Of a stretch of DNA of 64,000 nt, positions 1 through 64,000 are shown piece by piece (within the stretch, counting starts at the first letter, position 1; each line of letters begins with the position of its first letter). The stretch comes from Natribaculum luteum. GTDB lineage: Archaea > Halobacteriota > Halobacteria > Halobacteriales > Natrialbaceae. Where the stretch lies: positions 62,001 through 126,000 of the forward strand of contig NZ_CP095398.1 of assembly GCF_023008545.1 (NCBI RefSeq), given 5' to 3'. A model generated the notes under the pieces. The model saw nothing but the letters and a program-made list of their open reading frames with translations. It searched no databases and had not been told where the DNA came from. The translations under genes were made by a program, and so were the position numbers.

Positions 1-5
1 TGTCG

Positions 6-263
6 ATGGAGACGCGAGAGCGGCTCCGAGCCGTCAAAGAGGAACTCGACCAGGCGATTGGCGAGCGCGTGGTCACGACGAACGACGTCATGAGCGTCGC
101 ACTGCTCGCTGCTGCCAGATACCACGCCGTGGCGACCGGAGACGTCCCGGAACTGGAGACGATCGACGAAGAATACCTGCTCCCGCTCACGTCCGTGGTG
201 CGGCAGGTCCTCGAGGACGAAGACGAGGCACTGTTCGAGTCGGTGGCGACGGATCGAGAGTGA
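6..263 (+). CDS. small haloarchaeal protein of unknown function (possibly 5'-truncated by the window)
   Basis: This 85-residue acidic protein has no signal peptide or membrane segment. I recognise no enzyme motif. It has a predicted helical N-terminal half with a run of small residues (VALLAAARYHAV) and an acidic C-terminal tail. The first in-window start is ATG at 6, but only five bases precede it, so the true start could lie outside the window. It is followed at about 100 bp by the 3' end of a convergent formamidase gene. The name would be hypothetical protein; the coding call rests on the intact frame and typical haloarchaeal composition. Confidence 0.55.
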   Translation: METRERLRAVKEELDQAIGERVVTTNDVMSVALLAAARYHAVATGDVPELETIDEEYLLPLTSVVRQVLEDEDEALFESVATDRE

Positions 264-365
264 TCAGTGTCGCGGAGGGTGCGGGAGAGTACGACCGCGC
301 TCGTCGCCGCTCGAGGTGACGATGCGTCGACCGAAGTGACTGGAAAGAAAATGGATGGTGACGAC

Positions 366-1637
366 TCAACTCAGCGGGTCGTCAGTGATGGGAACTTGAC
401 CTTGACCACCGTGTTCGTCGAGGGCGTCCGGGCTGACGTCGAACTCGAAGACCGCTTTCGGAAGGGCGAGCGTCGAACACGCGTTCGGGATGTCGACGAT
501 GCCGCTCTGTCTTCCTTCGATGGGGACTGTCCCGAGGATCATGTACGCCTGCTCGCGCGTGTACCCGAACTTCGTCAGGTAGTCGATCGCGTCGAGTGCC
601 GCCCGACGGTACGCCACGTGCGGGTCCATGTAGTGTTGTTCGCCGTCCTCGGTGACGGAGTAGCCCTCGAAGACGACGTAATCCGAGAAGTTTGGACCGC
701 GGTGGCCGGGTTCGAAGATGGGGTGGTCGACGCCGAACTTGTTCATTCCGCCTTCGACGAGTTCGAACTTCACGTCGACGTAGCCGGCCATCTCGATGGC
801 CCCACAGAAGGTGATCTCGCCGTCGCCCTGGGAGGCGTGCAGGTCGCCGATACCGAACTTCGCCCCCTCGACGAAGACGGGGAAGTAGATCTTCGACCCG
901 AGCGAGAGGTCCTTGATGTCACAGTTGCCGCCGTGTTCCCGCGGTGGAACGGTCCTGGCTCCCTCCGTCGCGATCCGGTCGGCGCTGTCGCCTGTCGCTT
1001 CGCCAGGTAGCGCGCCGTCTTCCGTCGGCGGTGACGCGACCGGCGGTTCCGACTCACCTGTCGGATGGTTGTGAATCGACTCCGGATCCTCCTCGTGTTT
1101 GTCGATCAGTTCCTGTTCCCGTTCGTTCCACTCCTCGAGCAGTTCCTGGGACGGTGCCGTCCCGATCAATCCCGGATGGATCTTCCCCTCGTAGTACACG
1201 TCGGGAATGTGTCTCGAAGAGACGTACGTGCCGTCGAGATCCCAGATCGCTTTCGCCGCGTCGGGGAAGTGATCGGTCAGGAACCCGCCGCCGTTTTGCT
1301 GTGAGAAGATTCCCGTGAATCCGTACTCCCAGCGGTCGTTCAGCGGCCCGATGTCGAGCAGCGTTACTTTCAGCAGGTCGCCCGGCTGTGCGCCTTCGAC
1401 TTCGACCGGTCCGCTCAGGTAGTGGACCTGGTTGAGATCCACGTCGCGAACCTCGTTTGCGTCGTCGTTGTCCCGTATCTGACCGCCCGTCCAGTCGAGA
1501 CACTCGAGGCGCGCCGTCTCGCCAGGTTCGACGCTTATCACCGGCTCGATCTCCGGATGCCACCGATTGAACGGATTGTCACCCGGCTGGTCGTCGGGTG
1601 GACGTTCCACGTCCACCTCGAAATGAACTTCCGGCAT
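366..1637 (-). CDS. formamidase/acetamidase family amidohydrolase
   Basis: The protein is 423 residues and belongs to the FmdA/AmdA family, which hydrolyses formamide or short-chain amides to ammonia and the acid in the cytoplasm. Visible family features are the N-terminal segment rich in PGETARLECLDWTGGQI, the GDLLKVTLLDI strand, and the Gly/His-rich middle section (HGGNCDIKDL, where Cys and Asp are typically conserved). Near the C-terminus comes a motif ending in IPNACSTLALP. The length matches the family. I chose the ATG at 1637 because a GGAG purine stretch sits about 8 nt upstream; an in-frame GTG at 1676 would add 13 unconserved residues. The substrate is not resolvable from sequence. 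No transporter or regulator is adjacent, so it appears to be a single-gene unit. Confidence 0.88.
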   Translation of the reverse strand: MPEVHFEVDVERPPDDQPGDNPFNRWHPEIEPVISVEPGETARLECLDWTGGQIRDNDDANEVRDVDLNQVHYLSGPVEVEGAQPGDLLKVTLLDIGPLNDRWEYGFTGIFSQQNGGGFLTDHFPDAAKAIWDLDGTYVSSRHIPDVYYEGKIHPGLIGTAPSQELLEEWNEREQELIDKHEEDPESIHNHPTGESEPPVASPPTEDGALPGEATGDSADRIATEGARTVPPREHGGNCDIKDLSLGSKIYFPVFVEGAKFGIGDLHASQGDGEITFCGAIEMAGYVDVKFELVEGGMNKFGVDHPIFEPGHRGPNFSDYVVFEGYSVTEDGEQHYMDPHVAYRRAALDAIDYLTKFGYTREQAYMILGTVPIEGRQSGIVDIPNACSTLALPKAVFEFDVSPDALDEHGGQGQVPITDDPLS

Positions 1638-1684
1638 TGGTATCTCCGGGCCAGCAGGCCCGGGGTGAGAGTCCACAGATACAC

Positions 1685-1693
1685 TATTAAAAA
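1685..1693 (-). promoter_or_regulatory. TATA-like box for the formamidase gene
   Basis: An A/T-only octamer-like element (TTTTTAATA on the minus strand) lies about 50 nt ahead of the chosen ATG in an otherwise GC-rich region. It would give a short leader with the GGAG motif. Assigned by composition and spacing only. Confidence 0.4.
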
Positions 1694-2107
1694 TTACATA
1701 TGTTAATCTCTATAGAAGAGTAAAGTATTGTGAACGACGGGTCAAAATCGTCTCCGTAATCGAAGAACACTTTCACGCATCTCTCACGATAGAAATTGTG
1801 TCAGTACGACCGATACCGGTGCTGACTTGGCGTCGTTCACAGGCGGTGCGAGGCGGATGCTTCGGGGCTCGACCCCAAGCAGTTGACGACCGTAGCAGTG
1901 GTCTACGGTGGTTCCGAACCTCAGACGACCCCTGCGATTGCGATTATGATGTGGTTACGTTTTCGTGTACCTCCGCAAAAATTCGTTACTGCAGGACCAG
2001 AGATTACAAAAGTACTCCTGTAAAGCGGGCTGCACGGTCGCGGTAGCCCGCGGTACTCGGTACTTGACACTCGGTACCAGTATCTTACCGCGGCGGACGA
2101 CTCCCCA
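1694..2107. other. intergenic region without a supported gene
   Basis: About 410 bp between the formamidase promoter and the zinc-ribbon gene. The only structure I can support is the solo hairpin repeat at 1836-1887. Short frames here have no family resemblance. Confidence 0.5.
1836..1887 (+). repeat. solo structured repeat, copy A (IS200/IS605-type end or omega-RNA-like)
   Basis: The segment runs from TTCACAGGCGGT to AGTTGAC and contains GGATGC followed by a hairpin GGGG-CTCGA-CCCC. Two further copies flank the origin at 4701 and 5275 with the same order of blocks. This block order resembles the structured right ends of haloarchaeal IS200/IS605 (TnpB) elements; no transposase is attached here. 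Confidence 0.5.
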
Positions 2108-2311
2108 TCAGCCCTCCGCGTAAAACAGGGTTCGGTGACAGTCGGGACAGACGTACGGAACCGGCGTCAGTATCTCGTCTGCACGGATACTACTGAGAAA
2201 CCCCTCTTTCGGCCCCTCCGAGACGATGCTAATATTTCCGAAGTCTGTTCCCTGGAGTTTCATCCGCTCCATTGCGACGTCACAGTCGGGACACGTTTTA
2301 TCCGGGGACAT
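2108..2311 (-). CDS. small zinc-ribbon protein
   Basis: This 67-residue protein has two CPDC knuckles, CPDCDVAMERM near the N-terminus and CPDCHRTLFY near the C-terminus. They are separated by about 45 residues, as in haloarchaeal zinc-ribbon proteins of unknown role. The Met directly before SPDKTCPDC (position 2311) is the natural start; an upstream in-frame start at 2380 would add 23 residues with no conservation. Function unknown; such domains usually bind nucleic acid or a protein partner. It lies between a solo repeat and the origin region. Confidence 0.75.
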   Translation of the reverse strand: MSPDKTCPDCDVAMERMKLQGTDFGNISIVSEGPKEGFLSSIRADEILTPVPYVCPDCHRTLFYAEG

Positions 2312-2550
2312 ACGAGATGACCCGTAGTCGACGGCAATAATTCTGTTGACTCGACCGTTCTCGAGCGGCCGGGAGTGCAAACGACGTCGCTGACGTCGTA
2401 CCCATCGATTCGGGTCCGCTGACGACCGTCGTTCCGATCAGATTCTGATGGACACTGCACGATCTGATCCCGATTGACACCGCATTTCCGATGAACCAGT
2501 GTCCATCTCTCATACCGAATGAGGAAACCGATCGCTGTCACGCTCTATTT

Positions 2551-2566
2551 CACCGGAAACCCGGTG
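2551..2566 (+). repeat. origin recognition box (ORB 1)
   Basis: The core CACCGGAAACCCGGTG is preceded by TTT and followed by TGT. It has perfect 6-bp arms (CACCGG/CCGGTG) around AAAC. Lies downstream of the orc gene. A degenerate copy is visible around 2477-2495. Confidence 0.8.
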
Positions 2567-2597
2567 TGTTACAAATGGTGGTATTCGCCTCGAGAGA

Positions 2598-2613
2598 CAC
2601 CGCGTTTCCGGTG
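2598..2613 (-). repeat. origin recognition box (ORB 2)
   Basis: The core CACCGCGTTTCCGGTG is the inverted-orientation form of the box, facing ORB 1 at about 30 bp spacing. Confidence 0.75.
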
Positions 2614-2622
2614 AATTCACTC

Positions 2623-2754
2623 GAGGATTCTGGAAATCTCACCCGTCAACCCCGCAAATCAAACTCGACGACTCCGGAGATCTCACCAGACGACTCCGGA
2701 GATCTCACCAGACGACTCCGAAGAGCTCACCCGACGGCTCCATTGATCTCACTC
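2623..2754. repeat. six imperfect 22-bp tandem repeats at the 3' end of orc
   Basis: Units start at 2623, 2645, 2667, 2689, 2711 and 2733, exactly 22 bp apart. Units 3 and 4 are identical and the outer units decay progressively. Each carries a block like GACTCC-GGAGATCTCACC. The last unit overlaps the orc stop codon. They look like iterons beside the ORB pair, although their role is not shown. Confidence 0.8.
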
Positions 2755-3957
2755 GAGCGTCTCCACGAGCACGTTCTTGACGACCGATGGGTCCTCGAGG
2801 AGCGTGTGTTCGGTGTAGCTCCCTTCGGCGCTGCCGCCGCTGTGGCGGGACTGTTCGATCACGTCGAGAAACGCGTGTTCTTTCAGGAGGTCACGAACGC
2901 GACGGAGCGAGAGCGTATCCATCCCCTCCTGGCGGCAAATCTGTTCGTACACGTCGTAGATCCGGGTCGTCCGGAATCCCTCCTCGGGGGTGGCCGACTC
3001 GCCAGCGCCGTGCTCGAGAGAGAGAACGGTAAGCGCCTGCAAGACGTACCGGGAGTGAGGCGTCGACCCGCGGATGAGTTCCCGAAAGCGGTCGACTTCC
3101 GCTCGCTCTCTGGCCTGGACGACGAACTCCTCGCGAACCGTGTCGGCGTCCGTCGACTGCGCGATTTCGCCCGCGTACCGCAGAATGTCGATGGCCTTCC
3201 GCGCGTCGCCGTGTTCGCGAGCCGCGAGTGCTGCTGCGCGTGGGATGACCGCTTCCTCGAGGACGCCCTCGCGGAACGCGTCGCTGCGCGCCTCCATGAT
3301 GCTGTTGAGCTGGCTCGCGTTGTACGGCGGGAAGACGAACTCGCGTTCGCAGAGACTCGACTTGACCCGTTCGTCCATCCGATCTTTGTACTTGATCTTG
3401 TTGCTGATCCCGATGACGCCGATCTTGCAGTTGGTGAGCTTCCCAGCCTCCCCGGCACGAGAGAGTTGCATGAGGATCGCGTCGTCCTCGAGTTTGTCGA
3501 TCTCGTCGAGGATAATCAGGACGACGTCGTACGTCCGATCGAGGACGCGCCAGAGTCGTTTGTAGTAGGTGGCCGTGCTGATCCCTTTGTCGGGGATGTA
3601 CACGTCGCTTTCCTCGGTGTTGACCGTACTGGCGATCGTCTGCACTGCCTGCGTTTCGGTGGTGTCCTGGGCGCAGTCGACGTAGACGTACGCCGCCGTG
3701 ATTCCTTCCTCGTCGGCGGTATCGACGAGCCGACTCGAGACGTACTTCGCACAAAGCGACTTTCCAGTGCCGGTTTTCCCGTAGATCAAGACGTTGCTCG
3801 GACTCTGACCGAAGATAGCGGGGTTGACCGCGTTGGCGAGCTGGCCGATCTCCTCGTCGCGACCGACGATTCGTCCCTCGTCCGGCACGTGACTGATCTC
3901 GAGAAGTTCTTTGTTGACGAAAATTGGATCCTCCCGAATGAACAAATCGTCGGACAT
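2749..3957 (-). CDS. Orc1/Cdc6 family replication initiator
   Basis: This 402-residue initiator ATPase binds ORB elements and recruits MCM helicase at the origin. It has a Walker A motif GKTGTGKS near residue 65, a Walker B motif VLIILDEIDK near residue 160, and a sensor-type stretch GVIGISNKI. A C-terminal winged-helix region ends in a Leu/Arg-rich segment for DNA contact. The start chosen is the Met of MSDDLFIRED at 3957. In-frame codons upstream run through two ORB elements and translate them as HRK/GNT-like peptides, so they are not part of the protein. ORB boxes lie on both sides of the gene, and the promoter region contains ORBs 3 and 4, which suggests autoregulation by its own product. 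Confidence 0.95.
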   Translation of the reverse strand: MSDDLFIREDPIFVNKELLEISHVPDEGRIVGRDEEIGQLANAVNPAIFGQSPSNVLIYGKTGTGKSLCAKYVSSRLVDTADEEGITAAYVYVDCAQDTTETQAVQTIASTVNTEESDVYIPDKGISTATYYKRLWRVLDRTYDVVLIILDEIDKLEDDAILMQLSRAGEAGKLTNCKIGVIGISNKIKYKDRMDERVKSSLCEREFVFPPYNASQLNSIMEARSDAFREGVLEEAVIPRAAALAAREHGDARKAIDILRYAGEIAQSTDADTVREEFVVQARERAEVDRFRELIRGSTPHSRYVLQALTVLSLEHGAGESATPEEGFRTTRIYDVYEQICRQEGMDTLSLRRVRDLLKEHAFLDVIEQSRHSGGSAEGSYTEHTLLEDPSVVKNVLVETLE

Positions 3958-3966
3958 GTACCTGGA

Positions 3967-3982
3967 CACCGTATTTCCGGTG
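3967..3982 (-). repeat. origin recognition box (ORB 3)
   Basis: The core CACCGTATTTCCGGTG sits ten bases ahead of the orc start codon, in minus orientation. Occupation here would also affect orc transcription. Confidence 0.85.
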
Positions 3983-4013
3983 AAAGGTATTGAGGTTTTC
4001 GCCGAGACACACA

Positions 4014-4029
4014 CACCGTGTTTCCGGTG
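4014..4029 (-). repeat. origin recognition box (ORB 4)
   Basis: The core CACCGTGTTTCCGGTG is followed by AAAT, in minus orientation. Its start lies 47 bp from that of ORB 3. Confidence 0.85.
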
Positions 4030-4139
4030 AAATATGGCTCGAAGGGGTCTAGGCCCCAGAAGAAATGGGGGATTGTACTCATCGGAAAGAAGGTATCTAG
4101 TCGCACTAACCCGGTACGACATCGATTTGAGGGGATCGG

Positions 4140-4320
4140 GGAGCTATTCCAAGAGATAGAATTTCGAGGAGAGAACGTCTGTTCTACTGGAAATTACGAT
4201 TCGATGAAGCGACGAGCGTCGCTTCTTATTATACGTCGTGATTCAATCAGTGGGCTATACTCTCCACAACATAATAAAACTATGCTAGACAAGTACCGAT
4301 AGCGACTTACCAGTCGCATC
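4140..4320. other. AT-rich candidate duplex unwinding element
   Basis: This stretch is clearly richer in A/T than its surroundings, with runs such as CTTCTTATTATACG and CATAATAAAACTATG around 4228-4285. It lies between minus-facing ORB 4 and plus-facing ORB 5. Position and composition fit the unwinding element of the origin. Confidence 0.65.
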
Positions 4321-4431
4321 TTCCTCAATTGCATCTTTCTCAGTTGCATCCCTTCGACAGTTCCAGCACTTCGAGGATGATTCTCGCCGGCGCGGTTCCC
4401 CTGTATGACTCTCCAGTGCTTCGTCGCGTTT

Positions 4432-4447
4432 CATCGGAAACCCGGTG
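4432..4447 (+). repeat. origin recognition box (ORB 5)
   Basis: The core CATCGGAAACCCGGTG has one mismatch to the palindromic arm. First plus-oriented box after the AT-rich stretch. Confidence 0.8.
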
Positions 4448-4659
4448 TGTATGTCCAGCGGCTTTCTCGAGACCCAGCGAATTTCCGCTCGCCGACTCGT
4501 CGTTCAGGTTCGTTTCCGTTCAGGTCCGTTTCTCGAGTTCGATCGATCGCTCGAACGCCGACGATCACGGGGGGTCCTCGCGGATCCCGTACGTTCCGTT
4601 CACTCTTTCGTACTCTCACTCGTTCGCCAGGCGGCCGGTCGTTTCACTGGAGGTCGTTT

Positions 4660-4675
4660 CACCGGAAATCTGGTG
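4660..4675 (+). repeat. origin recognition box (ORB 6)
   Basis: The core CACCGGAAATCTGGTG is preceded by GTTT and followed by TGTGA. A half-box GTTTCACTGG precedes it at 4641. Confidence 0.85.
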
Positions 4676-4700
4676 TGTGACTCCTCGGGCTCTTTGCCGT

Positions 4701-4753
4701 TTTACAGGCTGTTAGGGGCGAATGCCACGGGGATTTGCCCCGAGGCAGTTCAC
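4701..4753 (+). repeat. solo structured repeat, copy B
   Basis: Same block order as copy A: TTTACAGGC, GAATGCC, then the hairpin GGGG-ATTTG-CCCC, then GAGGCAGTTCAC. The loop sequence differs from copy A while the four G:C pairs are kept, which points to a conserved folded RNA or DNA end. Lies between ORB 6 and ORB 7. Confidence 0.5.
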
Positions 4754-4817
4754 CAGAAGCGAGATTTCGAGCTGAGAACAGTACTAGGCGTTCTCTCTCC
4801 TACCGTCCTTACCATTT

Positions 4818-4833
4818 CACTGGAAATCCGGTG
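4818..4833 (+). repeat. origin recognition box (ORB 7)
   Basis: The core CACTGGAAATCCGGTG is preceded by ATTT and followed by TGG. Confidence 0.85.
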
Positions 4834-4909
4834 TGGTTCTGCCCCCGTTTTGTCTGCAGAATCTCCCTTTGCTCGAAGCAGTAGCCAACCAGCCACAGCG
4901 ATCGCCGTT

Positions 4910-4925
4910 CACCGGAAATCCGGTG
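4910..4925 (+). repeat. origin recognition box (ORB 8)
   Basis: The core CACCGGAAATCCGGTG has perfect 6-bp arms. It is the outermost plus-oriented box of the origin. Confidence 0.85.
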
Positions 4926-5524
4926 TCATCTTGAGACGGGCCACCTGCGTTCGAAAGTCCCCTCTTCGGAACTGCTGACTGGTGTATTTCTTCTTCAGAC
5001 GTCATTGTTCCGCGCGTATCGTCTCGCCACTGCTAGTATTTTTCCTTCAATTTCGACCTTCAATTTCGAAAATATCGCCTGATGAGGCGAATCGCAGGGC
5101 GTTCTGATCCGCCCTTTCGACTCCCTTCGGGCTCCAAACTGCCACGAATCGGCTCCCTCTGGGCTCCAAACTGCTGCGAACTGTCCTTGTCGCGCGTTTA
5201 ACCAACACAATAGTCGACCTCGCCGATTCGTTGGTTAAGTAGAGCATCTGCTGCTAGCCGTCGACGTGCAGCAGTTTACAGGCGGTCGAGGCGAATGCCC
5301 GGGCTCGACCCCGAGGCGATTCCGGACGAGAAGAGAAGGGAAGAGGAGGGAGAAGGGAGTCTCCTCGAGATTTCCGCGCGCTGATCTCTCCCCGACCGGC
5401 GTCGTGAACCCCCGCCTCACACCGTCGTGGCGAGAGATCGTCCGGAGTGGCAGATCGTCCTCGACTCGACGTCGTACAGGCAAGCACGGGATTTTCCCGC
5501 CGTGGACCGAACAGGTCTTTATGT
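4926..5524. other. gene-free region between the origin and the FNT gene, with short tandem repeats
   Basis: No supported gene. Visible structure: a 13-bp perfect tandem (CCTTCAATTTCGA at 5044 and 5057), a roughly 32-bp imperfect tandem near 5119-5180 sharing GGGCTCCAAACTGC, and solo repeat copy C at 5275. Confidence 0.6.
5275..5321 (+). repeat. solo structured repeat, copy C
   Basis: Third copy of the block series TTTACAGGCGGT, GCGAATGCC, GGG-CTCGA-CCCC, GAGGCGATT. It lacks any attached transposase gene. Confidence 0.5.
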
Positions 5525-6313
5525 ATGTCCGTCGCCCCGGACCCCTCCGAGATCTTCCATCGTGCAGCCCAAGAGGGAAAGCGTCGCCTCGACCAGCCGC
5601 TGCTCGAGCTGGCCTCGACCAGCTTCATCGCCGGGTTCACGATCGTCTTCGGAATCGCGGCCCTCGGCATCGTTCACTCGGTGGTCGAACCGCAGTTCGG
5701 CGGCGTGGCCAAGCTCGCAGGCGCGCTCGCCTTCGGCGTCGGCGTCGTGTTGCTGATCGTCGGTCGCGCAGAGTTGTTCAACGAGAACTTCTTCGATCCG
5801 GTCGCAACGGCGGTCGAACGATCCGACTCGTGGTTGATTTCGCGACTGCTTCGCCTGTGGACGCTCACTTTCGCGTTCAACCTCGTCGGCGGCACCCTCT
5901 TCGTGTTCGTCCTGTCTGTGGACGGTGCGCTGCCTCCCGGATCGGGGGAGGCACTGAGCAAGACCGCCGAGGAGATCGCCCACCGAGAGAACATGGGAAT
6001 GTTCGCCGACGCCATTGCAGGGGGCGTTCTCGTGTCGCTGCTTTCTCACCTCCTTCTGTCCGTCAATAGCGTCGGGAGCCGTATCGCCGTCGCTTACATC
6101 GTTGGATTCCTGTTGGCCCTCGGGCCGTTCGATCACGTCATCGTCACCGTACTGCACGTGCTCTTCGGCATGCGATTCGGGGCGGACGTCGGCGTCGGTG
6201 TGCTGATCGTGACGACCGTCGTTTCGACAGCCGGAAACCTCGTGGGAGGACTCGGACTGGTCACGTTCAGTCACGTCGCCCAGGCAACGGGTGCCCGCCA
6301 GTCCGGAGAGTGA
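5525..6313 (+). CDS. formate/nitrite transporter (FNT) family channel protein
   Basis: This 262-residue membrane protein has about six hydrophobic segments (for example FIAGFTIVFGIAALGIVHSV and GGVLVSLLSHLLLSV). It carries the family's loop signature GRAELFNENFF after the second segment. A conserved His sits in DHVIVTVLHVLFG near the pore region. These features place it in the FNT superfamily, closer to the YfdC-like branch than to FocA. The family moves small monovalent anions such as formate, nitrite or hydrosulfide; the substrate here is unknown. The ATG at 5525 starts a typical soluble N-terminal helix (PDPSEIFHRAAQEGKRRL); earlier in-frame codons would add unconserved sequence. Confidence 0.88.
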   Translation: MSVAPDPSEIFHRAAQEGKRRLDQPLLELASTSFIAGFTIVFGIAALGIVHSVVEPQFGGVAKLAGALAFGVGVVLLIVGRAELFNENFFDPVATAVERSDSWLISRLLRLWTLTFAFNLVGGTLFVFVLSVDGALPPGSGEALSKTAEEIAHRENMGMFADAIAGGVLVSLLSHLLLSVNSVGSRIAVAYIVGFLLALGPFDHVIVTVLHVLFGMRFGADVGVGVLIVTTVVSTAGNLVGGLGLVTFSHVAQATGARQSGE

Positions 6314-6465
6314 GCTTCATGGCCGCCCGAGACATACCCTCCAGTCGCTCGCGGTCCAGGTCGTGGGCCGGCGGCACACCGCCAGACTGGTACCATGGCT
6401 CGCGTACTGGTGGCTCTGGCATTGTCACGCCGGTCACTTTTGGCGACGACTCTCGTGGTTAAGAT

Positions 6466-7557
6466 ATGTGCGCGTTCCACGAGTGGGACGGCCGCCGAAC
6501 TGTCTGGATCGGACTCGGCGTCGTCATCGCGGCCGCGATCGGCCTCGCCCTCTTCACCTACGTCGGGACCCTGCTCTTTGCGATTTTCCTCTACTACGCC
6601 ACCCGGTCGCTCTATGGCCTGCTCGATCGTCACGTCGATCACCCGAACGTGACGGCGGTGGTCACGATCCTGCTCGTCGTCCTCCCGATGGTGGTTGTCG
6701 TCGGCTACACGGGGATCGTGGCGCTTCGCGAACTCGACCAGGTTCTCGCCTCGAGCGGTCTCGAGTCCTATCGGTCGGCACTCGATCCGTACCTCACGAT
6801 GGCTCGCGAAGGAAACGTGGACCGATTCCGAGCAGCACTCACGTCCGACACGGGCCGATCGATCACCTCGGTGCTCCGCCAGGGACTTCCGAGCGTCATC
6901 GAGCGGCTGTCGTCGGTCGCGGGGTTCGTCTTCGCAGTCCTCGCGCGATTCTTCCTCATGGTTACGCTGCTCTTCTATCTGCTTCGCGACGACTGGAAAC
7001 TTCGACGATGGTTCACCCGGAGCGTCGACCACGACGAGGAGATCGTCTCGTTCCTCGAGGCGGTCGACGACGATCTCGAGACGGTCTTCGTCGGTAACCT
7101 CGCCGTCGTCGGGGTCGCGACAGTCATCGCTGCCGGCACGTACGTGGGTTTGAACCTGCTTGCCTCGGGCGGCCCCGTCGTCGGGACGCCAGTGTTGCTT
7201 GCCTTCCTGATCGGCATCGGGACGCTGATCCCGGCCGTCGGGATGAAGATCGTCTACGTTCCGTACGGGCTGTACCTCCTCGTCCTCGCGGTCGCGACGT
7301 CGACGCCGCTGTGGCAAGCGATCGCGTTCTTCGCCCTCTCGTTTACCGTGGTCGACACCGTTCCCGATTTCTTCGCCCGATCGTTCCTTTCCTCACGGAG
7401 CGGTGTCCACATGGGACTCGTCCTCCTCGGGTACTTCCTCGGTACGCTTGCGTTCGGCTGGTATGGTCTGTTTCTCGGTCCGATCGTCGTCGTCTTCGCG
7501 GTCCATTTCGCACACGAGGTTTTTCCTGCTCTCGCGAGCGCGTTCCTTTCCGAGTGA
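6466..7557 (+). CDS. AI-2E family transporter (PerM/YdiK-type membrane protein)
   Basis: The protein is 363 residues. A hydrophobic N-terminal pair (TVWIGLGVVIAAAIGLALF and TAVVTILLVVLPMVVVVGY) is followed by a soluble central section (residues about 85-150) and then a C-terminal block of five or so membrane segments. Motifs include the GTLIPAVGMK loop and FFARSFLSSRSGVH. This is the layout of the AI-2E/PerM family, whose members export signals or ions; the name does not prove a quorum signal. It follows the FNT gene by about 150 bp in the same orientation. Start: first ATG with a hydrophobic segment directly after it. Confidence 0.85.
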   Translation: MCAFHEWDGRRTVWIGLGVVIAAAIGLALFTYVGTLLFAIFLYYATRSLYGLLDRHVDHPNVTAVVTILLVVLPMVVVVGYTGIVALRELDQVLASSGLESYRSALDPYLTMAREGNVDRFRAALTSDTGRSITSVLRQGLPSVIERLSSVAGFVFAVLARFFLMVTLLFYLLRDDWKLRRWFTRSVDHDEEIVSFLEAVDDDLETVFVGNLAVVGVATVIAAGTYVGLNLLASGGPVVGTPVLLAFLIGIGTLIPAVGMKIVYVPYGLYLLVLAVATSTPLWQAIAFFALSFTVVDTVPDFFARSFLSSRSGVHMGLVLLGYFLGTLAFGWYGLFLGPIVVVFAVHFAHEVFPALASAFLSE

Positions 7558-7847
7558 CGGCCGGCGTCGACGCTGATGGACAGATCCTGACACGGCGTGA
7601 ACCGCCACGGGCGCGGTGTCCCGTGGCTTCCCGTGGATTCCTCCGACACGCCCACCCTACCACCAGCGTGGTGGCTTCGAGCGGTGGGATAGGCCACAGC
7701 CGGCTGATTTACACAGCCCGACGGCCACCCGTCGGGGTACGCGGTGGGAACTCGCGTCGTCTGCCCGTGACAGACGTAGCCAGGCGCGAATCCGCAGGGC
7801 GACAATCGAAGGCGCTCGACCGTACTTCGCACCGGAGAACGGAGGGG

Positions 7848-8585
7848 CTAGTCGCGGAGTTCGGTAAGCGTCGCCGCCCCGCGGGCGAGCGACGACGCGG
7901 GATCCGCGGGATCGTCGTGTTCGTAGATGAGCCACTCGGTGCCGGAACTGCGAGCGGCCTGCGCGCACGCCACGACGTCCACCTCGCCGTCGCCGAGTTC
8001 GACCGGTACTCCGTCGGCGACGTCTTTCAGGTGGACGAGTGGGACTCGTCCCTCGAGTCGTTCGAGCAACGCGACGGGGTCGTGGCCCGCGGCGGTCACC
8101 CACCCCACGTCGAGTTCGATCGTCACGTCGTCGCCCGTTTCGTCGACCAGAACCTCGAATGCGGTCCGGTCGTCGCCGGGGACGTCGACGAACTCGTGAT
8201 CGTGGTTGTGATACCCGAGCGTGAGTCCGTCCTCCTCGAGCCGGTCGGCGAGACCCTCGAGTCGCGCCGCCGTCTCCCGGACGGCCTCCGCGGTCGCGAA
8301 GTGACGGACGTCCAGGTACGGGACGACGACGTGCTCGCAGTCGAGGGCTGTACAGGTTTCGCGTACGCCGTCCGGATCGTCCTCGAGGCTCTCGATCCCG
8401 ACGTGAACGCCGGCCGCTTCGAGACCGGCGTCGTCGAGCACGTCGGCGGCGGTCTCCGGATCGGTCTCGCCGAGTCCTGCGAATTCGACGCCGTCGAACG
8501 TCGTCTCGGCGACGCGGCTGAGCAGCGCCGGCACTGACTCCTCGAGATCGCGCAGCGTGTACAGCTGGATCGCGGTTCCTTCCAT
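7848..8585 (-). CDS. sugar phosphate isomerase/epimerase (xylose isomerase-like TIM barrel)
   Basis: This 245-residue protein begins MEGTAIQLYTLRDLEE, the standard opening of AP endonuclease family 2 / IolE-like TIM barrels. Metal-ligand type motifs follow: FDGVEFAG, GYHNHDHEF (His/Asp/His), IELDVGWVTAAGHDP, PLVHLKDV and YEHDDP at the end. It most likely isomerises, epimerises or dehydrates a sugar or inositol derivative in the cytoplasm. The start at 8585 is set by the conserved N-terminal strand; upstream codons are unrelated. No neighbouring sugar genes define the substrate. Confidence 0.87.
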   Translation of the reverse strand: MEGTAIQLYTLRDLEESVPALLSRVAETTFDGVEFAGLGETDPETAADVLDDAGLEAAGVHVGIESLEDDPDGVRETCTALDCEHVVVPYLDVRHFATAEAVRETAARLEGLADRLEEDGLTLGYHNHDHEFVDVPGDDRTAFEVLVDETGDDVTIELDVGWVTAAGHDPVALLERLEGRVPLVHLKDVADGVPVELGDGEVDVVACAQAARSSGTEWLIYEHDDPADPASSLARGAATLTELRD

Positions 8586-8825
8586 ACCGACGTGTAGGGC
8601 GCGAAGACTGTAAGAGTGAGTGTCAACATGTCGACCGTAGCGGCCGTCGTCGCTCCGAATCGTCGCCCGAATATTCCCGGCTACGTACCATCGATCGAGG
8701 CGTTTCGTCGATCGTTCGTCCACCGAGCGGTTTTCCAGCGGTGTGTATCGATCGGCCCCCGGGTCACGCCGTGACGGTTCGCTTCGCGAGGAGGAGATCA
8801 GAAAACGGCGGTTCGGTTCGCGCCC

Positions 8826-9164
8826 TCACCGGTCACCGTCGATTTCGATCGTGATTTCACCGCTGCTTTCGATCCTCACCAGACACCCTTCGAACTGGAA
8901 CTCGATCTGTACGTCCGCTCTGCGATTCGGGTCCACCACTGCGTCCAGCGCCTCCGGATCGATGGTCGAGTACAACGCTTGTAGTTCGGTCAGTTCGGTT
9001 TCGGTCACTACTGCGACGCTCTCGACGACCGTGACGTGGAGCGGATCGCCGGTCTCCCACTCGTGGCGAGCGTGATAGGTGTTCGTCTGTGGATCGTACT
9101 TTACGCGAGCTGTAGCGTCGAAGTCCGTGGACGGTGGCGTCTCTCGAGTCGTCGTCGGACACAT
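8826..9164 (-). CDS. HalOD1 domain protein
   Basis: This 112-residue protein matches the haloarchaeal output domain 1 pattern: a YDPQTNTYHARHEWE entry strand, VVESVAVVTETELTELQALYSTIDPEALDAVV in the middle, and a C-terminal strand pair VEIQFQFEGCLVRIESSGEITIEI-like. HalOD1 domains are thought to be signalling outputs in haloarchaea; a single-domain version may partner with a sensor. It lies just downstream of the PAS/Bat-type regulator gene in the same orientation with about 45 bp between them, so co-transcription is plausible. Confidence 0.85.
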   Translation of the reverse strand: MCPTTTRETPPSTDFDATARVKYDPQTNTYHARHEWETGDPLHVTVVESVAVVTETELTELQALYSTIDPEALDAVVDPNRRADVQIEFQFEGCLVRIESSGEITIEIDGDR

Positions 9165-9209
9165 AGATGAGGGTGGTGTTCGAACGGCCTAAGAACACAC
9201 AGTGACTGG

Positions 9210-10565
9210 TCAGCGTGCCTCGTTGCCAGATTTTTCGAAGAGACGAGAGAACACGATCCGCTCGGCCTTGCGAAGGTGCTGGTTGAACGTCTGTCGCGTC
9301 ACCCCGATCCGGTCTGCCAGCACGTCGCCCGTACTTGCTCTCGGAATGTCGAAGTAACCGCCGTAGTACGCCGCCTGCAGCGCCGCGAACTGTCGGTCCG
9401 TGAGCGCGTCCTCGACGATATCGTACAGGAGACGCGGCGAGTAGACGAACTCCTCGGAAAGCAGTTCGACGTCCGGATAGATGCGACGAGCGGCCGCGAC
9501 CGCATCTCGGGGGTCGACGTCCCCCGGGAGTTCACCGAGGAATCGAACGGCGTCGCCGTCCAGGACGATCGCTCTAACCCGCCCTCCGAGCACGTCGAAT
9601 GCGATGGGGACGGTGTCGGAATCGGTGTGCATCTCGACTCGACAGCGGTCGTCGACGGAACTGAGCAGTCGGACGCTACGAACCCGGTCGTGCTGTTCGA
9701 GGACGTCGACGGCCGACTTCGCAGGGAGACCGACGATCGTCACGTACTGCAGAGCACTCCCGTCGGGACGGCCGACGACCGAGTCCACGGTGATGCGAAT
9801 ATCTCGGTCGGCGGCGTCGAACCCCGACGGGACGACTCGTCTGGAAGTGAGGATGAGCGATCGGACGTGCTCGCTCGTCAGCTTCTCCTCGCGGCGTTTC
9901 AGGGCCGTCGCGTCTTCGAGACCGACGACGACGCAATCGACCTCGCCCTCGGCGTCGAGCACCGGTGCCGAATTGCTCGACAGCCACCGCTCCGTTCCGT
10001 CCGGGAGTTCGAGCCAGTGTTCGAACCCGTAAACTGGTTTCCCCGTCGCCAGAACCTGTGTGACGGGGTGTTCGTCGGGAAGAATCGGTGTGCCGTCGTC
10101 GTACGTGATGTGCCACTCGGGCTGAGTGTACGTCCGGCTCGTGATCTCGTCGCGCGTGAGCCCGAGCATGTTTTCTGCCCGTCCGTTCGCAAGCGCAATT
10201 GTGCCCGACGGTTCGACCACGACGATTCCGACGGGACTCGTTTCGAGGATTCGATCGAGGAGGTCGCTGTTCCGGGTATCCCCGTTGCGTGCGTCCGTCT
10301 CGTCTGTCTCTCCGTCGGTGATCGAGGCGCGGCCGACAGCAGTGCGAGCGGCCGGGGGACGCCACCACACTCGAGCACACGCGCCGACTTTCTTCGTACG
10401 TAGTTCGCCCTCGGTGGCGAGCGCCTCGAGCCTGTTGTACGCAGTTCGGCGGGCACATCCCGCCGCGTCTGCGACCTCGGTCGCCGTGAGCGGTTCGTAC
10501 TGGTCCGTGCGTCGTTCGAACACCTCGAGAATGCCGTCGTCGGAAAGTCCCCGTACCCTGTCCAT
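9210..10565 (-). CDS. PAS domain/bacterio-opsin activator (Bat)-type transcriptional regulator
   Basis: The protein is 451 residues. The N-terminus is a winged-helix segment (residues about 8-62, LTATEVADAAGCARRTAYNRL). It is followed by a PAS sensor (about 105-215, SPVGIVVVEPSGTIALANGRAE), a Bat-type GAF/HTH-associated domain (about 220-370) and the C-terminal HTH_10 helix-turn-helix (LTDRQFAALQAAYYGGYFDIP...GVTRQTFNQHLRKAE). This is the architecture of haloarchaeal sensor-regulators that read redox, light or small ligands. The ATG at 10565 begins the winged helix; an upstream start adds 19 basic residues of no family resemblance. Its targets are unknown. Confidence 0.88.
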   Translation of the reverse strand: MDRVRGLSDDGILEVFERRTDQYEPLTATEVADAAGCARRTAYNRLEALATEGELRTKKVGACARVWWRPPAARTAVGRASITDGETDETDARNGDTRNSDLLDRILETSPVGIVVVEPSGTIALANGRAENMLGLTRDEITSRTYTQPEWHITYDDGTPILPDEHPVTQVLATGKPVYGFEHWLELPDGTERWLSSNSAPVLDAEGEVDCVVVGLEDATALKRREEKLTSEHVRSLILTSRRVVPSGFDAADRDIRITVDSVVGRPDGSALQYVTIVGLPAKSAVDVLEQHDRVRSVRLLSSVDDRCRVEMHTDSDTVPIAFDVLGGRVRAIVLDGDAVRFLGELPGDVDPRDAVAAARRIYPDVELLSEEFVYSPRLLYDIVEDALTDRQFAALQAAYYGGYFDIPRASTGDVLADRIGVTRQTFNQHLRKAERIVFSRLFEKSGNEAR

Positions 10566-10724
10566 GCCACGTCTTCGACTCGACGAGAGATAGCGCTTCC
10601 GCAGCGGTATCCGCGTCTTCACGCCTGCATTCGTCCGAAAAGCAGTGCGGACGGAACGTGAACGTCCATTTTCACGGCGATCGAACGAAGTCGGTCGGCG
10701 ATCCGTCTCACACTCGAGAGCTCC

Positions 10725-11801
10725 TCACGGAAGCTCGAACTTCGAGTCGCGTTTCGTCACGACGACGTCCTCGAGGACGAGCACGTCGAGACCCATCCCG
10801 AAGAAGTCCTTGAGCGCCCCGGTCGGCGTGGTGACGATCGGTTCGGCGTGGTCGTTGAACGACGTGTTGAGGAGGACGGGAACGCCGGTCACGGTCTCGA
10901 ACTCGCGGAGTAACCGGTAGTATCTGGGATTCTGTTCCTCGCGAACGGTCTGGGGTCGGGTGGTGTCGTCTGCGGGGTGGAGAACCGCACCTAGCTCGTC
11001 GCGTTTCTCGGGCGCCACGTCGAACGTGTCGATCATATATGGGCTCGCTATCGCGTTCTCGAGGTACTCGTCGGCCGCCGATTCGACCATCGACGGCGCG
11101 AACGGTCGCCACTCCTCGCGGTGTTTGACGAAGCGATTCACCCGGTCGCGGGACGTCTCGGTTCGCGGATCGGCGAGGATGCTCCGGTTGCCGAGCGCTC
11201 GCGGCCCCAGCTCGAGTCGGCCCTGGAACCAGCCGACGAGCGCGCCGTCCGCGAGCAGTTCGGCGACCCGTCGCTCGAGGTTGGCAGGTTCGGCGTAGTC
11301 GACCTTGTTCGTCTCGAGCAGTTCCCGGACGTCGTCGGTCTCGTACTCGGGCCCCCAGTAGACGTTCGTCAGCGGGTCGACCTCGTCCGGACGGTAGTCG
11401 ATCCACCCCCCGCCGAGTGCGAGTCCGGCGTCGTGGGCGACGGGCTGGACGAACACGTCGTCGACGGCCGGCGATTCCCGGACACACTTGTTCAATTTGC
11501 AGTTGAGCGCGACCCCGCCCGCGAGACCGACGTTGCCGGTCCCGATTCGATCGACGTACTCGTCGACGATGGCCGTGACGGACTCCTCGAGGAGTTTCTG
11601 TGCCGTGTGCGCGAGGTCCTTCTCGAACTGGTCGAACTCCTCGGTCGTCGTCGAACGCGGTCGATCGAACAGGTCCTCGAGTGCCTTCACGCCGTGTTCG
11701 GTTCCCCAGCGGCCGGTGATCGGCGTCACGTCGTAGTCGACGCCGGTGTCGATACTGCGTCGGAGCCGACGCTCGATCCCGGGGTTGTCCTCGCCGTAGG
11801 G
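10725..11801 (-). pseudogene. carbamoyltransferase (NodU/CmcH family), C-terminal part, separated by IS607 insertion
   Basis: This half encodes the last 358 residues of a NodU-type carbamoyltransferase, from PYGEDNPGIERR through the GLAGGVALNCKLN motif and the signature LELGPRALGNRSILADPR to the C-terminus KRDSKFELP. The frame is clean and ends at 10725. The N-terminal half is at 14260-14916, on the other side of the IS607 element. Family members transfer carbamoyl from carbamoyl phosphate to a sugar or antibiotic hydroxyl. Read across the junction, the codon CCC at 11799-11801 joins TGC (14260) in frame, giving MGLAPYGED, the expected family motif. The gene is interrupted but not otherwise damaged. 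Confidence 0.9.
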
Positions 11802-11827
11802 TTCGTAACTGTTTCTGAATTCCGAAT

Positions 11828-11834
11828 CTTTAAG
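11828..11834 (+). promoter_or_regulatory. TATA-like box of the IS607 tnpA gene
   Basis: CTTTAAG lies inside the left end of the element. Transcription would begin about 25 nt downstream, which places the ATG at 11865, not the one at 11844, first in the message. Confidence 0.45.
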
Positions 11835-11864
11835 CAGTAATAAATGGTGATTAGCAACAACACG

Positions 11865-12470
11865 ATGCCACGGTCGTACGCCATCGGCGAGTTCGCGGAG
11901 GAACTTGGCGTCCACCCCGAAACTGTCAAACGGTGGTGTCGAAACGGCGACCTTGACTACACACGCACGCCCGGCGGCGACCGACGCATCCCACACCGTG
12001 AACTCCTCCGCCTCGCTGGTGATGCTCGCCCCCGCGACCACGTCGCGCTCTACGCCCGCGTCTCCAGTCACGGACAGAAAGACAACGGCGACCTTGATCG
12101 GCAACTCGACCGTCTTCGAGACCACGCTCACGACAACGGATGGACGGTCGAAACCACCTACACAGACGTCGGCAGCGGTCTCGACCAACTCCTCGACGAC
12201 GTACAAGACAGCGACTACGGCCGCGTCCTCGTCACCTACGAGGACAGACTCACCCGCTTTGGCTTCTCCTACCTCGAACGCCTTCTCGACCACCACGGCG
12301 TCACCATCACCGTCATCGAAGACGAGACGGACAAAACCGCACAGGAAGAACTCGTCGACGACCTCATCAAGCTCGTCGCCAGCTTCTCCAGCAAGCTCTA
12401 CGGAATGCGATCCAGCAAAAAACAACAGGTCGTCAACGCCGTCGAATCCGAGGTGAACCCCGATGACTGA
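11865..12470 (+). CDS. tnpA: IS607 TnpA serine recombinase
   Basis: This 201-residue transposase has an N-terminal MerR-like helix-turn-helix (YAIGEFAEELGVHPETVKRW, then TRTPGGDRRIP). A resolvase-type catalytic domain follows, starting with ALYARVSSHGQ, where the Ser of RVSS is the nucleophile. The Arg-containing motif YEDRLTRFGF is the second catalytic block. The protein moves the element by cutting at a GG core. The start at 11865 is preferred over 11844 because of the TATA spacing. The gene overlaps tnpB by the sequence ATGACTGA, so the two are translationally coupled. Confidence 0.93.
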   Translation: MPRSYAIGEFAEELGVHPETVKRWCRNGDLDYTRTPGGDRRIPHRELLRLAGDARPRDHVALYARVSSHGQKDNGDLDRQLDRLRDHAHDNGWTVETTYTDVGSGLDQLLDDVQDSDYGRVLVTYEDRLTRFGFSYLERLLDHHGVTITVIEDETDKTAQEELVDDLIKLVASFSSKLYGMRSSKKQQVVNAVESEVNPDD

Positions 12471-14247
12471 CCACCTCTCGCTGCCCCTCCGACTGCCGGA
12501 GACACACCACGACGCACACGAACGGTTAGACGAGTTCGTCCAACACGTCGCCACCCGCATCCTCCACCTCCGCTGGACGCCGGAATACCTCGACGACATC
12601 CACGACGCCGACTATCAGGCGTGGACGTACTTCGACGAACACCAACCATTCGAAGAACTCGACGACCACGCCCTCTACCACTCCATCCACCACGGTGAAG
12701 ATCCGCCGGCGGATTTCGAACTGTACGTACCGTCACGTATCCGGCGATGCATCCTACAGAAAGTCGGAGAAACCCTGCGGAGCCACGCCGATCGCCGCGA
12801 CGCCTTCTACGCCATCCAGCGCGTCCTCCCCACGCACAAAATCCGCCGAATACACCGTCGCCGCATCAAAGAAGAACTGTGGGAGGACGGCGAGTACCTC
12901 TCCGGGGGCTACGTTGATGTTCTCATCGACCAACTCAACACGTACTACGACCGCCACGGAAGGTATCCGGACACGTATTTCGAGTTGCAAGACCCGCCGG
13001 AGTACAGCAACGGCGCGTTGCCGTACTCGGCGGACGACGGCCCCACGAGCGGCCAAGCCGTCAACTACCACTACGACGAAAACGAGCAGTCGGTGACGGT
13101 GAAGGTGAAGGTGAAAACCCCTGACACTGTGACTCCCGAAAGTCGTGGGGACTGGTCGTGGCACGAACACGACCTCGCCGGGTACGACGCCTTCTACACG
13201 CTCACCCAGCACGGCTCTCTGTCAGCCCCAGAGTTCCAATCCACGTGGCGCAAGAACGGCGACCACATCCACGAACTCTCGTTTCCCGTCGAAGTCGATA
13301 ATGCCGACACAGACGGTGATGCGGAACGCGTGTTGGCGCTCGACGCCGGGATACGGAAGGACGTGACCGCGGTCGTCGTTGAGGAGACTGGCAAACAGGT
13401 GTCGCGGCCGCATTTCGTTCGAGTTACTGATCGTGACGGGATGCGCCGACGGCACCGGGAGCGACAGCGGTTAAACGATCAGTTGGCGGAACTTCGCCGG
13501 AGTGGGCGGGATCACACGGCAGCGTTCAAAACGGTGCAGGCAGAGTACGAACGAGTGAACACCAAAATCCAGCACAAGCGCGAGCAGTTGACACATGATG
13601 TGGCGAATCAGGTCGTCGCGCTCGCCTTGGTGTACGACGTGGACGCCGTGGTTCACGAGGATTTGCGGTCGCTGTCCCCACCGTCTGGTGAAGGTGGGTT
13701 GTCGTGGGAGCTGTCGAGTTGGGCGCGGCGCGAGATCGTCGAGAAGATCGAGTACCGCTGCGAGTACGTTGGCGTGGACGTGGATCGGGTGTACCCGCAG
13801 GGGACGAGTCGGTCGTGTCCGCGTTGTGGTTCGACTGGCCATACGTGCAAGTCTCCCGACCACACGGAGGAGGTGTGGTGGGGTGGGCACTTCCGCTGCG
13901 ACAACGCTCGGTGCGGGTTTGAAGGTGATCGAGATTACATCGCGGCGGTGAACGTGGCTCGCGTGTTCTTCAGCGAGATGGATGGACTGGATCACGGTTT
14001 CATGTCCTCCTATACGGGGGATTCGGAAACCGTGCCAGCTCGCCGTTCCGTTGGCACGCGGCTCGCGTTCGGGCGTGGCGTTGTTGCCTACGAGCCCGAA
14101 CAGACAGGGGCGACCGCTGGTGGTGGGTCGGCTGTCATAACGCCCGCTGTCGCCCTGTCAGAGTCGAATGCGGATGGCGGTGATGGGTGTGGCCCAGCCA
14201 CCCGTCAGTACACCCAATTCCAACGGGTTACTGCTGAACACTGCTGA
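12463..14247 (+). CDS. tnpB: TnpB RNA-guided nuclease of the IS607 element
   Basis: This 594-residue protein has a RuvC-like nuclease core with its three acidic positions visible: D294 in VLALDAG, E399 in VVHEDLRSL and the Asp of GDRDYIAAVNVAR near 489-491. Between the last two lies a four-cysteine zinc finger, CPRC (452-455) and CDNARC (479-484). The catalytic set is therefore intact. After the nuclease core, a tail of about 90 residues (from 505) is rich in Gly/Ser/Thr and overlaps the DNA expected to encode the guide scaffold RNA. TnpB proteins cut DNA matching the sequence that flanks the element's right end and promote element retention. Confidence 0.92.
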   Translation: MTDHLSLPLRLPETHHDAHERLDEFVQHVATRILHLRWTPEYLDDIHDADYQAWTYFDEHQPFEELDDHALYHSIHHGEDPPADFELYVPSRIRRCILQKVGETLRSHADRRDAFYAIQRVLPTHKIRRIHRRRIKEELWEDGEYLSGGYVDVLIDQLNTYYDRHGRYPDTYFELQDPPEYSNGALPYSADDGPTSGQAVNYHYDENEQSVTVKVKVKTPDTVTPESRGDWSWHEHDLAGYDAFYTLTQHGSLSAPEFQSTWRKNGDHIHELSFPVEVDNADTDGDAERVLALDAGIRKDVTAVVVEETGKQVSRPHFVRVTDRDGMRRRHRERQRLNDQLAELRRSGRDHTAAFKTVQAEYERVNTKIQHKREQLTHDVANQVVALALVYDVDAVVHEDLRSLSPPSGEGGLSWELSSWARREIVEKIEYRCEYVGVDVDRVYPQGTSRSCPRCGSTGHTCKSPDHTEEVWWGGHFRCDNARCGFEGDRDYIAAVNVARVFFSEMDGLDHGFMSSYTGDSETVPARRSVGTRLAFGRGVVAYEPEQTGATAGGGSAVITPAVALSESNADGGDGCGPATRQYTQFQRVTAEHC

Positions 14248-14257
14248 AAATAGGAAC
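14100..14257 (+). ncRNA. candidate omega RNA (TnpB guide scaffold) at the right end of IS607
   Basis: Position-based prediction: TnpB guide RNAs are transcribed from the 3' end of tnpB through the element's right end, with the guide taken from the flank. Here the right end has G/C-rich inverted segments and the CTGCTGAA repeats. The guide would begin at about 14258 and read TGCGAGTCCCATCACTTTCC, host carbamoyltransferase sequence. Not verified by folding. Confidence 0.4.
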
Positions 14258-14259
14258 GG

Positions 14260-14916
14260 TGCGAGTCCCATCACTTTCCCCTCGCCGTTGAACATCCGGT
14301 AGCCGAGGTAGTTCGTGACCGCGGCGTAGAACAATCCCCAGCTGTTCGGGTGTTCGTACGTCCGGAGACGCGTGAGCCCGTCGGCGGTGGCGTGCCAGAC
14401 GACGGTCGAGTCGTACTCGCCTTTCGCGTCGATCGTCAGAACCAGCGCCTCGTCGAACGTCGACGGGTGGAACGCGCTCACCGCGTGACACGCGTGGTGC
14501 GAGCGGCGCTCGATCGGCGGGAGGGGCGTTCCGATCTCCTCGAGACGGGACTCGACGAGACGCGTCGGCACGTACCGCGATTTAAACTGATCTCTGCCGA
14601 CGTTCCGGAGGTGTGATAACTTCTCGAGCGTTCCGTCGAGCCGGACGGTATTTTTCAGGTAGTGATCGAGGATCTTCGTCCGGAGGGTCGGTTCGTACGG
14701 GAGGACGATCTTCTCGAGCTCGCCGAGGTCGATCCCTTCGTACTCGAGGCAGGCGCGAATCGCCCGCTCCGGGAAGGTGTCGACCGCGTGTTTCTCTCGA
14801 GTCAGGCGCTCTTCCTCGATCGCGAATCGAAGTTCACCGTCGTCGAAGATCGCTGCGCTCGGATCGTGCTGGCCGTAGAGGCCGATTGCGGGTTTGAATG
14901 ACAGGACGTAGCTCAT
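14260..14916 (-). pseudogene. carbamoyltransferase (NodU/CmcH family), N-terminal part
   Basis: This half encodes the first 219 residues. It starts MSYVLSFKPAIGLYGQHDPSA, followed by FAIEEERLTREKHAVDTFPE, the His-rich substrate motif HHACHAVSAF, VLTIDAKGEYDST and the last native motif MGLAP at the element border. Beyond 14258 the frame runs into element sequence (FLFSAVFSS...) and soon stops. Together with the C-terminal part the intact protein would be about 577 residues, the usual family length. The phosphodiesterase gene upstream in the same orientation (stop near 15000) suggests a shared surface-polymer modification unit. Confidence 0.9.
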
Positions 14917-14999
14917 GAGTTCGGTGGTTTTTCGTCTGGGTGGCTCTCGTGGAACAGGTGGGTCGATCGACTGGCGATTATTCGATCCGAGCGAAACGA

Positions 15000-16610
15000 T
15001 CACTCGATGTAGCCGAGGGTCTCGAGTCGGTTCTCGACCACGGAATCGACGGTCGCTCGGTTCGAATCCGTATACTCGGGATAGGACATCGGCTCGGTCT
15101 CCTCGACGATCGGAAGGACGCGCCCGTCCATCCTGTCGCTGTACGGTACCCCGAGTGCGGCGAGGATCGTCGGAGCGACGTCGAACAGGTGCGCGTCATC
15201 GATGGATCGCGACTGGTCGATTCCCTCGCCGCTCGCGACGAATATCCCATCGAGCTTGTGGTTCCAGGGTTCCGTCGTCTCGACGAAGTACTCCTCGCAC
15301 GGCTGTGCCGAGAGGAAGTGCTGGAAGTCGGTCGGGACGGTGACGATATCGACTGCTCGATCCGTGTACGGGCCCTCGAAGAACGCCTCGCGGGGTGCGA
15401 CCTCCTGGAAGACGGGCTCGCCGTCGGGTGCGGTCACCGACTCGAGTTCCCGAACGAGATCCGCTCTGACGGCCTCGTACTCGTCCTGTGGTATCGTCCC
15501 GTCGGGGTCTCGTCCCTCGACGTTCATCCGAACACCGAGTTCGGTCCGTGCGCGGACGTACGCTTTCGAATTCGGGAAGTCGACCTGTTCGTTCCCGGTG
15601 CGGACGACACCGTCCGGGACGTGTGCTTTCGCGAACTCCCCGAGTCCGAGGCGTTCCAGGACGAGCCCTGTCCGGTGGGCCGTAATTCCGACGCTCGCCA
15701 GCGCCGCGGCGATCCGTTCGACGGTGCTCGGCTCCCACTCGTCGGCCTGCTCGCCGTCCCGGAGGTCGTCTCGCATCGCGTTCCACGTCGGCATCCCCTT
15801 CCCGCCGAGGGTGGTCTCGAGATAGCCAGCGTCCTCGAGGAAGGCGTTGACTCGGAACTCGGGTTTCTCGTAGCGACCCATCCCGTGATCGCTCGCGACG
15901 AACACCTGCCGTGGCGTACACGCCTCGAGGACTGCGCCGATCTGCTCGTCGGCGGCAGCGTAGACTCGCTTGACCTTCTCCCACTCGCCGTCGAACTCGT
16001 GGAAGACGGTGTCGGTTTTCTGAAACTGGAGGAAGCCGAAGTCCGGTTCGAACCGGTCGGCAAGATAGCGAAACGCGTCGCCGCGCATCTCGACGAGCGT
16101 GCAGTACTCGTCTATCTTCTCGGCGTCCGAGAGCGAGTCGTCACCTCTCGCATACCGGGGGTAGACGCGGTACGCACCGATGGCCTCGCGGACGTCGTCG
16201 AGGATGCCTTTGGGGTGACACGGCGGATCTTCCGGACCGATGAATCCCGGGATAATCGCCCCGTCGATCTCGTCCGGCGGGTGCGTGACGGGAACGTTGA
16301 CGACGACGCTCGAGCGACCGTGGTGGTCGAGCAACGTCCAGAGTCGGTGTGCGTGGACGTCGTCGCCTTTCACGACGTGAAAGTCGTATCCGTCGAACCC
16401 GGTAAACCCGTAGACGCCGTGTTTCCCCGGATTGACGCCGGTAAACAGCGACGGCCACGCGCTGGGTGTCCACGGCGGAATCTGCGACTCGAGCGGTGCG
16501 GTGACGCCCGTCTCGAGCAGGGCGCGGAGGTTCGGAATCACGTTCTCCTCGGATAGCCGGTCGAACACCGAGAGACAACCGGCGTCGATGCCAACGAGCA
16601 GTACGTCCAT
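15000..16610 (-). CDS. type I phosphodiesterase/nucleotide pyrophosphatase (alkaline phosphatase superfamily)
   Basis: This 536-residue protein begins MDVLLVGIDAGCLSVFDRL, where the first metal-binding Asp is expected. IPPWTPSAWPSLFTGVNPGKHGVYGF follows, with the nucleophile Thr/Ser of the superfamily in the WTPSAWPS segment. Further metal ligands appear in FQKTDTVFHEFD and VFVASDHGMG. No signal peptide is seen, so it probably acts in the cytoplasm or at the inner membrane face, cleaving a phosphodiester or phosphosugar. The ATG at 16610 is chosen by the conserved strand; an in-frame start at 16655 would add 15 residues. It is divergent from the deacetylase-like lipoprotein gene and lies directly before the carbamoyltransferase gene. 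Confidence 0.87.
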   Translation of the reverse strand: MDVLLVGIDAGCLSVFDRLSEENVIPNLRALLETGVTAPLESQIPPWTPSAWPSLFTGVNPGKHGVYGFTGFDGYDFHVVKGDDVHAHRLWTLLDHHGRSSVVVNVPVTHPPDEIDGAIIPGFIGPEDPPCHPKGILDDVREAIGAYRVYPRYARGDDSLSDAEKIDEYCTLVEMRGDAFRYLADRFEPDFGFLQFQKTDTVFHEFDGEWEKVKRVYAAADEQIGAVLEACTPRQVFVASDHGMGRYEKPEFRVNAFLEDAGYLETTLGGKGMPTWNAMRDDLRDGEQADEWEPSTVERIAAALASVGITAHRTGLVLERLGLGEFAKAHVPDGVVRTGNEQVDFPNSKAYVRARTELGVRMNVEGRDPDGTIPQDEYEAVRADLVRELESVTAPDGEPVFQEVAPREAFFEGPYTDRAVDIVTVPTDFQHFLSAQPCEEYFVETTEPWNHKLDGIFVASGEGIDQSRSIDDAHLFDVAPTILAALGVPYSDRMDGRVLPIVEETEPMSYPEYTDSNRATVDSVVENRLETLGYIE

Positions 16611-16932
16611 CTGATTTCGACCAGTCGTCGGTTCGCTTTCGCTACTACGTTTCATTCAGATACGTCGGGAGTGGTGTCGGAGGGATATATTTAATATCGA
16701 GTAAAACACCCCGACCGCGTTCGGCGAGTGTGCAAACGAGGTGTCGGATTGCGACCGGTCGAGCGTCGAGAACTCGCCAGGTCTGGACCCCTGTTTCCCC
16801 CTCGAAACGGTGTTTAACACACCGATAAACGCTCTCTCGATCGGCCGAGATCGAGATCTCGAGGATTCCGACGGGCGAATATCGTTTAAGAAGTCCATCA
16901 CCAAATGGCTCGAATCGGGACGAACGAACAGC

Positions 16933-18828
16933 ATGGATCAGAACCTCTCCAGACGACGCGCGCTGGCTGCACTCGGTGTGACTTCGACCGCGTTCGCCGG
17001 CTGTCTCGAGTTCCTTCCCGGCGGTGAGACCGACACCCCCTCCGAAAGCAAGACCGGCGGGGACGGGGGCGACACTGGTGGGGACGGGACGCCCGGAACC
17101 AGTCCGGACTGGCCTGCGATCGACGCCGGCGAGGTGCTCTCGGACTTCGAAGACCTCGATCGGTGGGAGCCCCACGAGACGAGCGAGGTCAGCGCAGCCC
17201 CAGACGAGGCACAGACTGGATCACAGGCGGCGATCATCGAGAGCGACGAGGGATCGGCCAGCATGAGTATGTTCTTCCCCGACGGCCTCGATTTCGAGGG
17301 GTGGGACACGTCGATGGCGGTCAAGCCAGAATCCGTAAACCGAGTCATCGTCGAATTCATCGCCCCGACTCGCGACGAACGTCTCACCAGCGTCCGAACG
17401 GTGCCCGACGACTACGACGACTGGTTCCGGATCGACTGCGGGTACGAACACAAGCCTGCAGGCGAACCAGATCTGTCGAACGTCACCCGGCTGAACGTCG
17501 TCGCGGACGGCCCCGAAGGTGGCCCGGCCCGGATGCTGGTCGACGACCTCCGGCGAACCGAGGCGGTCGACAACGGTAAGGCGATCCTCGCGTTTTACGG
17601 TGGGCACCAGTCACACTTCGAACTCGCGGCGGACCTGCTCGAGGAACGGGGGTGGGCTGGTGCGGTCCCGGTCGATCCGAGGCGCATCGGCGATCGGGAT
17701 CGAATGGGGTTCGACGAGTTACACCAGCTCAGAGACCGTGGCTGGGACGTCTGCTCGTACCCGCGGACGGACGGCAACTTCGCCGAACAGTCCGAGGACC
17801 GACGGCGGACGGTCATCGAGAGTAGCCGGGACTTCCTCGCAGACAACGGCTTTCCGGACGGCTCGCGCCACTTCTTCGCCCCCGAGTGGAGATGGATGGA
17901 TCCGACGACCCACGGGATCGTCCGCAATCTCCACGAGTCGGGCTTCATGTTCGGGTCCTGTCCGACCGGCGCACCACCGACTGGCATCCACATGACACCG
18001 GTCATCTGGGGACCCACGCTCCACAACGGCGTTCGTCGCCACGTCAACCTCTGTGATCAGTACCAGCAACTCACCGTGATCCGAATTCCTCGGATCGTCG
18101 ACGGGGCCGCTGGCTCGAATAGCATGTCGCTCGAGGCCTTCGAGAGTCTGCTCCACCACATCGAGCATCGGGGTCTCGACGTGATCACGCCCTCCGACCT
18201 GGTCGACGGAACGATTGGTGGAGACGGCGGGAACCAAAGCGAGAACGTAGAGCAGCCGAACGGGGTCATCCTCGAGGCGGGCAAAACGCACTCGCTCGAG
18301 GGATCGGGACAGACCGAAACCGACGAATTCGACCTCAGCCAGGGCATCCTCACGGGACAGTTTACTCACGACGGTGACTCGGAGTTCGTCGTCGAGTTGA
18401 CGGAAGTCGACGGCGACCTCGGCAACGACCTCCTGACGACCACCAGTGGCGCGACCACGGGCGAGTCGATCGTGACGATCGGCGACGGGACGTACCAGGC
18501 CACCGTCGATGCGGACGGGTCGTGGTCGCTCACGATCGACCAGCCCGAGGTCCACAGCGACGACCTGACCGACGTCCCGGTCGAAACGTCCGGGACGGGA
18601 TCGGCGGTCGTTGGCCCGCTGTGGACCGACAGTGAACTTCGCCTCTCGGTGACGCACGACGGCACCGGGGAGTTCGTCGTCGACGGATACGGCGCAGACG
18701 GCAGCTGGGAACAGATCGTCAACAAGACCGGCGCGTTCGACAACTCGAGGTCGTACGCTGCAAGCGGTGTCGTCTGGATCAACGTCGAGGCCGACGGCGA
18801 CTGGACGCTCGAGGTCACTAAATCGTGA
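16933..18828 (+). CDS. secreted lipoprotein with a degenerate polysaccharide-deacetylase domain
   Basis: The protein is 631 residues. The N-terminus SRRRALAALGVTSTAFAGC is a Tat-type signal with a lipobox Cys, followed by a Gly/Asp/Thr-rich linker. Residues about 50-200 form a jelly-roll-like domain, and about 200-430 resemble a NodB-type deacetylase barrel. The C-terminal 200 residues contain two related beta-domains. In the barrel, the first motif is FYGGHQSHF instead of the usual FDDG, and the expected His-xxx-His is replaced by SYPRTDG. The metal ligands therefore appear lost. It would be a surface protein that binds a polymer or acts by other chemistry. The ATG at 16933 gives a proper signal peptide; earlier codons do not. 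Confidence 0.82.
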   Translation: MDQNLSRRRALAALGVTSTAFAGCLEFLPGGETDTPSESKTGGDGGDTGGDGTPGTSPDWPAIDAGEVLSDFEDLDRWEPHETSEVSAAPDEAQTGSQAAIIESDEGSASMSMFFPDGLDFEGWDTSMAVKPESVNRVIVEFIAPTRDERLTSVRTVPDDYDDWFRIDCGYEHKPAGEPDLSNVTRLNVVADGPEGGPARMLVDDLRRTEAVDNGKAILAFYGGHQSHFELAADLLEERGWAGAVPVDPRRIGDRDRMGFDELHQLRDRGWDVCSYPRTDGNFAEQSEDRRRTVIESSRDFLADNGFPDGSRHFFAPEWRWMDPTTHGIVRNLHESGFMFGSCPTGAPPTGIHMTPVIWGPTLHNGVRRHVNLCDQYQQLTVIRIPRIVDGAAGSNSMSLEAFESLLHHIEHRGLDVITPSDLVDGTIGGDGGNQSENVEQPNGVILEAGKTHSLEGSGQTETDEFDLSQGILTGQFTHDGDSEFVVELTEVDGDLGNDLLTTTSGATTGESIVTIGDGTYQATVDADGSWSLTIDQPEVHSDDLTDVPVETSGTGSAVVGPLWTDSELRLSVTHDGTGEFVVDGYGADGSWEQIVNKTGAFDNSRSYAASGVVWINVEADGDWTLEVTKS

Positions 18829-19861
18829 CCGGGAGTTCGCCTCGCTAGCGCGACGGAGCGACGTTGGTCTCTCTGAGGCCCCACAGCGCGCCGCAGTGCA
18901 TACCACGTCGACCACTGTCGAGTGCAGGGAGAGCGTCGTTCGATTCACCATCTCCGGCTACATGATTCGGGAAAGAAAACTGGGGTAGAGTTTTTACCCA
19001 CCCGTGATCGAGGCAACTACACTTTACTCTCAATTTAAATATAAATCCTGCCTCGATATGTCCGGTGTGAACAGACGCGATCAATCATCGATAATTAGGC
19101 CGCGAGGCCGAGCCCTGACCTGAACTGGTGCACAATTCAAACCCAGTCACGATCGACGAAACGATAACGTAGCTCGCCGAGAGGTGTATGGATAGTACGC
19201 TGCCGCCGATTTCGGCCGCCAAGATGGCTCCTGAGACAGCCGATACACTACCGCTGACGTCTCCTCGTGAAAGACCATGATAATCGGCCAATGCTCTTTC
19301 ACGGATAGTGTGCAGTTCCTCTGGAGACGAGAAGCGCAACGTGCACGCTGCCGTCGATTCTCGCCTCGCGAACGCTGCAGTTCCTGTCACGGTTCGACAC
19401 TGCTGAGCGGTGCGAGTTCCTGTCACGATCTCGATCTCGAACCACGCGGAAGCCGAGCTGGCAGTCAGTTCATACGCCATCATTCTATTCGCCATACATA
19501 ACATATCACATACCATTTTGAGAACAGGTAAGTAGAAACTTTTTCTAAGTTGTTAATATGATATCTGGCTAACCGATACGAAACTCGATCTCGATGAACG
19601 GATCCCCGACTGTCTCTCGTCGTGGTCTCGAGATCGTCTGTTTCGAGTGTGTTTTCAGTTTCGATGGATTCGAGCATCTTCGTTTTGAACGTCGAATTCC
19701 AACCGAGGGGTCTTCGACTCGAGTCCGAGGCGGCGTCGTAGTCTGCTTCACGAAGGTTTGCAACGTCGATTTCGAGCGTATCGATCGCGGCCAGCGCAGT
19801 AACCACTTCCCTTCGTTGGGTCCACTCGAGCAGAACGGCTTTCACTTCCGTTCACCACGAG
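18829..19861. other. gene-poor stretch
   Basis: About 1 kb with lower GC near 19015-19045 and 19500-19565. Short frames exist on the minus strand (19085-19516 and 19480-19845); the second reads MKAVLLEWTQRREVVTALAA and is divergent from the rdfA-like pseudogene. I cannot match either to a family and do not call them. The region probably holds decayed genes. Confidence 0.45.
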
Positions 19862-20374
19862 ATGGATGTGGCCGACGCCACGAATCGTTCTCGGAGTCGA
19901 TCGAAGGTCGGTCGTGTCCTCGGTTCGGACGGACTCGACGACATCGGCCGGGAACTGGCCGATCGGTAGACGAGAGACGAGAATCGATCGAGTCTTCGTG
20001 AGCTCGCCGAGCACTTCAACAAGCGAGTACTCGAGTCGGCTCTGGACGATGCGGATGTGAACACGCTCGAGGGCGAACTGGACAACAGGTACCAGCTACT
20101 GATCGAGGACGCAACAGTAGAACGCGTATCGAGACCCGGCGACGACTCGAACGAGCGGACCGACGCTGATACTACCAGACAACAGTCAGGTATCCGTAAC
20201 CGCATCCGCAGACTTCGAGGCCAAACGCAGACGGTTTCCGCGAACGAACTCGATGAGTTGGAGAAACGAGACCGTGTCGACCTCGGCGATTTCGACGTCT
20301 TCGTCACTGTGTATTGTACCGACTGTGACACCCAGTTCTCCGTCGATCTAGAGAACTGCACCCGTGACTGCTAA
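19862..20374 (+). pseudogene. rod-determining factor RdfA family, broken by an in-frame stop
   Basis: The single frame from ATG 19862 reads RSKVGRVLGSDGLDDIGREL, then ADR-TAG at 19967-19969, then RDENRSSLRELAEHFNKRVL and ALDDADVNTLEGELDNRYQL. The C-terminus has RLRGQTQTVS and a zinc-type CTDCDTQF. This order matches haloarchaeal RdfA-type proteins, which influence the switch between rod and disk cell shape. The stop replaces the Trp usually found before the LRELA motif (TGG to TAG). The central segment that normally follows the YRLL motif is also much shortened. Two independent lesions argue for a dead paralogue. Confidence 0.75.
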
Positions 20375-21226
20375 AACGGATCTGAAACATTACACCCATA
20401 TGTTCGTAAGGCCAGCGAGCGGTAAACGATAACACTCCTATGGCTGTCAGGGATAGGAGGTCGGTACGCTCGATCGACAATTCATAACGATTGCTGTGAC
20501 TGGTTGCCGACGCAACCGCAAGCCGGGTCGCGGTTGCGCCGGGACAGACTCACAGCGATCGGTATCAGGCCTCGCCGGCACCGTTCACCGAGAAGAAACG
20601 GAAGCGACGGGTCCGACCAGGCGAAAGCCCGTCGATAGAACGGCAACGACGTCTATTCGGCACCATGCTGGCGAAATCGCTCGAGGTCGGTCTTCTCAAC
20701 TGTTTCTGTTCCCGAAACCCTCGTATCTGTGATAGGATCGGGAAAAACGGCCTCAGAAGAGCGTTGCCGCGCAAATTTTCCCGTTTTCAATATTCGCCGG
20801 ATTTCCTCGCGGAGAAACGCGTTTGTCGACACGAAACGGGTCACACGAGTCTCTCGGAAAGCGGGGTCGTCGGCCCGAGAGTGGATTCGTTCGCGCGATA
20901 GCCAACGCAGTAGACGGGAGGTGGATTTCGCTCAGCACCGACGCTGGCAGTGGTGGGGCAGACGACTCTCGATCGCTTCATCGAGAGAGACCTGCTCGAG
21001 ACGGAGTGTCTCGCTCGTCTCGAGTGCGGAGGACCGTGCAATCCGTCGATTTTCGCCGATCGTGATCCGTCCGCCGACGAGGAGACGATGCGTTTCGCGT
21101 AAAGAAACGACACGGCGTTTCGCATCCATCGGCAGTCTGCGAACGATTCCCTCTCGGAAGTCGATGCTCGATCGAACAGCCGCTCGCGGCATCTGCATTC
21201 CAAGAATCGCGGCTACGGGATGCTCG
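20375..21226. other. gene-poor stretch with an 80-bp palindromic element
   Basis: No supported protein gene. Contains the palindromic element at 20485-20564. Frames such as 20653-20844 and 20932-21198 (minus) have no recognisable family and mixed codon quality, and may be remnants of decayed genes. Confidence 0.45.
20485..20564 (+). mobile_element. 80-bp palindromic MITE-like element, copy 1
   Basis: Starts TAACGATTGCTGTGACTGG and ends with the near-complement of that sequence (CACAGCGATCGGTA). The two arms pair over about 37 positions. It is bounded by a 3-bp direct repeat TCA (20482-20484 and 20565-20567). Two further 80-bp copies are at 32905 and 49303. No coding capacity. Confidence 0.85.
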
Positions 21227-22036
21227 TCAGTACCGGATTTCGAGTTCCAGTTCGTTTACCGCACCGAGAACTGCGTTCGCGTAGGTACCTTCGAGTTCTT
21301 CTCTCGGGAGTCGGTGGGCCGGCCCGGCTACGGTCATCGCACAGGCCATCCCGGTGTTCGGGTGGATAACGGAGGCGCTTACGGCTCGTATCCCCCGCTG
21401 GCGCTCCTCCATGTTGAGCGCGTAGCCGCGCTCCCGGATGACGTCGATCTTCTCGAGCAACTCGTCTACGTCGGTGACCGTATTCGACGTCAGCTGGGAC
21501 AGTCCTTGCGTGTCGACGATTTCCTTGATCTCCTCGTCCGAGTGGGCTGCGAGCATCGCTTTTCCGGACGCAGTCGCGTGTAGCTGGAACCGTTCTCCGA
21601 GGAGGAAGTTTTTGATGTTGTACCGGCTCCGGTCGATGTACGTGAAGATGCCGTAGTCCCGCTCTTTGACCGAGACGAGGACCATCTGGCCCGTCTCCTT
21701 GCCGAGCTCGCTGGCTTTCACGTTGGCCTGGTGACAGAGGTCGATTTCGTCCCGGAGCGCGCCACCCATGGTCAGAAACTTGAATCCGAGGCGGTACTTT
21801 CCGTCGCCGTTGACGACGAACCCCTCCTGTTCTAACGATTGGAGGTGCTTGTGTACCGTCCCTTTGGAGAAGCCGGTCTCGTTAGCCAGTTCCGTCACAC
21901 CGGCCTCGTTCCGCGATTGCAGTGCCTCGATGATCGCAAACAACGTCCGGTTGGACTTCACTGCCGTACTCTGTGACGAACTCTCGAACTCTCCGTCCGC
22001 TTTCACCGCCGGGCTGTGCGTCCTGTCGTCGTCCAT
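21227..22036 (-). CDS. IclR family transcriptional regulator
   Basis: This 269-residue regulator has an N-terminal winged helix (NRTLFAIIEALQSRNEAGVTELANETGFSKGTVHKHLQSLE, residues about 28-70). An IclR effector-binding domain follows, with LGFKFLTMGGALRDEID, LHATASGKAMLAA and the C-terminal GIRAVSASVIHPNTGMACAMTVAGP. The family senses small organic acids or aromatics and usually controls adjacent catabolic operons. Its position at one end of the aldehyde dehydrogenase / propionyl-CoA synthase cluster makes that cluster the likely target. No operator could be identified with confidence. Confidence 0.93.
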   Translation of the reverse strand: MDDDRTHSPAVKADGEFESSSQSTAVKSNRTLFAIIEALQSRNEAGVTELANETGFSKGTVHKHLQSLEQEGFVVNGDGKYRLGFKFLTMGGALRDEIDLCHQANVKASELGKETGQMVLVSVKERDYGIFTYIDRSRYNIKNFLLGERFQLHATASGKAMLAAHSDEEIKEIVDTQGLSQLTSNTVTDVDELLEKIDVIRERGYALNMEERQRGIRAVSASVIHPNTGMACAMTVAGPAHRLPREELEGTYANAVLGAVNELELEIRY

Positions 22037-22126
22037 TACTACATCGAGTATATACCATGGTACTTAGTCGTGTGCTTCACCATAACATTTGTCTATGTCA
22101 GCTAGCTGGCTCCGATCGGGCGTCGG

Positions 22127-22846
22127 TCAGAGGTACGCGGCATCCCACCGAGCCGGTTTGCTGACGTTTCCACAGTCGGCACACTCGAGTCGGCCCATCG
22201 CGTCCATCGCAGTCGCGAGCCCATCACAGCGAGCGCAGTAGTAGCCGTACTGCTCGGTCCGTTCGGGATCAGTGTACACGGCCTGGAACACCCCGTTCGA
22301 TCCCAGATCGTGATCGGGAGCGACGTACAGTTGCTCTCCCGCTTGTGTCGTTACCGTCTCTCGCTTCGCATCCGCCATCTTGGCGTAGATGTTCTCGACG
22401 AACGACCGCCCTCCGACGTTGACCTGTCTGGCGTCGACTCGCCGGAGTCCGTGGCGTTCGTAGAACGCGTTTCCTTCCGCGTTGACGTTAAGGACGCGTC
22501 CTCGGAGACGTTTTGCGCCCCGTTCTTGGAGCGCCGTCAGCGTTCGTTCGAACAACTCCGAGCCGATCCCACGACCGCGGTCAGCGGGTGCGACGTGAAG
22601 CCAGTGGATGTCGCCGTAGGTGCCGACTGTGCTCTCGGTGAACCCGACGACGTCGTCGTCTCGAACGGCGACCAGAACGAGGCGGTCCGACCGCTCGAGT
22701 GCGGCCGTGGACGCTTCGTCGCCGTGCCACTGTGTAACTGCTTCGTCGATTATCGCCGGACTGAGCGCATACGACGCCTGCAGCGATTGCCGTGCTACTT
22801 CCGTGATCTCATCCTGATCGGTGGCGTTCGCTTCACGGATCTCCAT
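22127..22846 (-). CDS. GNAT N-acetyltransferase fused to a C-terminal zinc-ribbon domain
   Basis: The protein is 239 residues. The GNAT fold covers residues 1-155, with the acetyl-CoA binding motif HVAPADRGRGIGSELFERTL and the following GNAFYERHGLRRV. The C-terminal 75 residues carry a small domain with VFQAVYTDPERTEQYGYYC and two Cys pairs (CARC, CADC), as in a haloarchaeal zinc-binding domain often fused to acetyltransferases. Substrate unknown. The two domains suggest acetylation of a protein or RNA-associated target. It sits between the regulator and the aldehyde dehydrogenase gene, in the same orientation. Confidence 0.87.
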   Translation of the reverse strand: MEIREANATDQDEITEVARQSLQASYALSPAIIDEAVTQWHGDEASTAALERSDRLVLVAVRDDDVVGFTESTVGTYGDIHWLHVAPADRGRGIGSELFERTLTALQERGAKRLRGRVLNVNAEGNAFYERHGLRRVDARQVNVGGRSFVENIYAKMADAKRETVTTQAGEQLYVAPDHDLGSNGVFQAVYTDPERTEQYGYYCARCDGLATAMDAMGRLECADCGNVSKPARWDAAYL

Positions 22847-22945
22847 GCGCTATCGTGTGCGATGGCAACATATGTAAATCTTAGCCCCGGGACCCCCGCC
22901 TTCGGCGTGACGGTCCACTGAGGATCGGCGAGAGCTGTGGCTGGA

Positions 22946-22965
22946 CGTGCCCGTAAGCGGGCACG
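22946..22965. terminator. terminator-like hairpin behind the aldehyde dehydrogenase gene
   Basis: CGTGCCCG-TAAG-CGGGCACG is a perfect 8-bp stem with a four-base loop, 14 bp past the aldehyde dehydrogenase stop. It would end that transcript before the acetyltransferase gene. No strong T-run follows. Confidence 0.45.
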
Positions 22966-22978
22966 ACGTCGAATGCCG

Positions 22979-24415
22979 TTACGCGTGCGTTTCGAGGTAA
23001 GAGCCGAAGAGTTCCTGTTCGTCCGGCCGCTTTGCATCCTCGATGACGCGGGAGATCGTCGTCGTCTGGATGAAGTGTTCGTAGTTTACGTTTCCGTCGA
23101 GCTGGTTTCCAGCCCACGTGCCACCTCCCTCAGAGAGTGTGTTCGGGAGGCCGTTTTTGTGCCAGCCGCCGTTCGCGAACGCGTGGGGCTGGTTGACGAT
23201 GACGCGGGCGACGTTCACCTCGTCGCCGACTTTCCGTACGTGATCGTCGTTTTCGGTGTGGATCCCACACGAGTGGCCGGCACCCTCGAACGAGAGGATC
23301 CGTTTGGTCGTCTCGATCGCCTCCTCGAGGTCGGGGACCTCGAAGACGTTCAGGACGACGGCGAGTTTTTCGCCCGACAGCGGGTACTCCGGTCCGATAC
23401 CGGTTCCTTCGGTGATGAAGAAATCCGCCGCTTTCGCCTCGGGGTTCTCGAGTCCGGCGGCCTCGGCGATCACGTCCGCCGGTTGTGCGACGAGGTCGGT
23501 GTCGAGCGAGCCGTGTCCCTCGGGAAACAGCGCGTCCCGGATCTTCCGACGTTCGGTCTCGTTGCACACGTATCCGCCCTCGTTCTGCAGGGCGTCGACG
23601 AGATCGTCGTAGACTTCCTCGACGATCGCTGCGTTGTTGTCGGACGAGCAACTGGTCGCGTGATCGACTGTCTTGCTCTTGTGGAGCCGTTTCGCGACCG
23701 TTTCGACGTCGGCGGTGCTGTCGACGATCGCCACTGCGTTGCCTTCACCGACGCAGTAGTTCGGAGTGCCAGAGGACTCGCCTCTCGCCACGTTCGCAGA
23801 GGAGCCGGTGACCTGGAGGAGGTCGACCTGATCCATCAACTCGTAGGCTTTGCTCTTGGTGGCCGGCCGGGGGACCATCTGGACGAGGTCTGTGGGCGCT
23901 CCGACCTTCTCCAGTTCGTCGTGAATGTACTCGACGACCAACTCGCAGACTTTCTCGCCGCGGGGCGACGGAGACAGGATGATCGCGTTACGTCCTTTCA
24001 GCGCCATCATCGCGAGAGCGGTCGGGGTCGTCCCTGGATGGGTCGAGGGAACGACGGCGCCGACGACGCCGACCGGTTTGGCGATCTCCGTGAGCTTTTG
24101 CTCCTCGTCGACGTCGATGACGCCGACCGACGGCTCGCCGAGGGTGTCCTCGAGTACGCCGAGAATTTTGCGTCGTTTCTTCTGGATCTTGTCCTCGACC
24201 TTGCCGAGCTCGCTCTCCTCGACAGCGACCTCCGACAGGTGGACGGCGTGGTCTTCCTGGTAGATCGCCCAGCCGACGGCCCGAACGAGCTCGTCGACCT
24301 CTTTTTGGCTGTAATCACTGATCTCCGCCATGGCGTCACGGCCACGGTCGATCAGATCGGCGACGATACCACTGGCATCTGATTCGACTGGGGATGACTG
24401 CGCGTCGACTCCCAT
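22979..24415 (-). CDS. CoA-acylating aldehyde dehydrogenase
   Basis: This 478-residue enzyme resembles the acylating branch of the aldehyde dehydrogenase superfamily (AdhE N-domain, EutE/SauS type). Members interconvert an aldehyde plus CoA and NAD(P)+ with an acyl-CoA. Visible motifs are VPSTHPGTTPTALAMMALKGRN, the nucleotide region SPSPRGEKVCELV, QVTGSSANVARG, and the nucleophile Cys in DHATSCSSDNNAA. Near the end is PHAFANGGWHKNGLPNTLS followed by a Gly-rich GGGTWAGN motif. The ATG at 24415 follows a GAGG-type site; an in-frame GTG at 24427 is less likely. Next to a hydroxyacid dehydrogenase and propionyl-CoA synthase, malonate semialdehyde/malonyl-CoA is a plausible substrate pair, but sulfoacetaldehyde or acetaldehyde cannot be excluded. 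Confidence 0.88.
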   Translation of the reverse strand: MGVDAQSSPVESDASGIVADLIDRGRDAMAEISDYSQKEVDELVRAVGWAIYQEDHAVHLSEVAVEESELGKVEDKIQKKRRKILGVLEDTLGEPSVGVIDVDEEQKLTEIAKPVGVVGAVVPSTHPGTTPTALAMMALKGRNAIILSPSPRGEKVCELVVEYIHDELEKVGAPTDLVQMVPRPATKSKAYELMDQVDLLQVTGSSANVARGESSGTPNYCVGEGNAVAIVDSTADVETVAKRLHKSKTVDHATSCSSDNNAAIVEEVYDDLVDALQNEGGYVCNETERRKIRDALFPEGHGSLDTDLVAQPADVIAEAAGLENPEAKAADFFITEGTGIGPEYPLSGEKLAVVLNVFEVPDLEEAIETTKRILSFEGAGHSCGIHTENDDHVRKVGDEVNVARVIVNQPHAFANGGWHKNGLPNTLSEGGGTWAGNQLDGNVNYEHFIQTTTISRVIEDAKRPDEQELFGSYLETHA

Positions 24416-24737
24416 AGTGTTCCTCACGTCCGTATCGTAGCATATAATGGTAATGGATAGGGAGTTCGAGTCAGTATAATGAATATAATGTGGTTGGAAT
24501 CCCCGTCAGGAAAAAGCGAGGCCGACCGGTAGAGACGATCGGTCACCATCCCTGGTACTGGACGACGGATAGCCTGCTATAGTCGCCGCCGGGAGTCGTT
24601 GTACGCCTCCCCACGACGGCCGAATCGGCGGGACATCGCCGATTTCGACCGCTTCGATGCGGAGAGCGGATAAATCGTTTCAGTCGGTACTATACCACGA
24701 GGTGCGAGTCGTAACTCGTCTCCCGTATCGTCGGCGA
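24416..24737. other. intergenic region upstream of the aldehyde dehydrogenase
   Basis: About 320 bp. The first 70 bp are A/T-rich with repeated TATAATG-like words (24441-24492) that probably include the promoter and could hold a regulator site. The rest shows no gene. Confidence 0.45.
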
Positions 24738-25628
24738 CTACTCGTCGATCCCAGCCATATCCTCGTATACGGTAACGACGGCGGAGAAGTCCAGGTCGCC
24801 GCGGTCTTTCTCCTCGAGCGATTTGAACAGTTCGTGGTTGAGCGAGGAAAGCGGGATCGGTGCTCCATACTCTTCGCCATCGTCGACCGCGATGCGAAGA
24901 TCCTTGTACATGTACGAGCCGAAAAAGCCCGGCTCCATGTCGCGGTCGATCATCCCCTCGGCGCGGGTCTCGAGCGCCCACGTCTGCGCTGCACCGCCTT
25001 CGATCGCGTCGACGAGTTTCTCCTGTGAGATACCGGCTTTCTCGGCGAACACGAGTGCTTCCGAGAGACTCGTCACTTCCGCTGCAGCGATCATGTTGTT
25101 ACAGATCTTCGCGACCTGTCCCGCTCCCGTCTCTCCGACCCGTGTTACCTGCCCGCCGATCGTCTCGAACAACTCCCGGTACTCCTCGACGAGGTGTTCG
25201 TCGCCACCGATCATGATCCGCATCCACGCCTCTCGCGCGCCCTGTTCGGACCCGCTGACCGGCGCGTCGATGGTTCGAATCCCCTCCTCGGCGAGGTCGG
25301 CAGCGACGTCACGGATCGCACCGGGGCCGATCGTACTCATGTCGATCAGCACCAGTCCTTCCGCTGCGCCCTCGACCAGTCCGTCCGGTCCGAGTGCGAC
25401 CTCTCGGACGTGTTCTCCCCTCGGCAAGAACGTGATGACGGCGTCGCTCGCCTCGGCGACGTCGGCCGGCGTCTCTCTCGACTCGGCACCGTACTCCTCG
25501 AGTTCGACGACTGGATCCGACTGGATGTCGCTGACGACGACGTCGTACCCGGCGTCGACGAGATTTTTTGCGGCCGGTTTACCCATGATTCCAAGTCCGA
25601 TAAAGCCGATTCTCCGTTTCGAACTCAT
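24738..25628 (-). CDS. 3-hydroxyisobutyrate dehydrogenase family NAD(P)-dependent reductase
   Basis: This 296-residue protein opens with the Rossmann motif GFIGLGIMGKPAAKNLVDAG. Family motifs follow in order: DAPVSGSEQGAREA for substrate binding, and GAGQVAKICNNMI with the catalytic Lys. The length fits. Family members act on 3-hydroxyisobutyrate, 3-hydroxypropionate, tartronate semialdehyde or sulfolactate. Given a propionyl-CoA synthase gene two positions away, reduction of malonate semialdehyde to 3-hydroxypropionate (or the reverse) is the best contextual guess. The ATG at 25628 precedes the Rossmann fold by six residues. Same orientation as the aldehyde dehydrogenase; the iron alcohol dehydrogenase upstream is divergent. 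Confidence 0.9.
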   Translation of the reverse strand: MSSKRRIGFIGLGIMGKPAAKNLVDAGYDVVVSDIQSDPVVELEEYGAESRETPADVAEASDAVITFLPRGEHVREVALGPDGLVEGAAEGLVLIDMSTIGPGAIRDVAADLAEEGIRTIDAPVSGSEQGAREAWMRIMIGGDEHLVEEYRELFETIGGQVTRVGETGAGQVAKICNNMIAAAEVTSLSEALVFAEKAGISQEKLVDAIEGGAAQTWALETRAEGMIDRDMEPGFFGSYMYKDLRIAVDDGEEYGAPIPLSSLNHELFKSLEEKDRGDLDFSAVVTVYEDMAGIDE

Positions 25629-25791
25629 GCGTACCCACACTCACCGGAAGCCGTTAAAAAATTTAGCCTGATGACCTGACAATGCATCGAATCGACGATC
25701 GGATCGACTCCGAAGTGAGGCCTCGTCTCTCCTCTCGCTATTTTTGCGCTACTACCAACATTTTTAGTGATGGTTGGTGATTTGCAGGTGC

Positions 25792-27024
25792 ATGGCACAC
25801 CCAACGCCAGCGAATGGAACCAGACTCGTCGTTTCACCTGGACAGGTCGTGCTCGGAACGGGCGCAATCGAGGAGGTCGGCGAGTACGCCGATCTGTACG
25901 GAAACCGGGCGCTGCTGGTCGCGACCGAACAGATCGACGAGATCCACGGTGATCGAGTTCGAGAACAGCTATCGGCAGCGGGTATCGAGACCGTCTCGTA
26001 CACGGACGTTCGGCCCGATCCGACGGTCGAGAACATCGAGGCCGCCTACGACGTCTGGCAACGAGACGAGTGTGACGTGATCGTCACCCTCGGCGGCGGG
26101 TCGTCGATCGACGCCGGAAAAGGCGTCGGCATTCTCGCCACAAACGACGGCCACATCCGCGACTTCGGCGTCGACAGGGCGGGCTACGAGGGCGTCCCGA
26201 ATCCGACGCCGCCGCTCATCGCAGTCAACACCACTGCTGGCACTGGCAGTGAAGCGACCCGTTCTGTCGTCGTCTCCGACGAGAGCACCGACACGAAGTT
26301 CCTCATCGTCTCGAAGAACGTCGTGCCGGACGTGGCAGTCGAGGACCCGGAGCTGACGCGTTCGTTACCACAGAGTCACACGGCGTTCACCGGTATCGAC
26401 GCGCTCACTCACGCGATCGAAGCCTACGTCTCGGTCAAGTCCTACGGCGTTCCACAGGACTTCGCACGGGGTGCGATCCGCCGAATCGGCCGCTGGTTAC
26501 CCGTCGCGTGGGCGAACGGCGACGATATCGAGGCGCGAACGGAGATGATGATCGGCCAGTTACAGGCCGGCCAGGCGTTCACGAACTCCTCGGTCGCGCT
26601 CGTCCACGGGATGGCACGACCCCTCGGCGCACAGTTGCACCTCCCCCACGGGCTCGCGAACGCCATCCTTCTCCCGTACGTGATGGAGTTCTCGGCGATG
26701 GCCGCGCCAGAGGAGTACGCCGAAATCGCCCGGTTACTCGAGGCCGCAGAACCCGGCGACACCGATCGCGAGGCTGCGGACAGGGCGAGCGAGGCCGTCC
26801 ACCAGCTGTGTGCGGACGTCGGCCTCACGTCGTACCTGGACGACTACGGCGAGATCCCGTCCCGGGAGGAGTACCTCGACGTCGTTGGAAAGATGGCTCA
26901 GGACGCGATCGACTCGGGGTCGCCCGACAACAACCCCCGAAAGCCAACGCGCGAGGAACTCGAGGAGCTGTTCGTCACGGTGTACGACAACGCCCTCGCA
27001 CCCGACAGTCCGCGTCGTGCCTGA
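25792..27024 (+). CDS. iron-containing alcohol dehydrogenase
   Basis: This 410-residue group III alcohol dehydrogenase has the dinucleotide motif GGGSSIDAGKGVGIL at about residues 100-115, NTTAGTGSEATRSVV and the metal-binding stretch from THAIEAYVS. LVHGMARPLGAQLHLPHGLANAILLPYV follows, with the conserved His ligands. The family reduces aldehydes or oxidises alcohols with NAD(P). It is divergent from the reductase gene and convergent with the propionyl-CoA synthase gene. A 3-hydroxypropionate or lactaldehyde-type dehydrogenase role is possible. The start at 25792 removes six unrelated codons from a longer in-frame alternative at 25774. Confidence 0.9.
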   Translation: MAHPTPANGTRLVVSPGQVVLGTGAIEEVGEYADLYGNRALLVATEQIDEIHGDRVREQLSAAGIETVSYTDVRPDPTVENIEAAYDVWQRDECDVIVTLGGGSSIDAGKGVGILATNDGHIRDFGVDRAGYEGVPNPTPPLIAVNTTAGTGSEATRSVVVSDESTDTKFLIVSKNVVPDVAVEDPELTRSLPQSHTAFTGIDALTHAIEAYVSVKSYGVPQDFARGAIRRIGRWLPVAWANGDDIEARTEMMIGQLQAGQAFTNSSVALVHGMARPLGAQLHLPHGLANAILLPYVMEFSAMAAPEEYAEIARLLEAAEPGDTDREAADRASEAVHQLCADVGLTSYLDDYGEIPSREEYLDVVGKMAQDAIDSGSPDNNPRKPTREELEELFVTVYDNALAPDSPRRA

Positions 27025-27186
27025 TTCTCGCCGGGGATTCGTTCTCACAGATTCGTTCGTCGTTTCGACGGCGCATGTCGTGCGCTCTGGGCACGGTAAC
27101 CATCGAGTCCGTCCCGAACACGGTGGCCATCGAGTCCGTTCGAATCAAAATCGGAAGAAAAAGACCGGTACTGGCGCGGCGTCAGA

Positions 27187-30100
27187 TTACTCGTCCTGAT
27201 CGGCCCACGCGAGGAACAGTTCCTCTTTCGAGGTCAACCCCTCGTCCGGGAGCGCGTGCTCGACGACGTAGCTACTCGCCTCGTGTTCGTTGTCCCACAT
27301 TGCCTGGTGGGCGTCCGGGAGGTCCTCCCAGTCGACGACCGCCGGGTCGGTGAGGTCGACCTCTCCGGCGTCGATCGCCTCGTTGAGCTGTTCGACCTCG
27401 TAGGCGTTGCTCAGATGCGTCCCGAGGATCTCCGCAGTCGGCATCAGGACGTCACGCTGGCGCATCCAGACCTGCGGTGCGTACATCGAGTAGCGGTTGT
27501 CCTCGAGGTTCTCGCTGTAGACCACGTTGCCGGTGTGTGGCTTGGTGAGCATGGTACTCACGAAGAGCGCGTCGTGGTCGGCCCGGTCGAAGACGACGTC
27601 GGGGTAACCACGCGGGTTCTTCGGGGTTCGGAGGTGTTCGCCGACGGCCCTGCCGAGCGGCTTGAACACTTCGTCGGTGAACTGCTGGACCACGCGGCGG
27701 AACTTCTCGGGATCGTCCTGTGCGTTCGGCAGATCTGGAAGCGTCTCCGGCCAGCGGAACTCCTCCTCGCGACGTTTCAGGTCCTCGAGACTGACCGTCC
27801 CCTCGACGGCGTCCCCGTAGCCGAGCGACTCGACGAACTCCTGCTGTTCGTCGGTGTAGGTGACGACCGCGATCCGCCCGCCGGCCTCGCGGGCGTCCTC
27901 GATAGCGCGCAGGCCGACCTCGTCGACGACGCCGTCGGGGCCGGTGTCGGTTCCGTAGTAGACGAGCACGCCGTCACCGGCGCGGACGTCGGCTCGCTCG
28001 TACATCACCGCCGGCGTCGACGTGCCGGGCTTGCCGAGGAAGGTCAGGTAGTAGCCGGTCGAGGCACCGTAGAACGTGAGTTTGCCGCCCTCCTCGAGCA
28101 TCTGGAACGTCCGCGGGAACGAGAGTTCGCCGGCGTGGCTCACGGCGTAGTCGGCGCGGCGGCCGTCGTGGTGGTCCTCGAAGGCTTCGACGAACTCGCG
28201 GCCCGCCTCTTTCCACTCGTCCCACTTCTCGGGCTCTCGCGGGATGCGTCCCCAGATGTCGTCGTAGGGATCGTCGGTTCGGTCGATCGCGTCGGCACCG
28301 AGCGTCTCGATGCGTTCGGCTCGTTCCTCGCTGGAACACAGTCCCGTGACCTCGACGTCGTTGCGGGTCGCTAGCTTGGTCGTCTCCCAGCCGGTCCCCG
28401 TCGAGGCCCCCTCGACGAACATCGTCGTCCGGGGATCGACGTCGAGCGTCGTGAACAGCGCCCGCCAGACGGTGCCGGTCGCGAGGACGTACGCGCCCGC
28501 CTGCTCGAGCGTCGCTTCCTGGGGGATCGGCAGGACCTGGGGCCCCTGGGCGAGCATGAACTGCTGGTGGCTCCCGTTCGGTCCCTCGTACCCCTGGATC
28601 GAGAAGTCGGCGTACATCGGATCCAGTCCCATCGTCGGCGAGAGCAAGTCGCTCTGTCCGGAGTAGATCGTCACCAGGTCCCCGACCGCGACGCGGCCTT
28701 CGCGCGTGACGGCCTCGCCTGCGTCGACGACGACCGCGACTCCGCCGCTGCCAGTGGTGTGGTAGTCCTGATCGTGGGAGTCGAACTGGCTCACCGGGAT
28801 CCCGGTGATCGCCCAGATGTCGTTGAAGTTGACCTCGCTCGCGAGGACGTACAGCAACACCTCGTTCGGCCCGGGATCCTCGACCGGGACGATCTCCTCG
28901 ACCTCCGCCTCTTCCGGATCGCCGTGGGCAGCCTCGCCAGTGTCGTCGTCTTTGACGACCGCCTGGGCGTACTGGTACTCCGGCACCTCGTCGACGCCCG
29001 GGTAGAACGGCGTGCCGGGCTCGAGGAGCCGACCCTCGTCGATGAGTTCCTGCTCCTGTTCGGGCGAGGGATCGAACCGCTCTCGCGTCGGGAGGGGCTC
29101 GCTCGCACGATCGAGGAACTTCTCGATTCCCGCTTTCCCGCCGACTGGGTCGACGACCGCCTCCGCGAAGTGCGTCGCCTCAGCTTCGAGACCGACGTCG
29201 ATACCGTCCTCGAAGCCGGTCCGGATCGCGTCGATCGCGCGGTCGAAGGCCTTCGTCCGGCCCTCGCTCGTGTATTCACACTGGTTTCTGTTGCGCTCGA
29301 CGATCGGGTCTTCGAGGACGTCCTCGGGGAACTCGCCGGGCTCGCTCCACGTCTCGCGGTTCTCGAGGCGTTGCTCGCGAGCCTCGGCCAGCACGTCCGA
29401 ACCGCCTGCGATGTGTTCGCGGGCGAGTTCTGACGCCCGCGCTCGAGCCGTCCGGTCGGTCTCGAGTTCGTCGATCAGCCCCATCTCGAGAGCCTCGTCG
29501 GCGTCGACGTTTCGGCCGTTCGTGACGATCTTCACGGCGTCCCGGATCCCCTCGAGACCGCGTTTCTCGGCGAGAAGCCGCGGGAGCCGCTGGGTGCCGC
29601 CGTACCCCGGGATGAGGTTCAGGTTGAGTTCGGGCTGGCCGAACTCGGCTCCCCGGTCGGCGACCGAGTAGTGGGCCGCGAGCTGTAACTCGTTGCCGCC
29701 GCCGAGGGCCGCGCCGTTGACTGCGGCGACGACCGGCACGGATAGCTCCTCGATCCGGCGGAACGCCTCGTGAGCCTTGTTCGGGAACGAGATCGCCTCC
29801 TCGAACTCGTGGACCTCCTCGAGAAACTGCTCGATGTCGGCACCGGCGACGAAGTTGCTCGGACCGCCGCCGGTGATCACGACCGCGCCGACGTCCTCGC
29901 GGCGGCCGAGGTGCTCGAGGACGGTGTTCAGTTCGTCGAGCGCGCGTTCGTTGAGCGCGTTCACTGGCGGGCTGTCGATCGTCACCGTCGCGACTTGCTC
30001 GTCCGTGTCGGCCCCGCGGACTGCATTGTACTGGACCGTGACGTTTCGATACTCCTCGAGGATCTCCTGTTCGGCGGCGAGTTGCTGTCGCCGTCGCCAC

Positions 30101-32622
30101 CGTTCGCACTTCGGGCGGATGTCGTCGATCGTCTCGGGATTTTTCAGCGTCGTCGTATCGCCGATCTCCTCGCCGTTTAACATCGCAGTGAGCATGCGAC
30201 GCATGTACTTCCCGGAGCGCGTCTCGGGGAATTCGTCGACCTCGACGAACTCCTCCGGGATCGCGGTGACGCCTTTCTCCTCTCGGACCAGTCGGGACAG
30301 CCGATCTTCGACCTCGGTCGTCAGTCGCTCGTTGGGCTTCGTCTGGACGAACGCGACCGGCGTCAGACCCTTCTCGTGGTGGTCGGCACCGACGACGACC
30401 GCGTTTGCCACCGGCGAGTCGGGGTTGATCTGTTTGTCCTGGAGGATCGCACCCTCGATCTCCTCGGTTCCCATCCGGTGGCCGGAGACGTTGATGACCT
30501 CGTCGGAACGCCCGTGGAGGCTAAAAGAGCGGTCCTCGTACTTCTTGGCGAAGTCACCCTGCAGGTACGCGTACTCGCCGTCCTTCTCGACCCAGTAGAC
30601 GTCCTCGAAGCGCTCGGCGTTGCCCTTCCAGCCGTCTTTCCACCGTTCGGGCCCCCAGTTCTCGAGGTCCCCCCAGACGTACCGCATCAGGTACGGGTAG
30701 GGCTCGCGGATGATGATCTCACCTCGTTCCTCGTCGTCGGCCTCGCGCCACGCGACCGACCCGTCCTCGCGTTCTTCCGCTTTGACCCAGACGTCGCCGA
30801 ACACCCACGGGAGCGGGTAGGTGTGGGCGTCCGGGCGCAACTCGAAGTCCTCGTTCCCGAAGAAGTGCGTCCAGACGATCCCGCCGTGTTCGGTCGCCCA
30901 GTAGGAGTTGATATACCACTCGCAGACTTCCTCCATGCCGAACTGCTGAACCGCGGGACTTACGGGCTCGGCACAGAACGTCGCGACGCGAAGCGAGTCG
31001 GTGCTCCACTCGCGCATGTCGCTTACGCTCTCGTCGTCCTCCATGATCCCCTTGAGGAAGGTCACGCCCGCCTTGAACACCGTCGCACCGTAGCGCTCGA
31101 TGACCGAACTGAACCGGCCGGCGTCGGGGTAGACGGGCGCGCCCTCGAGCAGGATGCTCGTCGTCCGGGTCGACAGCGACGCGCTGATGAGATACGACTG
31201 TCCCGTAATCCAGCCGGGATCGGCGATGACGAACATCGTGTCCTCCCCGGGGACGACGTCGAACGACGTCTTCATCGTGTGTGCGATGCCCGCAGTGTAG
31301 CCGCCGTGGACGTGGACGACGCCTTTGGGTTTGCCCGTCGAACCGCTCGTGAAGATGACGAAGAGCGGATACTCCGCGTCGACCGGTTCGGGCTGCGAAC
31401 TCGCCCACAGCGCCCGGACCAGGTCCCGGTCGGAGAGGTCGTACAGGTCCTCGAAGCTCTCGAGGTCGAATCCGGCCGCCCTGGCGTTCTCGAGGACGTC
31501 CTCGCGGGCCTCGGCGAGCAGGTCCGCGGACCAGGCGTCCCGATCGTGCATCTGGATCTCCTGGCCCGTATGCTCGACGACGATCACCTGCTCGACTCGT
31601 TCGTCGGAGTCGACCAGCGCCTGGGCGATCTCCGTCCTGATCTCGGATTTCTCTTCGCCCGAGAGGTCGTCGAACTCGGCGAGCGCGTTCCCCACGCCGC
31701 GCATGGCCTGGGCCCGTTCGACGGTTATCTCGCCTTCGATCGCCCGTTCGACTGCCGACATCATCGCGTCTGTGTGGTGATCGTCGACCTCGAGGTCGGC
31801 GAGCGTGCCGTCGACGATCTCGGTCACGATGTCGACGGGCAGGTAGTCGTCGAGTGCCGGATCGCCGTACTGCTCTTTGTACGGGACGACCTCCGCGTTG
31901 CGGTAGCCGCCGTCACTCGTGACGAGCACGTCGGCACCGAGCCGTGCGATGCGGTCGGAGAGCGTCTTGTCGCTGAATCCGCCGAACACCGGGGTGTACA
32001 CGATCCCGAGACGCTTTGCCGCCTCGGTGTAGTAGATCTGTTCCATGACGTTCGGCATGTTCAGTGCGATCCGGTCGCCTTTCTCGAGGCCGAGGTTTTG
32101 TAGCACCTGCGCCGCGGACACGACGCGGACGAGCAGTTCGCGTCGCGAGATGTCCTCCGAGACGACCGGACCGCCGCGCCCGCCGTTTTTCGACTGGTCC
32201 CACCGGTCGCCCTCGAAGTGAAACGCCGTCTCCGCGCCGTGGCCCGCGAGGACGTTTCGATCGATCTCGTTGAAACAGGCGTTCGTCTGCCCTCCGGAGA
32301 ACCACTCGTACAGGGGTGCCTCCGAATCGTCGAACGCCACGTCCCAGGGTTCGTGAGACGCCGCGTAGTCTCGTTCGATCGGGCTCCCGTCGTCGAACTG
32401 GAAGCCGGTCCAGGACTCCGAGTCGTCGCTCCAGGACAACCACTCGTCGTCCGATTCGTGATACCAGTGCAGTTCCCGTTTCGCGATCGACCCGTGGAAC
32501 GCACCCGGATCCTCGCGTGCCCGCTCGCGCATCGCCTTCCAATCCTCGGCAGTGCGTATCGGATTCGATCGGACGTCCGTTTCTATGCTCGGTCTGTCTG
32601 CTAGTACGTCTGAGTCTGACAT
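27187..32622 (-). CDS. pcs: propionyl-CoA synthase (trifunctional: CoA ligase, enoyl-CoA hydratase, enoyl-CoA reductase)
   Basis: This 1811-residue fusion converts 3-hydroxypropionate to propionyl-CoA with ATP, CoA and NADPH in bacteria of the 3-hydroxypropionate bicycle. Residues 1-870 form an acetyl-CoA-synthetase-type ligase (TSGSTGKPKG at 425-434, catalytic Lys in TRSGKYMRR near 805). Residues about 875-1200 form a crotonase domain with both catalytic acids (Glu978 in GGGNELQLA, Glu998 in FGQPELNLN). Residues about 1230-1811 form a medium-chain reductase (FNDIWAITGIPVS, TGSGG, EGASTGTGWETT). Domain order, total length and long stretches such as FSGGQTNACFNE, SGHRMGTEEIEGAIL and VSHAGE match the Chloroflexus-type enzyme closely. 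No domain is broken, and all recognisable active-site residues are present. It lies in a minus-strand series after the mutase gene. Confidence 0.96.
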   Translation of the reverse strand: MSDSDVLADRPSIETDVRSNPIRTAEDWKAMRERAREDPGAFHGSIAKRELHWYHESDDEWLSWSDDSESWTGFQFDDGSPIERDYAASHEPWDVAFDDSEAPLYEWFSGGQTNACFNEIDRNVLAGHGAETAFHFEGDRWDQSKNGGRGGPVVSEDISRRELLVRVVSAAQVLQNLGLEKGDRIALNMPNVMEQIYYTEAAKRLGIVYTPVFGGFSDKTLSDRIARLGADVLVTSDGGYRNAEVVPYKEQYGDPALDDYLPVDIVTEIVDGTLADLEVDDHHTDAMMSAVERAIEGEITVERAQAMRGVGNALAEFDDLSGEEKSEIRTEIAQALVDSDERVEQVIVVEHTGQEIQMHDRDAWSADLLAEAREDVLENARAAGFDLESFEDLYDLSDRDLVRALWASSQPEPVDAEYPLFVIFTSGSTGKPKGVVHVHGGYTAGIAHTMKTSFDVVPGEDTMFVIADPGWITGQSYLISASLSTRTTSILLEGAPVYPDAGRFSSVIERYGATVFKAGVTFLKGIMEDDESVSDMREWSTDSLRVATFCAEPVSPAVQQFGMEEVCEWYINSYWATEHGGIVWTHFFGNEDFELRPDAHTYPLPWVFGDVWVKAEEREDGSVAWREADDEERGEIIIREPYPYLMRYVWGDLENWGPERWKDGWKGNAERFEDVYWVEKDGEYAYLQGDFAKKYEDRSFSLHGRSDEVINVSGHRMGTEEIEGAILQDKQINPDSPVANAVVVGADHHEKGLTPVAFVQTKPNERLTTEVEDRLSRLVREEKGVTAIPEEFVEVDEFPETRSGKYMRRMLTAMLNGEEIGDTTTLKNPETIDDIRPKCERWRRRQQLAAEQEILEEYRNVTVQYNAVRGADTDEQVATVTIDSPPVNALNERALDELNTVLEHLGRREDVGAVVITGGGPSNFVAGADIEQFLEEVHEFEEAISFPNKAHEAFRRIEELSVPVVAAVNGAALGGGNELQLAAHYSVADRGAEFGQPELNLNLIPGYGGTQRLPRLLAEKRGLEGIRDAVKIVTNGRNVDADEALEMGLIDELETDRTARARASELAREHIAGGSDVLAEAREQRLENRETWSEPGEFPEDVLEDPIVERNRNQCEYTSEGRTKAFDRAIDAIRTGFEDGIDVGLEAEATHFAEAVVDPVGGKAGIEKFLDRASEPLPTRERFDPSPEQEQELIDEGRLLEPGTPFYPGVDEVPEYQYAQAVVKDDDTGEAAHGDPEEAEVEEIVPVEDPGPNEVLLYVLASEVNFNDIWAITGIPVSQFDSHDQDYHTTGSGGVAVVVDAGEAVTREGRVAVGDLVTIYSGQSDLLSPTMGLDPMYADFSIQGYEGPNGSHQQFMLAQGPQVLPIPQEATLEQAGAYVLATGTVWRALFTTLDVDPRTTMFVEGASTGTGWETTKLATRNDVEVTGLCSSEERAERIETLGADAIDRTDDPYDDIWGRIPREPEKWDEWKEAGREFVEAFEDHHDGRRADYAVSHAGELSFPRTFQMLEEGGKLTFYGASTGYYLTFLGKPGTSTPAVMYERADVRAGDGVLVYYGTDTGPDGVVDEVGLRAIEDAREAGGRIAVVTYTDEQQEFVESLGYGDAVEGTVSLEDLKRREEEFRWPETLPDLPNAQDDPEKFRRVVQQFTDEVFKPLGRAVGEHLRTPKNPRGYPDVVFDRADHDALFVSTMLTKPHTGNVVYSENLEDNRYSMYAPQVWMRQRDVLMPTAEILGTHLSNAYEVEQLNEAIDAGEVDLTDPAVVDWEDLPDAHQAMWDNEHEASSYVVEHALPDEGLTSKEELFLAWADQDE

Positions 32623-32904
32623 GGTACCGATGTTCGAACCGGTTCAATTCCACGAGTTAAATTGGTTACGAATGGCGTAGTCTTTCCCACCAGTTTCTCC
32701 CGCGCGACACCTCGCGTCCCCACCGTCGTCGAGTCGGTGATTGCCGACGCTGTGGCGTCCGAAATCTTTGATCCTGAACTGGTTCGTCGGGCCGTGAGAA
32801 AGCCCGCGCTGGTCAGGGTGTCTCGTTCCAGCGCTCGTTCGGTCGGAAGCGGGAGCCTCTCGAGTTCGAGCCCATTCCGTACGCAATCGAGTTCGATCGC
32901 GTCA

Positions 32905-32984
32905 TCACGATAGCTGTGAGTCGTTACCGCCGCAACCGCGAACCGTCTTGCTGTTGCGTCGGTGCCCAGTCACAGCCATCATTA
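32905..32984 (-). mobile_element. 80-bp palindromic MITE-like element, copy 2
   Basis: Exactly 80 bp, bounded by TCA at 32902-32904 and 32985-32987. In reverse orientation it begins TAATGATGGCTGTGACTGGG and is nearly identical to copy 3. The right-hand TCA is also the mutase stop codon (TGA on the minus strand). Confidence 0.85.
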
Positions 32985-34685
32985 TCAGGCCAGCCCGATC
33001 CGTTCGTCGTAGGCCCCGTGGTGTTTCTTGAACACGTCCATAATCTCGCCCATCGTCGCGTACGCCTTCACCGCGTCGATGATCGGGGGCATGACGTTCT
33101 CGTCGTTCGCGATGGCCTCCGAGATTCCCTCGAGGGACGCCTCGACCGCCTCGTCGTCGCGATCGTCTTTGACCCGCGCCAGGCGCTCGAGTTGCTGGTC
33201 TCGGACGCTGTCGTCGACCTCGAGAATCTCCGGGTTCGTGTCCTCCTCGATCGTGTACTCGTTGACGCCGACGACGACTTCCTCGCCGGCGTCGACCCGG
33301 TTCTGGTACTCGTAGGAGGCTTCCTGGATCTCCCGGTGGAAGTACCCCTCGCCGAGACCCGTGAGAACGCCGTCGCGCATCGAACCGCCGCCCATCTCGC
33401 GAATCTCCTCGAGGTAGTCCATCGTCTCGCGCTCGACCTCGTCTGTGAGCGCTTCCACTGCGAACGAGCCGCCCAGCGGGTCGACGATGTCGGCCACGCC
33501 GGACTCCTCGGCGATAATCTGCTGGGTGCGCAGGGCGACCCGTACTGCCTTCTCGCTCGGCAGGGCGAGTGCCTCGTCGAAGCTGTTGGTATGCAGGCTC
33601 TGGGTCCCGCCGAGGATGCCCGCGAGCGCCTGGATCGTCACCCGGGCGACGTTGTTGAGCGGCTGCTGGGCGGTCAGCGACTGGCCAGCCGTCTGCGTGT
33701 GGAACTTCAGCCGCCTGGACTCGGACTCGTCCGCGCCGTACCACTCGTCCATCACGCGGGCGTAGATCCGCCGTCCGGCACGGAACTTGGCGACCTCCTC
33801 GAAGATCGAGTTGTGGGCGTTGAAGAAAAAGGAGAGTCGCGGGGCAAACGCGTCGACGTCCAGTCCGCGCTCGAGCGCATCGTCGACGTACGCGAAGCCG
33901 TCCGCGAGCGTGAAGGCAAGTTCCTGGATCGCCGTCGATCCCGCCTCACGGATGTGATAGCCCGAGATCGAGACCGGGTACACGTTCGGCGTCTCTTCGA
34001 CGGCGAACTCGATCGTATCGGTGACGGCGTCCAGAGATGGTTCGGGCGGAACGACCCACTCCTTCTGTGCGATGAACTCCTTGAGCATGTCGTTTTGGAA
34101 CGTCGCCCGGATCTCCTCGCGCGGGACGCCCTGCTGGTCGGCGAGCGCGACGTACATCGCGTAGATGACCGGTGCGGAGGGGTTGATCGTAAACGAGGTC
34201 GAGACCTCGCCGACGTCGATACCCTCGAAGAGGATCTCCATGTCCCGCAGGGTGTCGACGGCGACGCCCTCCTTGCCGACCTCGCCCTCGCTCATCCGGT
34301 GGTCCGAATCGATCCCCATCAGCGACGGCATGTCGAACGCCGTCGACAGCCCCGTCTGTCCGTTCTCGATCAGGTAGTGAAAGCGGTCGTTCGTCTCCTC
34401 TGCCGTCCCGAATCCGGCGAACTGGCGCATCGTCCAGGTTCGACCGCGGTGCATCGTCGGATACGGTCCGCGAGTGTACGGCTCCTCGCCGGGGAAGCCG
34501 AGGTCCTCGAGGTAATCGATGTCCGCGACGTCTTCGGGCGTGTAGAGCCGGTCTACCTCGTGGTTCGAGACAGTAACGAACTCGTCTTTCCGTTCGCCGT
34601 GGCGGTCCAGCGCGGGCTCGAGCCGTTCGCTCTCCCACTGCGTTCGCTGCTGGTGAATCTGCTCGAGGTCGTCCTCGTCGTACAT
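32985..34685 (-). CDS. acyl-CoA mutase large subunit (methylmalonyl-/isobutyryl-CoA mutase type)
   Basis: This 566-residue subunit is the TIM-barrel half of a B12-dependent acyl-CoA mutase; the cobalamin-binding small subunit is not in this window. Motifs include TRGPYPTM, WTMRQFAGFGTAEETN, AFDMPS, FQNDMLKEF, SISGYHIREAG and GGTQSLHTNSFDEALALP. Counting from this start, the residues equivalent to P. shermanii methylmalonyl-CoA mutase Tyr89, Arg207 and His244 are Phe89, Gln207 and His244. Phe/Gln is the pair described for isobutyryl-CoA mutase, so the substrate may not be methylmalonyl-CoA. The ATG at 34685 was preferred over a TTG twelve bases upstream. Neighbours are propionyl-CoA synthase and acyl-CoA carboxylase. 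Confidence 0.9.
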   Translation of the reverse strand: MYDEDDLEQIHQQRTQWESERLEPALDRHGERKDEFVTVSNHEVDRLYTPEDVADIDYLEDLGFPGEEPYTRGPYPTMHRGRTWTMRQFAGFGTAEETNDRFHYLIENGQTGLSTAFDMPSLMGIDSDHRMSEGEVGKEGVAVDTLRDMEILFEGIDVGEVSTSFTINPSAPVIYAMYVALADQQGVPREEIRATFQNDMLKEFIAQKEWVVPPEPSLDAVTDTIEFAVEETPNVYPVSISGYHIREAGSTAIQELAFTLADGFAYVDDALERGLDVDAFAPRLSFFFNAHNSIFEEVAKFRAGRRIYARVMDEWYGADESESRRLKFHTQTAGQSLTAQQPLNNVARVTIQALAGILGGTQSLHTNSFDEALALPSEKAVRVALRTQQIIAEESGVADIVDPLGGSFAVEALTDEVERETMDYLEEIREMGGGSMRDGVLTGLGEGYFHREIQEASYEYQNRVDAGEEVVVGVNEYTIEEDTNPEILEVDDSVRDQQLERLARVKDDRDDEAVEASLEGISEAIANDENVMPPIIDAVKAYATMGEIMDVFKKHHGAYDERIGLA

Positions 34686-34942
34686 ACGCTTTCTCAACTA
34701 TACCGCCCGGAGTATAACGTTTTTGCTGCGCTCAGTACGTCGTTTCGGAATGGCGGGTTCTCGGTGCCAACACGGTGGGCGGGCGGCTCGTCTCCTGTCT
34801 CCGACGATCCGGTCCTGCAGCTAGTCGAGGTACACTGGATCAGAAGCGAACGCGGCTTCGTCGGCAGTCGTGTGGCCGATACGGAGCGGACGAGTGCGTG
34901 TTTCCTCGAGTGTTTCGCTGGCCGATTCGTCGCGTGTCCATC

Positions 34943-36490
34943 CTACAGCGGGACGTTTCCGTGATCTTTCGGCGGCCCCTCGACGCGCTTTCGCTCGAGT
35001 AACTCGAGGTCGTCGATCAGCCGTCGTCTCGTGTCCCTGGGTTCGATGACGTCGTCGATGTAGCCGCGTTTCGCCGGCTTGTAGGGGTTCGTAAACTCCT
35101 CTCGATACTCGTCGATCAACTGCTCCCGACGTGCCTCGGTATCGTCAGCCTCTGTGAGTTCCTTGCGATAGAGGATGTTCACGGCACCTCGGGGACCCAT
35201 CACCGCCATCTCGGCGTTCGGCCAGGCGTAGTTGACGTCGGCCTCGAGTTCCTTCGAGGCCATGACGATGTAGGCGCCGCCGTAGGCTTTCCGCGTGATC
35301 ACCGTCAAAAGCGGTACCGTCGCTTCGGCGTAGGCGTAGATGAGTTTCGCGCCGTGTCGAATGATACCGTTGTGCTCCTGATCGGTGCCGGGCATGAATC
35401 CGGGCACGTCGACGAGCGTCACGATCGGAACGTTGAACGAATCACACGTCCGGACGAACCGTGCGGCCTTCTGTGAGGCGTCGATGTCGAGCGTTCCGGC
35501 GTTGACGCGTGGCTGGTTGGCGACGATACCGACCGAGCGGCCGTCCATGCGGGCAAAGCCAACGACGACGTTGCGCGCGTAGCCCTCGTGGACCTCGTAG
35601 AACGAGCCCTCGTCGACCAGTTCGTCGACGACGTTGGTGACGTCGTACGGCTTTTTGGGCTCCCGGGGAACGATGTCGCCGACGTGTGAGTCTCGAGTCG
35701 GGTCGTCCCACGGCTCGACCCGCGGTGGATCTTCCAGATTGTTCTGTGGAAGATACGAAAGCAGTGCCCGGATGGAGTCGAGCGTCTCCTCTTCGGTGTC
35801 GCAAGCCACGTGTGCGACGCCGGACGTGTCAGCGTGCGTCCGTGCCCCGCCGAGTTCGTTCATCGTCACCTGTTCGCCGGTGACCGTCTCGATCACGTCC
35901 GGGCCGGTGATGAACGCGTGTGACGTGTCCGTCACCATGAACGTAAAGTCGGTGAGCGCCGGCGAGTAGGTTGCACCGCCGGCACACGGTCCCATGATCG
36001 CCGAGATCTGGGGTACCAGCCCGGAGGCGTCGGTGTTTCGTTTGAAGATGCGTGCGAAACCGACGAGCGAGGTGACGCCCTCCTGGATGCGGGCACCGCC
36101 CGAGTCGTTCAACCCCACGATCGGAACGCCAGCGTTTACGGCCTGATCCATCGCTTTCGTGATCTTGTCGGCGACGACCTCGCTAACGGAGCCGCCGAGC
36201 ACGGTGAAATCGTGGGCGAAGACGAACAGTTTCCGTCCGTCGACCTCGCCGTATCCGGCGACGACCGCGTCTCCGGGGAAGCGCTTCTCGTCGATGCCGA
36301 AGTTCGTCGAGCGGTGTTCGACGAACGTATCTAGCTCGTTGAACGTGTCGTCGTCGAGGAAGTGCTCGATCCGCTCGCGAGCAGTCATCTTCCCCTTCTC
36401 GTGTTGGGCGTCGATGCGGTCCTCGCCGCCGCCCCTGTGGGCCTCCTCGCGGCGCTCCCGCAGTTCCTCGATCGGATCGTCCTCGGTCAT
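34943..36490 (-). CDS. acyl-CoA carboxylase carboxyltransferase (beta) subunit
   Basis: The protein is 515 residues with the two-half crotonase-like carboxyltransferase fold. N-half motifs are RIEHFLDDDTFNELD, AHDFTVLGGSVSEV, LNDSGGARIQEG and GPCAGGATYSPALTDF. C-half motifs are VDVPGFMPGTDQEHNGIIRHGAKLIYAYAEATVP and TRKAYGGAYIVMASKEL. It transfers carboxyl from carboxybiotin to acetyl- or propionyl-CoA and needs a biotin carboxylase/BCCP partner, which is not intact in this window (see 43310). Next to propionyl-CoA synthase, propionyl-CoA carboxylation to methylmalonyl-CoA is likely. Its start codon is preceded by a 44-codon frame that overlaps it by ATGA. Confidence 0.94.
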   Translation of the reverse strand: MTEDDPIEELRERREEAHRGGGEDRIDAQHEKGKMTARERIEHFLDDDTFNELDTFVEHRSTNFGIDEKRFPGDAVVAGYGEVDGRKLFVFAHDFTVLGGSVSEVVADKITKAMDQAVNAGVPIVGLNDSGGARIQEGVTSLVGFARIFKRNTDASGLVPQISAIMGPCAGGATYSPALTDFTFMVTDTSHAFITGPDVIETVTGEQVTMNELGGARTHADTSGVAHVACDTEEETLDSIRALLSYLPQNNLEDPPRVEPWDDPTRDSHVGDIVPREPKKPYDVTNVVDELVDEGSFYEVHEGYARNVVVGFARMDGRSVGIVANQPRVNAGTLDIDASQKAARFVRTCDSFNVPIVTLVDVPGFMPGTDQEHNGIIRHGAKLIYAYAEATVPLLTVITRKAYGGAYIVMASKELEADVNYAWPNAEMAVMGPRGAVNILYRKELTEADDTEARREQLIDEYREEFTNPYKPAKRGYIDDVIEPRDTRRRLIDDLELLERKRVEGPPKDHGNVPL

Positions 36491-36812
36491 CGTCGCTCAC
36501 CTCGAGGTCCCCGTCGACGGCGATCGCCGTCGTCGCTCGTTCGATCGCCGCCACGCCGCGGAGGGCGTAGCGAGGCTGTCGGTTCCACAGTAACGGCCGT
36601 TTCGGTCGTATCGTCGGTCATGGATTGCTATCTGAGGTCTCGGCAGGCGCAGTAGTCGTTAGTGGTCGGTTCGGCTGATTCGGCACGCACTTCGGAGTGA
36701 ACGGCCGACGAGTTTCGGTTCGATCACGTCCGTTAGTGGCACCCCATCCATAATGAATGTTAATGGTAGAATTCACCTGAACGGTGGCGTCGCGCTCGGA
36801 CCGGCCCGTGCG
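36491..36812. other. intergenic region with a possible 44-codon leader frame
   Basis: A frame on the minus strand (36621 to 36487) encodes MTDDTTETAVTVEPTASLRP plus an Arg-rich tail and ends with ATGA overlapping the carboxylase start. It lacks similarity to any subunit I recognise. The rest is A/T-richer (36740-36775), likely carrying promoters. Confidence 0.35.
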
Positions 36813-37226
36813 TCAGCAACACCAGCTCGTACTACACCACCGGAATGCGAGCACGCGCTCGCCGGTCGTCTCCGAGGAGACCACGTCGGGTTCGACCGTC
36901 ATCCCGATCTCGACGTCGTCGGCGTCGCGTTCGACGACAAGCCCGGTGAACCGGACCGGACCGAAGTCCGCGATCGCTACCACGTACGGTGCATCGTCTT
37001 CGAACGTCGGTGTCGACACGCTAGTAACGGTAAACGTCTCGAGGGTGCCAGTCGCCGGCAGCGGAGCCGGTTCTACGTCTGCCGACCCACACGCTGGACA
37101 AACGTGCCGTGGCGGCAGGAAGCCGTGTTCTTCGGAACACGTGAGATAGTACGGTTCGCCGTTCTCGATAGCGTCGAGCCAGTCGTCGAACCCGTCGTCT
37201 CTGACGTGATCGCGCTGTTCGCTCAT
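36813..37226 (-). CDS. OB-fold/zinc-ribbon protein (DUF35 type), thiolase partner
   Basis: This 137-residue protein has an N-terminal rubredoxin-like zinc ribbon (YYLTCSEEHGFLPPRHVCPACGS, two Cys sets) and a C-terminal OB-fold with TGTLETFTVTSVSTPTF and VVAIADFGPVRFTGLV. These proteins pair with SCP2-type thiolases and are usually encoded directly after them, as here (thiolase gene is 55 bp upstream). They form acyltransferase complexes acting on acyl-CoAs. The start at 37226 is preceded by GGAGGTGG. The last residues RWCSTSWCC contain an unusual Cys cluster. Confidence 0.88.
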   Translation of the reverse strand: MSEQRDHVRDDGFDDWLDAIENGEPYYLTCSEEHGFLPPRHVCPACGSADVEPAPLPATGTLETFTVTSVSTPTFEDDAPYVVAIADFGPVRFTGLVVERDADDVEIGMTVEPDVVSSETTGERVLAFRWCSTSWCC

Positions 37227-37281
37227 GCGACCACCTCCGGAGCAGGGCTCCGGCGTACCCGCATTCGCTCGCAACGCTCGC

Positions 37282-38448
37282 TCATGCGACCACCTCCAGC
37301 ACGTGAACGATCGCGGTAGCGACGGTTCCACCCGCGTTGTGCGTCAGCGCCGTCGTGGCGTCCTCGACGTACTCGCTGTTTGGGTGGTCTCCCCGCAGGA
37401 GGGCAGCGATTTCTGCGATCTGTGCCGTTCCCGTCGCACCCACGGGATGACCCTTCGCTTTGAGCCCACCCGAGAGGTTGACCGGCCGGTCACCGTCTAT
37501 CGTCGTCCGGCCGTCGCGTGCAGCCGAGATCCCCTCACCGATCGGCTCGAGGTCGAGCGCTTCGATCGCGAGGACCTCTGCGATCGTAAAGCAGTCGTGG
37601 ACTTCCGCGACGTCGACCTCGTCCGCCGAGATGCCGGCATCGTCGTAGGCCCGTTCGCCCGCCCGTCGTGTGGCAGGAGAGCGCGCGAGAAACTCCCGAT
37701 CGTGTAACGCGAGTCGATCGCCGCCCTGTCCGGTGCCGGTGATCGCGACCGACGCATCGAGGTCGTGTTCCTCGGCGTAGGACTCGCTCGTGAGTACGAG
37801 CGCGGCCGCACCGTCCGAGATCGGACAGGAGTCGTACAGACCCAGCGGCGAGGAGATCTGTGGCGCCTCGAGGACGTCCGAAACGGCGATCGCCTGCTGG
37901 TGGTGAGCGCGCTCGTTCGAGAGCGCGTGTTCGTGATTTTTCACCGCGACGTGGGCGAGTGCTTCCCGACTGCCGCCGTAGGTATCGAAGTACGCTCGAG
38001 CCATCAGGGCGTACGCACCGGGGAACGTTACGCCAGCGCGCACTTCCCAGAGATCGTCCGCCGCCGTTGCGAGTGCCTCCGTCGCGTCGCCCGTCGTCAG
38101 GTTCGTCATTCGTTCGGCACCGCCGACCAGCAACACGTCGGATTCACCGCTTCGGATCCGTTTGACAGCCTCTCGAACGGGAGCGCTTCCCGAGGCGCAC
38201 GCCGCCTCGTATCTCGCTGCCGGTGCCTGTACGCCCGCAGCCTCCGCCATCAGCGGTCCTTGATGTCCCTGTCGTTCCGACAACTCTCCCAGGAAGTTGC
38301 CGTAAAGCACTTCTTCGACGTCCGTCCGGGCAACGTCGGCGTCGTCGATCGCGCTAGCGCTCGCCTCTGCAAAGAGCTCTCGGGTCGTTCGCTCGGCATA
38401 CTCGCCGAACGGCGTGAGTCCAACACCAGCTACTCGTACCTCGCTCAT
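37282..38448 (-). CDS. thiolase family protein (SCP2-type acetyl-CoA acetyltransferase)
   Basis: This 388-residue thiolase starts MSEVRVAGVGLTPFGEYAERT. The nucleophile Cys lies in YEAACASGSAP (about residue 89), followed by GLYDSCPISDGAAALVL, VAEVHDCFTIAE and the catalytic His in LKAKGHPVGATGT. The usual C-terminal CxG is replaced by HNAGGTVAT, as in SCP2/lipid-transfer-type thiolases. It condenses or cleaves acyl-CoAs with help of the adjacent OB-fold protein. The ATG at 38448 is chosen because upstream in-frame codons are unrelated. A palindrome in the upstream region could be its operator. Confidence 0.9.
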   Translation of the reverse strand: MSEVRVAGVGLTPFGEYAERTTRELFAEASASAIDDADVARTDVEEVLYGNFLGELSERQGHQGPLMAEAAGVQAPAARYEAACASGSAPVREAVKRIRSGESDVLLVGGAERMTNLTTGDATEALATAADDLWEVRAGVTFPGAYALMARAYFDTYGGSREALAHVAVKNHEHALSNERAHHQQAIAVSDVLEAPQISSPLGLYDSCPISDGAAALVLTSESYAEEHDLDASVAITGTGQGGDRLALHDREFLARSPATRRAGERAYDDAGISADEVDVAEVHDCFTIAEVLAIEALDLEPIGEGISAARDGRTTIDGDRPVNLSGGLKAKGHPVGATGTAQIAEIAALLRGDHPNSEYVEDATTALTHNAGGTVATAIVHVLEVVA

Positions 38449-38517
38449 AGTCGGACTCTGGACAACCTCCGTGTTATACCTCGTGGTTGCATCTCCATTA
38501 ACTGTACTTGCCTGTAT

Positions 38518-38534
38518 TGATGATACAATCATCA
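38518..38534. promoter_or_regulatory. palindromic candidate operator between thiolase and NuoF-like genes
   Basis: TGATGAT-ACA-ATCATCA is a perfect 7-bp inverted repeat with a 3-bp spacer in the divergent promoter region. It is 70 bp from each start codon. Suitable for a dimeric repressor; no protein assigned. Confidence 0.45.
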
Positions 38535-38602
38535 TTAAGGATTACCGACGATACCCCAATTAGCTTTTTAACGCTGGCTGTCGGCAATTGTGGAGAACAG
38601 GT

Positions 38603-39721
38603 ATGCAGAACGTCGAACAGACAACACTGACCGAATCAGCCGACTCGCCCGAATCGGACGAGATCGCGGAGTCGGTCCGGAACGCAGGTATCAGCGGCGC
38701 TGGCGGAGCCGGGTTCCCATCGTACGTGAAGTGGGAAGCGCTGGACGACGTCCAGTACCTGATGGTGAACCATCAGGAGAGCGAGCCCAACTTCTACGGA
38801 GACAAGTGGTTGCTTCAGAACCGAGCCGAGAAGCTGGCAACGTTCCTCGAGGCACTCCAGGAGCAATTCGTCGATGCCGTCGTCGTCGGGGCGAAAGCGA
38901 AGGATCGAGACGCGTGGATGACCGAGTTCGAGGCGACGACGAACGCGACGACGTACGGCCCGGACGAACTTCCGATCGACGTCGAGCAGGAATCCGGCAT
39001 CGTAATCGCGTACACGGACGACAAATTCCAGTACGGGATGGAGCAGGTACTGCTTCCCACGACGACGGGGACGACGGTCGGCGGCGATAACGTGCCAACC
39101 GACCACGGCTGGATCGTCCACAATACCGAGTCTCTGTACAACGTGTCTCGAGCCCTCGTGGACGACGATCCGGTCACTCACAAACTCGTTCACGTCGGGA
39201 TCGACGTGCCCCAACACCGGTTCCTTCTGGCCCCCATCGGGACTCCAGCGTCGACGTTACTCGAGGCGGCGGGGACGTCGCTCGAGGAGGCCAGCGCCGA
39301 CAAGGTAGCGCTCGAGGGTGGACCGGGGTGGTGTTTCGAGAACGATGACGATCTCGACGAATTCTCCGTGACCAAAGCGACGAACGGCCTGTTGCTGGCA
39401 AACCCCGAGACCGTCGAAGCGAACAAACGCGGCGAGGATCGCGTCGACCTCCTCGGCGTCGACGACTGGGACGAGCGGCGACACGAGACAGAACCGTCGA
39501 CGGTCCGCCCCGATCGCGTCCGAATCCCGCTGATCACCAATCCGGCGTACGAGGGGCTCGTCCGGCCGAGCACGCCGATCGTTCGGGAAGGCGAGTCCGT
39601 CTCGGTCGGCGAGCGGATCGCGGATCCGACCGCCAACGGTATCAGCATCGCACAGCACGCGTCGATAGACGGGACGGTAACGGACGTGACCGAGACCGAG
39701 ATCGTAATCGAACGCGAGTAA
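38603..39721 (+). CDS. RnfC/NuoF-like flavoprotein fragment protein (SLBB and barrel-sandwich type)
   Basis: This 372-residue protein opens its core with GISGAGGAGFPSYVKWEAL, the flavin-binding glycine motif of NuoF, RnfC and PduS. LMVNHQESEPNFYGDKWLL follows in place of the usual NGDEGEP-type motif. The C-terminal 60 residues resemble a barrel-sandwich (lipoyl-like) domain (VREGESVSVGERIADP, GTVTDVTETEIVIERE). No CxxCxxC iron-sulfur motif is present, only one Cys (GPGWC). It may bind FMN and pass electrons to an unknown partner, for example a cobalamin reductase role for the mutase. It is divergent from the thiolase gene and followed by a small unknown gene. Confidence 0.72.
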   Translation: MQNVEQTTLTESADSPESDEIAESVRNAGISGAGGAGFPSYVKWEALDDVQYLMVNHQESEPNFYGDKWLLQNRAEKLATFLEALQEQFVDAVVVGAKAKDRDAWMTEFEATTNATTYGPDELPIDVEQESGIVIAYTDDKFQYGMEQVLLPTTTGTTVGGDNVPTDHGWIVHNTESLYNVSRALVDDDPVTHKLVHVGIDVPQHRFLLAPIGTPASTLLEAAGTSLEEASADKVALEGGPGWCFENDDDLDEFSVTKATNGLLLANPETVEANKRGEDRVDLLGVDDWDERRHETEPSTVRPDRVRIPLITNPAYEGLVRPSTPIVREGESVSVGERIADPTANGISIAQHASIDGTVTDVTETEIVIERE

Positions 39722-39769
39722 CGGCACGGACGCGCGAAAACAGCACGACGAAACCACCACACGACACGT

Positions 39770-40237
39770 ATGAAACGAAACTCAGAGGTAGACTTCGGGC
39801 ACGAGTCCCGAAGCATACCAGCGATTCCACACAGCGAACACGCGGACGTGATCGACTCCTCGGAGATTGCCGGAGACGACCAGCCACGAGCGCTGGCCGC
39901 TATCATCGACGGACTCCGGACCGCCGGCGCCGAACGAATCGGTATCGTCGTCGAAGACGAGTCCGGCCACCAGTACCTCGAGAACGGCGAACTCCTGCTC
40001 GAGGTCAAGACGATTTACGATCACTGGGGTATGGAAGAACGGCTTCGTCGGCGGTTGGAGGCCGTCGGCGACACGGTCCGATGGAACGGCCGGGTGTACG
40101 ACTTCGACGCGCGAGTCGGCCCCGAAACCGTCGCCACCGATTCGTTGATCCTGTACGGCCGCTTTCGTGACCATCGAGGCAACACACGAACGGAAGGCAG
40201 CGTCGACGTCACACGACGTGACGAGACGCCGTCCTGA
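39770..40237 (+). CDS. conserved small protein of unknown function
   Basis: This 155-residue acidic protein has a mixed alpha/beta prediction. A central section has ALAAIIDGLRTAGAERIGIVVEDESG, then LLEVKTIYDHWGMEERLRRRLEA. No motif known to me. It is 48 bp behind the NuoF-like gene in the same orientation and ahead of a terminator-like hairpin, so the two probably share a transcript and a task. No membrane segment. Confidence 0.65.
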   Translation: MKRNSEVDFGHESRSIPAIPHSEHADVIDSSEIAGDDQPRALAAIIDGLRTAGAERIGIVVEDESGHQYLENGELLLEVKTIYDHWGMEERLRRRLEAVGDTVRWNGRVYDFDARVGPETVATDSLILYGRFRDHRGNTRTEGSVDVTRRDETPS

Positions 40238-40250
40238 CATCGTCCCACGG

Positions 40251-40269
40251 CGAAAGCCTACGGCTTTCG
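40251..40269. terminator. terminator-like hairpin
   Basis: CGAAAGCC-TAC-GGCTTTCG is a perfect 8-bp stem followed by TCTCG, 13 bp past the stop of the small unknown gene. Confidence 0.5.
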
Positions 40270-40361
40270 TCTCGAGGGTAACACTGAACGAGCGTGTAAA
40301 GACGATCGCGTCGTCCGATAGGCGGCGGAGAGACTAAGGACGAGCAGGGTGACGTCATGCT

Positions 40362-41405
40362 ATGGAGCGGCGTAAAGTGCAGCAACTCGGAGGATCGACG
40401 CTGGCAGTAAGTCTGCCGCGGGAGTGGGTCGAGGAGAACGGCGTCGAAAAAGGCGACGAGGTGTACATCCCGGTCAACCGCGGTAGCCTGCGCGTGGTCG
40501 CCAAGTCAGGACTACAGGATCAGACGACGGCAACGATTCACGCGAAGGACCTCGGCGAGGACGCCGTCGAGCGTGCGATCATCGCACAGTACGTCCTCGG
40601 CCAGCGGACGATCCAGATCACCCACACAGACGGTACGCTCACGGACGGCCACATCAACGGCGTCTACAATGCCGAATCACAGCTCATGGGGCTCGGGATC
40701 GTCGAAGAGGCGACCGACAACATCGTCGTCCGCTGCTCGGTCGACCCTGCCGACTTCACCCTCGGTGAGTTACTCGAGCATCTCGAATCCATCGGGCGGG
40801 CGATGCGCGACGACGCGATGAAGGCGCTCGCGTACAGCAACGCGGACCTGGTCCAGAACGTAGCCAGCCGGGAGCGCCAGGCGAACCGCATCTTCGTGCT
40901 CCTGTTGCGACTTATCTACACCGGATACCAGAACCCGCTCGTTGCTCAGAAAATCTGCCTCGAGGACGACCTTTCACTGATCGCCTATCGCTCGCTCGCC
41001 AAAAACCTCGAGCTCACTGCGGACAGTTCCCAGGGTCTCGCCGAAATCGCCGTCGAGATAGACCAGCGTGGGGTCGACATCGACCAGGCTACGATGCGAG
41101 AGATCCATCGCCTGGTCGACCGAATCGACGAGATCGCAACGGAAAGCGTTACAGCGGCCATCGAGCGTGATTACGACCTCGCGATGACGCCGCGCGAACG
41201 CTTCGAAACGATCATGGACCACAAAAACGCGATCCTCGAGGACCTCGAGGGAACGAACGCAGAGGCGGTCGCTTACGCTCGAGATGTACTCGTTCGATTG
41301 CGGCAGATCGCCGAGTATTCGCTCCGAAACGCCGAGATCGCTGCGAATCTCGCGATGGTCAGCGACTCCAGGTACGTCTCGATCGGCGATCGAACTGACC
41401 CGTGA
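40362..41405 (+). CDS. AbrB/PhoU-domain phosphate uptake regulator
   Basis: The protein is 347 residues. The N-terminal 45 residues form a SpoVT/AbrB-type DNA-binding swapped hairpin (RKVQQLGGSTLAVSLPREWVEENGVEKGDEV). The remainder contains two PhoU helical repeats (for example LGELLEHLESIGRAMRDDAMKALA and MREIHRLVDRIDEIATESV). Haloarchaea use this fusion as a transcriptional regulator of phosphate transport. No phosphate transporter is adjacent. The gene is convergent with the acyl-CoA synthetase gene, with a 3-bp gap between stop codons. Confidence 0.92.
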   Translation: MERRKVQQLGGSTLAVSLPREWVEENGVEKGDEVYIPVNRGSLRVVAKSGLQDQTTATIHAKDLGEDAVERAIIAQYVLGQRTIQITHTDGTLTDGHINGVYNAESQLMGLGIVEEATDNIVVRCSVDPADFTLGELLEHLESIGRAMRDDAMKALAYSNADLVQNVASRERQANRIFVLLLRLIYTGYQNPLVAQKICLEDDLSLIAYRSLAKNLELTADSSQGLAEIAVEIDQRGVDIDQATMREIHRLVDRIDEIATESVTAAIERDYDLAMTPRERFETIMDHKNAILEDLEGTNAEAVAYARDVLVRLRQIAEYSLRNAEIAANLAMVSDSRYVSIGDRTDP

Positions 41406-41408
41406 CGG

Positions 41409-43046
41409 TCACTGCTCTCCGTACGTCGCCTGCTCTCGCTCCCTGAGTTCGACTCGACGAATCTTCCCGCTCGAGGTTTTCGGGAGGTCGTCGACGAACT
41501 CGACCCGACGAGGATACTTGTACGGTGCCGTCTCCGACTTCACGTGCTCCTGAATTGCTTCGACGAGGTTGTCGCTTTTCTCGTATCCCTCGGCGAGCAC
41601 GAGGTAGGCCTTGACGACGTTGCCGCGTTCCTCGTGGGGGCTGCCGACGGCTGCTGCTTCGGAGACAGCCGAGTGAGACACGAGGGCGTCTTCGACTTCG
41701 AACGGACCGATGCGGTAGCCCGACGAGATGATGACGTCGTCGGCCCGCCCTTCGAAGAAGAAGTAGCCGTCCTCGTCCCGCCGGGCGAGGTCGCCAGTGC
41801 GGTAGTACTCGCCACTGAACGTCCGCTCGTCCAGGTGGGGTTTCTCGTAGTAGCCGTCGAAGATCGCCGGGCAGTCGACGGGCGCGGCGATCTCGCCGAT
41901 CTCACCGACGTCGACCTCCTCCTCCGTCTCGGTGTCGATGATCGTCGTCTCACAACCGGGAAGCGGTTTTCCCATACTGCCGGGCTTGACGTCGATACCG
42001 GGATAGTTTCCGACGATCGCGGTGGTCTCCGTCTGTCCGTACGCTCCGCGCGGTGTCACGCCGAGGGCCTCCTCGAACGTCTCTATCGGTTCACGATTGA
42101 GCGGCTCGCCCGCCGACAGCGCGTCTGTAAGCGCGAGATCGTACTCGGAGAGGTCTTCCTGGGCCCACATCCGGTACTGCGTCGGGACTGCACAGAGTTT
42201 GGTCACTCCCTCCTGTTCCATCAACTCGAGGAACCGAACTGGTTCGAACTCGCCGTCGTAGATGAACTGCGTCGCCCCCGTCGTCAGGCCGACACCGACC
42301 GGACTCCAGAACCACTTGGCCCATCCGGTGCCGGTCGTCGCCCACAGCAGTTCGTCCTCGAGGTCGCCGTCACGCCGTATACCCCACCAGTAGGGGGCGT
42401 TGATCGATTCGAAACATCGCATCCACCGGTGTCGGTGCATCACGGGCTTTGGCCGTCCCGTCGTCCCGCTGGTGTAGTTGATCGACATCGGGTCCGCAGC
42501 ACCCAGCTCCGGCCCGTCGTGACTCGAGTCCTGTCCCTCGAGGAGGTCGGCGAACGACTTCCAGCCGTCCCGAGCGCCGTCGAGGACGATCGTCCGCTCG
42601 AGCGGCGTCTCCTCGAGGACCGGCTCGACCATGTCGGTCAACGATTCGTGAGCGACGATCGTCGTCGCATCGCAGTCGTTCGCCCGGAAGCGGATGTCCT
42701 TGGGCGCGAGCATCGACGAGCACGGGACGACCAGCCCGCCTCGTTTCAGTGTACCGAGCTGAACGGCAAAGGCGTCCGGATGACGTGGCAACAGGTGCAT
42801 CACGCGATCCCCCTTCCCGACGCCTAACTCGGCGAGTGCGTTCGCGAACCGGTTCATGTCTGTCCGGAGGTCGTCGTACGTTCGTTCAGCCCGTGAACCG
42901 TCCTCGTCGCGGAACCGAACTGCGGCTCTACCGCCGAACGACCTCGCATGTGATTCGATCGTATCGGTCAACGAGTAGTCCGTCGGCACGTCCCACTCGA
43001 AGTCCTCGAATCCCGTCTCGTAATCGCCAGCAGTGTCTGTCGACAT
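41409..43046 (-). CDS. AMP-dependent acyl-CoA synthetase
   Basis: This 545-residue ligase activates a carboxylic acid to acyl-AMP and then acyl-CoA. Motifs are the P-loop-like INYTSGTTGRPKPVMH, GAYGQTETT, YYRTGDLARRDEDGYFFFEGRADDVI, SGYRIGPFEVE and the C-terminal catalytic Lys in LPKTSSGKIRRVELR. The sequence resembles medium-chain or acetate/propionate-type ligases of haloarchaea. It could feed organic acids into the acyl-CoA genes of this region. The ATG at 43046 is supported by the typical family length. Confidence 0.93.
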   Translation of the reverse strand: MSTDTAGDYETGFEDFEWDVPTDYSLTDTIESHARSFGGRAAVRFRDEDGSRAERTYDDLRTDMNRFANALAELGVGKGDRVMHLLPRHPDAFAVQLGTLKRGGLVVPCSSMLAPKDIRFRANDCDATTIVAHESLTDMVEPVLEETPLERTIVLDGARDGWKSFADLLEGQDSSHDGPELGAADPMSINYTSGTTGRPKPVMHRHRWMRCFESINAPYWWGIRRDGDLEDELLWATTGTGWAKWFWSPVGVGLTTGATQFIYDGEFEPVRFLELMEQEGVTKLCAVPTQYRMWAQEDLSEYDLALTDALSAGEPLNREPIETFEEALGVTPRGAYGQTETTAIVGNYPGIDVKPGSMGKPLPGCETTIIDTETEEEVDVGEIGEIAAPVDCPAIFDGYYEKPHLDERTFSGEYYRTGDLARRDEDGYFFFEGRADDVIISSGYRIGPFEVEDALVSHSAVSEAAAVGSPHEERGNVVKAYLVLAEGYEKSDNLVEAIQEHVKSETAPYKYPRRVEFVDDLPKTSSGKIRRVELREREQATYGEQ

Positions 43047-43160
43047 GGCTCGTCCAGAACCATGTGAAGATCACACATAATTGTTGGCGTGGGTGTTCGA
43101 TACTGCCGCGGCCACTTGCCGGCTGTTTCCTCGCCATCCAAGCTAGAGTATCTGTGCATA

Positions 43161-43168
43161 CTTTTAAG
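43161..43168 (+). promoter_or_regulatory. TATA box for the small zinc-finger gene
   Basis: CTTTTAAG lies 27 nt ahead of the ATG at 43195, the right distance for a leaderless haloarchaeal transcript. Confidence 0.5.
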
Positions 43169-43194
43169 TGACAGAAAAGCCACTAGTGGTGTAG

Positions 43195-43299
43195 ATGTTC
43201 AGATTCGATTGCCCCCAGTGTGCGACGACCATCGCGAAAGCGGACGAACCGTACGTGTGCCCGGAGTGCGGGTACGCACCGCCACACGGGTCGGATTAG
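43195..43299 (+). CDS. 34-residue zinc-finger micro-protein
   Basis: The frame encodes [19 protein letters not shown], then [15 protein letters not shown]. Two CPxC knuckles separated by about 13 residues form a zinc-ribbon of the kind seen in haloarchaeal one-domain zinc-finger micro-proteins. The upstream TATA box at the proper spacing and the compact, motif-only content support it as a real gene. Several such proteins affect biofilm or stress phenotypes in other haloarchaea; nothing ties this one to a pathway. Its 3' end abuts a decayed biotin carboxylase remnant on the other strand. Confidence 0.72.
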
Positions 43300-43309
43300 C
43301 GTTCCGACG

Positions 43310-43565
<256 letters not shown>

Positions 43566-43575
43566 TCGAAATCGA

Positions 43576-43902
43576 TTAAAAGTGACTGGCTCGACTCGCT
43601 GCAGCCCACGGATCGGGTGGCGCATTCGCCGGTATCCGGCCGGTCCAGGCACGGTCCCCGCGCACGCGCCCGGCGAACGGCCACCGCTTGTCGTTCCAGG
43701 TCTCTTCGTCCGTCGCCGTGGCGGCAGCCGCCCGCTCGCAGTCGTGCAGGTGAGCCCCGATGGCTGCGACGATGGCAGCGACCTCCTCGTCCGTCGCGGT
43801 GTCGGGCACGTCGAGTGTCACGTCCGCAGAAAGGGTGTCATCGTCGAGTTCGGGTGCTGGTAGCTTGTCGTCACCGGGTGTGGAGAGTTCTTTGGAAGCC
43901 AT
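43576..43902 (-). CDS. acyl-CoA carboxylase small (epsilon/PccX-like) subunit
   Basis: The protein is 108 residues. An N-terminal region is rich in Asp and has [17 protein letters not shown] helix follows ([24 protein letters not shown]), and the C-terminus has [15 protein letters not shown] and [20 protein letters not shown]. The helix plus Trp/Pro tail fits the small third subunit found with haloarchaeal acetyl/propionyl-CoA carboxylases. It is probably a stabilising subunit of a carboxylase whose catalytic alpha subunit lies elsewhere, since the adjacent biotin carboxylase gene is only a fragment. The start at 43902 drops an upstream basic extension that lacks conservation. Confidence 0.72.
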
Positions 43903-44098
43903 TGGTATGGGGTAGTATCGTGTTTCTCGTCGCACTCGTCTCGGTTGACTCGTGCTCGGTTCGCGGTTTCCACCGAAACCTTTCTGATTGTTCCTGTTAA
44001 ATCTCTCGATCGGATCCCACGTTAGTTTTTCGGAACGCGCAACGCTGGCGACCGAAAGGGAGACCGTCCACACCCCCGACCGAAACGACGACAGATGA

Positions 44099-44278
44099 TC
44101 AAGCGAATTCGGCGAGCTGCACCGACTGTGTCGTTTCGATCCACGCGAGCGGATTTTCCGAGTCGTAGATCACGACACGTTTGTCCGTCGTGTACGACTC
44201 GACCGTCCCGTCCGTTCTTGAGGTATCGTGCTCACTTTTGTCGCCAGATTGATCACTACCGTCACCGGAGTCGGACAT
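44099..44278 (-). CDS. short haloarchaeal protein of unknown function (59 residues)
   Basis: The N-terminal half is a Ser/Asp/Gly-rich disordered stretch. The conserved part is [27 protein letters not shown], a pattern I recall from a family of short uncharacterised haloarchaeal proteins. It is divergent from the enoyl-CoA hydratase gene. No role can be assigned. Confidence 0.65.
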
Positions 44279-44405
44279 CTCATTCACCACGGAATACGAT
44301 ATGGGCCGCCACGTTATAATTCTGCCGCGGCCGATGTATCGACGGCGACGGCAGTCAAACTGACGGGGGGGTTTATACTGACAGACGTCCGACTCTTACC
44401 CGCTC

Positions 44406-45176
44406 ATGACGGAGCACGTCATCTACGAACAGGAGGGCGATGTGAGTACCGTTCAACTGAACCGACCCGACAAACTGAATTCACTCTCACTCGAGATGTG
44501 GGACGCGATTCCCGCGTACATTCGGCGGGCGCGCCGAGACGGTGCACGTGCGGTCGTCCTCACCGGAACGGGACGAGCCTTCTGTGCTGGCGACGACATC
44601 GGTACGCTCGACGAGATCGAATCCGAGTGGGACGTCCGCGAGTTGACCGAGACGGCCTTCGAATGCTTCCGAACGATCGAACGGGCACCGATCCCGGTGA
44701 TCGGCATGGCGAACGGATCGGCGTACGGTGGCGGATTCGAGCTCCTGCTCTCCTGTGACATGACGGTCGTTCCGGAGGACGCTACGTTCGCGCTCCCGGA
44801 GGTGCAGATCGGTGCGTATCCGTTCTACGCGACCAAGCGTCTCGCACGTCTCATCGGAAAGCAACGCGCGATGGAGCTGTCTATCGCCGGCCGGGAGATC
44901 TCCGGAACGATGGCCGCCGACTGGGGAGTGTTCGCCCGTGCGGTTCCCGAAGACGAGGTGAGCGACACGGTCGACGAGTTGCTCGACGGCGTCCACGACG
45001 GATCTCCCGGCGCGATCGACGTCACGAAATCGTGGCTGAACGCGAGTCTGCGGTTCCCCGGTGAAGACGACGCCATGCGAAGCGGGTTCGGCTACCTCTA
45101 TGCGGGTCCGGACGCACACGAAGGCGCATCTGCGTTCGTCGAGAACCGAGACCCGGAGTACACCGGAGCGGAATGA
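44406..45176 (+). CDS. enoyl-CoA hydratase/isomerase family protein
   Basis: This 256-residue crotonase-fold enzyme has the oxyanion-hole motifs GRAFCAGDDIG (residues about 57-67) and NGSAYGGGFELLLSCD. The catalytic-type Glu is visible in GGGFELL and another in ALPEVQIGAYPFYA. It hydrates or isomerises enoyl-CoA substrates. Its stop codon overlaps the ATG of the downstream broken gene (ATGA), so they formed an operon. A beta-oxidation or 3-hydroxyacyl-CoA role is likely; substrate unknown. Confidence 0.9.
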   Translation: MTEHVIYEQEGDVSTVQLNRPDKLNSLSLEMWDAIPAYIRRARRDGARAVVLTGTGRAFCAGDDIGTLDEIESEWDVRELTETAFECFRTIERAPIPVIGMANGSAYGGGFELLLSCDMTVVPEDATFALPEVQIGAYPFYATKRLARLIGKQRAMELSIAGREISGTMAADWGVFARAVPEDEVSDTVDELLDGVHDGSPGAIDVTKSWLNASLRFPGEDDAMRSGFGYLYAGPDAHEGASAFVENRDPEYTGAE

Positions 45177-45600
45177 CGTCCTCGCCCGCCATCGTCGACC
45201 CTTCGAATCGTTACCAGGGGGTCGTCGAGTCACCAGGTCGACGGCGGGCGCACACACGATCCTCTCCGACGACGAGGAGATCCGTGTCACCGGTGCGGAC
45301 CAGCCCGCCCCCGTCGTGCGCACGAGCTACGACGACGAGTACTTCCCTGCGATTGCCGACAAGCTCGGCTGGGGAATCCGCGACGCCGACGGTGGTCCGG
45401 CCAACCTGTGCTTGTCCCACACTGTGGCGGGCAAACACGGTGACCTCCACGACCGAGCCCTCAAAGTTGCAAACGAAGCCGCCAGAAACGCCGGCGAACC
45501 GTTGCGGGAGCTTCACGGAGCGGTCGAATCGATCACGCACGAGAGCGACAAATCCGACGTCGATTTGTACGTCGCGATCCGACGGAACCGTCCACGGCCG
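45173..45600 (+). pseudogene. frameshifted and 3'-truncated gene of unknown family
   Basis: From the ATG overlapping the enoyl-CoA hydratase stop, the first 20 codons read SPAIVDPSNRYQGVVE. The good coding signal then moves to another frame (AHTILSDDEEIRVTGADQPA, YFPAIADKLGWGIRDADGG, LKVANEAARNAGEPLRELHG). That second part has G/C-rich third codon positions and haloarchaeal composition, but no usable start of its own. It ends where the convergent acetyltransferase gene begins. I do not recognise the family. Confidence 0.55.
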
Positions 45601-46326
45601 TCAAAGCTCGTATGCCATCATCACCTCGTCGAGGTACTCGTCGGCCAGTTTGTAGTGATCTTCGCGGACGGCTTCGACTCTCCAGCCGCGCTGTTCGAGG
45701 AACGATCTCGCGTCCTCGTTGCTCGATGGAACGCTGCTGTAGACTTTCTCGTAGCCGTTGTCGGCTGCCCACTCGAGGCTACACGAGAGAAGCCGCGAGC
45801 CGATTCCGTGGTCGCGATACTCCTCGAGGACGCCGACGGTGAGTTCGGCGACGTGATCCCGTTTGTCCACGTTGGATGCGTCGATGTGGGCCCAACCCAC
45901 CACCTCGCCCTGAACCGTCGCGACGAAGAACACTCGCAACTCGAGTTCGTTGGTCCAGAGCAAGGCGTCGCGAAAGACAATCTCGGCTGTGACGCTCTCC
46001 GCAACGACGCAATCGGCCTCATCGGTCACGCGCCGAATCGCACCGAGGATACCGGACCGGTCTTCTCGTCCGGCCAGTCGGATGTCGAACTCGAGCCGAT
46101 CGCTGCCAAACTCATCTCGGACGCCGTCGTCGATCGACACGCGTAACTTCTCGCCGTCGGTTTCGATGTGGCCATCGCCTCGAAGGATCGCGACGTGGTG
46201 GCGAAATCCGCGCGGATCGATCCCCAGTTGCGTTCGGACCTCTTCTCTGTTCGTCTCTCCCCGCCGTTTGACACAGTCGTAGATTCGTCTTCGATCGTCG
46301 TGGGTAAACTCGAGGCGTCCTTTCAT
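45601..46326 (-). CDS. winged-helix/GNAT acetyltransferase fusion
   Basis: The protein is 241 residues. Residues about 5-70 form a winged helix-turn-helix (FTHDDRRRIYDCVKRRGETNREEVRTQL, then GFRHHVAILRGDGHIETDGEKL). Residues about 90-240 form a GNAT domain with VAELTVGVLEEYRDHGIGSRLL as the acetyl-CoA loop and SSNEDARSFLEQRGWRVEAV near the end. This suggests a regulator that acetylates or senses acetyl-CoA. The ATG at 46326 is preferred; the first five residues of a longer version are not conserved. It faces the broken gene and lies upstream of the IS66 element. Confidence 0.82.
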   Translation of the reverse strand: MKGRLEFTHDDRRRIYDCVKRRGETNREEVRTQLGIDPRGFRHHVAILRGDGHIETDGEKLRVSIDDGVRDEFGSDRLEFDIRLAGREDRSGILGAIRRVTDEADCVVAESVTAEIVFRDALLWTNELELRVFFVATVQGEVVGWAHIDASNVDKRDHVAELTVGVLEEYRDHGIGSRLLSCSLEWAADNGYEKVYSSVPSSNEDARSFLEQRGWRVEAVREDHYKLADEYLDEVMMAYEL

Positions 46327-46448
46327 GTCATATGGTACCATACCCGTCGTTGAACTATTAAATACTTGTGTTCAGCATTTCGCGTCGATGGAGTCCGCTC
46401 GAGAACTCGTTTGGCAAACGCCGCCCCCGTTTCCGTACTGTCCCCTAC

Positions 46449-48024
46449 GTAGTTGGATAGCGATTTGCCGTCAGACCGATTTCGTAGCAGTCTCATGAAT
46501 GGTCTCTCAATGGTGAATCAAGTGTGTCGCTGGGGGTTAGCGGATCGCTGGAATCGATAGATTCCACGATCCGCACCGAGAACAGTACGCATCTCCGCCA
46601 GCAACTCGTCGTCAAAGAGCTTGAGAACCGACTTCTTCGTCGTCAGATCACTGCAAAACAACAGCAGATCGAACAACTTGAGGCTCGCCTCAAGCGGTAC
46701 GAAAACCCAAACACACCTCCCAGTAAGCAGGGTGGCGTGGCTGGATCACCTGGCAACGATGACAGCGACGAGGAAGAGAACGAAGACCAAGGGGACGACG
46801 CTGGCGGCGACGCTGACGCCGCCAGCGGCTCCTCTCCAGGACGTGACGAAGGTCACGAAGGAACAACTCGACCGCCTCCGGAACCAGAGGAGACTATTCG
46901 AGTCGATCAGGGATATTGCCCAGACTGTGAGCAAATCCTCTCTAACCCGGACAGCTACATCTCACGGACGATTATCGACATACCTCTCCCTATTCCAACC
47001 ACTGTCGTCGAGTACGAACTCGGCAAACACCGCTGTTCCTGTGGAAACGAAGTCGTTGCTGAACATCCAGACTGCCCGGAAACCGGGCGGTTTGGGCCAA
47101 ATATCATGGCCCAAACCGCCCTCGGTAGGTTCCATCAGCGACTTCCAAACCGTAAACAGGCGGAGCTGTTTGACTGGGAACTCGATACACCCATCTCTCA
47201 TCGGACGATCTACAACCTGACCAAGCGGGTCGCAGACCGGCTGCGACCCGCGTATGACGATGTCAAAGCCCGTATTCAGGAAAGTGACGTCGTCTACTGC
47301 GATGAAACGGGATTTCCTGTTGACGGAGAGCAACACTGGGCGTGGACGTTCGTTACTGACGAAGAAGTGCTGTTCTGGGTTGATGAGAGTCGTGGAAGTC
47401 AGGTGTTAGAGGACGTCCTCGGCGAGGACTTCGCCGAGGACTCAACGCTCAGCTGTGACGGTTGGTCAGCGTATCCGAGCTATCACACGAAGCTCCAGCG
47501 GTGCTGGGCACATCTGTTGCGGGAGGCGGAGTACGTTGCTGAACGGTACGAGGAAGCAGAGAGGTTGTCTGAGGAGTTACACGCTCTCCATGACGATTTA
47601 ACGGCGTTCGACGAGGAGGATCCGTCCGCCTCCGCCCGCGAGCAAAAGCGGGCGGAGGCGTCGTTACATCTGGAAGGCCTGATCAGGGAAGACTACGAGG
47701 CACAGGAGGTCAAGAAGCTGATCGAGAAGATCAGGAACGGGTTAGGGCACTGGCTGACGTTCGTTACAGAGCCAGACGTCGATTCGACGAATAATCGCGC
47801 AGAGCGCGCTCTGCGCGAGCAAGTTGTGCTGCGGAAGATGTTCCGGACCCTCCGCTCAGCCGAAGGGGTCCAGATTCACGAGACGATTACGACCATGTTA
47901 GCCACGTGGAAACGACGAGGACTTGATCCGCCTGAACAGCTCCAGTCCATCCTCGGTGGGCAAGAACTCAGATTAGGATGAGAGGCATCACTGGCCGGTG
48001 AATCCTGGTCACGCTATCCAACTA
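46449..48024 (+). mobile_element. IS66 family insertion sequence, complete
   Basis: This 1576-bp element is bounded by the inverted repeat GTAGTTGGATAGCG (46449-46462) and CGCTATCCAACTAC (48011-48024). A perfect 8-bp target duplication TCCCCTAC lies at 46441-46448 and 48025-48032. Eight-base duplications are typical for IS66. The single gene is a transposase. It has inserted about 50 bp upstream of the universal stress protein gene, probably within its promoter region. Confidence 0.95.
46524..47981 (+). CDS. IS66 family transposase
   Basis: The protein is 485 residues. An N-terminal leucine-zipper-like coiled coil (residues about 20-60, RQQLVVKELENRLLRRQITAKQQQ) is followed by an acidic low-complexity linker and a zinc-binding segment (CPDC, CSCGNE). 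A DDE-type catalytic domain follows, with VVYCDETGFPVDGEQ, LSCDGWSAYPSYH and a final acidic motif TNNRAERALREQVVLRK. The initiation codon is GTG at 46524 in the best frame. The usual accessory IS66 genes (tnpB/tnpC small proteins) are absent, as in single-gene IS66 elements of haloarchaea. Confidence 0.93.
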   Translation: MSLGVSGSLESIDSTIRTENSTHLRQQLVVKELENRLLRRQITAKQQQIEQLEARLKRYENPNTPPSKQGGVAGSPGNDDSDEEENEDQGDDAGGDADAASGSSPGRDEGHEGTTRPPPEPEETIRVDQGYCPDCEQILSNPDSYISRTIIDIPLPIPTTVVEYELGKHRCSCGNEVVAEHPDCPETGRFGPNIMAQTALGRFHQRLPNRKQAELFDWELDTPISHRTIYNLTKRVADRLRPAYDDVKARIQESDVVYCDETGFPVDGEQHWAWTFVTDEEVLFWVDESRGSQVLEDVLGEDFAEDSTLSCDGWSAYPSYHTKLQRCWAHLLREAEYVAERYEEAERLSEELHALHDDLTAFDEEDPSASAREQKRAEASLHLEGLIREDYEAQEVKKLIEKIRNGLGHWLTFVTEPDVDSTNNRAERALREQVVLRKMFRTLRSAEGVQIHETITTMLATWKRRGLDPPEQLQSILGGQELRLG

Positions 48025-48073
48025 CTCCCCTACCGGCCGAAAACTGATATACCGTCGTTTCGTTTGTTTCGGT

Positions 48074-48511
48074 ATGCCGTTACTGGTACCATTCGATGGA
48101 TCGACGCTATCGCAAGCGGCACTCGAGCGTGCAGTCGAGTTCGGCGAGTGTCTCGATCGGAACGTCGTCGTCCTGGCGGTCGTTCCAGAAGACGAACGAT
48201 ATCTCGAAGATCGGTGGGGTGAAACCGATCCGGAGCTAGTCGTCGAGCGACTTCGAAGTCGTGCCCACGAACTCGTTCCAGAGGCGACCTTTCGGGTAGA
48301 ACGGCCGACCGATCCCGAAGACGAGCCCTACGCCGACGCGACGATAAACGTCGTACGTGCGATCCGTGAAGTCGCTGGCGACATCGATGCCGACGTCGTG
48401 TTCGTCGGAAGCGAGAACGCCGGCCGCGTCTCGACGCCGGTCACGAGCGTCGGCGCGCCGGTGTCGGAAGATCCTCGATACGACGTTCACATCGTCCGCC
48501 ACGCGGATTGA
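48074..48511 (+). CDS. universal stress protein family (UspA-like)
   Basis: This 145-residue protein begins MPLLVPFDGSTLSQAALERAVEFG, the standard Usp opening. The C-terminal part has DVVFVGSENAGRVSTPVTSV, where the family's nucleotide-binding G-rich loop lies but with fewer glycines than ATP-binding members. Usp proteins respond to stress and starvation; the partner is unknown. Its TGA stop lies inside a solo IS200/IS605-type hairpin repeat, and an IS66 element sits just upstream. Confidence 0.88.
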   Translation: MPLLVPFDGSTLSQAALERAVEFGECLDRNVVVLAVVPEDERYLEDRWGETDPELVVERLRSRAHELVPEATFRVERPTDPEDEPYADATINVVRAIREVAGDIDADVVFVGSENAGRVSTPVTSVGAPVSEDPRYDVHIVRHAD

Positions 48512-48546
48512 CATCCACTCACGACTGAAGTCGTGGGCGTTCTCCT
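48508..48546 (-). repeat. solo IS200/IS605-type right-end hairpin, copy 1
   Basis: On the minus strand it reads GGAGAACGCCCACGACTTCA, then GTCGTGAGTGGATGTCAA. The stem ACGACTT-CA-GTCGT and the terminal GGATGTCAA are the known pattern of TnpB-element right ends. No tnpB is attached. The usp stop codon lies within it. Confidence 0.65.
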
Positions 48547-48558
48547 TGACCCCGTGTA

Positions 48559-48670
48559 ATACTACTGGACAACAGTCAGTGAATACTCGATCGCGTCTCG
48601 ACGGCTGTCGTCGCTGACGACAGCGTCTCGAGTGCGATCGATGGCTGAACCGTTTTGTCCAGCAGTATAC
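48559..48670. mobile_element. 112-bp palindromic MITE-like element
   Basis: Ends are AATACTACTGGACAA (48559-48573) and TTGTCCAGCAGTATA (48655-48669). Between them two arms pair around GACGGCTGTCGTC-GCTGACGACAGCG. The terminal repeats resemble those of small nonautonomous haloarchaeal IS derivatives. Confidence 0.65.
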
Positions 48671-48898
48671 GTTCTCCATCGTGAAAATATAATAACCATC
48701 TGTGAGTTTATTATCTCTGTATCCGATTCAACTCCCAATATCTATCTCTTTTAGACACTACTAAATTTACTGAGTGTTATAGCAACCACTGAACGTCATT
48801 GTACACTTCCTCGCGATACAGCGGCCGCGATCGGCGATACATCGTCGATTCTGATCACTTCGATGTGAGGTGTGTGTGTGAATCGGTTGACTGGAGGC

Positions 48899-48937
48899 TT
48901 GACATCCTCCACACGACTGAAGCCGTGGGCGTTCTCC
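48899..48937 (-). repeat. solo IS200/IS605-type right-end hairpin, copy 2
   Basis: On the plus strand it reads TTGACATCCTCCACACGACT, then GAAGCCGTGGGCGTTCTCC. Same motif as copy 1 with changes in both stem arms. No transposase attached. Confidence 0.65.
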
Positions 48938-49282
48938 TGTAGTTCGTGTAAGCCGCTATCGATTGCGACTGGACGATTTGCGTCATACGAACCCGCTAGA
49001 GACGAGCTAGCTCAGGATGCTCCACTCGGATTGATACGGAACGACGCTGCCCGAACGACACGTAGCTCTCGGAGATCGTTCATATCTTGCGAACGCGTAT
49101 TGCTCGTCGACGAGTCGCCGAACGACGCTCGTCAACGGCAGCAATTCCAACCTATTATAAATATATTCGAACTGGATTGTTAGACGATTTCTCAACAAGC
49201 AAAGTTATTCACTATCCTAACTAGAAAACTAATTACTAGTTTAACAGTGTCGAGTAGAGTTCCACGGATCACCCGACCTGTG

Positions 49283-49396
49283 TTGACATCCATCCAGACT
49301 GATAATGATGGCTGTGACTGGGTACCGACGCAACCGCACGACGGTTCGCGGTTGCGGCGGTACAGACTCACAGCTATCGTTATGAAGTCGTGGGAG
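49283..49396 (-). repeat. solo IS200/IS605-type right-end hairpin, copy 3, split by the 80-bp element
   Basis: TTGACATCCATCCAGACTGA (49283-49302) and GAAGTCGTGGGAGT (49384-49397) are the two halves of the same motif. The 80-bp palindromic element lies exactly between them with TGA duplicated. Confidence 0.7.
49303..49382 (+). mobile_element. 80-bp palindromic MITE-like element, copy 3
   Basis: Starts TAATGATGGCTGTGACTGGG and ends CTCACAGCTATCGTTA. Bounded by TGA at 49300-49302 and 49383-49385. The insertion site can be reconstructed because removing the element plus one TGA restores an intact IS200/IS605-type hairpin. Confidence 0.88.
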
Positions 49397-50407
49397 TAGT
49401 CACTCGAGCACGGTGGTCGCGACTCGTCACGTACCGCGTGTCTGGCGTAGCACGTGTGACTGCGGTCACAGTCACAGTACTCGAGGACGTGTCAGGTCGT
49501 GACCTCGTATCCTGCGTCCTGGACGGTACTGACGAGAGAACTCGCTCTATCGAGCTACGTTCTCCCGAGGCGGTTCACTTCAGACACCTGCTCGGAGTCC
49601 GAGACCAATCCTCGACTCAGCGTCACAGTCCCTGCCATCAGGGCAAGTCAACTGCCCCGCGCACGGTGGCGCGGGGCTTGTCAGTGACCTTCGCAACGTA
49701 GTTTGCAAAACGTTCGTGTGTCCGTCATGCACGACCTCAATTCAGTTATAGGGAAACAGGGTCATATATCACGTATGCATGGGGGGATAGGGGCGAGCAG
49801 ATCCAGACGCGTTTCCACTCGAGCGCGAGCACAGTTTCGACGTGATTCGCCTGTAGTGGCGCGGAAATCGACGAATGCGCACTGACAGTCGATTCAGTCC
49901 ACAACGGCAGTTCGACGAGGTCGTAGCGGCGATGCTAGTCGTCGGCAAGGTGATCACCCGACCGTTCGTTCGAACTGTCCTCACGTCGTTCGAAGCCGTT
50001 GCACTCCTCGATACCGACGTCGGTCGACACCTAGCGTCGTCCATCGATGCCCTCCACGGCTCTCGCCAGCAGCGCGAGCAGGACGTGACCAGAGTTGTTC
50101 CGTCCGGTGGCTCCCTCCAAAACGCGCTTGGGCGTCGGTTGGTTCCTGACGACCGTTATCGACCGAATGGAATACGACGTGTCCTGACTGATAATCACGT
50201 CTTTCGTCGAGTGCACTTCCACGTCTGGGCCACAGAGACCGCCGTCAAAATCATGTTGATATCGACGTTTCGTACTCGTATCCTCTGAGAACCTGCAATT
50301 TACTTCTAATATAATTTATACTATTGATATTAATACACGTAACAATATATCCCTTTTACGGATGACACACTCGAGGGACTAGCCGTCCCCAGGGGGACTG
50401 AGAGACG

Positions 50408-50839
50408 ATGAGAAAATACGACGATAGCAACTCACGCCGCGAATTCATACAGAAAGGGGGCCTCACAGCGAGTGCACTCGCACTCGGGGTCACGGCCACA
50501 GGTACCGCGACTGCACAGCAAAACGAGCGTGCGCTGGTATTCTCGTACAACTACCTTCCAGAAGCGGACTTTACCGTCGTCGGTCGGCTCAGGAAGAGTC
50601 TCACTGTCGACTTGCTCGAGGTCGACGGAGAAATGGTCGACGAAATCTCCCAGCCCGACGAGTGGAACGGTCACGTCATCCGATACGACGTGGATGGCGG
50701 ATCGGATGCAGCGGGCATCACTACCTTCCTATTCTTGCAGAATCAGACCTTAGACAGCGGTGATACTGCATCGACTTCCGCCGATGCATCGATGTTCAGT
50801 TCGGAGCTGAATCTTCTCAATACGTCGATCGACGAGTGA
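50408..50839 (+). CDS. small Tat-exported protein of unknown function
   Basis: The protein is 143 residues. The N-terminus NSRREFIQKGGLTASALALGVTATG is a twin-arginine signal peptide. After cleavage at about TATAQQ, the mature part is a short acidic beta-rich protein (ADFTVVGRLRKSLTVDLLE, WNGHVIRYDVDGG, GITTFLFLQN). No Cys, no lipobox. It is probably a soluble secreted protein. It is convergent with the next gene, with only 10 bp between stop codons. Confidence 0.75.
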   Translation: MRKYDDSNSRREFIQKGGLTASALALGVTATGTATAQQNERALVFSYNYLPEADFTVVGRLRKSLTVDLLEVDGEMVDEISQPDEWNGHVIRYDVDGGSDAAGITTFLFLQNQTLDSGDTASTSADASMFSSELNLLNTSIDE

Positions 50840-50849
50840 ACTACACTAC

Positions 50850-51335
50850 CTACAGGAGATTGAGCGGGTTCAGCATGTCGACGAACTCGAGGACGCTATC
50901 TTGCGTGTACTTGATGACGTCGACGATGAGGTACTCGGTCTCGACGATGAGTTCCTCGGTATAGAGGATCCGGTCAGCCATCTCGCCGATGCGATCTGCC
51001 ATCTCGCCGATCTGGTCTTCGGTGTAGAGAACACCGTCGAGGCTTTCGAGGTACAGCACTTCGCCGGTCTCGGCGAGCACCATGACGACCTCGTCGATCT
51101 GACAGCAGCCGTTCGGCTCCTGGAACAGGTAGAAGGTACTCCCGTCCGGGAGCGGTGCGTAGATGAACGATTCGCCCAAGTACGTCTCGGCGTACGAGAA
51201 CGTCGTTCCCGGTTCGAGTTCGAGTTCGTAGGAGTCGTCCGTGGTCTCGGCGCTGGCGGTGTTCGTGGCGGCGACGGCGGCTCCACCAGCGACGGCGGCG
51301 GTACCGAGTTTCGAGAGCAGCGTTCTGCGATTCAT
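50850..51335 (-). CDS. small secreted protein with a heptad duplication
   Basis: This 161-residue protein has a signal peptide (NRRTLLSKLGTAAVAGGAAVAATNTASA; RR-type). The mature domain begins with YELELEPGTTFSYAE and contains a Cys pair (NGCCQID). Its C-terminal third is amphipathic and carries a tandem copy of IGEMADR encoded by a 21-bp duplication, followed by ILYTEELIVETEYLIVD. Function unknown; a helical membrane- or partner-binding tail is possible. It is convergent with the other secreted-protein gene. Confidence 0.72.
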   Translation of the reverse strand: MNRRTLLSKLGTAAVAGGAAVAATNTASAETTDDSYELELEPGTTFSYAETYLGESFIYAPLPDGSTFYLFQEPNGCCQIDEVVMVLAETGEVLYLESLDGVLYTEDQIGEMADRIGEMADRILYTEELIVETEYLIVDVIKYTQDSVLEFVDMLNPLNLL

Positions 51336-51811
51336 AGTGAGTTATCCTGCCCAAGTGACTGCCATAGTATTGGGCTGTATTGTAGTAAATGCGCAATATG
51401 TGTTTAAGACTGTCGATTCACCGTTTCGAGGCCAGTTGTGTACATTATCGCCGGTATTCCAGTGGCCCGATTCTTTTGAATCGCATCCTGATCGCTGTAT
51501 GGCCGATAATTTCGCGTGTGTGAGACGTGCGTTCGTCGTCTCTACTCGCCATTCGTCCCAATCTAAAACCACACGTCTCGGGGCCACAATCAGTTTCACC
51601 GACCTATTGTTTTGTGAAGTATTTACAATATTGTACGTCTCGAGGATTCGTGATGGCCGATGACCCGCACAGTTTTCCACTCGAGTATTCTCGTCCGCCC
51701 TGCATCTTGGCCTGGTTCACGGCGAACTACAGCGAGACACGGAAACGCTCGTTGCGCTTTTTATGATCACCAGTCAAACTCCGTAGCCGATACTGGAGCG
51801 TATCGTCTGTA
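51336..51811. other. intergenic region without a supported gene
   Basis: About 475 bp between the secreted-protein start and the aldo/keto reductase stop. Lower GC in 51360-51420 and 51595-51650 suggests promoter or decayed sequence. Nothing else is seen. Confidence 0.45.
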
Positions 51812-52822
51812 TCAGTCCTTCCTCGGGGCGGGCCACCGAGGGTCGATCGGGTCCTCGATACGCTCGAGTTCGTCAACAGAGAGTTCGACGCCGATCGCAG
51901 CCACGTTCTCTTCCAGGTGCTCGATCGACCGCGGGCCGATGATCGGGGCGTCGACGACGTCCTTCTGGAGGAGCCAGGCGAGCGATACCTGCGCTGGCGA
52001 TGCGTCCTTCGCTTCGGCAAGCTCCTCGATGACGTCCAGGACGGCCCAGTTCTCGTCGGTGAATCGCTGTTTCGTGTACTCGTCTGCGGCTGCGCGGAGG
52101 TCCCCCTCAGGGTCGGCGTCCCTGTCGTACTTTCCGGTTAGGAAGCCGCCGGCAAGCGGTGACCACGGAATGACGCCGATTCCCTCTTCGGTACAGACTG
52201 GGAGAATATTCGCCTCCTCGTGACGATCAACAGCGTTGTACTCCGGTTGCATACAGACGAACCGCTCGACGTTTTCGACGTCGGCTGTGTACAGCCCCTT
52301 GGTAAACTGATAGGCCGACATCGTACTGGCGCCGACGTACCGGATTTTCCCTTCTTCGATCAGGTCGTCGAGGGCGTGCAATGTCTCCTCGATCGGCGTC
52401 GACTCGTCCCAGCGATGGATCTGGTAGAGGTCGATGTAGTCTGTTCTCAGCCGATCGAGGCTCGCCTGGCACTGATCGAAGACGTGTTTCCTGGAGAGGC
52501 CCTGCTTGTTCGGTCCGTCGCCCATGCGACCGAACACCTTCGTCGCGATCACGAGGTTGTCGCGATCGTACGGTTCGAGTGCCTGACCGACGATCTCCTC
52601 GCTCTCGCCGTGCGAGTAGACGTTGGCGGTATCGAAGAAGTTGATCCCCATCTCCAGCGCGCGGGCGATGATCTCGTGGGACTGCGTCTCGTCGCCGATC
52701 ATCCAGGGTTCGCTGTTCCCGAAGTTCATACATCCAAGGCAGAAACGGGACACCTCGAGTCCTGTCTCTCCTAGGGTCGTATACGCCATGTCGTCTGCAT
52801 ACTCGACCGTCTGATCTGCCAT
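51812..52822 (-). CDS. aldo/keto reductase
   Basis: This 336-residue TIM-barrel oxidoreductase uses NADPH. The catalytic tetrad is visible: Asp in FFDTANVYSHG, Tyr in the same stretch, Lys in LVIATK and His in LYQIHRWD. The cofactor-binding C-terminus ends IIGPRSIEHLEENV. A start 33 bases later (MAYTTLGETGLEVS, 52789) is also plausible and closer to the usual family N-terminus. It reduces an aldehyde or ketone, or a sugar; the substrate is unknown. Confidence 0.92.
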   Translation of the reverse strand: MADQTVEYADDMAYTTLGETGLEVSRFCLGCMNFGNSEPWMIGDETQSHEIIARALEMGINFFDTANVYSHGESEEIVGQALEPYDRDNLVIATKVFGRMGDGPNKQGLSRKHVFDQCQASLDRLRTDYIDLYQIHRWDESTPIEETLHALDDLIEEGKIRYVGASTMSAYQFTKGLYTADVENVERFVCMQPEYNAVDRHEEANILPVCTEEGIGVIPWSPLAGGFLTGKYDRDADPEGDLRAAADEYTKQRFTDENWAVLDVIEELAEAKDASPAQVSLAWLLQKDVVDAPIIGPRSIEHLEENVAAIGVELSVDELERIEDPIDPRWPAPRKD

Positions 52823-52976
52823 ACCCTGACCAGTCCTGTGATCCCGAAAAGCATTGGGGTGGCAGAGAATCGTCTCGCCTATCCATCTTTCGTCCGCAGA
52901 GTGTGTTCGGCAAGAGTGGCGCTCTCGACCAGACGACCTCGAGTTCTCACGTCGGTGATACTCGGTCTTCGACCGA

Positions 52977-53702
52977 CTACTCGTCGTCTCCGTCCCCGTC
53001 TGAAACTGCGTCGTTCTCCCAGCCTTCGCTGTGGATCCGTTCCTCTGGCGTGCCGAGGTCGCGAAGCCGCTCGGTCGTCTCGACGACCATCTCCGGGACG
53101 CCGCAGACGTAGAAGTCCCGCGTTTCGAACTCGTCGAAAAGCTCGTCGAGGTGCTCCTGGACGTACCCGATCCGGCCGAGCCAGTCCCAGTCGGGATCCG
53201 ACAGGGTGTAGGTCACCTCGCAGTTCGCGTGCATCACCGCCAACTCGTCGAGCGTGCTCCGATGGGTGATCGACTCTGCGGTCTGCTCGCCGAACACGAG
53301 GTGTGCGTCGCCGTCTCCGACTCGAAGGTAGTGTCTCAGGATCGCGAGTAGCGGCGTGAGGCCAGTGCCACTCGCGAGCAAGGCAACGTCGCGGTCCGGA
53401 TCTGCGAGGGTGAGATTTCCCTCGAACTCTCCGATGGTGAGCTCGTCGCCCGGCAAACGGGTGTGCATGTACGACGAGGCGAGTCCGTCGTCGTACCGTT
53501 TGATCGCGAGCGCGAACTCGTCGGTGTCAGGGAGAGTCGTCGGCGTGTAGGGGCGAACGACCTCCTTTCCGTCAGTCTCGAACTGGACGGTCGTGTGCTG
53601 GCCGGGGTCGTAGTCGAGGTCGTGGTCGGGAACGCGAATCCGGAATCCCCTGACTCGTGGCGTGAGTCGGTACGTGTCGACGAGCGTTGCGGTGTACGTC
53701 AT
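52977..53702 (-). CDS. FAD/NAD(P)-binding oxidoreductase (ferredoxin-NADP reductase type)
   Basis: This 241-residue flavoprotein has an N-terminal beta-barrel with the FAD-binding motif VRPYTPTTLP and the isoalloxazine-facing GLASSYMHTRLPGDEL. The NAD(P) domain carries ASGTGLTPLLAILRHY and FYVCGVPEMV. It has no iron-sulfur domain, so it works with a separate electron acceptor or donor. The ATG at 53702 starts the conserved barrel (MTYTATLVDTYRLTPRVRGF); a longer frame upstream has no family features. Confidence 0.88.
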   Translation of the reverse strand: MTYTATLVDTYRLTPRVRGFRIRVPDHDLDYDPGQHTTVQFETDGKEVVRPYTPTTLPDTDEFALAIKRYDDGLASSYMHTRLPGDELTIGEFEGNLTLADPDRDVALLASGTGLTPLLAILRHYLRVGDGDAHLVFGEQTAESITHRSTLDELAVMHANCEVTYTLSDPDWDWLGRIGYVQEHLDELFDEFETRDFYVCGVPEMVVETTERLRDLGTPEERIHSEGWENDAVSDGDGDDE

Positions 53703-53986
53703 CGGGTCACCCCGAAGCGAAAACGAGCGATCATCGTTCGCTCGAACGTACACGAGCCAGCCGCAAAAACGGCCAATACGAAAGTGGACGACAGTCACCA
53801 TCGGGAGAACGTATGCGAGCGTCTCGAGGAATCGACGAAACCGTGATCCGGATCGGAGTCCGAGACGATACCGAGGCCCACTACCGTTCGCCGTGACCGG
53901 CCGAGATGTAGACCATTGCCGTCGGAACTGCCCGACGATAAGCGGGCACCTCGAGCGCGTCACCTCGTTGGGACGGCGGGATGCAC

Positions 53987-53994
53987 AATTTATG
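53987..53994 (+). promoter_or_regulatory. TATA box for the aldo/keto reductase gene at 54018
   Basis: AATTTATG lies about 25-30 nt before the ATG, spacing typical of a leaderless haloarchaeal promoter. Confidence 0.5.
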
Positions 53995-54017
53995 TATGTC
54001 GACGCTGACGGCCGCAT

Positions 54018-54902
54018 ATGGAGACGCGTTCGCTTGGCAAAACTGGCCACGACAGCACTGTGATGACCTTCGGCGCGATCGCGCTCAACTGGCTCGAGCA
54101 AGACGGCGCCGACCAGCTGGTCGAACTCGTGCTCGACCACGGCGTCAACCACTTCGACGTCGCCCCGACCTACGGGGACGCGGAACTCAAGCTCGGCCCC
54201 AAACTCCGCCAGCATCGCGAGGAGATCTTTCTTGGCTGCAAGACTCAGGAGCGAGAGTACGAGGAGGCAAAGCAAACGCTCGAGCAGTCACTCACTCGCC
54301 TCGGCGTCGAACACATCGATCTCTACCAGATCCATGGTCTCGAGTACGAACACGAACTCGATACGATCACGGACGAGGGTGGTGCCCTCGAGGCCTTCCG
54401 CGAAGCCAAAGCGGAGGGGCTCGTCGACCATATCGGACTGACCAGCCACGGCGATCCCCAGCTCATCCTCGATGCCCTCGACCGCATCGACGATCTGGCA
54501 ACCGTGATGTTCCCACTGAACCCGGTCGTCGTCGGCAAGGACGACGACGAGTACGACTACGAGGCCGTACTCGAGCGGGCGGCTGAACTGGACGTGGGGA
54601 CGCTCGGCATCAAGGCTTTCGCGAAGGGGCCGTGGCCATCGACCGACGAACTGCCCGAGCGTGACCGCCCGTACGCGAACTGGTACGAGCCGGTCGATAC
54701 ACCCGACGAGATCCAGGAGCGGTTCGACTTCGCGGCCTCGCAGGGCCTGACGAGCGTCGTCAGCCCGGGCGACCCCAAGCTCGTCGCGATGGTACTCGAT
54801 GCGGCCGACCGCTACGACGGGATGCTCGAGGAAGTCCAGCGGTCGCTCGTCGAACGACTGCGCCACGAGCAGAGTCCCGTTCCCGAGCAGCTCCACCACT
54901 GA
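54018..54902 (+). CDS. aldo/keto reductase, second type
   Basis: This 294-residue protein has Asp/Tyr in HFDVAPTYGDAE, Lys in IFLGCKTQ and His in LYQIHGLEYE. The fold is the short aldo/keto reductase form often annotated as a predicted oxidoreductase of the aldo/keto reductase family. It shares only the catalytic pattern with the gene at 51812, so it is not a recent duplicate. The next gene, a methyltransferase, starts 29 bp after its stop in the same orientation. Confidence 0.9.
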   Translation: METRSLGKTGHDSTVMTFGAIALNWLEQDGADQLVELVLDHGVNHFDVAPTYGDAELKLGPKLRQHREEIFLGCKTQEREYEEAKQTLEQSLTRLGVEHIDLYQIHGLEYEHELDTITDEGGALEAFREAKAEGLVDHIGLTSHGDPQLILDALDRIDDLATVMFPLNPVVVGKDDDEYDYEAVLERAAELDVGTLGIKAFAKGPWPSTDELPERDRPYANWYEPVDTPDEIQERFDFAASQGLTSVVSPGDPKLVAMVLDAADRYDGMLEEVQRSLVERLRHEQSPVPEQLHH

Positions 54903-54931
54903 GACGAGGGTACAGAGTCACGAAATCTCCA

Positions 54932-55651
54932 ATGGACGTCCCCGAAACAGTCACAGCCGCGCTCGCAGACCGTCCCGTGGCGGGGAGGGTTTGCCTCGAA
55001 GCCGGCGCAGGCGTCGGCAACACGACCGCCGGGCTGCTCGAGGCTGGTGCGAGCCGTGTCTACGCCGTCACCAACGATAATGAGCACGCGAACCTCGTTC
55101 GCGAGCGGATCGATGGTACCGACACCGAACGGACCGCCGTTCTGGAGGCTGACCTGCGAACTCTCCCGCTGGCATCGGATTCGGTCGGTCTCATCACTGC
55201 TCACGGTCTGTTCAACGTGCTCCCGCCGGCGTCGCTCGAGTCGATCGCAGTTGAGCTAACGCGCGTTGCCACTCCTGGCTGCCATCTCGTCGTCGACGAC
55301 TACGCACCGCTCCCCGCCGACGCTGCCGTGAGCGAACTCTTCGCACTCGAGAACGCCGCAACCGAGCTGGCCGAGGGGCGGCCTGCACTGACGTTCTATC
55401 CGGCAGCGGTGCTCTGCCGACTGTTCGTCGGCTACGGGTGGGAGTTCGACCGGGAGCAGACCTTGCTGGACCCGGTTCCGTGGACTGCAGGCCACGTCGA
55501 GGCCCACGCCGAGGTGGCGCGGACTGCGGCTTCCGAGGTGTCGGGCAAACTGGGGGAGTACCTGACGGCAGCGGCCGATCGCCTCACGACGGAGATCGGT
55601 GAGGAATCAGTCGGTCGGATGTACAGCGTCGCGTTGCGGTTACCCGTCTGA
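54932..55651 (+). CDS. class I SAM-dependent methyltransferase
   Basis: The protein is 239 residues. Motif I is CLEAGAGVGNTTAGLLEAG (residues about 20-39), with the acidic motif after the next strand (VYAVTNDNEHANLV) and motif IV-like DSVGLITAHGLFNVL. A conserved later strand is CHLVVDDYAPL. Substrate unknown. It probably shares a transcript with the upstream aldo/keto reductase. Confidence 0.85.
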   Translation: MDVPETVTAALADRPVAGRVCLEAGAGVGNTTAGLLEAGASRVYAVTNDNEHANLVRERIDGTDTERTAVLEADLRTLPLASDSVGLITAHGLFNVLPPASLESIAVELTRVATPGCHLVVDDYAPLPADAAVSELFALENAATELAEGRPALTFYPAAVLCRLFVGYGWEFDREQTLLDPVPWTAGHVEAHAEVARTAASEVSGKLGEYLTAAADRLTTEIGEESVGRMYSVALRLPV

Positions 55652-55908
55652 ACAAGCCTCAACGCGCGTATCCAGCGGATGCCGATGATCACTCGGTGAG
55701 TAAGGCTGGCCGGTCGGGACGGAGAACTGCCGTCTCGCCGTCAGTTGGTGCTGGGAATTCACTCGAGTGAAACGTCGATTCGAAGAATCCCCTTATCGTG
55801 CACCGCAGTGTGCCCTTGCAGCGGTTGCACGATCAGCAGTAGCTGCCGGATTGTCACTAGATGCCTATCTATTCGTCGTGATCGTGTCTTAGCCAGGGGA
55901 CGTGACTA

Positions 55909-57303
55909 ATGACGATCAACGCTCCGATCGACGAACCCGAATACGAATCGCTTGCTCAAGAGATCCACGGCAAGGCGTTCCGGCCCGGAGACGACGGCTA
56001 CGACGAGGCCCGATCGATCTGGAACGCGATGATCGACCGAGAACCGGCCGTCGTCGTCCGCCCCGCCGGGGCAGCCGACGTGATGACCGCGGTGGAGTTT
56101 GCCCGCGATCGCGACCTCCCGCTCTCCGTCAAAGGCGGCGGCCATAACGTCGCCGGTAACGCCATCTGTGACGACGGTCTCACCATCGACCTGTCTTCGA
56201 TGTCGTCGGTGCGGGTCGATCCCACATCACAAACCGCTCGCGTCGGGCCCGGTGCGACGATGGCCGACCTCGACCACGAGACGCAGGCGTTCGGCCTCGC
56301 GACGCCCGGCGGCGTCATCTCGACGACCGGCGTCGCCGGGGTCACGCTCGGCGGCGGGATCGGCTGGCTCAGCCGCAAATACGGCCTCTCGATCGACAAC
56401 CTTCGGTCGGTCGATGTCGTCACCGCGGACGGGGAGCTTGTAACCGCAAATGAAGACGAGAACCCGGACCTCTTCTGGGCGATTCGCGGGGGGAGCGGCA
56501 ACTTCGGGATCATCACGTCGTTCGAATTCGATCTCCACGAAGTCGGCCCGGAAGTGCTGTTCGGGCCGATCGTCTACCCGTACGAGGACGCACCCGACGT
56601 GCTCGCCCGCTACGAGGAGTTCACTCGAGGCGCACCGCGGGAGTGTGCCGTCTGGGCGAACAGCGTCGCGGCACCGCCGCTCCCGTTCCTTCCCGAAGCG
56701 ATCCACGGAACGACGGTTCTCATACTGATGGGATTCTACGCCGGCGATCTCGATGAGGGCAAGGCGGTGCTCGAACCGCTCCGCGAGTTCGGTGACCCCA
56801 TCGCCGACGCCGTCGAACCGATGCGCTATACCGAGATCCAGAGCCTGCTTGACGAGCTGTACACCGAGGGCGCCCGAAACTACTGGAAGGCGCCGAATTT
56901 TACGGCGCTTTCCGAGGAGACGATCGACACCGTCGTCGAGTACGCCGAACAGTCCCCGACCCCACAGTCCGAGGTGCTCATCCATCAGGTCGGTGGGGCC
57001 GTCAACGATGTCGCGTCGGATGCGACCGCATACCCACACCGGGACACGGAGTACATCGTAACCGTCGGCGCACGCTGGGAGGATCCGGCGAAAGACGACG
57101 AGTGCATCGCGTGGGTGCGAGCGTGTCACGACGCGCTCGCTGAAGGTGCGACGGGCGGGACGTACGTCAACTTCGAGGGCGACCGCGAAGGCCGCGAGCG
57201 GAACGCATACGGAGAGAACTACGACCGACTCGTCGAGTCGAAAAACGAGTACGACCCGGATAACCGCTTCCGGCTGAATCAAAACGTGAAGCCAGCAGAC
57301 TAG
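55909..57303 (+). CDS. FAD-binding oxidoreductase (berberine-bridge-enzyme type)
   Basis: The protein is 464 residues. A PCMH-type FAD domain contains PLSVKGGGHNVAGNAICDDG, whose His is the usual covalent FAD attachment, and GVAGVTLGGGIGWLSRKYGLS. The C-terminal berberine-bridge motif ends YGENYDRLVESKNEYDPDNRFRLNQN. Members oxidise sugars, alcohols or alkaloids with oxygen. The second covalent Cys of bicovalent relatives is not evident in the glycine-rich segment. No signal peptide. It stands alone between two promoter regions. Confidence 0.92.
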   Translation: MTINAPIDEPEYESLAQEIHGKAFRPGDDGYDEARSIWNAMIDREPAVVVRPAGAADVMTAVEFARDRDLPLSVKGGGHNVAGNAICDDGLTIDLSSMSSVRVDPTSQTARVGPGATMADLDHETQAFGLATPGGVISTTGVAGVTLGGGIGWLSRKYGLSIDNLRSVDVVTADGELVTANEDENPDLFWAIRGGSGNFGIITSFEFDLHEVGPEVLFGPIVYPYEDAPDVLARYEEFTRGAPRECAVWANSVAAPPLPFLPEAIHGTTVLILMGFYAGDLDEGKAVLEPLREFGDPIADAVEPMRYTEIQSLLDELYTEGARNYWKAPNFTALSEETIDTVVEYAEQSPTPQSEVLIHQVGGAVNDVASDATAYPHRDTEYIVTVGARWEDPAKDDECIAWVRACHDALAEGATGGTYVNFEGDREGRERNAYGENYDRLVESKNEYDPDNRFRLNQNVKPAD

Positions 57304-57425
57304 GACGGAAGTGATTCATACGCCCTCTACCTCTTGCGTGCAATTTTCTGAAAGGAAATATGTGTATCTTGGACCGGCTGCAGGCTACAAATCGCATATT
57401 CACGCGTGTTCGAGGATCAGATCTC

Positions 57426-58463
57426 TCAGACGCTGTCGACGCCGAGGACGTCGTCGACAACCGCCTGCACGCGCGTCGCCTCCGCGAAGGAGACGAGGTC
57501 GCCGTCGCCGCCCTCGAGATCGGTCACAAACTCGTCGACCAGTGTGAGCGTCGTCTTGCCCGGGTCCTCGGTGATCACGCGCTCGTCCGATTCACCGGGG
57601 CTGGCGACGAGACGGCGCCACGCCTGGAGCGACAGCGATCCCTCGGTCCCCTCGACGGTGATGCTGTTTTCCTCGCCGCCGGCACAGTCACAGAGGAGGT
57701 CGATAGTCCCGTGAACACTCTCGTCGAGAGCGACAGCGCCGCCGGCGTCGGTGACGGCCTCGACAGCCGCTCGATCCGCCTCGCTCGCGTCGGCACCCGC
57801 GACATCGCCACCGGCGAGGAACGTGCCGACGATGGACTCCTCGTACTTCTCTGGGGCCGTGTACCGGACGCCCGCAGTGACGTCGACGAGACCGCCGAAT
57901 AATTCCTGCGTACCGAACACGAAGTGGCTCCCGACCTCCCGGAGCGGGCCGCCCTGCTCGCGGTCGGCAAGCCAGTCGACGTCCTGCCACTCGCGTGGCC
58001 ACTGCGGGAAGCGAAACCGGAGGGTGACGCGTTTCGGCGTGCCGATTTCGCCGGCTGCGATCCGCTCGCGCATCTCGACGAACCCCGGCGTGTAGCGAAA
58101 CGGGAAGTTGATAGCGGTCGTCCGGTCGCTCTCGCGTGCCCGGTCGGTCAGTTCGTGGCCGACCGCTGCGTTCTCCGCGATGGGCTTCTCACAGATGACG
58201 TGCTTTTCCGCATCGAGTGCGGACCGGACGACGGCCGCGTGGTGCTTCGGCGGGACGCCCACGTAGACGATATCGACCGCGTCGATCTCGACGAGGTCCT
58301 CGACCACGGTGACCGCCTCGCAGTCGTACGTTGCCGCCATCGACTCCGCTTTCTCGGCGACGCGGTCACAGACTGCCCGGATCGTAGTTCGTTCGTGTTC
58401 GTGGAACGCCTCCGCGAGGCGTGTCCCGATGACGCCACAGCCGACGATTCCGACCTGGTACAT
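57426..58463 (-). CDS. Gfo/Idh/MocA family oxidoreductase
   Basis: This 345-residue protein has a Rossmann N-terminus MYQVGIVGCGVIGTRLAEAF and the family motif HVICEKPIAENAA, whose Lys is catalytic. The C-terminal domain holds FRFPQWPREWQDVDWL and REVGSHFVFGTQ with the metal-free active-site His. It oxidises or reduces a sugar or related polyol with NAD(P). The ATG at 58463 directly precedes the Rossmann strand. The IS110 transposase gene lies upstream on the same strand. Confidence 0.9.
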   Translation of the reverse strand: MYQVGIVGCGVIGTRLAEAFHEHERTTIRAVCDRVAEKAESMAATYDCEAVTVVEDLVEIDAVDIVYVGVPPKHHAAVVRSALDAEKHVICEKPIAENAAVGHELTDRARESDRTTAINFPFRYTPGFVEMRERIAAGEIGTPKRVTLRFRFPQWPREWQDVDWLADREQGGPLREVGSHFVFGTQELFGGLVDVTAGVRYTAPEKYEESIVGTFLAGGDVAGADASEADRAAVEAVTDAGGAVALDESVHGTIDLLCDCAGGEENSITVEGTEGSLSLQAWRRLVASPGESDERVITEDPGKTTLTLVDEFVTDLEGGDGDLVSFAEATRVQAVVDDVLGVDSV

Positions 58464-58849
58464 GAGCAGGAGATGGACCGCCCGTCTCAAGAAGGTGCTC
58501 ATCGCGGTCTGCCCTTGGTACCCGCCCAGTCGGAGACGGGCCCGACGGTTGCGATTTCTCGCGTCTGGACGGGGCTCGCACCTCGCTACTGACAGCAGTT
58601 CGGGTGATCGTCGAGTAGTCACGAGATACACCCTCTGTATGCACCTATGGAAATTCTGCTGGCTGAGCAAACCACGTTTGCCAAGATAATTTTTCGGGGT
58701 ACGAAGACTTGCTCTACTCGTTGAGCAAAGAATCGACAACCGGCGAACCGATGGCTACTGTAACAACCATCAGGCGGGGGACTTCTTGTTAGCGAGAGCA
58801 GTCGCTAACGTTACCACCGGCCGGCCAATGAGCGCCGCCGGGGCGGCGC
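58464..58849. other. intergenic region with an IS110 downstream hairpin
   Basis: About 385 bp. Contains a perfect palindrome AGCGCCGCC-GG-GGCGGCGCT at 58831-58850, directly after the IS110 stop codon and likely its terminator. Another small hairpin AGCGA-GAGCAG-TCGCT lies near 58791-58806. No gene. Confidence 0.55.
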
Positions 58850-59848
58850 TCAGGCACTCACCCCTGGTGGATCGTACACCTCCTCACGGTCAAGCATGTG
58901 ATACATTGAAACCAGCAACTTCCGAGCGGTTGCCACAATCGCTGTTTTCGAGTTCTTCTTCCGAGCTAACCGGTTGTAAAACCGGCTGAGGTACTCGTCT
59001 TCGCATGTATGAACCGCCGTGTACGACGCTTGAACGAGCAGCCACCGGACCCGTCCTGATCCTCGCTTCGAGATGCCTCCCTCAAACCGCGAGTCGCCAG
59101 ACTCGCGGATTATCGGGTTCAGCCCGACGTAACTTACGACCTCTTTGGCCCGGTCAAACCGGTTGACCTCGCCCAACTCCGCGTAAATCGTCAACGCCGT
59201 AAAGTAACTCACACCAGGAATCGTCATCAGGAGCTGGGTCTCCTTCAGAGACCCAGCTCGTTCCTCGATCTCCGCTTCCAACGACTCGATCTGCTCAGTG
59301 AGTACCTGAATGAGTTCCAGGTATGACTCCAGCAACGCATCCCACGGTTCCGGGAGCGAGAGTTCCGCCAGGAACTCTCGTCCCTCCACACTCAACGGCT
59401 TTACCTCCCGAGTGATGCCGTGATCACTCAACAAGCCGTGGATCTTGTTCGCGTACTCGGTCCGGTTCTCCACGAGTTTCTGTCGCCCGCGCACAAGTGC
59501 GCGGGCTTGCCGAACCTCGTCGGTTGGAACGTAGCTCTCAGGAATCGATTCCAACCGAACCATCCGAGCGAGTTGTTTCGCGTCAACGCGGTCAGTTTTC
59601 TTATCCGAGTCGGAGATCAACTTCAGTTCGCCTGGATTAGCGACACTAACATCCAGATACTCTGAAAGAGTATCATGGATGTGGTAGTAGTTGCTGGTCG
59701 CTTCAAGCGCGGCTTTGGCCCCAGCGTACCGCTGGGCAAAGTCGTCGAGGTTCGCGTTTTCGACGCGAACCTCTTCGACGATCTCACCGTTTTCGTCCAG
59801 TACTGCGATCTGTGAGTACCGCTTGTGTACGTCGATTCCAATGAACAT
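58850..59848 (-). CDS. IS110 family transposase
   Basis: The protein is 332 residues. A RuvC-like N-domain shows D6 in FIGIDVHK, E49 in AALEATSNYY, then D86 and D89 in KKTDRVDAKQLA, which together form the DEDD set. The C-terminal domain includes the serine-containing MTIPGVSYFTA and the VSYVGLNPI motif. IS110 enzymes act with a noncoding bridge RNA that pairs with target and donor. The ATG at 59848 starts MFIGID; a longer start adds 14 unrelated residues. All catalytic residues are present, so the element may be active. Confidence 0.93.
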   Translation of the reverse strand: MFIGIDVHKRYSQIAVLDENGEIVEEVRVENANLDDFAQRYAGAKAALEATSNYYHIHDTLSEYLDVSVANPGELKLISDSDKKTDRVDAKQLARMVRLESIPESYVPTDEVRQARALVRGRQKLVENRTEYANKIHGLLSDHGITREVKPLSVEGREFLAELSLPEPWDALLESYLELIQVLTEQIESLEAEIEERAGSLKETQLLMTIPGVSYFTALTIYAELGEVNRFDRAKEVVSYVGLNPIIRESGDSRFEGGISKRGSGRVRWLLVQASYTAVHTCEDEYLSRFYNRLARKKNSKTAIVATARKLLVSMYHMLDREEVYDPPGVSA

Positions 59849-60115
59849 TGGATTCACCTTGGAACGCCGGTGCGTGAAACAGAGATGCACCTATACGGGC
59901 TTTCCCGACTGCCGCTCCTGGCGGCAGTCGGGCTGTGATGCCCATGACTCGGCTTCCTACGCACTCGGACCAGTCAGCACCACGTGCTCTCGGGCACGGC
60001 ATACAGCACGGTCTCTTGCGTCCCATACTTGTTTCACGCTCTCATGGGATATAGCAGAATTTCCATCGAGTCAGCACACAGTTTCTGACAGTGACGAGAT
60101 CGTATGGCTAGGTGC
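59849..60115 (-). ncRNA. candidate IS110 bridge RNA region upstream of the transposase
   Basis: About 265 bp of noncoding DNA upstream of the transposase start carries a perfect 12-bp stem CCCGACTGCCGC-TCCTG-GCGGCAGTCGGG (59904-59932). In many IS110 elements this non-coding end encodes the bridge RNA. Element ends were not found, so the limits are approximate and the call is positional. Confidence 0.4.
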
Positions 60116-60193
60116 TGCTGAATACAGGCCGCGTCTCTCGCAACGACGTTCAGTTCGAATTGATCGATGAGTACTCTGGACCACTAGACGGCT

Positions 60194-61081
60194 CTACCTG
60201 GTGGCCGGCTCCGGTGGGTGAGGCACCTCGTCGGCAGCCGTCATGGTCTCTGCCCCCCAGATTGCGACGATCGCGCCGGCGAGCACGAACCAGAGGGCGT
60301 AATACACGAGGTCCGGCACGACGATGATTTCGGCAGTGAAATTCACCCACCCGTGTAAGATGATGATGCCGAGGATGCTACGCTCCGTACTGTTGTAGAT
60401 CCACGTGAACGCGACTGAGAGCGCTACGATGCCGGCCATGAACAGCCAGAATCCCGTGGTCCCAAACCCGACCGCGTCGTGTTGATACGACCCCTGGATA
60501 AAGAACAGGGGGAGGTGCCAGAGCGCCCAGACGACGCCCAGAATCACGCTCGCACTCAACGCCGACCACTTCAGCTGCAGCCGGTCTAACGCATACCCTC
60601 GCCATCCTAACTCTTCGAGGATCGGTGGAAGAGTCGCAAAGAACAACGTGGGGAGTAAGGCGAGGGGGTTCACGCCGAATTGGGTCACGCCTCCGCCCCA
60701 CACTGGTCCAGTTCCACCGAGGAGCAGGTCCACGACGCCAGCGAGAACGCCAATACCCAGGGGTACCAGCAGAATCACGGTGAGCCAGCGGATTCCAAAG
60801 CGTCGAGATTGGGTGACGCGATTCCAGAAGTCAGTCCGCCCACGCTCGTCATAGTGAAGGTATACGAAAACGATACCCGAGAGGCCAGGGACAGCAAGGC
60901 CGACGAGGAGCAACGCGAGTCCTGCGGCACTGTCGAATCTCACGCCGAGAACAATCGCTGGAAGCCAGAAGGCCCACGTCCCCCCCACCGCCACGGCGAG
61001 GTACACCCACCAGCTACCGACAACGTCAGAGGTGTCTTTTACTCTCTCCTTCACATCTACTTGTGGAGTTAATCCAGTCAT
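60194..61081 (-). CDS. CPBP family intramembrane metalloprotease
   Basis: This 295-residue membrane protein has about eight hydrophobic segments. The CAAX/CPBP signature is present: EELGWRGYALDRLQ (motif 1), ALWHLPLFF (motif 2) and HGWVNF (motif 3), supplying Glu and His ligands. Members act as prenyl-protein processing or stress-related proteases. The ATG at 61081 precedes the hydrophobic core by about 20 residues; an in-frame upstream start adds an unrelated stretch. No partner gene is adjacent. Confidence 0.9.
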   Translation of the reverse strand: MTGLTPQVDVKERVKDTSDVVGSWWVYLAVAVGGTWAFWLPAIVLGVRFDSAAGLALLLVGLAVPGLSGIVFVYLHYDERGRTDFWNRVTQSRRFGIRWLTVILLVPLGIGVLAGVVDLLLGGTGPVWGGGVTQFGVNPLALLPTLFFATLPPILEELGWRGYALDRLQLKWSALSASVILGVVWALWHLPLFFIQGSYQHDAVGFGTTGFWLFMAGIVALSVAFTWIYNSTERSILGIIILHGWVNFTAEIIVVPDLVYYALWFVLAGAIVAIWGAETMTAADEVPHPPEPATR

Positions 61082-61423
61082 AGTACTACTGTCTACGCTG
61101 GACTCCAGCGTAACTTGGTAGGATGCCTCTCGACGGCAGAGAACAGTGTCGAACGTCGACCGACAAGACACCACCTCTAGACGTTCCGATCTGCTGAATC
61201 CAGCATGCCGTTCCTGTCGCGTTTTGAGATTTCGACGGAGCCAAGAAAACGGGATCGAACGGCGGGTCCGTTGCTTCGCCGCGTTACAGTCTGCGGGACC
61301 ATCCTCCCGAAGCGCTGGTATCGCTGTTTTCTCCTCGAGAGGGAACGAATTCTGGCTACGTTCGGTTTTTCTTGCACGTCGGTGTTCGCTTTATGGATCT
61401 CGGAGCCGTATCTCGAGACGAGA
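61082..61423. other. divergent promoter region
   Basis: About 340 bp between the divergent protease and oxidase-like genes. A TATA-like CTTTATGG at 61389-61396 lies about 30 nt ahead of the ATG at 61424. No other supported feature. Confidence 0.5.
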
Positions 61424-61915
61424 ATGACAGTCGACGAACTCCGCGACTACGGGATCCAGCAGATGGACGACGAGGCGATCGAGAACTTCCTCTCGATCCA
61501 GCACACGGGGATTCTCGGACTCCCCACGTCGGGTGCACCGTATCTGCTCCCGATGTCGTACGGGTTCGACGGAGGATCACACCTCTACTTCGCGTTTCTC
61601 GTCGAGGGACAGAGTCGGAAAGCGGAACTCGCCGACCAGGCCGACGTCGGCAGTTTCCTCGTCTACAACGCCGAGACGATGTTTCACTGGCGAAGCGTCC
61701 TCCTCCAGGGACCGATTCGACGGCTTCCCGAGGACGAACGATCGAAGATGACGGAGGCCCAGACTCCGGCGTGGCAGCCGGAACTGATCGCGACGGCGAG
61801 CGAGACTGGTGAAACTCGAGTATACGAGTTTCAGATCGAAGAATCGACGGGCATCAGTCACGCCATTCGACCGCCGACGTTTTTCGAGCGAGGGAGTCGA
61901 GACGCCACGGACTGA
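61424..61915 (+). CDS. pyridoxamine 5'-phosphate oxidase-like FMN-binding protein
   Basis: This 163-residue protein has a split-barrel fold with MSYGFDGGSHLYFAFLVEGQSRKAELADQADVG, which fits the phosphate/FMN-binding strand pair, and VLLQGPIRRL. The C-terminus VYEFQIEESTGISHAIRPP is common to haloarchaeal members. It binds FMN and possibly reduces a quinone or F420-type cofactor. The start at 61424 is set by the TATA box and the family N-terminus (MTVDELRDYGIQQMDDEAI). Confidence 0.85.
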   Translation: MTVDELRDYGIQQMDDEAIENFLSIQHTGILGLPTSGAPYLLPMSYGFDGGSHLYFAFLVEGQSRKAELADQADVGSFLVYNAETMFHWRSVLLQGPIRRLPEDERSKMTEAQTPAWQPELIATASETGETRVYEFQIEESTGISHAIRPPTFFERGSRDATD

Positions 61916-62113
61916 GACGGTCTGCTGTCCCGAGTTTCCGCAGCGACCGCCCGACGGGACGCGGTCGCTGCGAGACGGACGTACAGCGGTCCGTACGAGT
62001 CTGCTCCAGTACTCCTCGAGGCAGCGAATTCACCTGGCTCGCCGTGCTGTAGCGTGGTTCTCGAAATGCGCGTGACAACCACGCGAAAACACGGTACACA
62101 GCTATAGTAAAAA

Positions 62114-62940
62114 TTAGAAATAATTACTCACTTCTGGTACAGAGAGATGATCGAGAGCTGTATCAATCGCCGTTGTAAGATCGTCGAGTGACGCAAAGAA
62201 GCGGTTGCGAAGAGCGGCTTGGAGTTGTTTCCAGCACTCCTCAACAGGATTTCGCTCTGGCGAGTACGCTGATGACGTGACGAAGGCGAGGTCGTCACGG
62301 GCCGCCAGGTCCGTGACGGCCGATGCCTGGAAATACGGCAATCAATCCAGCACAACGAGCAGACCATCTTCAAAGTCATTCATGACTGGATAAATACAGT
62401 TTTTGCGTGAATGGCAGTAACATACCCTTCAAATCGAGAAAAAAGCGATCACCATCTCGGTGATCGCGCCGAAGAGACACGGCCAGTCGCGTTGACCGGA
62501 TAATTCGACAGACAGTCGTGTGCTACGCGGAAACCACGCGGCACGCTGCTCGACTTGCACGGATATCTTGTCAACATCGTAGGTTTCGGCAAGATATCGC
62601 TGGACGAGCGCCGGCGCGTCAAGGCCAATTTGCTCGGGAGATCCGTAGACAGCTTCTTCGAATTCTTCTTGCTCGTTATCTGAGAGCGGTCGCTTTCTCC
62701 CAGATCGACGAGCATCAGTAACGGCCTGCTCAAGCGACTCATCAGTATCGAGTCGCTTGAGCCAGCTATCGATCGTCCATCGCTGCACGTCGTCCCATTC
62801 GGCGAGTTCAGTCTTCGTGACGCCGTTTTTGTACGCTATCGCGGCTAAGAGCCGTTGTGTTGCTTCTTTCTGTCAACGTTGTCGAGAGCATCTTGCAGCT
62901 CTTCGACAGAGCTGTCGGGGTGATCCAGTCTGGGACGATA
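62114..62940 (-). pseudogene. IS630 family transposase, decayed
   Basis: The N-terminal helix-turn-helix half is readable (RLLAAIAYKNGVTKTELAEW, VQRWTIDSWLKRLDTDESLE) but shifts frame near 62872. The C-terminal part (DLAFVTSSAYSPERNPVEE, LTTAIDTALDHLSVPEVSNY) is preceded by an in-frame TGA at about 62342 that replaces a Gly codon after VVLD. The middle of the DDE domain is deleted. At least three lesions make it inactive. It lies between the oxidase-like gene and the permease gene. Confidence 0.85.
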
Positions 62941-63112
62941 CGAGCAAATAGTTCTAATGGGTACTCTCGTAGTGTCTTAGAATGTATCGGGATGAGTGTC
63001 ACTGTCGAGAGCCAACCAGATGCAGTCAGCTGCCCGGAAGCGATATCCGGCAGTCACCTACATTTCAGTCCGAATCGTCTGCCTGCATCCAAGGTGGGAA
63101 GCCGAACCGCAG

Positions 63113-64000
63113 TCAATAGAACAGACTGAATAGTCCAAACTGGACCGGGAGTAACAGCAGGATCGTCGCGACTGAACACGAGATCGTCGTGACGATCAGT
63201 TCCCGCGTCTCGAGATTGCCCTCGTTCAGGATGACAATGAGAACCGCTGACTGGTAGGGAAAGAAGTATGAACTGAGCGCCATCGTTTCTGCCAACAAAA
63301 CAGGCGTGAACGGGAGCCCCGCCGCGCTGATGTAGGGAATCAGAATCGGCGTCAGGACGCTAGCGACGGCCAGCCCCTCCATTAGTAAGGTGAGCGCGAA
63401 CGTAATTGCAAAAATGGAGATAAGTACTACTGCAAGCGGGCCGTCTGTCGGAATCAACTCGAGGAGATAGGTTGCCGCGCTATCGGTAAATCCGGTCTGA
63501 GTCAGTCCGTCACCGATCGCAAACACCGCCGCAATAAAAAAGAGGATCGAAAAGTCGACGTCGCTCCCGACGGTTTCGAAGTCAGCGACGCCAATCGTCG
63601 GCAGGAACGAGAGGACAACGACGGTGACTGCACCGATCACCGGGTGGAACCCGTGAACGAAGTCCGTTGCCCAGATCAGCGTCCCTACAAGCAGGAACGC
63701 CAACATCCGTTTTTCGGTCCTGCTATCGTCTTGGCTTCCGTTCTCGGGTACCTCGAAACCCGAGTTGGACGGCGGCCGAAAGAGGACATAGACGATACCG
63801 ATGACCAGCAACACACGAACAAAGCCCATAATGGGATACATATGGAGCCACCACTCTGACCACGAGATAGTGTGACCCGCGATCGACTGACTAAAACTCG
63901 AAATGATGATATTTGGGAGGTCCGCAGTCAGTATCCCCGCAGAGCCGTAGAACGTCGCAAACAGCGGGCCGAGATAGAGTCCCACTCGCGCCTCTCGAGC
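63113..64000 (-). CDS. SLC13/DASS-type permease, 5' end outside the window
   Basis: At least 290 residues of a membrane permease are visible, with about eight hydrophobic segments. Family motifs are VDFSILFFIAAVFAIGDGLTQTG and FALTLLMEGLAVASVLTPI near the end, and ETMALSSYFFPYQSAVLIVI for the anion site. Members move dicarboxylates or sulfate with sodium. The reading frame stays open toward the window edge, so the true start lies beyond 64000; the Met at 63985 is internal. Confidence 0.85.
   Translation of the reverse strand, partial: AREARVGLYLGPLFATFYGSAGILTADLPNIIISSFSQSIAGHTISWSEWWLHMYPIMGFVRVLLVIGIVYVLFRPPSNSGFEVPENGSQDDSRTEKRMLAFLLVGTLIWATDFVHGFHPVIGAVTVVVLSFLPTIGVADFETVGSDVDFSILFFIAAVFAIGDGLTQTGFTDSAATYLLELIPTDGPLAVVLISIFAITFALTLLMEGLAVASVLTPILIPYISAAGLPFTPVLLAETMALSSYFFPYQSAVLIVILNEGNLETRELIVTTISCSVATILLLLPVQFGLFSLFY

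Follow-up and report, generated by a model that had tools for sequence, protein, structure and literature searches.

A probable Orc1/Cdc6-dependent replication origin with polar ORB arrays on a haloarchaeal secondary replicon, with a second ORB-like element conserved among its relatives

Does the DNA around an orc1/cdc6 gene in an uncharacterised haloarchaeon act as a replication origin, and can an initiator read its boxes in either direction? We analysed a stretch of 64,000 nucleotides (the window) that covers bases 62001-126000 of C2, an 861,699-bp contig and one of three in a genome of 4.61 Mb. C2 is a large secondary replicon and not the main chromosome, since its closest records, from Natribaculum longum (760 kb) and N. 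breve (637 kb), are secondary replicons whose Cdc6 proteins are 97.5% identical to that of the window; the host is a haloarchaeon of this genus or near it. The original prediction, that of a haloarchaeal origin in which inverted ORB arrays surround an AT-rich core next to orc1/cdc6, is supported here by the motif, the gene family and the conservation seen in 71 distinct loci.

Searches with the box pattern CACYGGAAAYNYGGTGT returned 11 matches at up to one mismatch in the 4.61 Mb genome, nine of which lie within 2.45 kb around orc1/cdc6 (window 2477-4926). As a control, the backwards pattern gave four matches in the whole genome at up to two mismatches, and the reversed 18-base pattern gave none at up to one mismatch in 61 genomes. 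Consensus ORBs are repeated and clustered here beyond chance, as in ORB-type origins. Two minus-strand boxes face the gene, one at 3966..3982, centred 17 bp upstream of the start codon, and an inner one at 4013..4029 that has no mismatches to the published Halobacteriaceae ORB expression. Four distal boxes on the plus strand point away from the gene, at 4432..4448 (CATCGGAAACCCGGTGT; one mismatch to CACYGGAAAYNYGGTGT), 4660..4676 (invariant in N. longum and N. breve), 4818..4834 (CACTGGAAATCCGGTGT) and 4910..4926 (a pattern match); the predicted set of two minus-facing and four plus-facing boxes is thereby confirmed. A weak plus-facing box with its core at about 4080..4096 (CATCGGAAAGAAGGTAT) has its centre 66 bp from that of the inner minus box and scores 6.7 bits, compared with a 99th percentile of -8.4 for shuffled sequence. 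Behind the gene, boxes at 2551..2567 (plus) and 2597..2613 (minus) correspond to an extra pair that had been described as divergent; the pair exists but is convergent, with the GGTGT ends of its members facing each other. A third, weaker box behind cdc6 occupies 2477..2493 on the minus strand (CATCGGAAATGCGGTGT). The earlier list of boxes did not include this third box, the weak box at 4080 or a G-run element at 4056-4074. Two lone ORBs of the same type are found on C2 far from the origin (354321-354337 and 584719-584735), the first being a perfect match, for which a rough estimate gives ~0.02 expected.

The orc1/cdc6 gene (2749..3957, minus strand) encodes 402 aa with an AAA+ domain, a Cdc6 lid and a C-terminal winged helix (Pfam AAA, Cdc6_lid and Cdc6_C). 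The product matches TIGR02928 (E 1.7e-127), and its structural homologues include PDB 2qby_A (E 2.4e-63) and 2v1u_A (E 6.2e-61). Judged from its sequence, this is a typical Orc1/Cdc6 initiator with clear homology to solved ORB-binding Orc1 proteins, and the boxes thus adjoin the kind of gene, with AAA+ and winged-helix domains, that marks an archaeal ORB-type origin. Its orthologues are mostly encoded on plasmids and secondary replicons, many of them on small plasmids; in Haloarcula hispanica, each replicon needs one active ori-cdc6 pair (PMC3936714). Immediately behind cdc6, 22-bp tandem repeats (GACGACTCCGGAGATCTCACCA) occupy window 2617-2752, with more copies in N. breve; these are possibly spacer or iteron-like repeats. 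Elsewhere in the window, a carbamoyltransferase frame (10728-12599) has an incomplete N-terminal domain and is overlapped on the opposite strand by a gene for a MerR-type HTH and serine resolvase (11844-12470, IS607-type transposase-like), which suggests an insertion into or beside the carbamoyltransferase gene.

Between the two arrays, the gap (about 4033-4422) has 48% GC, compared with 59% over the replicon and 61% within the gene. At this scale the AT-richness is modest, with ~4.7% of C2 400-mers equalling the whole gap in AT content. The AT-richest 60 bp (about 4224-4283) have 33% GC, a value as low as that of only 0.7% of C2 60-mers. They fall within an AT-rich stretch at 4150..4310 that we consider a candidate duplex-unwinding element and that contains ATAATAAAACTAT, conserved in three Natribaculum-type replicons. 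ORBs of opposite polarity hence flank an AT-rich region, as in archaeal ORB-type origins, albeit one of modest AT-richness over the gap as a whole.

To follow this arrangement among relatives, orthologues (71-98% identity) were taken from three sources, namely 61 related genomes, a plasmid collection and a set with one genome per species. A gene-facing box is centred 17-38 bp upstream of the start codon in all 71 distinct loci. Beyond it there is usually another box facing the gene, then an AT-rich gap and an away-facing distal array; a distal away-facing box was detected in 63 of the 68 loci with enough upstream sequence, and boxes behind cdc6 in 57/71. Among the 61 relatives, three or more boxes occur in every genome with an orthologue, and G019 is the only genome lacking it that has as many. 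In G019, four boxes are clustered at C6:59125-59542 in the absence of the orthologous Cdc6, with another cdc6 (36% identity) ~10 kb away; they may be an orphan origin remnant or reflect box sharing between initiators. Another locus (L192; GL982569.1 29917-38104) comes from a scaffold that has been assigned to the nanohaloarchaeon Candidatus Nanosalinarum J07AB56, and its cdc6, at about positions 3498-4694 of the locus, shows 71% identity. It also has both gene-facing boxes and, at 52-bp spacing, the second element described below, and is adjoined by a ParA-like gene and another cdc6. Either a plasmid was transferred to the symbiont, or the scaffold is mis-binned or chimeric.

Because nine boxes are packed into 2.45 kb compared with two elsewhere in 4.6 Mb, and because the layout is conserved in 71 loci and the boxes co-occur with the orthologue among the 61 relatives, we infer that the locus is an Orc1/Cdc6-dependent replication origin of the 861,699-bp secondary replicon, with a probability of about 0.86. 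By analogy with work on Sulfolobus and Haloarcula hispanica, Cdc6 from the adjacent gene would bind each polar ORB as a monomer with a defined orientation. Initiators of opposite polarity would then flank the AT-rich ~4150-4310, positioned on one side by the boxes toward the gene (3966, 4013) and on the other by the away-facing ones (weak at ~4080, strong at 4432-4926). This AT-rich DNA would be the site of duplex opening and of MCM helicase loading in both directions. Such a scheme would be consistent with the literature, where flanking ORBs of opposite polarity are believed to direct helicase loading both ways (PMC6742236; PMC12141716). Titration of Cdc6 is the probable role of the boxes behind the gene, which would so damp re-initiation. 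With exact boxes and polarity now available for a likely secondary-replicon origin of an uncharacterised haloarchaeon, the locus should be useful for shuttle vectors.

It is conceivable that this origin is dormant or secondary, with boxes and Cdc6 intact on a replicon that normally fires elsewhere, for example near a second cdc6 gene that C2 carries at C2:504105 (34% identity to the window gene). In H. hispanica, the predicted ORB origins oriC4 and oriC5 had no ARS activity (PMC3528665). A dormant origin would also agree with the silence of the nucleotide skew at the locus. The GC-skew analysis suggested along with the original prediction turned out to be uninformative on C2, as GC and AT skew over the whole 861,699 bp showed no arm asymmetry or inflection at the locus (permutation p = 0.35), and the result therefore speaks neither for nor against an origin. 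We nevertheless regard dormancy as improbable, considering that different genera retain the number of boxes, their polarity and their flanks, that many relatives carry the locus on small plasmids, and that the patterns used revealed no ORB-like boxes next to the C2:504 kb cdc6. Of the further cdc6 genes in the genome, those at C1:2930630 (GTCGGAAACGTGGGGTGGG) and C1:1383985 have distinct ORB families; beside the remaining ones, these patterns gave no ORB-like boxes or isolated matches only.

With regard to regulation, a promoter-like CGAAAC..T.AAG block is found just upstream of the start-proximal box. The position of the box just downstream of this block suggests autorepression, and the box is probably an autoregulatory site as well as an origin box; Cdc6 bound 17 bp upstream of the start codon would probably repress its own gene. 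Taken further, a box over the cdc6 start region in 71/71 loci, adjoined by the promoter-like block, could mean that the boxes serve chiefly as an operator array through which cdc6 is autoregulated, and not as an origin. This is very unlikely, however, given that most boxes are 400-1500 bp off with their outward orientation fixed, and that the spacing between the inner box and the second element is constant while the distance to cdc6 varies sixfold.

The full conserved box reads TTTCACCGGAAAC-NYGGTGTG(TGTG) (241 sites, 27 loci). The original prediction described the box as nearly palindromic, which holds for the arms CACCG...CGGTG but not for the full conserved length, which exceeds that first described and lacks symmetry at the 5' TTT, in the central AAAC and at the 3' TGT. 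We rejected the near-palindrome as a peculiarity of this locus, since inverted repeats are a general property of ORBs (PMC6742236). Leave-one-genome-out PWM scoring of 240 boxes gave a mean of 33 bits forward and -20 bits when reversed about the same dyad, with a smallest difference of 29, although this polarity is partly built in by the oriented seed pattern. The 5' TT (positions -1 and 0), which is outside the seed, is conserved at 92-96%. Position-dependent orientation is evidence for polarity that is independent of the PWM scores: across the 71 distinct loci, those strong boxes that lie no more than 60 bp from the cdc6 start point toward the gene in 68 cases and away in none, those 400-800 bp upstream point away in 72 and toward in none, and at 800-1500 bp the counts are 125 away and 5 toward. 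Box polarity is under strong constraint throughout the initiator family. This accords with structural work in which monomers of Orc1/Cdc6 make asymmetric contacts with the palindromic ORB repeat and thus lie in one direction (PMC6742236). That the near-palindromic boxes let the initiator bind in either direction, as their complementary arms CACCG and CGGTG had suggested, is therefore scarcely credible, since every box scores at least 29 bits better forward (a gap owed in part to the oriented seed), orientation is conserved by position and the known Orc1-ORB complexes are directional.

Aligning the loci on the inner gene-facing box revealed a second, ORB-like motif with a G-string (CCAGNNGAAACGGGGGTT) at a spacing of 52 +/- 1 bp, which occurs at up to 4 mismatches of 12 in 56/71 loci. 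The window has a degenerate copy of this consensus at 4056..4074 on the plus strand (CCAGAAGAAATGGGGGATT; 2 mismatches of 12), about 52 bp from the inner minus box. At up to 3 mismatches, the element accompanies 50/74 inner boxes compared with 0/71 start-proximal boxes, 5/265 away-facing upstream boxes, 1/170 downstream boxes and 56/14,200 random positions. Read on the opposite strand it is GGGGTCCAGNNGAAACGGGGGTT, which is near the canonical archaeal ORB (common motif TCCA[CG]T[TG]GAAA[TC][GA]AAGGGGT) and two bases shorter before the G-run. The inner box is located at -64 to -388 from cdc6 and the second element moves with it, so the element belongs to the origin core and not to the promoter. 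Shared descent alone is insufficient to account for it, because the surrounding spacer is hardly conserved. A weak away-facing box is also present 62-69 bp from the inner box in 21/56 loci. The G-run of the element is broken in N. breve and N. longum, and the element is therefore not strictly required in Natribaculum. Scanning the 61 genomes gave matches at this origin in about ten relatives plus stray ones elsewhere, one of them ~21 kb from oriC1 in the genome of the window; given these stray matches, the scan does not point to a particular binding protein.

As for function, comparison with better-studied origins offers several options. The second element may supply the G-string function that boxes of this family lack, it may be an enhancer like the G-rich repeat of H. 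hispanica oriC1, or it may bind another initiator, as at Sulfolobus oriC2. A more speculative proposal, which we consider unlikely but worth stating, is that this family of plasmid origins is heterotypic, with the oriC1-like CCAGNNGAAACGGGGGTT placed between the family's own ORBs at a fixed helical phase and bound by a different initiator, such as the chromosomal Cdc6A, or by another origin factor. The secondary replicon would then fire in step with the initiation machinery of the chromosome. In any case, the element offers a concrete starting point for testing how secondary replicons and the main chromosome might be coordinated.

Known systems place the locus as an ordinary representative of an established archaeal origin type, with one apparently undescribed conserved element. 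Among the predicted orc/cdc6-associated plasmid origins of Wu et al. 2012 (PMC3528665), a study that counts origin-associated cdc6 genes on replicons of Halopiger xanaduensis, Natrialba magadii and Haloterrigena turkmenica, the replicons of these three species encode Cdc6 orthologues (80-89% identity), and our scan found the same boxes and layout at their loci as in the window. The main text of that study reports no second element at fixed spacing, and the element is apparently undescribed in the main texts of the origin papers to which the comparison was confined. Against the Ori-Finder 2 motif for Halobacteriaceae (TT[TC]CACC[GCT]GAAAC[GA][AC][GA]G[GT]G[GT]; PMC4164010), 240 boxes have 0-4 mismatches of 20, with 0 for the inner window box and 1-3 for the other window boxes; boxes of the present family differ in preferring N at position 14 and C/T at position 15.

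The H. hispanica oriC2-cdc6E system (PMC3936714) resembles the window in having ORBs both upstream and downstream of cdc6. As at oriC2D, boxes are found directly behind cdc6 in the window (2477, 2551 and 2597), though oriC2D has 11 downstream boxes compared with three here and its box sequence is different. In H. hispanica, these ORBs behind cdc6E lower origin activity, probably by titration (PMC3936714). Haloarchaeal oriC1-cdc6A shares with the window inverted ORBs that flank an AT-rich stretch. Its boxes end in a 3' G-string, reported as essential in H. hispanica oriC1, where a G-rich repeat inside the ORBs acts as an enhancer; boxes of the window family are without it (post-dyad consensus NYGGTGTGTGTG, no G-run in 241 sites), and the G-run is instead located in the separate second element. 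The locus itself was rejected as oriC1, as the oriC1-type cdc6 of this genome is at C1:1383985-1385400 and the window is on C2 with a different cdc6. Boxes of the oriC1 type (canonical TCCA..GAAAC..GGGG) occur at C1:1384906-1386479, e.g., TCCAGTTGAAACGAAGGGG. That cdc6 lies in a 613-aa frame whose Cdc6 match is split by ~290 bp (~97 codons), and a perfect canonical ORB (C1:1384906-1384924) is found inside this insertion. More ORBs of this type and one second-element match occur within ~100 kb of oriC1 (C1:1372993, 1407162 and 1472481-1481162). In another phylum and with other boxes, Sulfolobus oriC1 and oriC2 likewise have ORBs of opposite polarity flanking a DUE, as in the window. Two distinct initiators, Orc1-1 and Orc1-3, occupy Sulfolobus oriC2 (PMC6742236), an arrangement that the second element of the window family might resemble.

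Follow-up and report, generated by a model that had tools for sequence, protein, structure and literature searches.

The window analyzed here, a 64,000-nucleotide stretch of a Natribaculum luteum contig (NZ_CP095398.1), contains three copies of an 80-bp hairpin element, in line with the initial annotation, which had counted the last of them as "copy 3"; we refer to this element as family A. This last copy lies between two TGA trinucleotides and splits an IS200/IS605-type end hairpin, an arrangement that was described beforehand and that we found to be exact to the base. Two unsplit end hairpins and one copy of a second hairpin family, family C, lie just ahead of it. The features are as follows.

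20485-20564, plus strand: family A copy flanked by TCA/TCA; a minus-strand frame is open for 73 codons ahead of the TGA, where no gene is called
32905-32984, minus strand: family A copy flanked by TGA/TGA, immediately following the stop of a called gene (567 aa)
48508-48537, plus strand: unsplit solo IS200/IS605-type end hairpin, from the sequence and a motif search
48560-48667, minus strand: family C copy of 108 bp, TACTGCTGGACA...AGTA, with flanks GTA/TTA, an imperfect duplication
48899-48929, plus strand: second unsplit solo IS200/IS605-type end hairpin, from the sequence and a motif search
49283-49302, plus strand: IS200/IS605-type end hairpin interrupted by the element, left half: TTGACATCC...GACTGA, laid out as at 48508 and 48899
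49300-49302, plus strand: left TGA, the target and first copy of the 3-bp duplication, from the sequence and the family flanks
49303-49382, plus strand: family A 80-bp hairpin element between the TGA copies, with boundaries as in other family copies
49383-49385, plus strand: right TGA, the second copy of the 3-bp duplication, from the sequence and the family flanks
49386-49394, plus strand: IS200/IS605-type end hairpin interrupted by the element, right half: AGTCGTGGG, from the sequence

When the 80-bp element and one of the two TGA copies were removed, TTGACATCC...GACTGAAGTCGTGGG was restored, with TTGACATCC at 49283-49291 and the same layout as the solo hairpins at 48508 and 48899, just as the initial annotation had proposed. 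Since the left stem of the rebuilt motif deviates by two bases from a match to its partner (CCAGACT is present where CCACGACT was expected), the motif is equal in layout but not identical. The outer motif is more than a chance occurrence; allowing at most one mismatch, GACTGAAGTCGTGGG was found at 13 places in the genome versus 0 for the reversed control. Its proposed class also held up. In locus L329 an ORF with a Y1_Tnp domain (PF01797, E 4.9e-39) follows this GACTTCAGTC hairpin at a distance of ∼100 bp, and the designation as an IS200/IS605-type end is therefore correct. Beside the three motifs of the window itself, where ORFs were scanned in part, neither a Y1 tnpA nor a tnpB was identified.

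Other insertions into such hairpins were also observed. The L329 end hairpin itself contains, at 1522-3215, an IS that has an ORF of 475 aa and a duplication of GACTTCAGTC, and a different IS occupies a similar end hairpin at L326 ∼1689-3077 with TTCA on both sides. IS200/IS605-type end hairpins are a target for several kinds of element, as is likewise described for Haloquadratum in PMC3119063. The three cases (49283-49397, L329, and L326) resemble the insertion of IS elements into REP palindromes, as outlined in PMC1525189, in that one mobile element targets the hairpin of another, but there the inserted unit is a full IS, whereas the nested unit in our window is an 80-bp element.

The 80-bp hairpin has 36-nt arms that are 83% complementary and folds with −49.9 kcal/mol, compared to a mean of −23.8 for shuffled sequences (z −9.25). 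Its termini are 5′-TA...TA-3′ and it contains no transposase gene. In an Rfam search of positions 44000-54000, no family matched at the hairpin. To collect further copies, we searched the genome with a covariance model that covers the 80-bp unit without flanks and was built from an alignment of 42 copies, and obtained at least 150 scored rows on both strands. These correspond to at least 88 strand-collapsed places in the N. luteum genome, which were read with their flanks after the two weakest places were left out. The flanks of the 88 places were TGA/TGA in 33, TCA/TCA in 26, TGA/CGA in 8, TGA/TAA in 3, mixed TGA/TCA or TCA/TGA in 2, and other in 16; where a pair was imperfect, the changed copy was mostly the one behind a stop codon. 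Head-to-tail dimers of the element with 0 bases between the units were observed at L041 304-463 and at G001:C1:1005538-1005697, and a phage collection searched for the element gave no match.

The initial annotation had read the TGA on either side of the nested copy as a 3-bp target duplication. For this copy one might suspect instead that the two TGA trinucleotides repeat by coincidence, and such a view gains from the fact that no orthologous empty site turned up: the 415-bp right flank had 0 orthologues in 40 relatives, with short pieces alone matching. However, the boundaries of the nested copy match those of the other copies, and TGA or TCA flanks are equal in 59 of the 88 family members, which makes coincidence exceedingly improbable. 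The duplication is borne out family-wide by these equal flanks, by TAA/TAA pairs in another genus, and by one clean empty site, albeit at a different copy from the nested one. Equal flanks and the empty site refute chance as the origin of the flanks for the family.

The empty site came from a comparison of three 20-kb stretches with a sister species of the same genus (G001; 93-97% identical in the compared stretches). Of 10 copies compared, 7 were common to both species, 1 had a clean empty site, and 2 were absent along with neighboring sequence. At the clean site, C1:2067211, the N. luteum element is enclosed by TCA...TCA, and G001 has a single TCA. The copies at 2075035 and 2368023 are those that are absent from G001 together with adjacent letters. 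Because the duplication is family-wide and a clean empty site exists, the order of events proposed initially also follows, with the IS end first and the palindromic hairpin element second. Copies common to both species had diverged more than the adjoining gene ends, and one had decayed mid-element. At 2361786 the two genomes carry different subfamilies in opposite orientation, and at 566985 (L119 18986-19065) the hairpin loop is inverted relative to G001 while the outer arms agree; sites are therefore re-used or converted. Apart from family A, we noted a 272-bp repeat at L121 8981-9252 with ∼25 to 30 copies in G001, chiefly on its second contig.

We also considered mobilization by a single-strand transposase. 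A Y1 (TnpA-REP-like) transposase is the presumed mover of bacterial REP sequences, and Y1 elements produce no target duplication. If an IS200/TnpA-REP-like enzyme moved family A, the TGA on either side would mark where the enzyme cuts and would not reflect a duplication. The element is palindromic, small, extragenic, and present in high copy, and the genome contains an IS200-type tnpA, all of which would suit such an enzyme. However, the two flanks co-vary (TGA, TCA, and in one genus TAA), which is expected of a copied target; both orientations are found after TGA; and a duplication is present where Y1 elements make none. The TAA/TAA pairs in particular show that the flanking bases are a copy of the target. 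On these grounds we rejected the Y1 mechanism, which we consider highly unlikely.

To locate family A relative to genes, we used a simple codon-usage gene caller; many copies were available with 300 bp of flank only. Among the 88 places, 52 coincided exactly with the stop codon of a called gene, 33 were intergenic, and 3 were "inside" genes. The expected share at stops is 13.5%, based on 21 tiles covering 464 kb, which hold 282 TGA stops and a further 1,807 TGA/TCA sites in noncoding sequence (p 2e-23); since the tiles were picked around copies, this background includes the stops of some copies themselves, and the resulting bias runs against the claimed excess. Within gene ends, 52 copies lay at the stop versus 15 at most 60 nt downstream, against a background of 282:366 (odds ratio 4.5, p ∼1e-8). 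We dropped a count of frames with 60 open codons as a stop measure, since 34% of background sites pass it. Because family A usually sits at stop codons, the nested copy is an exception for this high-copy family; its flank pair is the 1 in 88 (by eye) at an IS605-end hairpin, and the usual address is the stop codon of a gene. Among annotated plasmid copies, 5 of 10 directly adjoin the stop of a CDS in the deposited annotation (two in Halomontanus rarus and one each in Natrinema thermotolerans, Natrialba magadii, and Haloterrigena sp. KLK7) and 5 of 10 do not.

Individual stop codons illustrate the association. For instance, L024 and L043 each display a ladder in which the stop TGA is followed by a family A element, a TGA, an element of a second family, and a further TGA. 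At the uvrA stop, the element is present in N. luteum and G001, Natronococcus sp. A-GB1 retains 23 bp of one (TACGG...CCGTA), flanked by TGA and CGA, and the other six named relatives that were read have no element directly at the stop. Orientation is biased at called stops as well (40 vs 12, p 1.3e-4), while elsewhere 14 copies follow TGA and 20 TCA (Fisher p 0.0013). The bias persisted when only copies clear by 20 bits were counted (26 vs 9, p 0.006), and counts in two other genera were 9 vs 5 and 6 vs 3. The bias may point to a function within the transcript.

It is conceivable, then, that the hairpins work in RNA, where a 3′-UTR stem behind the stop would protect or end the transcript and selection, not target choice, would set the position. 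The strong hairpin, an orientation bias that is seen at stop codons and nowhere else, and the sharing of 7 of the 10 compared copies between two species are all consistent with such a function. Selection alone, though, leaves unexplained why the stop itself is occupied over the next TGA/TCA within 60 nt (the 52 vs 15 noted above), and the shared copies have diverged more than the gene ends beside them, with one decaying in the middle. We therefore regard RNA function as the determinant of position as possible but doubtful.

The family is also found beyond N. luteum. Matches to the family A model occurred in 26 of 61 genomes, that is, in 26 of 37 from the same taxonomic family and 0 of 24 from other taxonomic families. 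An initial set of 37 places from other genomes included 26 with equal TNA pairs and 17 at stops (three of these places overlap the two sets that follow). G015, from a second genus, has 29 copies with TGA/TGA at 13, TCA/TCA at 8, and TAA/TAA at 2, and 14 of the copies lie at stops; G029, from a third genus, has 20 copies with TCA/TCA at 8 and TGA/TGA at 7, and 9 lie at stops. One of the TAA pairs lies at the end of a 500-aa gene, whose stop codon is TAA.

Hairpins of other sequence share this architecture. Family C (TACTRCCGGACA...), which looks unrelated to family A, has TA...TA ends as in family A (window 48560-48667; L225-L228, L341-L356). In stretches of G001 and G000, its flanks were equal TNA at 17 of 28 places (TCA 8, TGA 5, TAA 2, TTA 2), and 12 of the 28 were at called stops, TAA stops among them. 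A third family of 78 bp (TACTATCGGACGTAACTG...) with TCA/TCA flanks was seen in two copies, at L132 2763-2840 and L138 4526-4603. We also scanned blindly for hairpins that have TA...TA ends and are flanked by equal TNA. In 30 loci from other haloarchaea this yielded 3, in two loci and all of 78 bp, versus 0 and 0 for the controls (other equal 3-mers and unequal TNA), whereas 43 bacterial loci yielded 1 versus 2 and 2. Hairpins of 78 bp with the same architecture are located at L156 6592-6669 and 13668-13745 and at L157 15855-15932, with duplications TGA, TCA, and TAA; the sources of these loci are an uncultured Halobacteriales archaeon and Halobellus salinus. A query taken from L156 gave no match when searched against plasmids.

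In our search for a mobilizing enzyme, DDE_Tnp_1 (PF01609) was the transposase family covered. We inspected the ends of 30 loci and 20 further stretches, and at 51 of the 61 DDE_Tnp_1 places in the N. luteum genome we found no TA-ended element with a TNA duplication; inspected places with clear ends had duplications of 4 to 10 bp. A paired-end scan over all loci returned no parent element either, as three apparent "pairs" merely join separate hairpin copies.

The 3-bp direct flanks, presence versus absence at one site (the single clean event in 10 compared copies), the stop-codon excess, and the ladders were demonstrated directly. We think it likely that these hairpins form a MITE-like, nonautonomous, TNA-duplicating class whose accumulation at gene ends reflects target preference, selection, and a local preference for stop codons. 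Such a class would span the ∼78 to 80-bp hairpins and the 108-bp family, with termini 5′-TA...TA-3′. A transposase acting in trans, presumably by DDE-type chemistry on the symmetrical ends, would insert the element at TNA, here mostly TGA or TCA, and duplicate the three bases. The stop codons TGA and TAA both fit TNA. Insertion at a stop codon would retain the stop and rebuild it on the far side, so that the gene would survive and the rebuilt TGA would be open to further insertion. The buildup at gene ends would arise from target choice together with loss of insertions in coding and upstream regions, where selection is the probable agent, and there may be an additional local preference for the stop codon itself. 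The nested copy would have used the TGA in the loop of the IS605 end hairpin. A bolder and only tentative proposal is a haloarchaeal transposition system that actively seeks stop codons, in which unrelated hairpin families with TA...TA ends and TNA duplications prefer the stop over neighboring TNA, rebuild it, and stack, with the result that they are tolerated by the host and may serve it as 3′-UTR modules.

Among published elements, the short mobile repeats (SMRs) of Haloquadratum come closest, but family A differs from them in duplication and target. As described in PMC3119063, SMRs are ∼110 bp (HqIRS41 is 80 bp), transposase-free, and present in up to 54 copies with prominent inverted terminal repeats, and their mobilization is termed enigmatic. 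Family A resembles them in size range, lack of a transposase, inverted terminal repeats, and high copy, but SMRs are described there without a target duplication, a difference of description that sets them apart from family A with its 3 bp. SMR-A inserts into the near-terminal palindromes of IS605-type elements and PATEs, for which it has a strong preference, in contrast to the 1 of 88 family A places at such a palindrome and the 52 of 88 at called stops. Family A bears the marks of a prokaryotic MITE except for a known parent: like the MITEs described for haloarchaea in that paper, it is a short inverted-repeat element without a transposase gene, in many copies and with a fixed 3-bp duplication, but it differs in its strong stop-codon association and in having no parent with matching ends among the DDE_Tnp_1 places inspected. 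With REP/REPIN sequences and TnpA-REP (PMC8266576, PMC3116915, and PMC3733652), it shares extragenic palindromes in many copies. Those sequences, however, have no target duplication and carry a tetranucleotide tag at one end (GTAG/CGTC in PMC3733652), whereas family A has a duplication and TA...TA ends that lack this tag. In a literature search that left most subscription papers outside its reach, we found no report of haloarchaeal elements at stop codons, and a word search of PMC3403918 gave no mention of palindrome, MITE, or stop codon.

For a mobile element in a gene-dense genome, duplicating the stop codon is a near-harmless address, and this would account for hairpins directly behind many haloarchaeal genes. 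It would also give mRNA 3′ ends that differ between sister species and can be compared. The question raised is whether an enzyme recognizes gene ends or selection spares only such copies, and the short mobile repeats of Haloquadratum can be looked at afresh. Lastly, the window holds another GC-rich hairpin at 49647-49711 that is perhaps an IS605-type end; Rfam gave a weak, sub-threshold sot2652 match (19.8 bits, gathering 61), and pieces of this hairpin recur across several haloarchaeal genomes.
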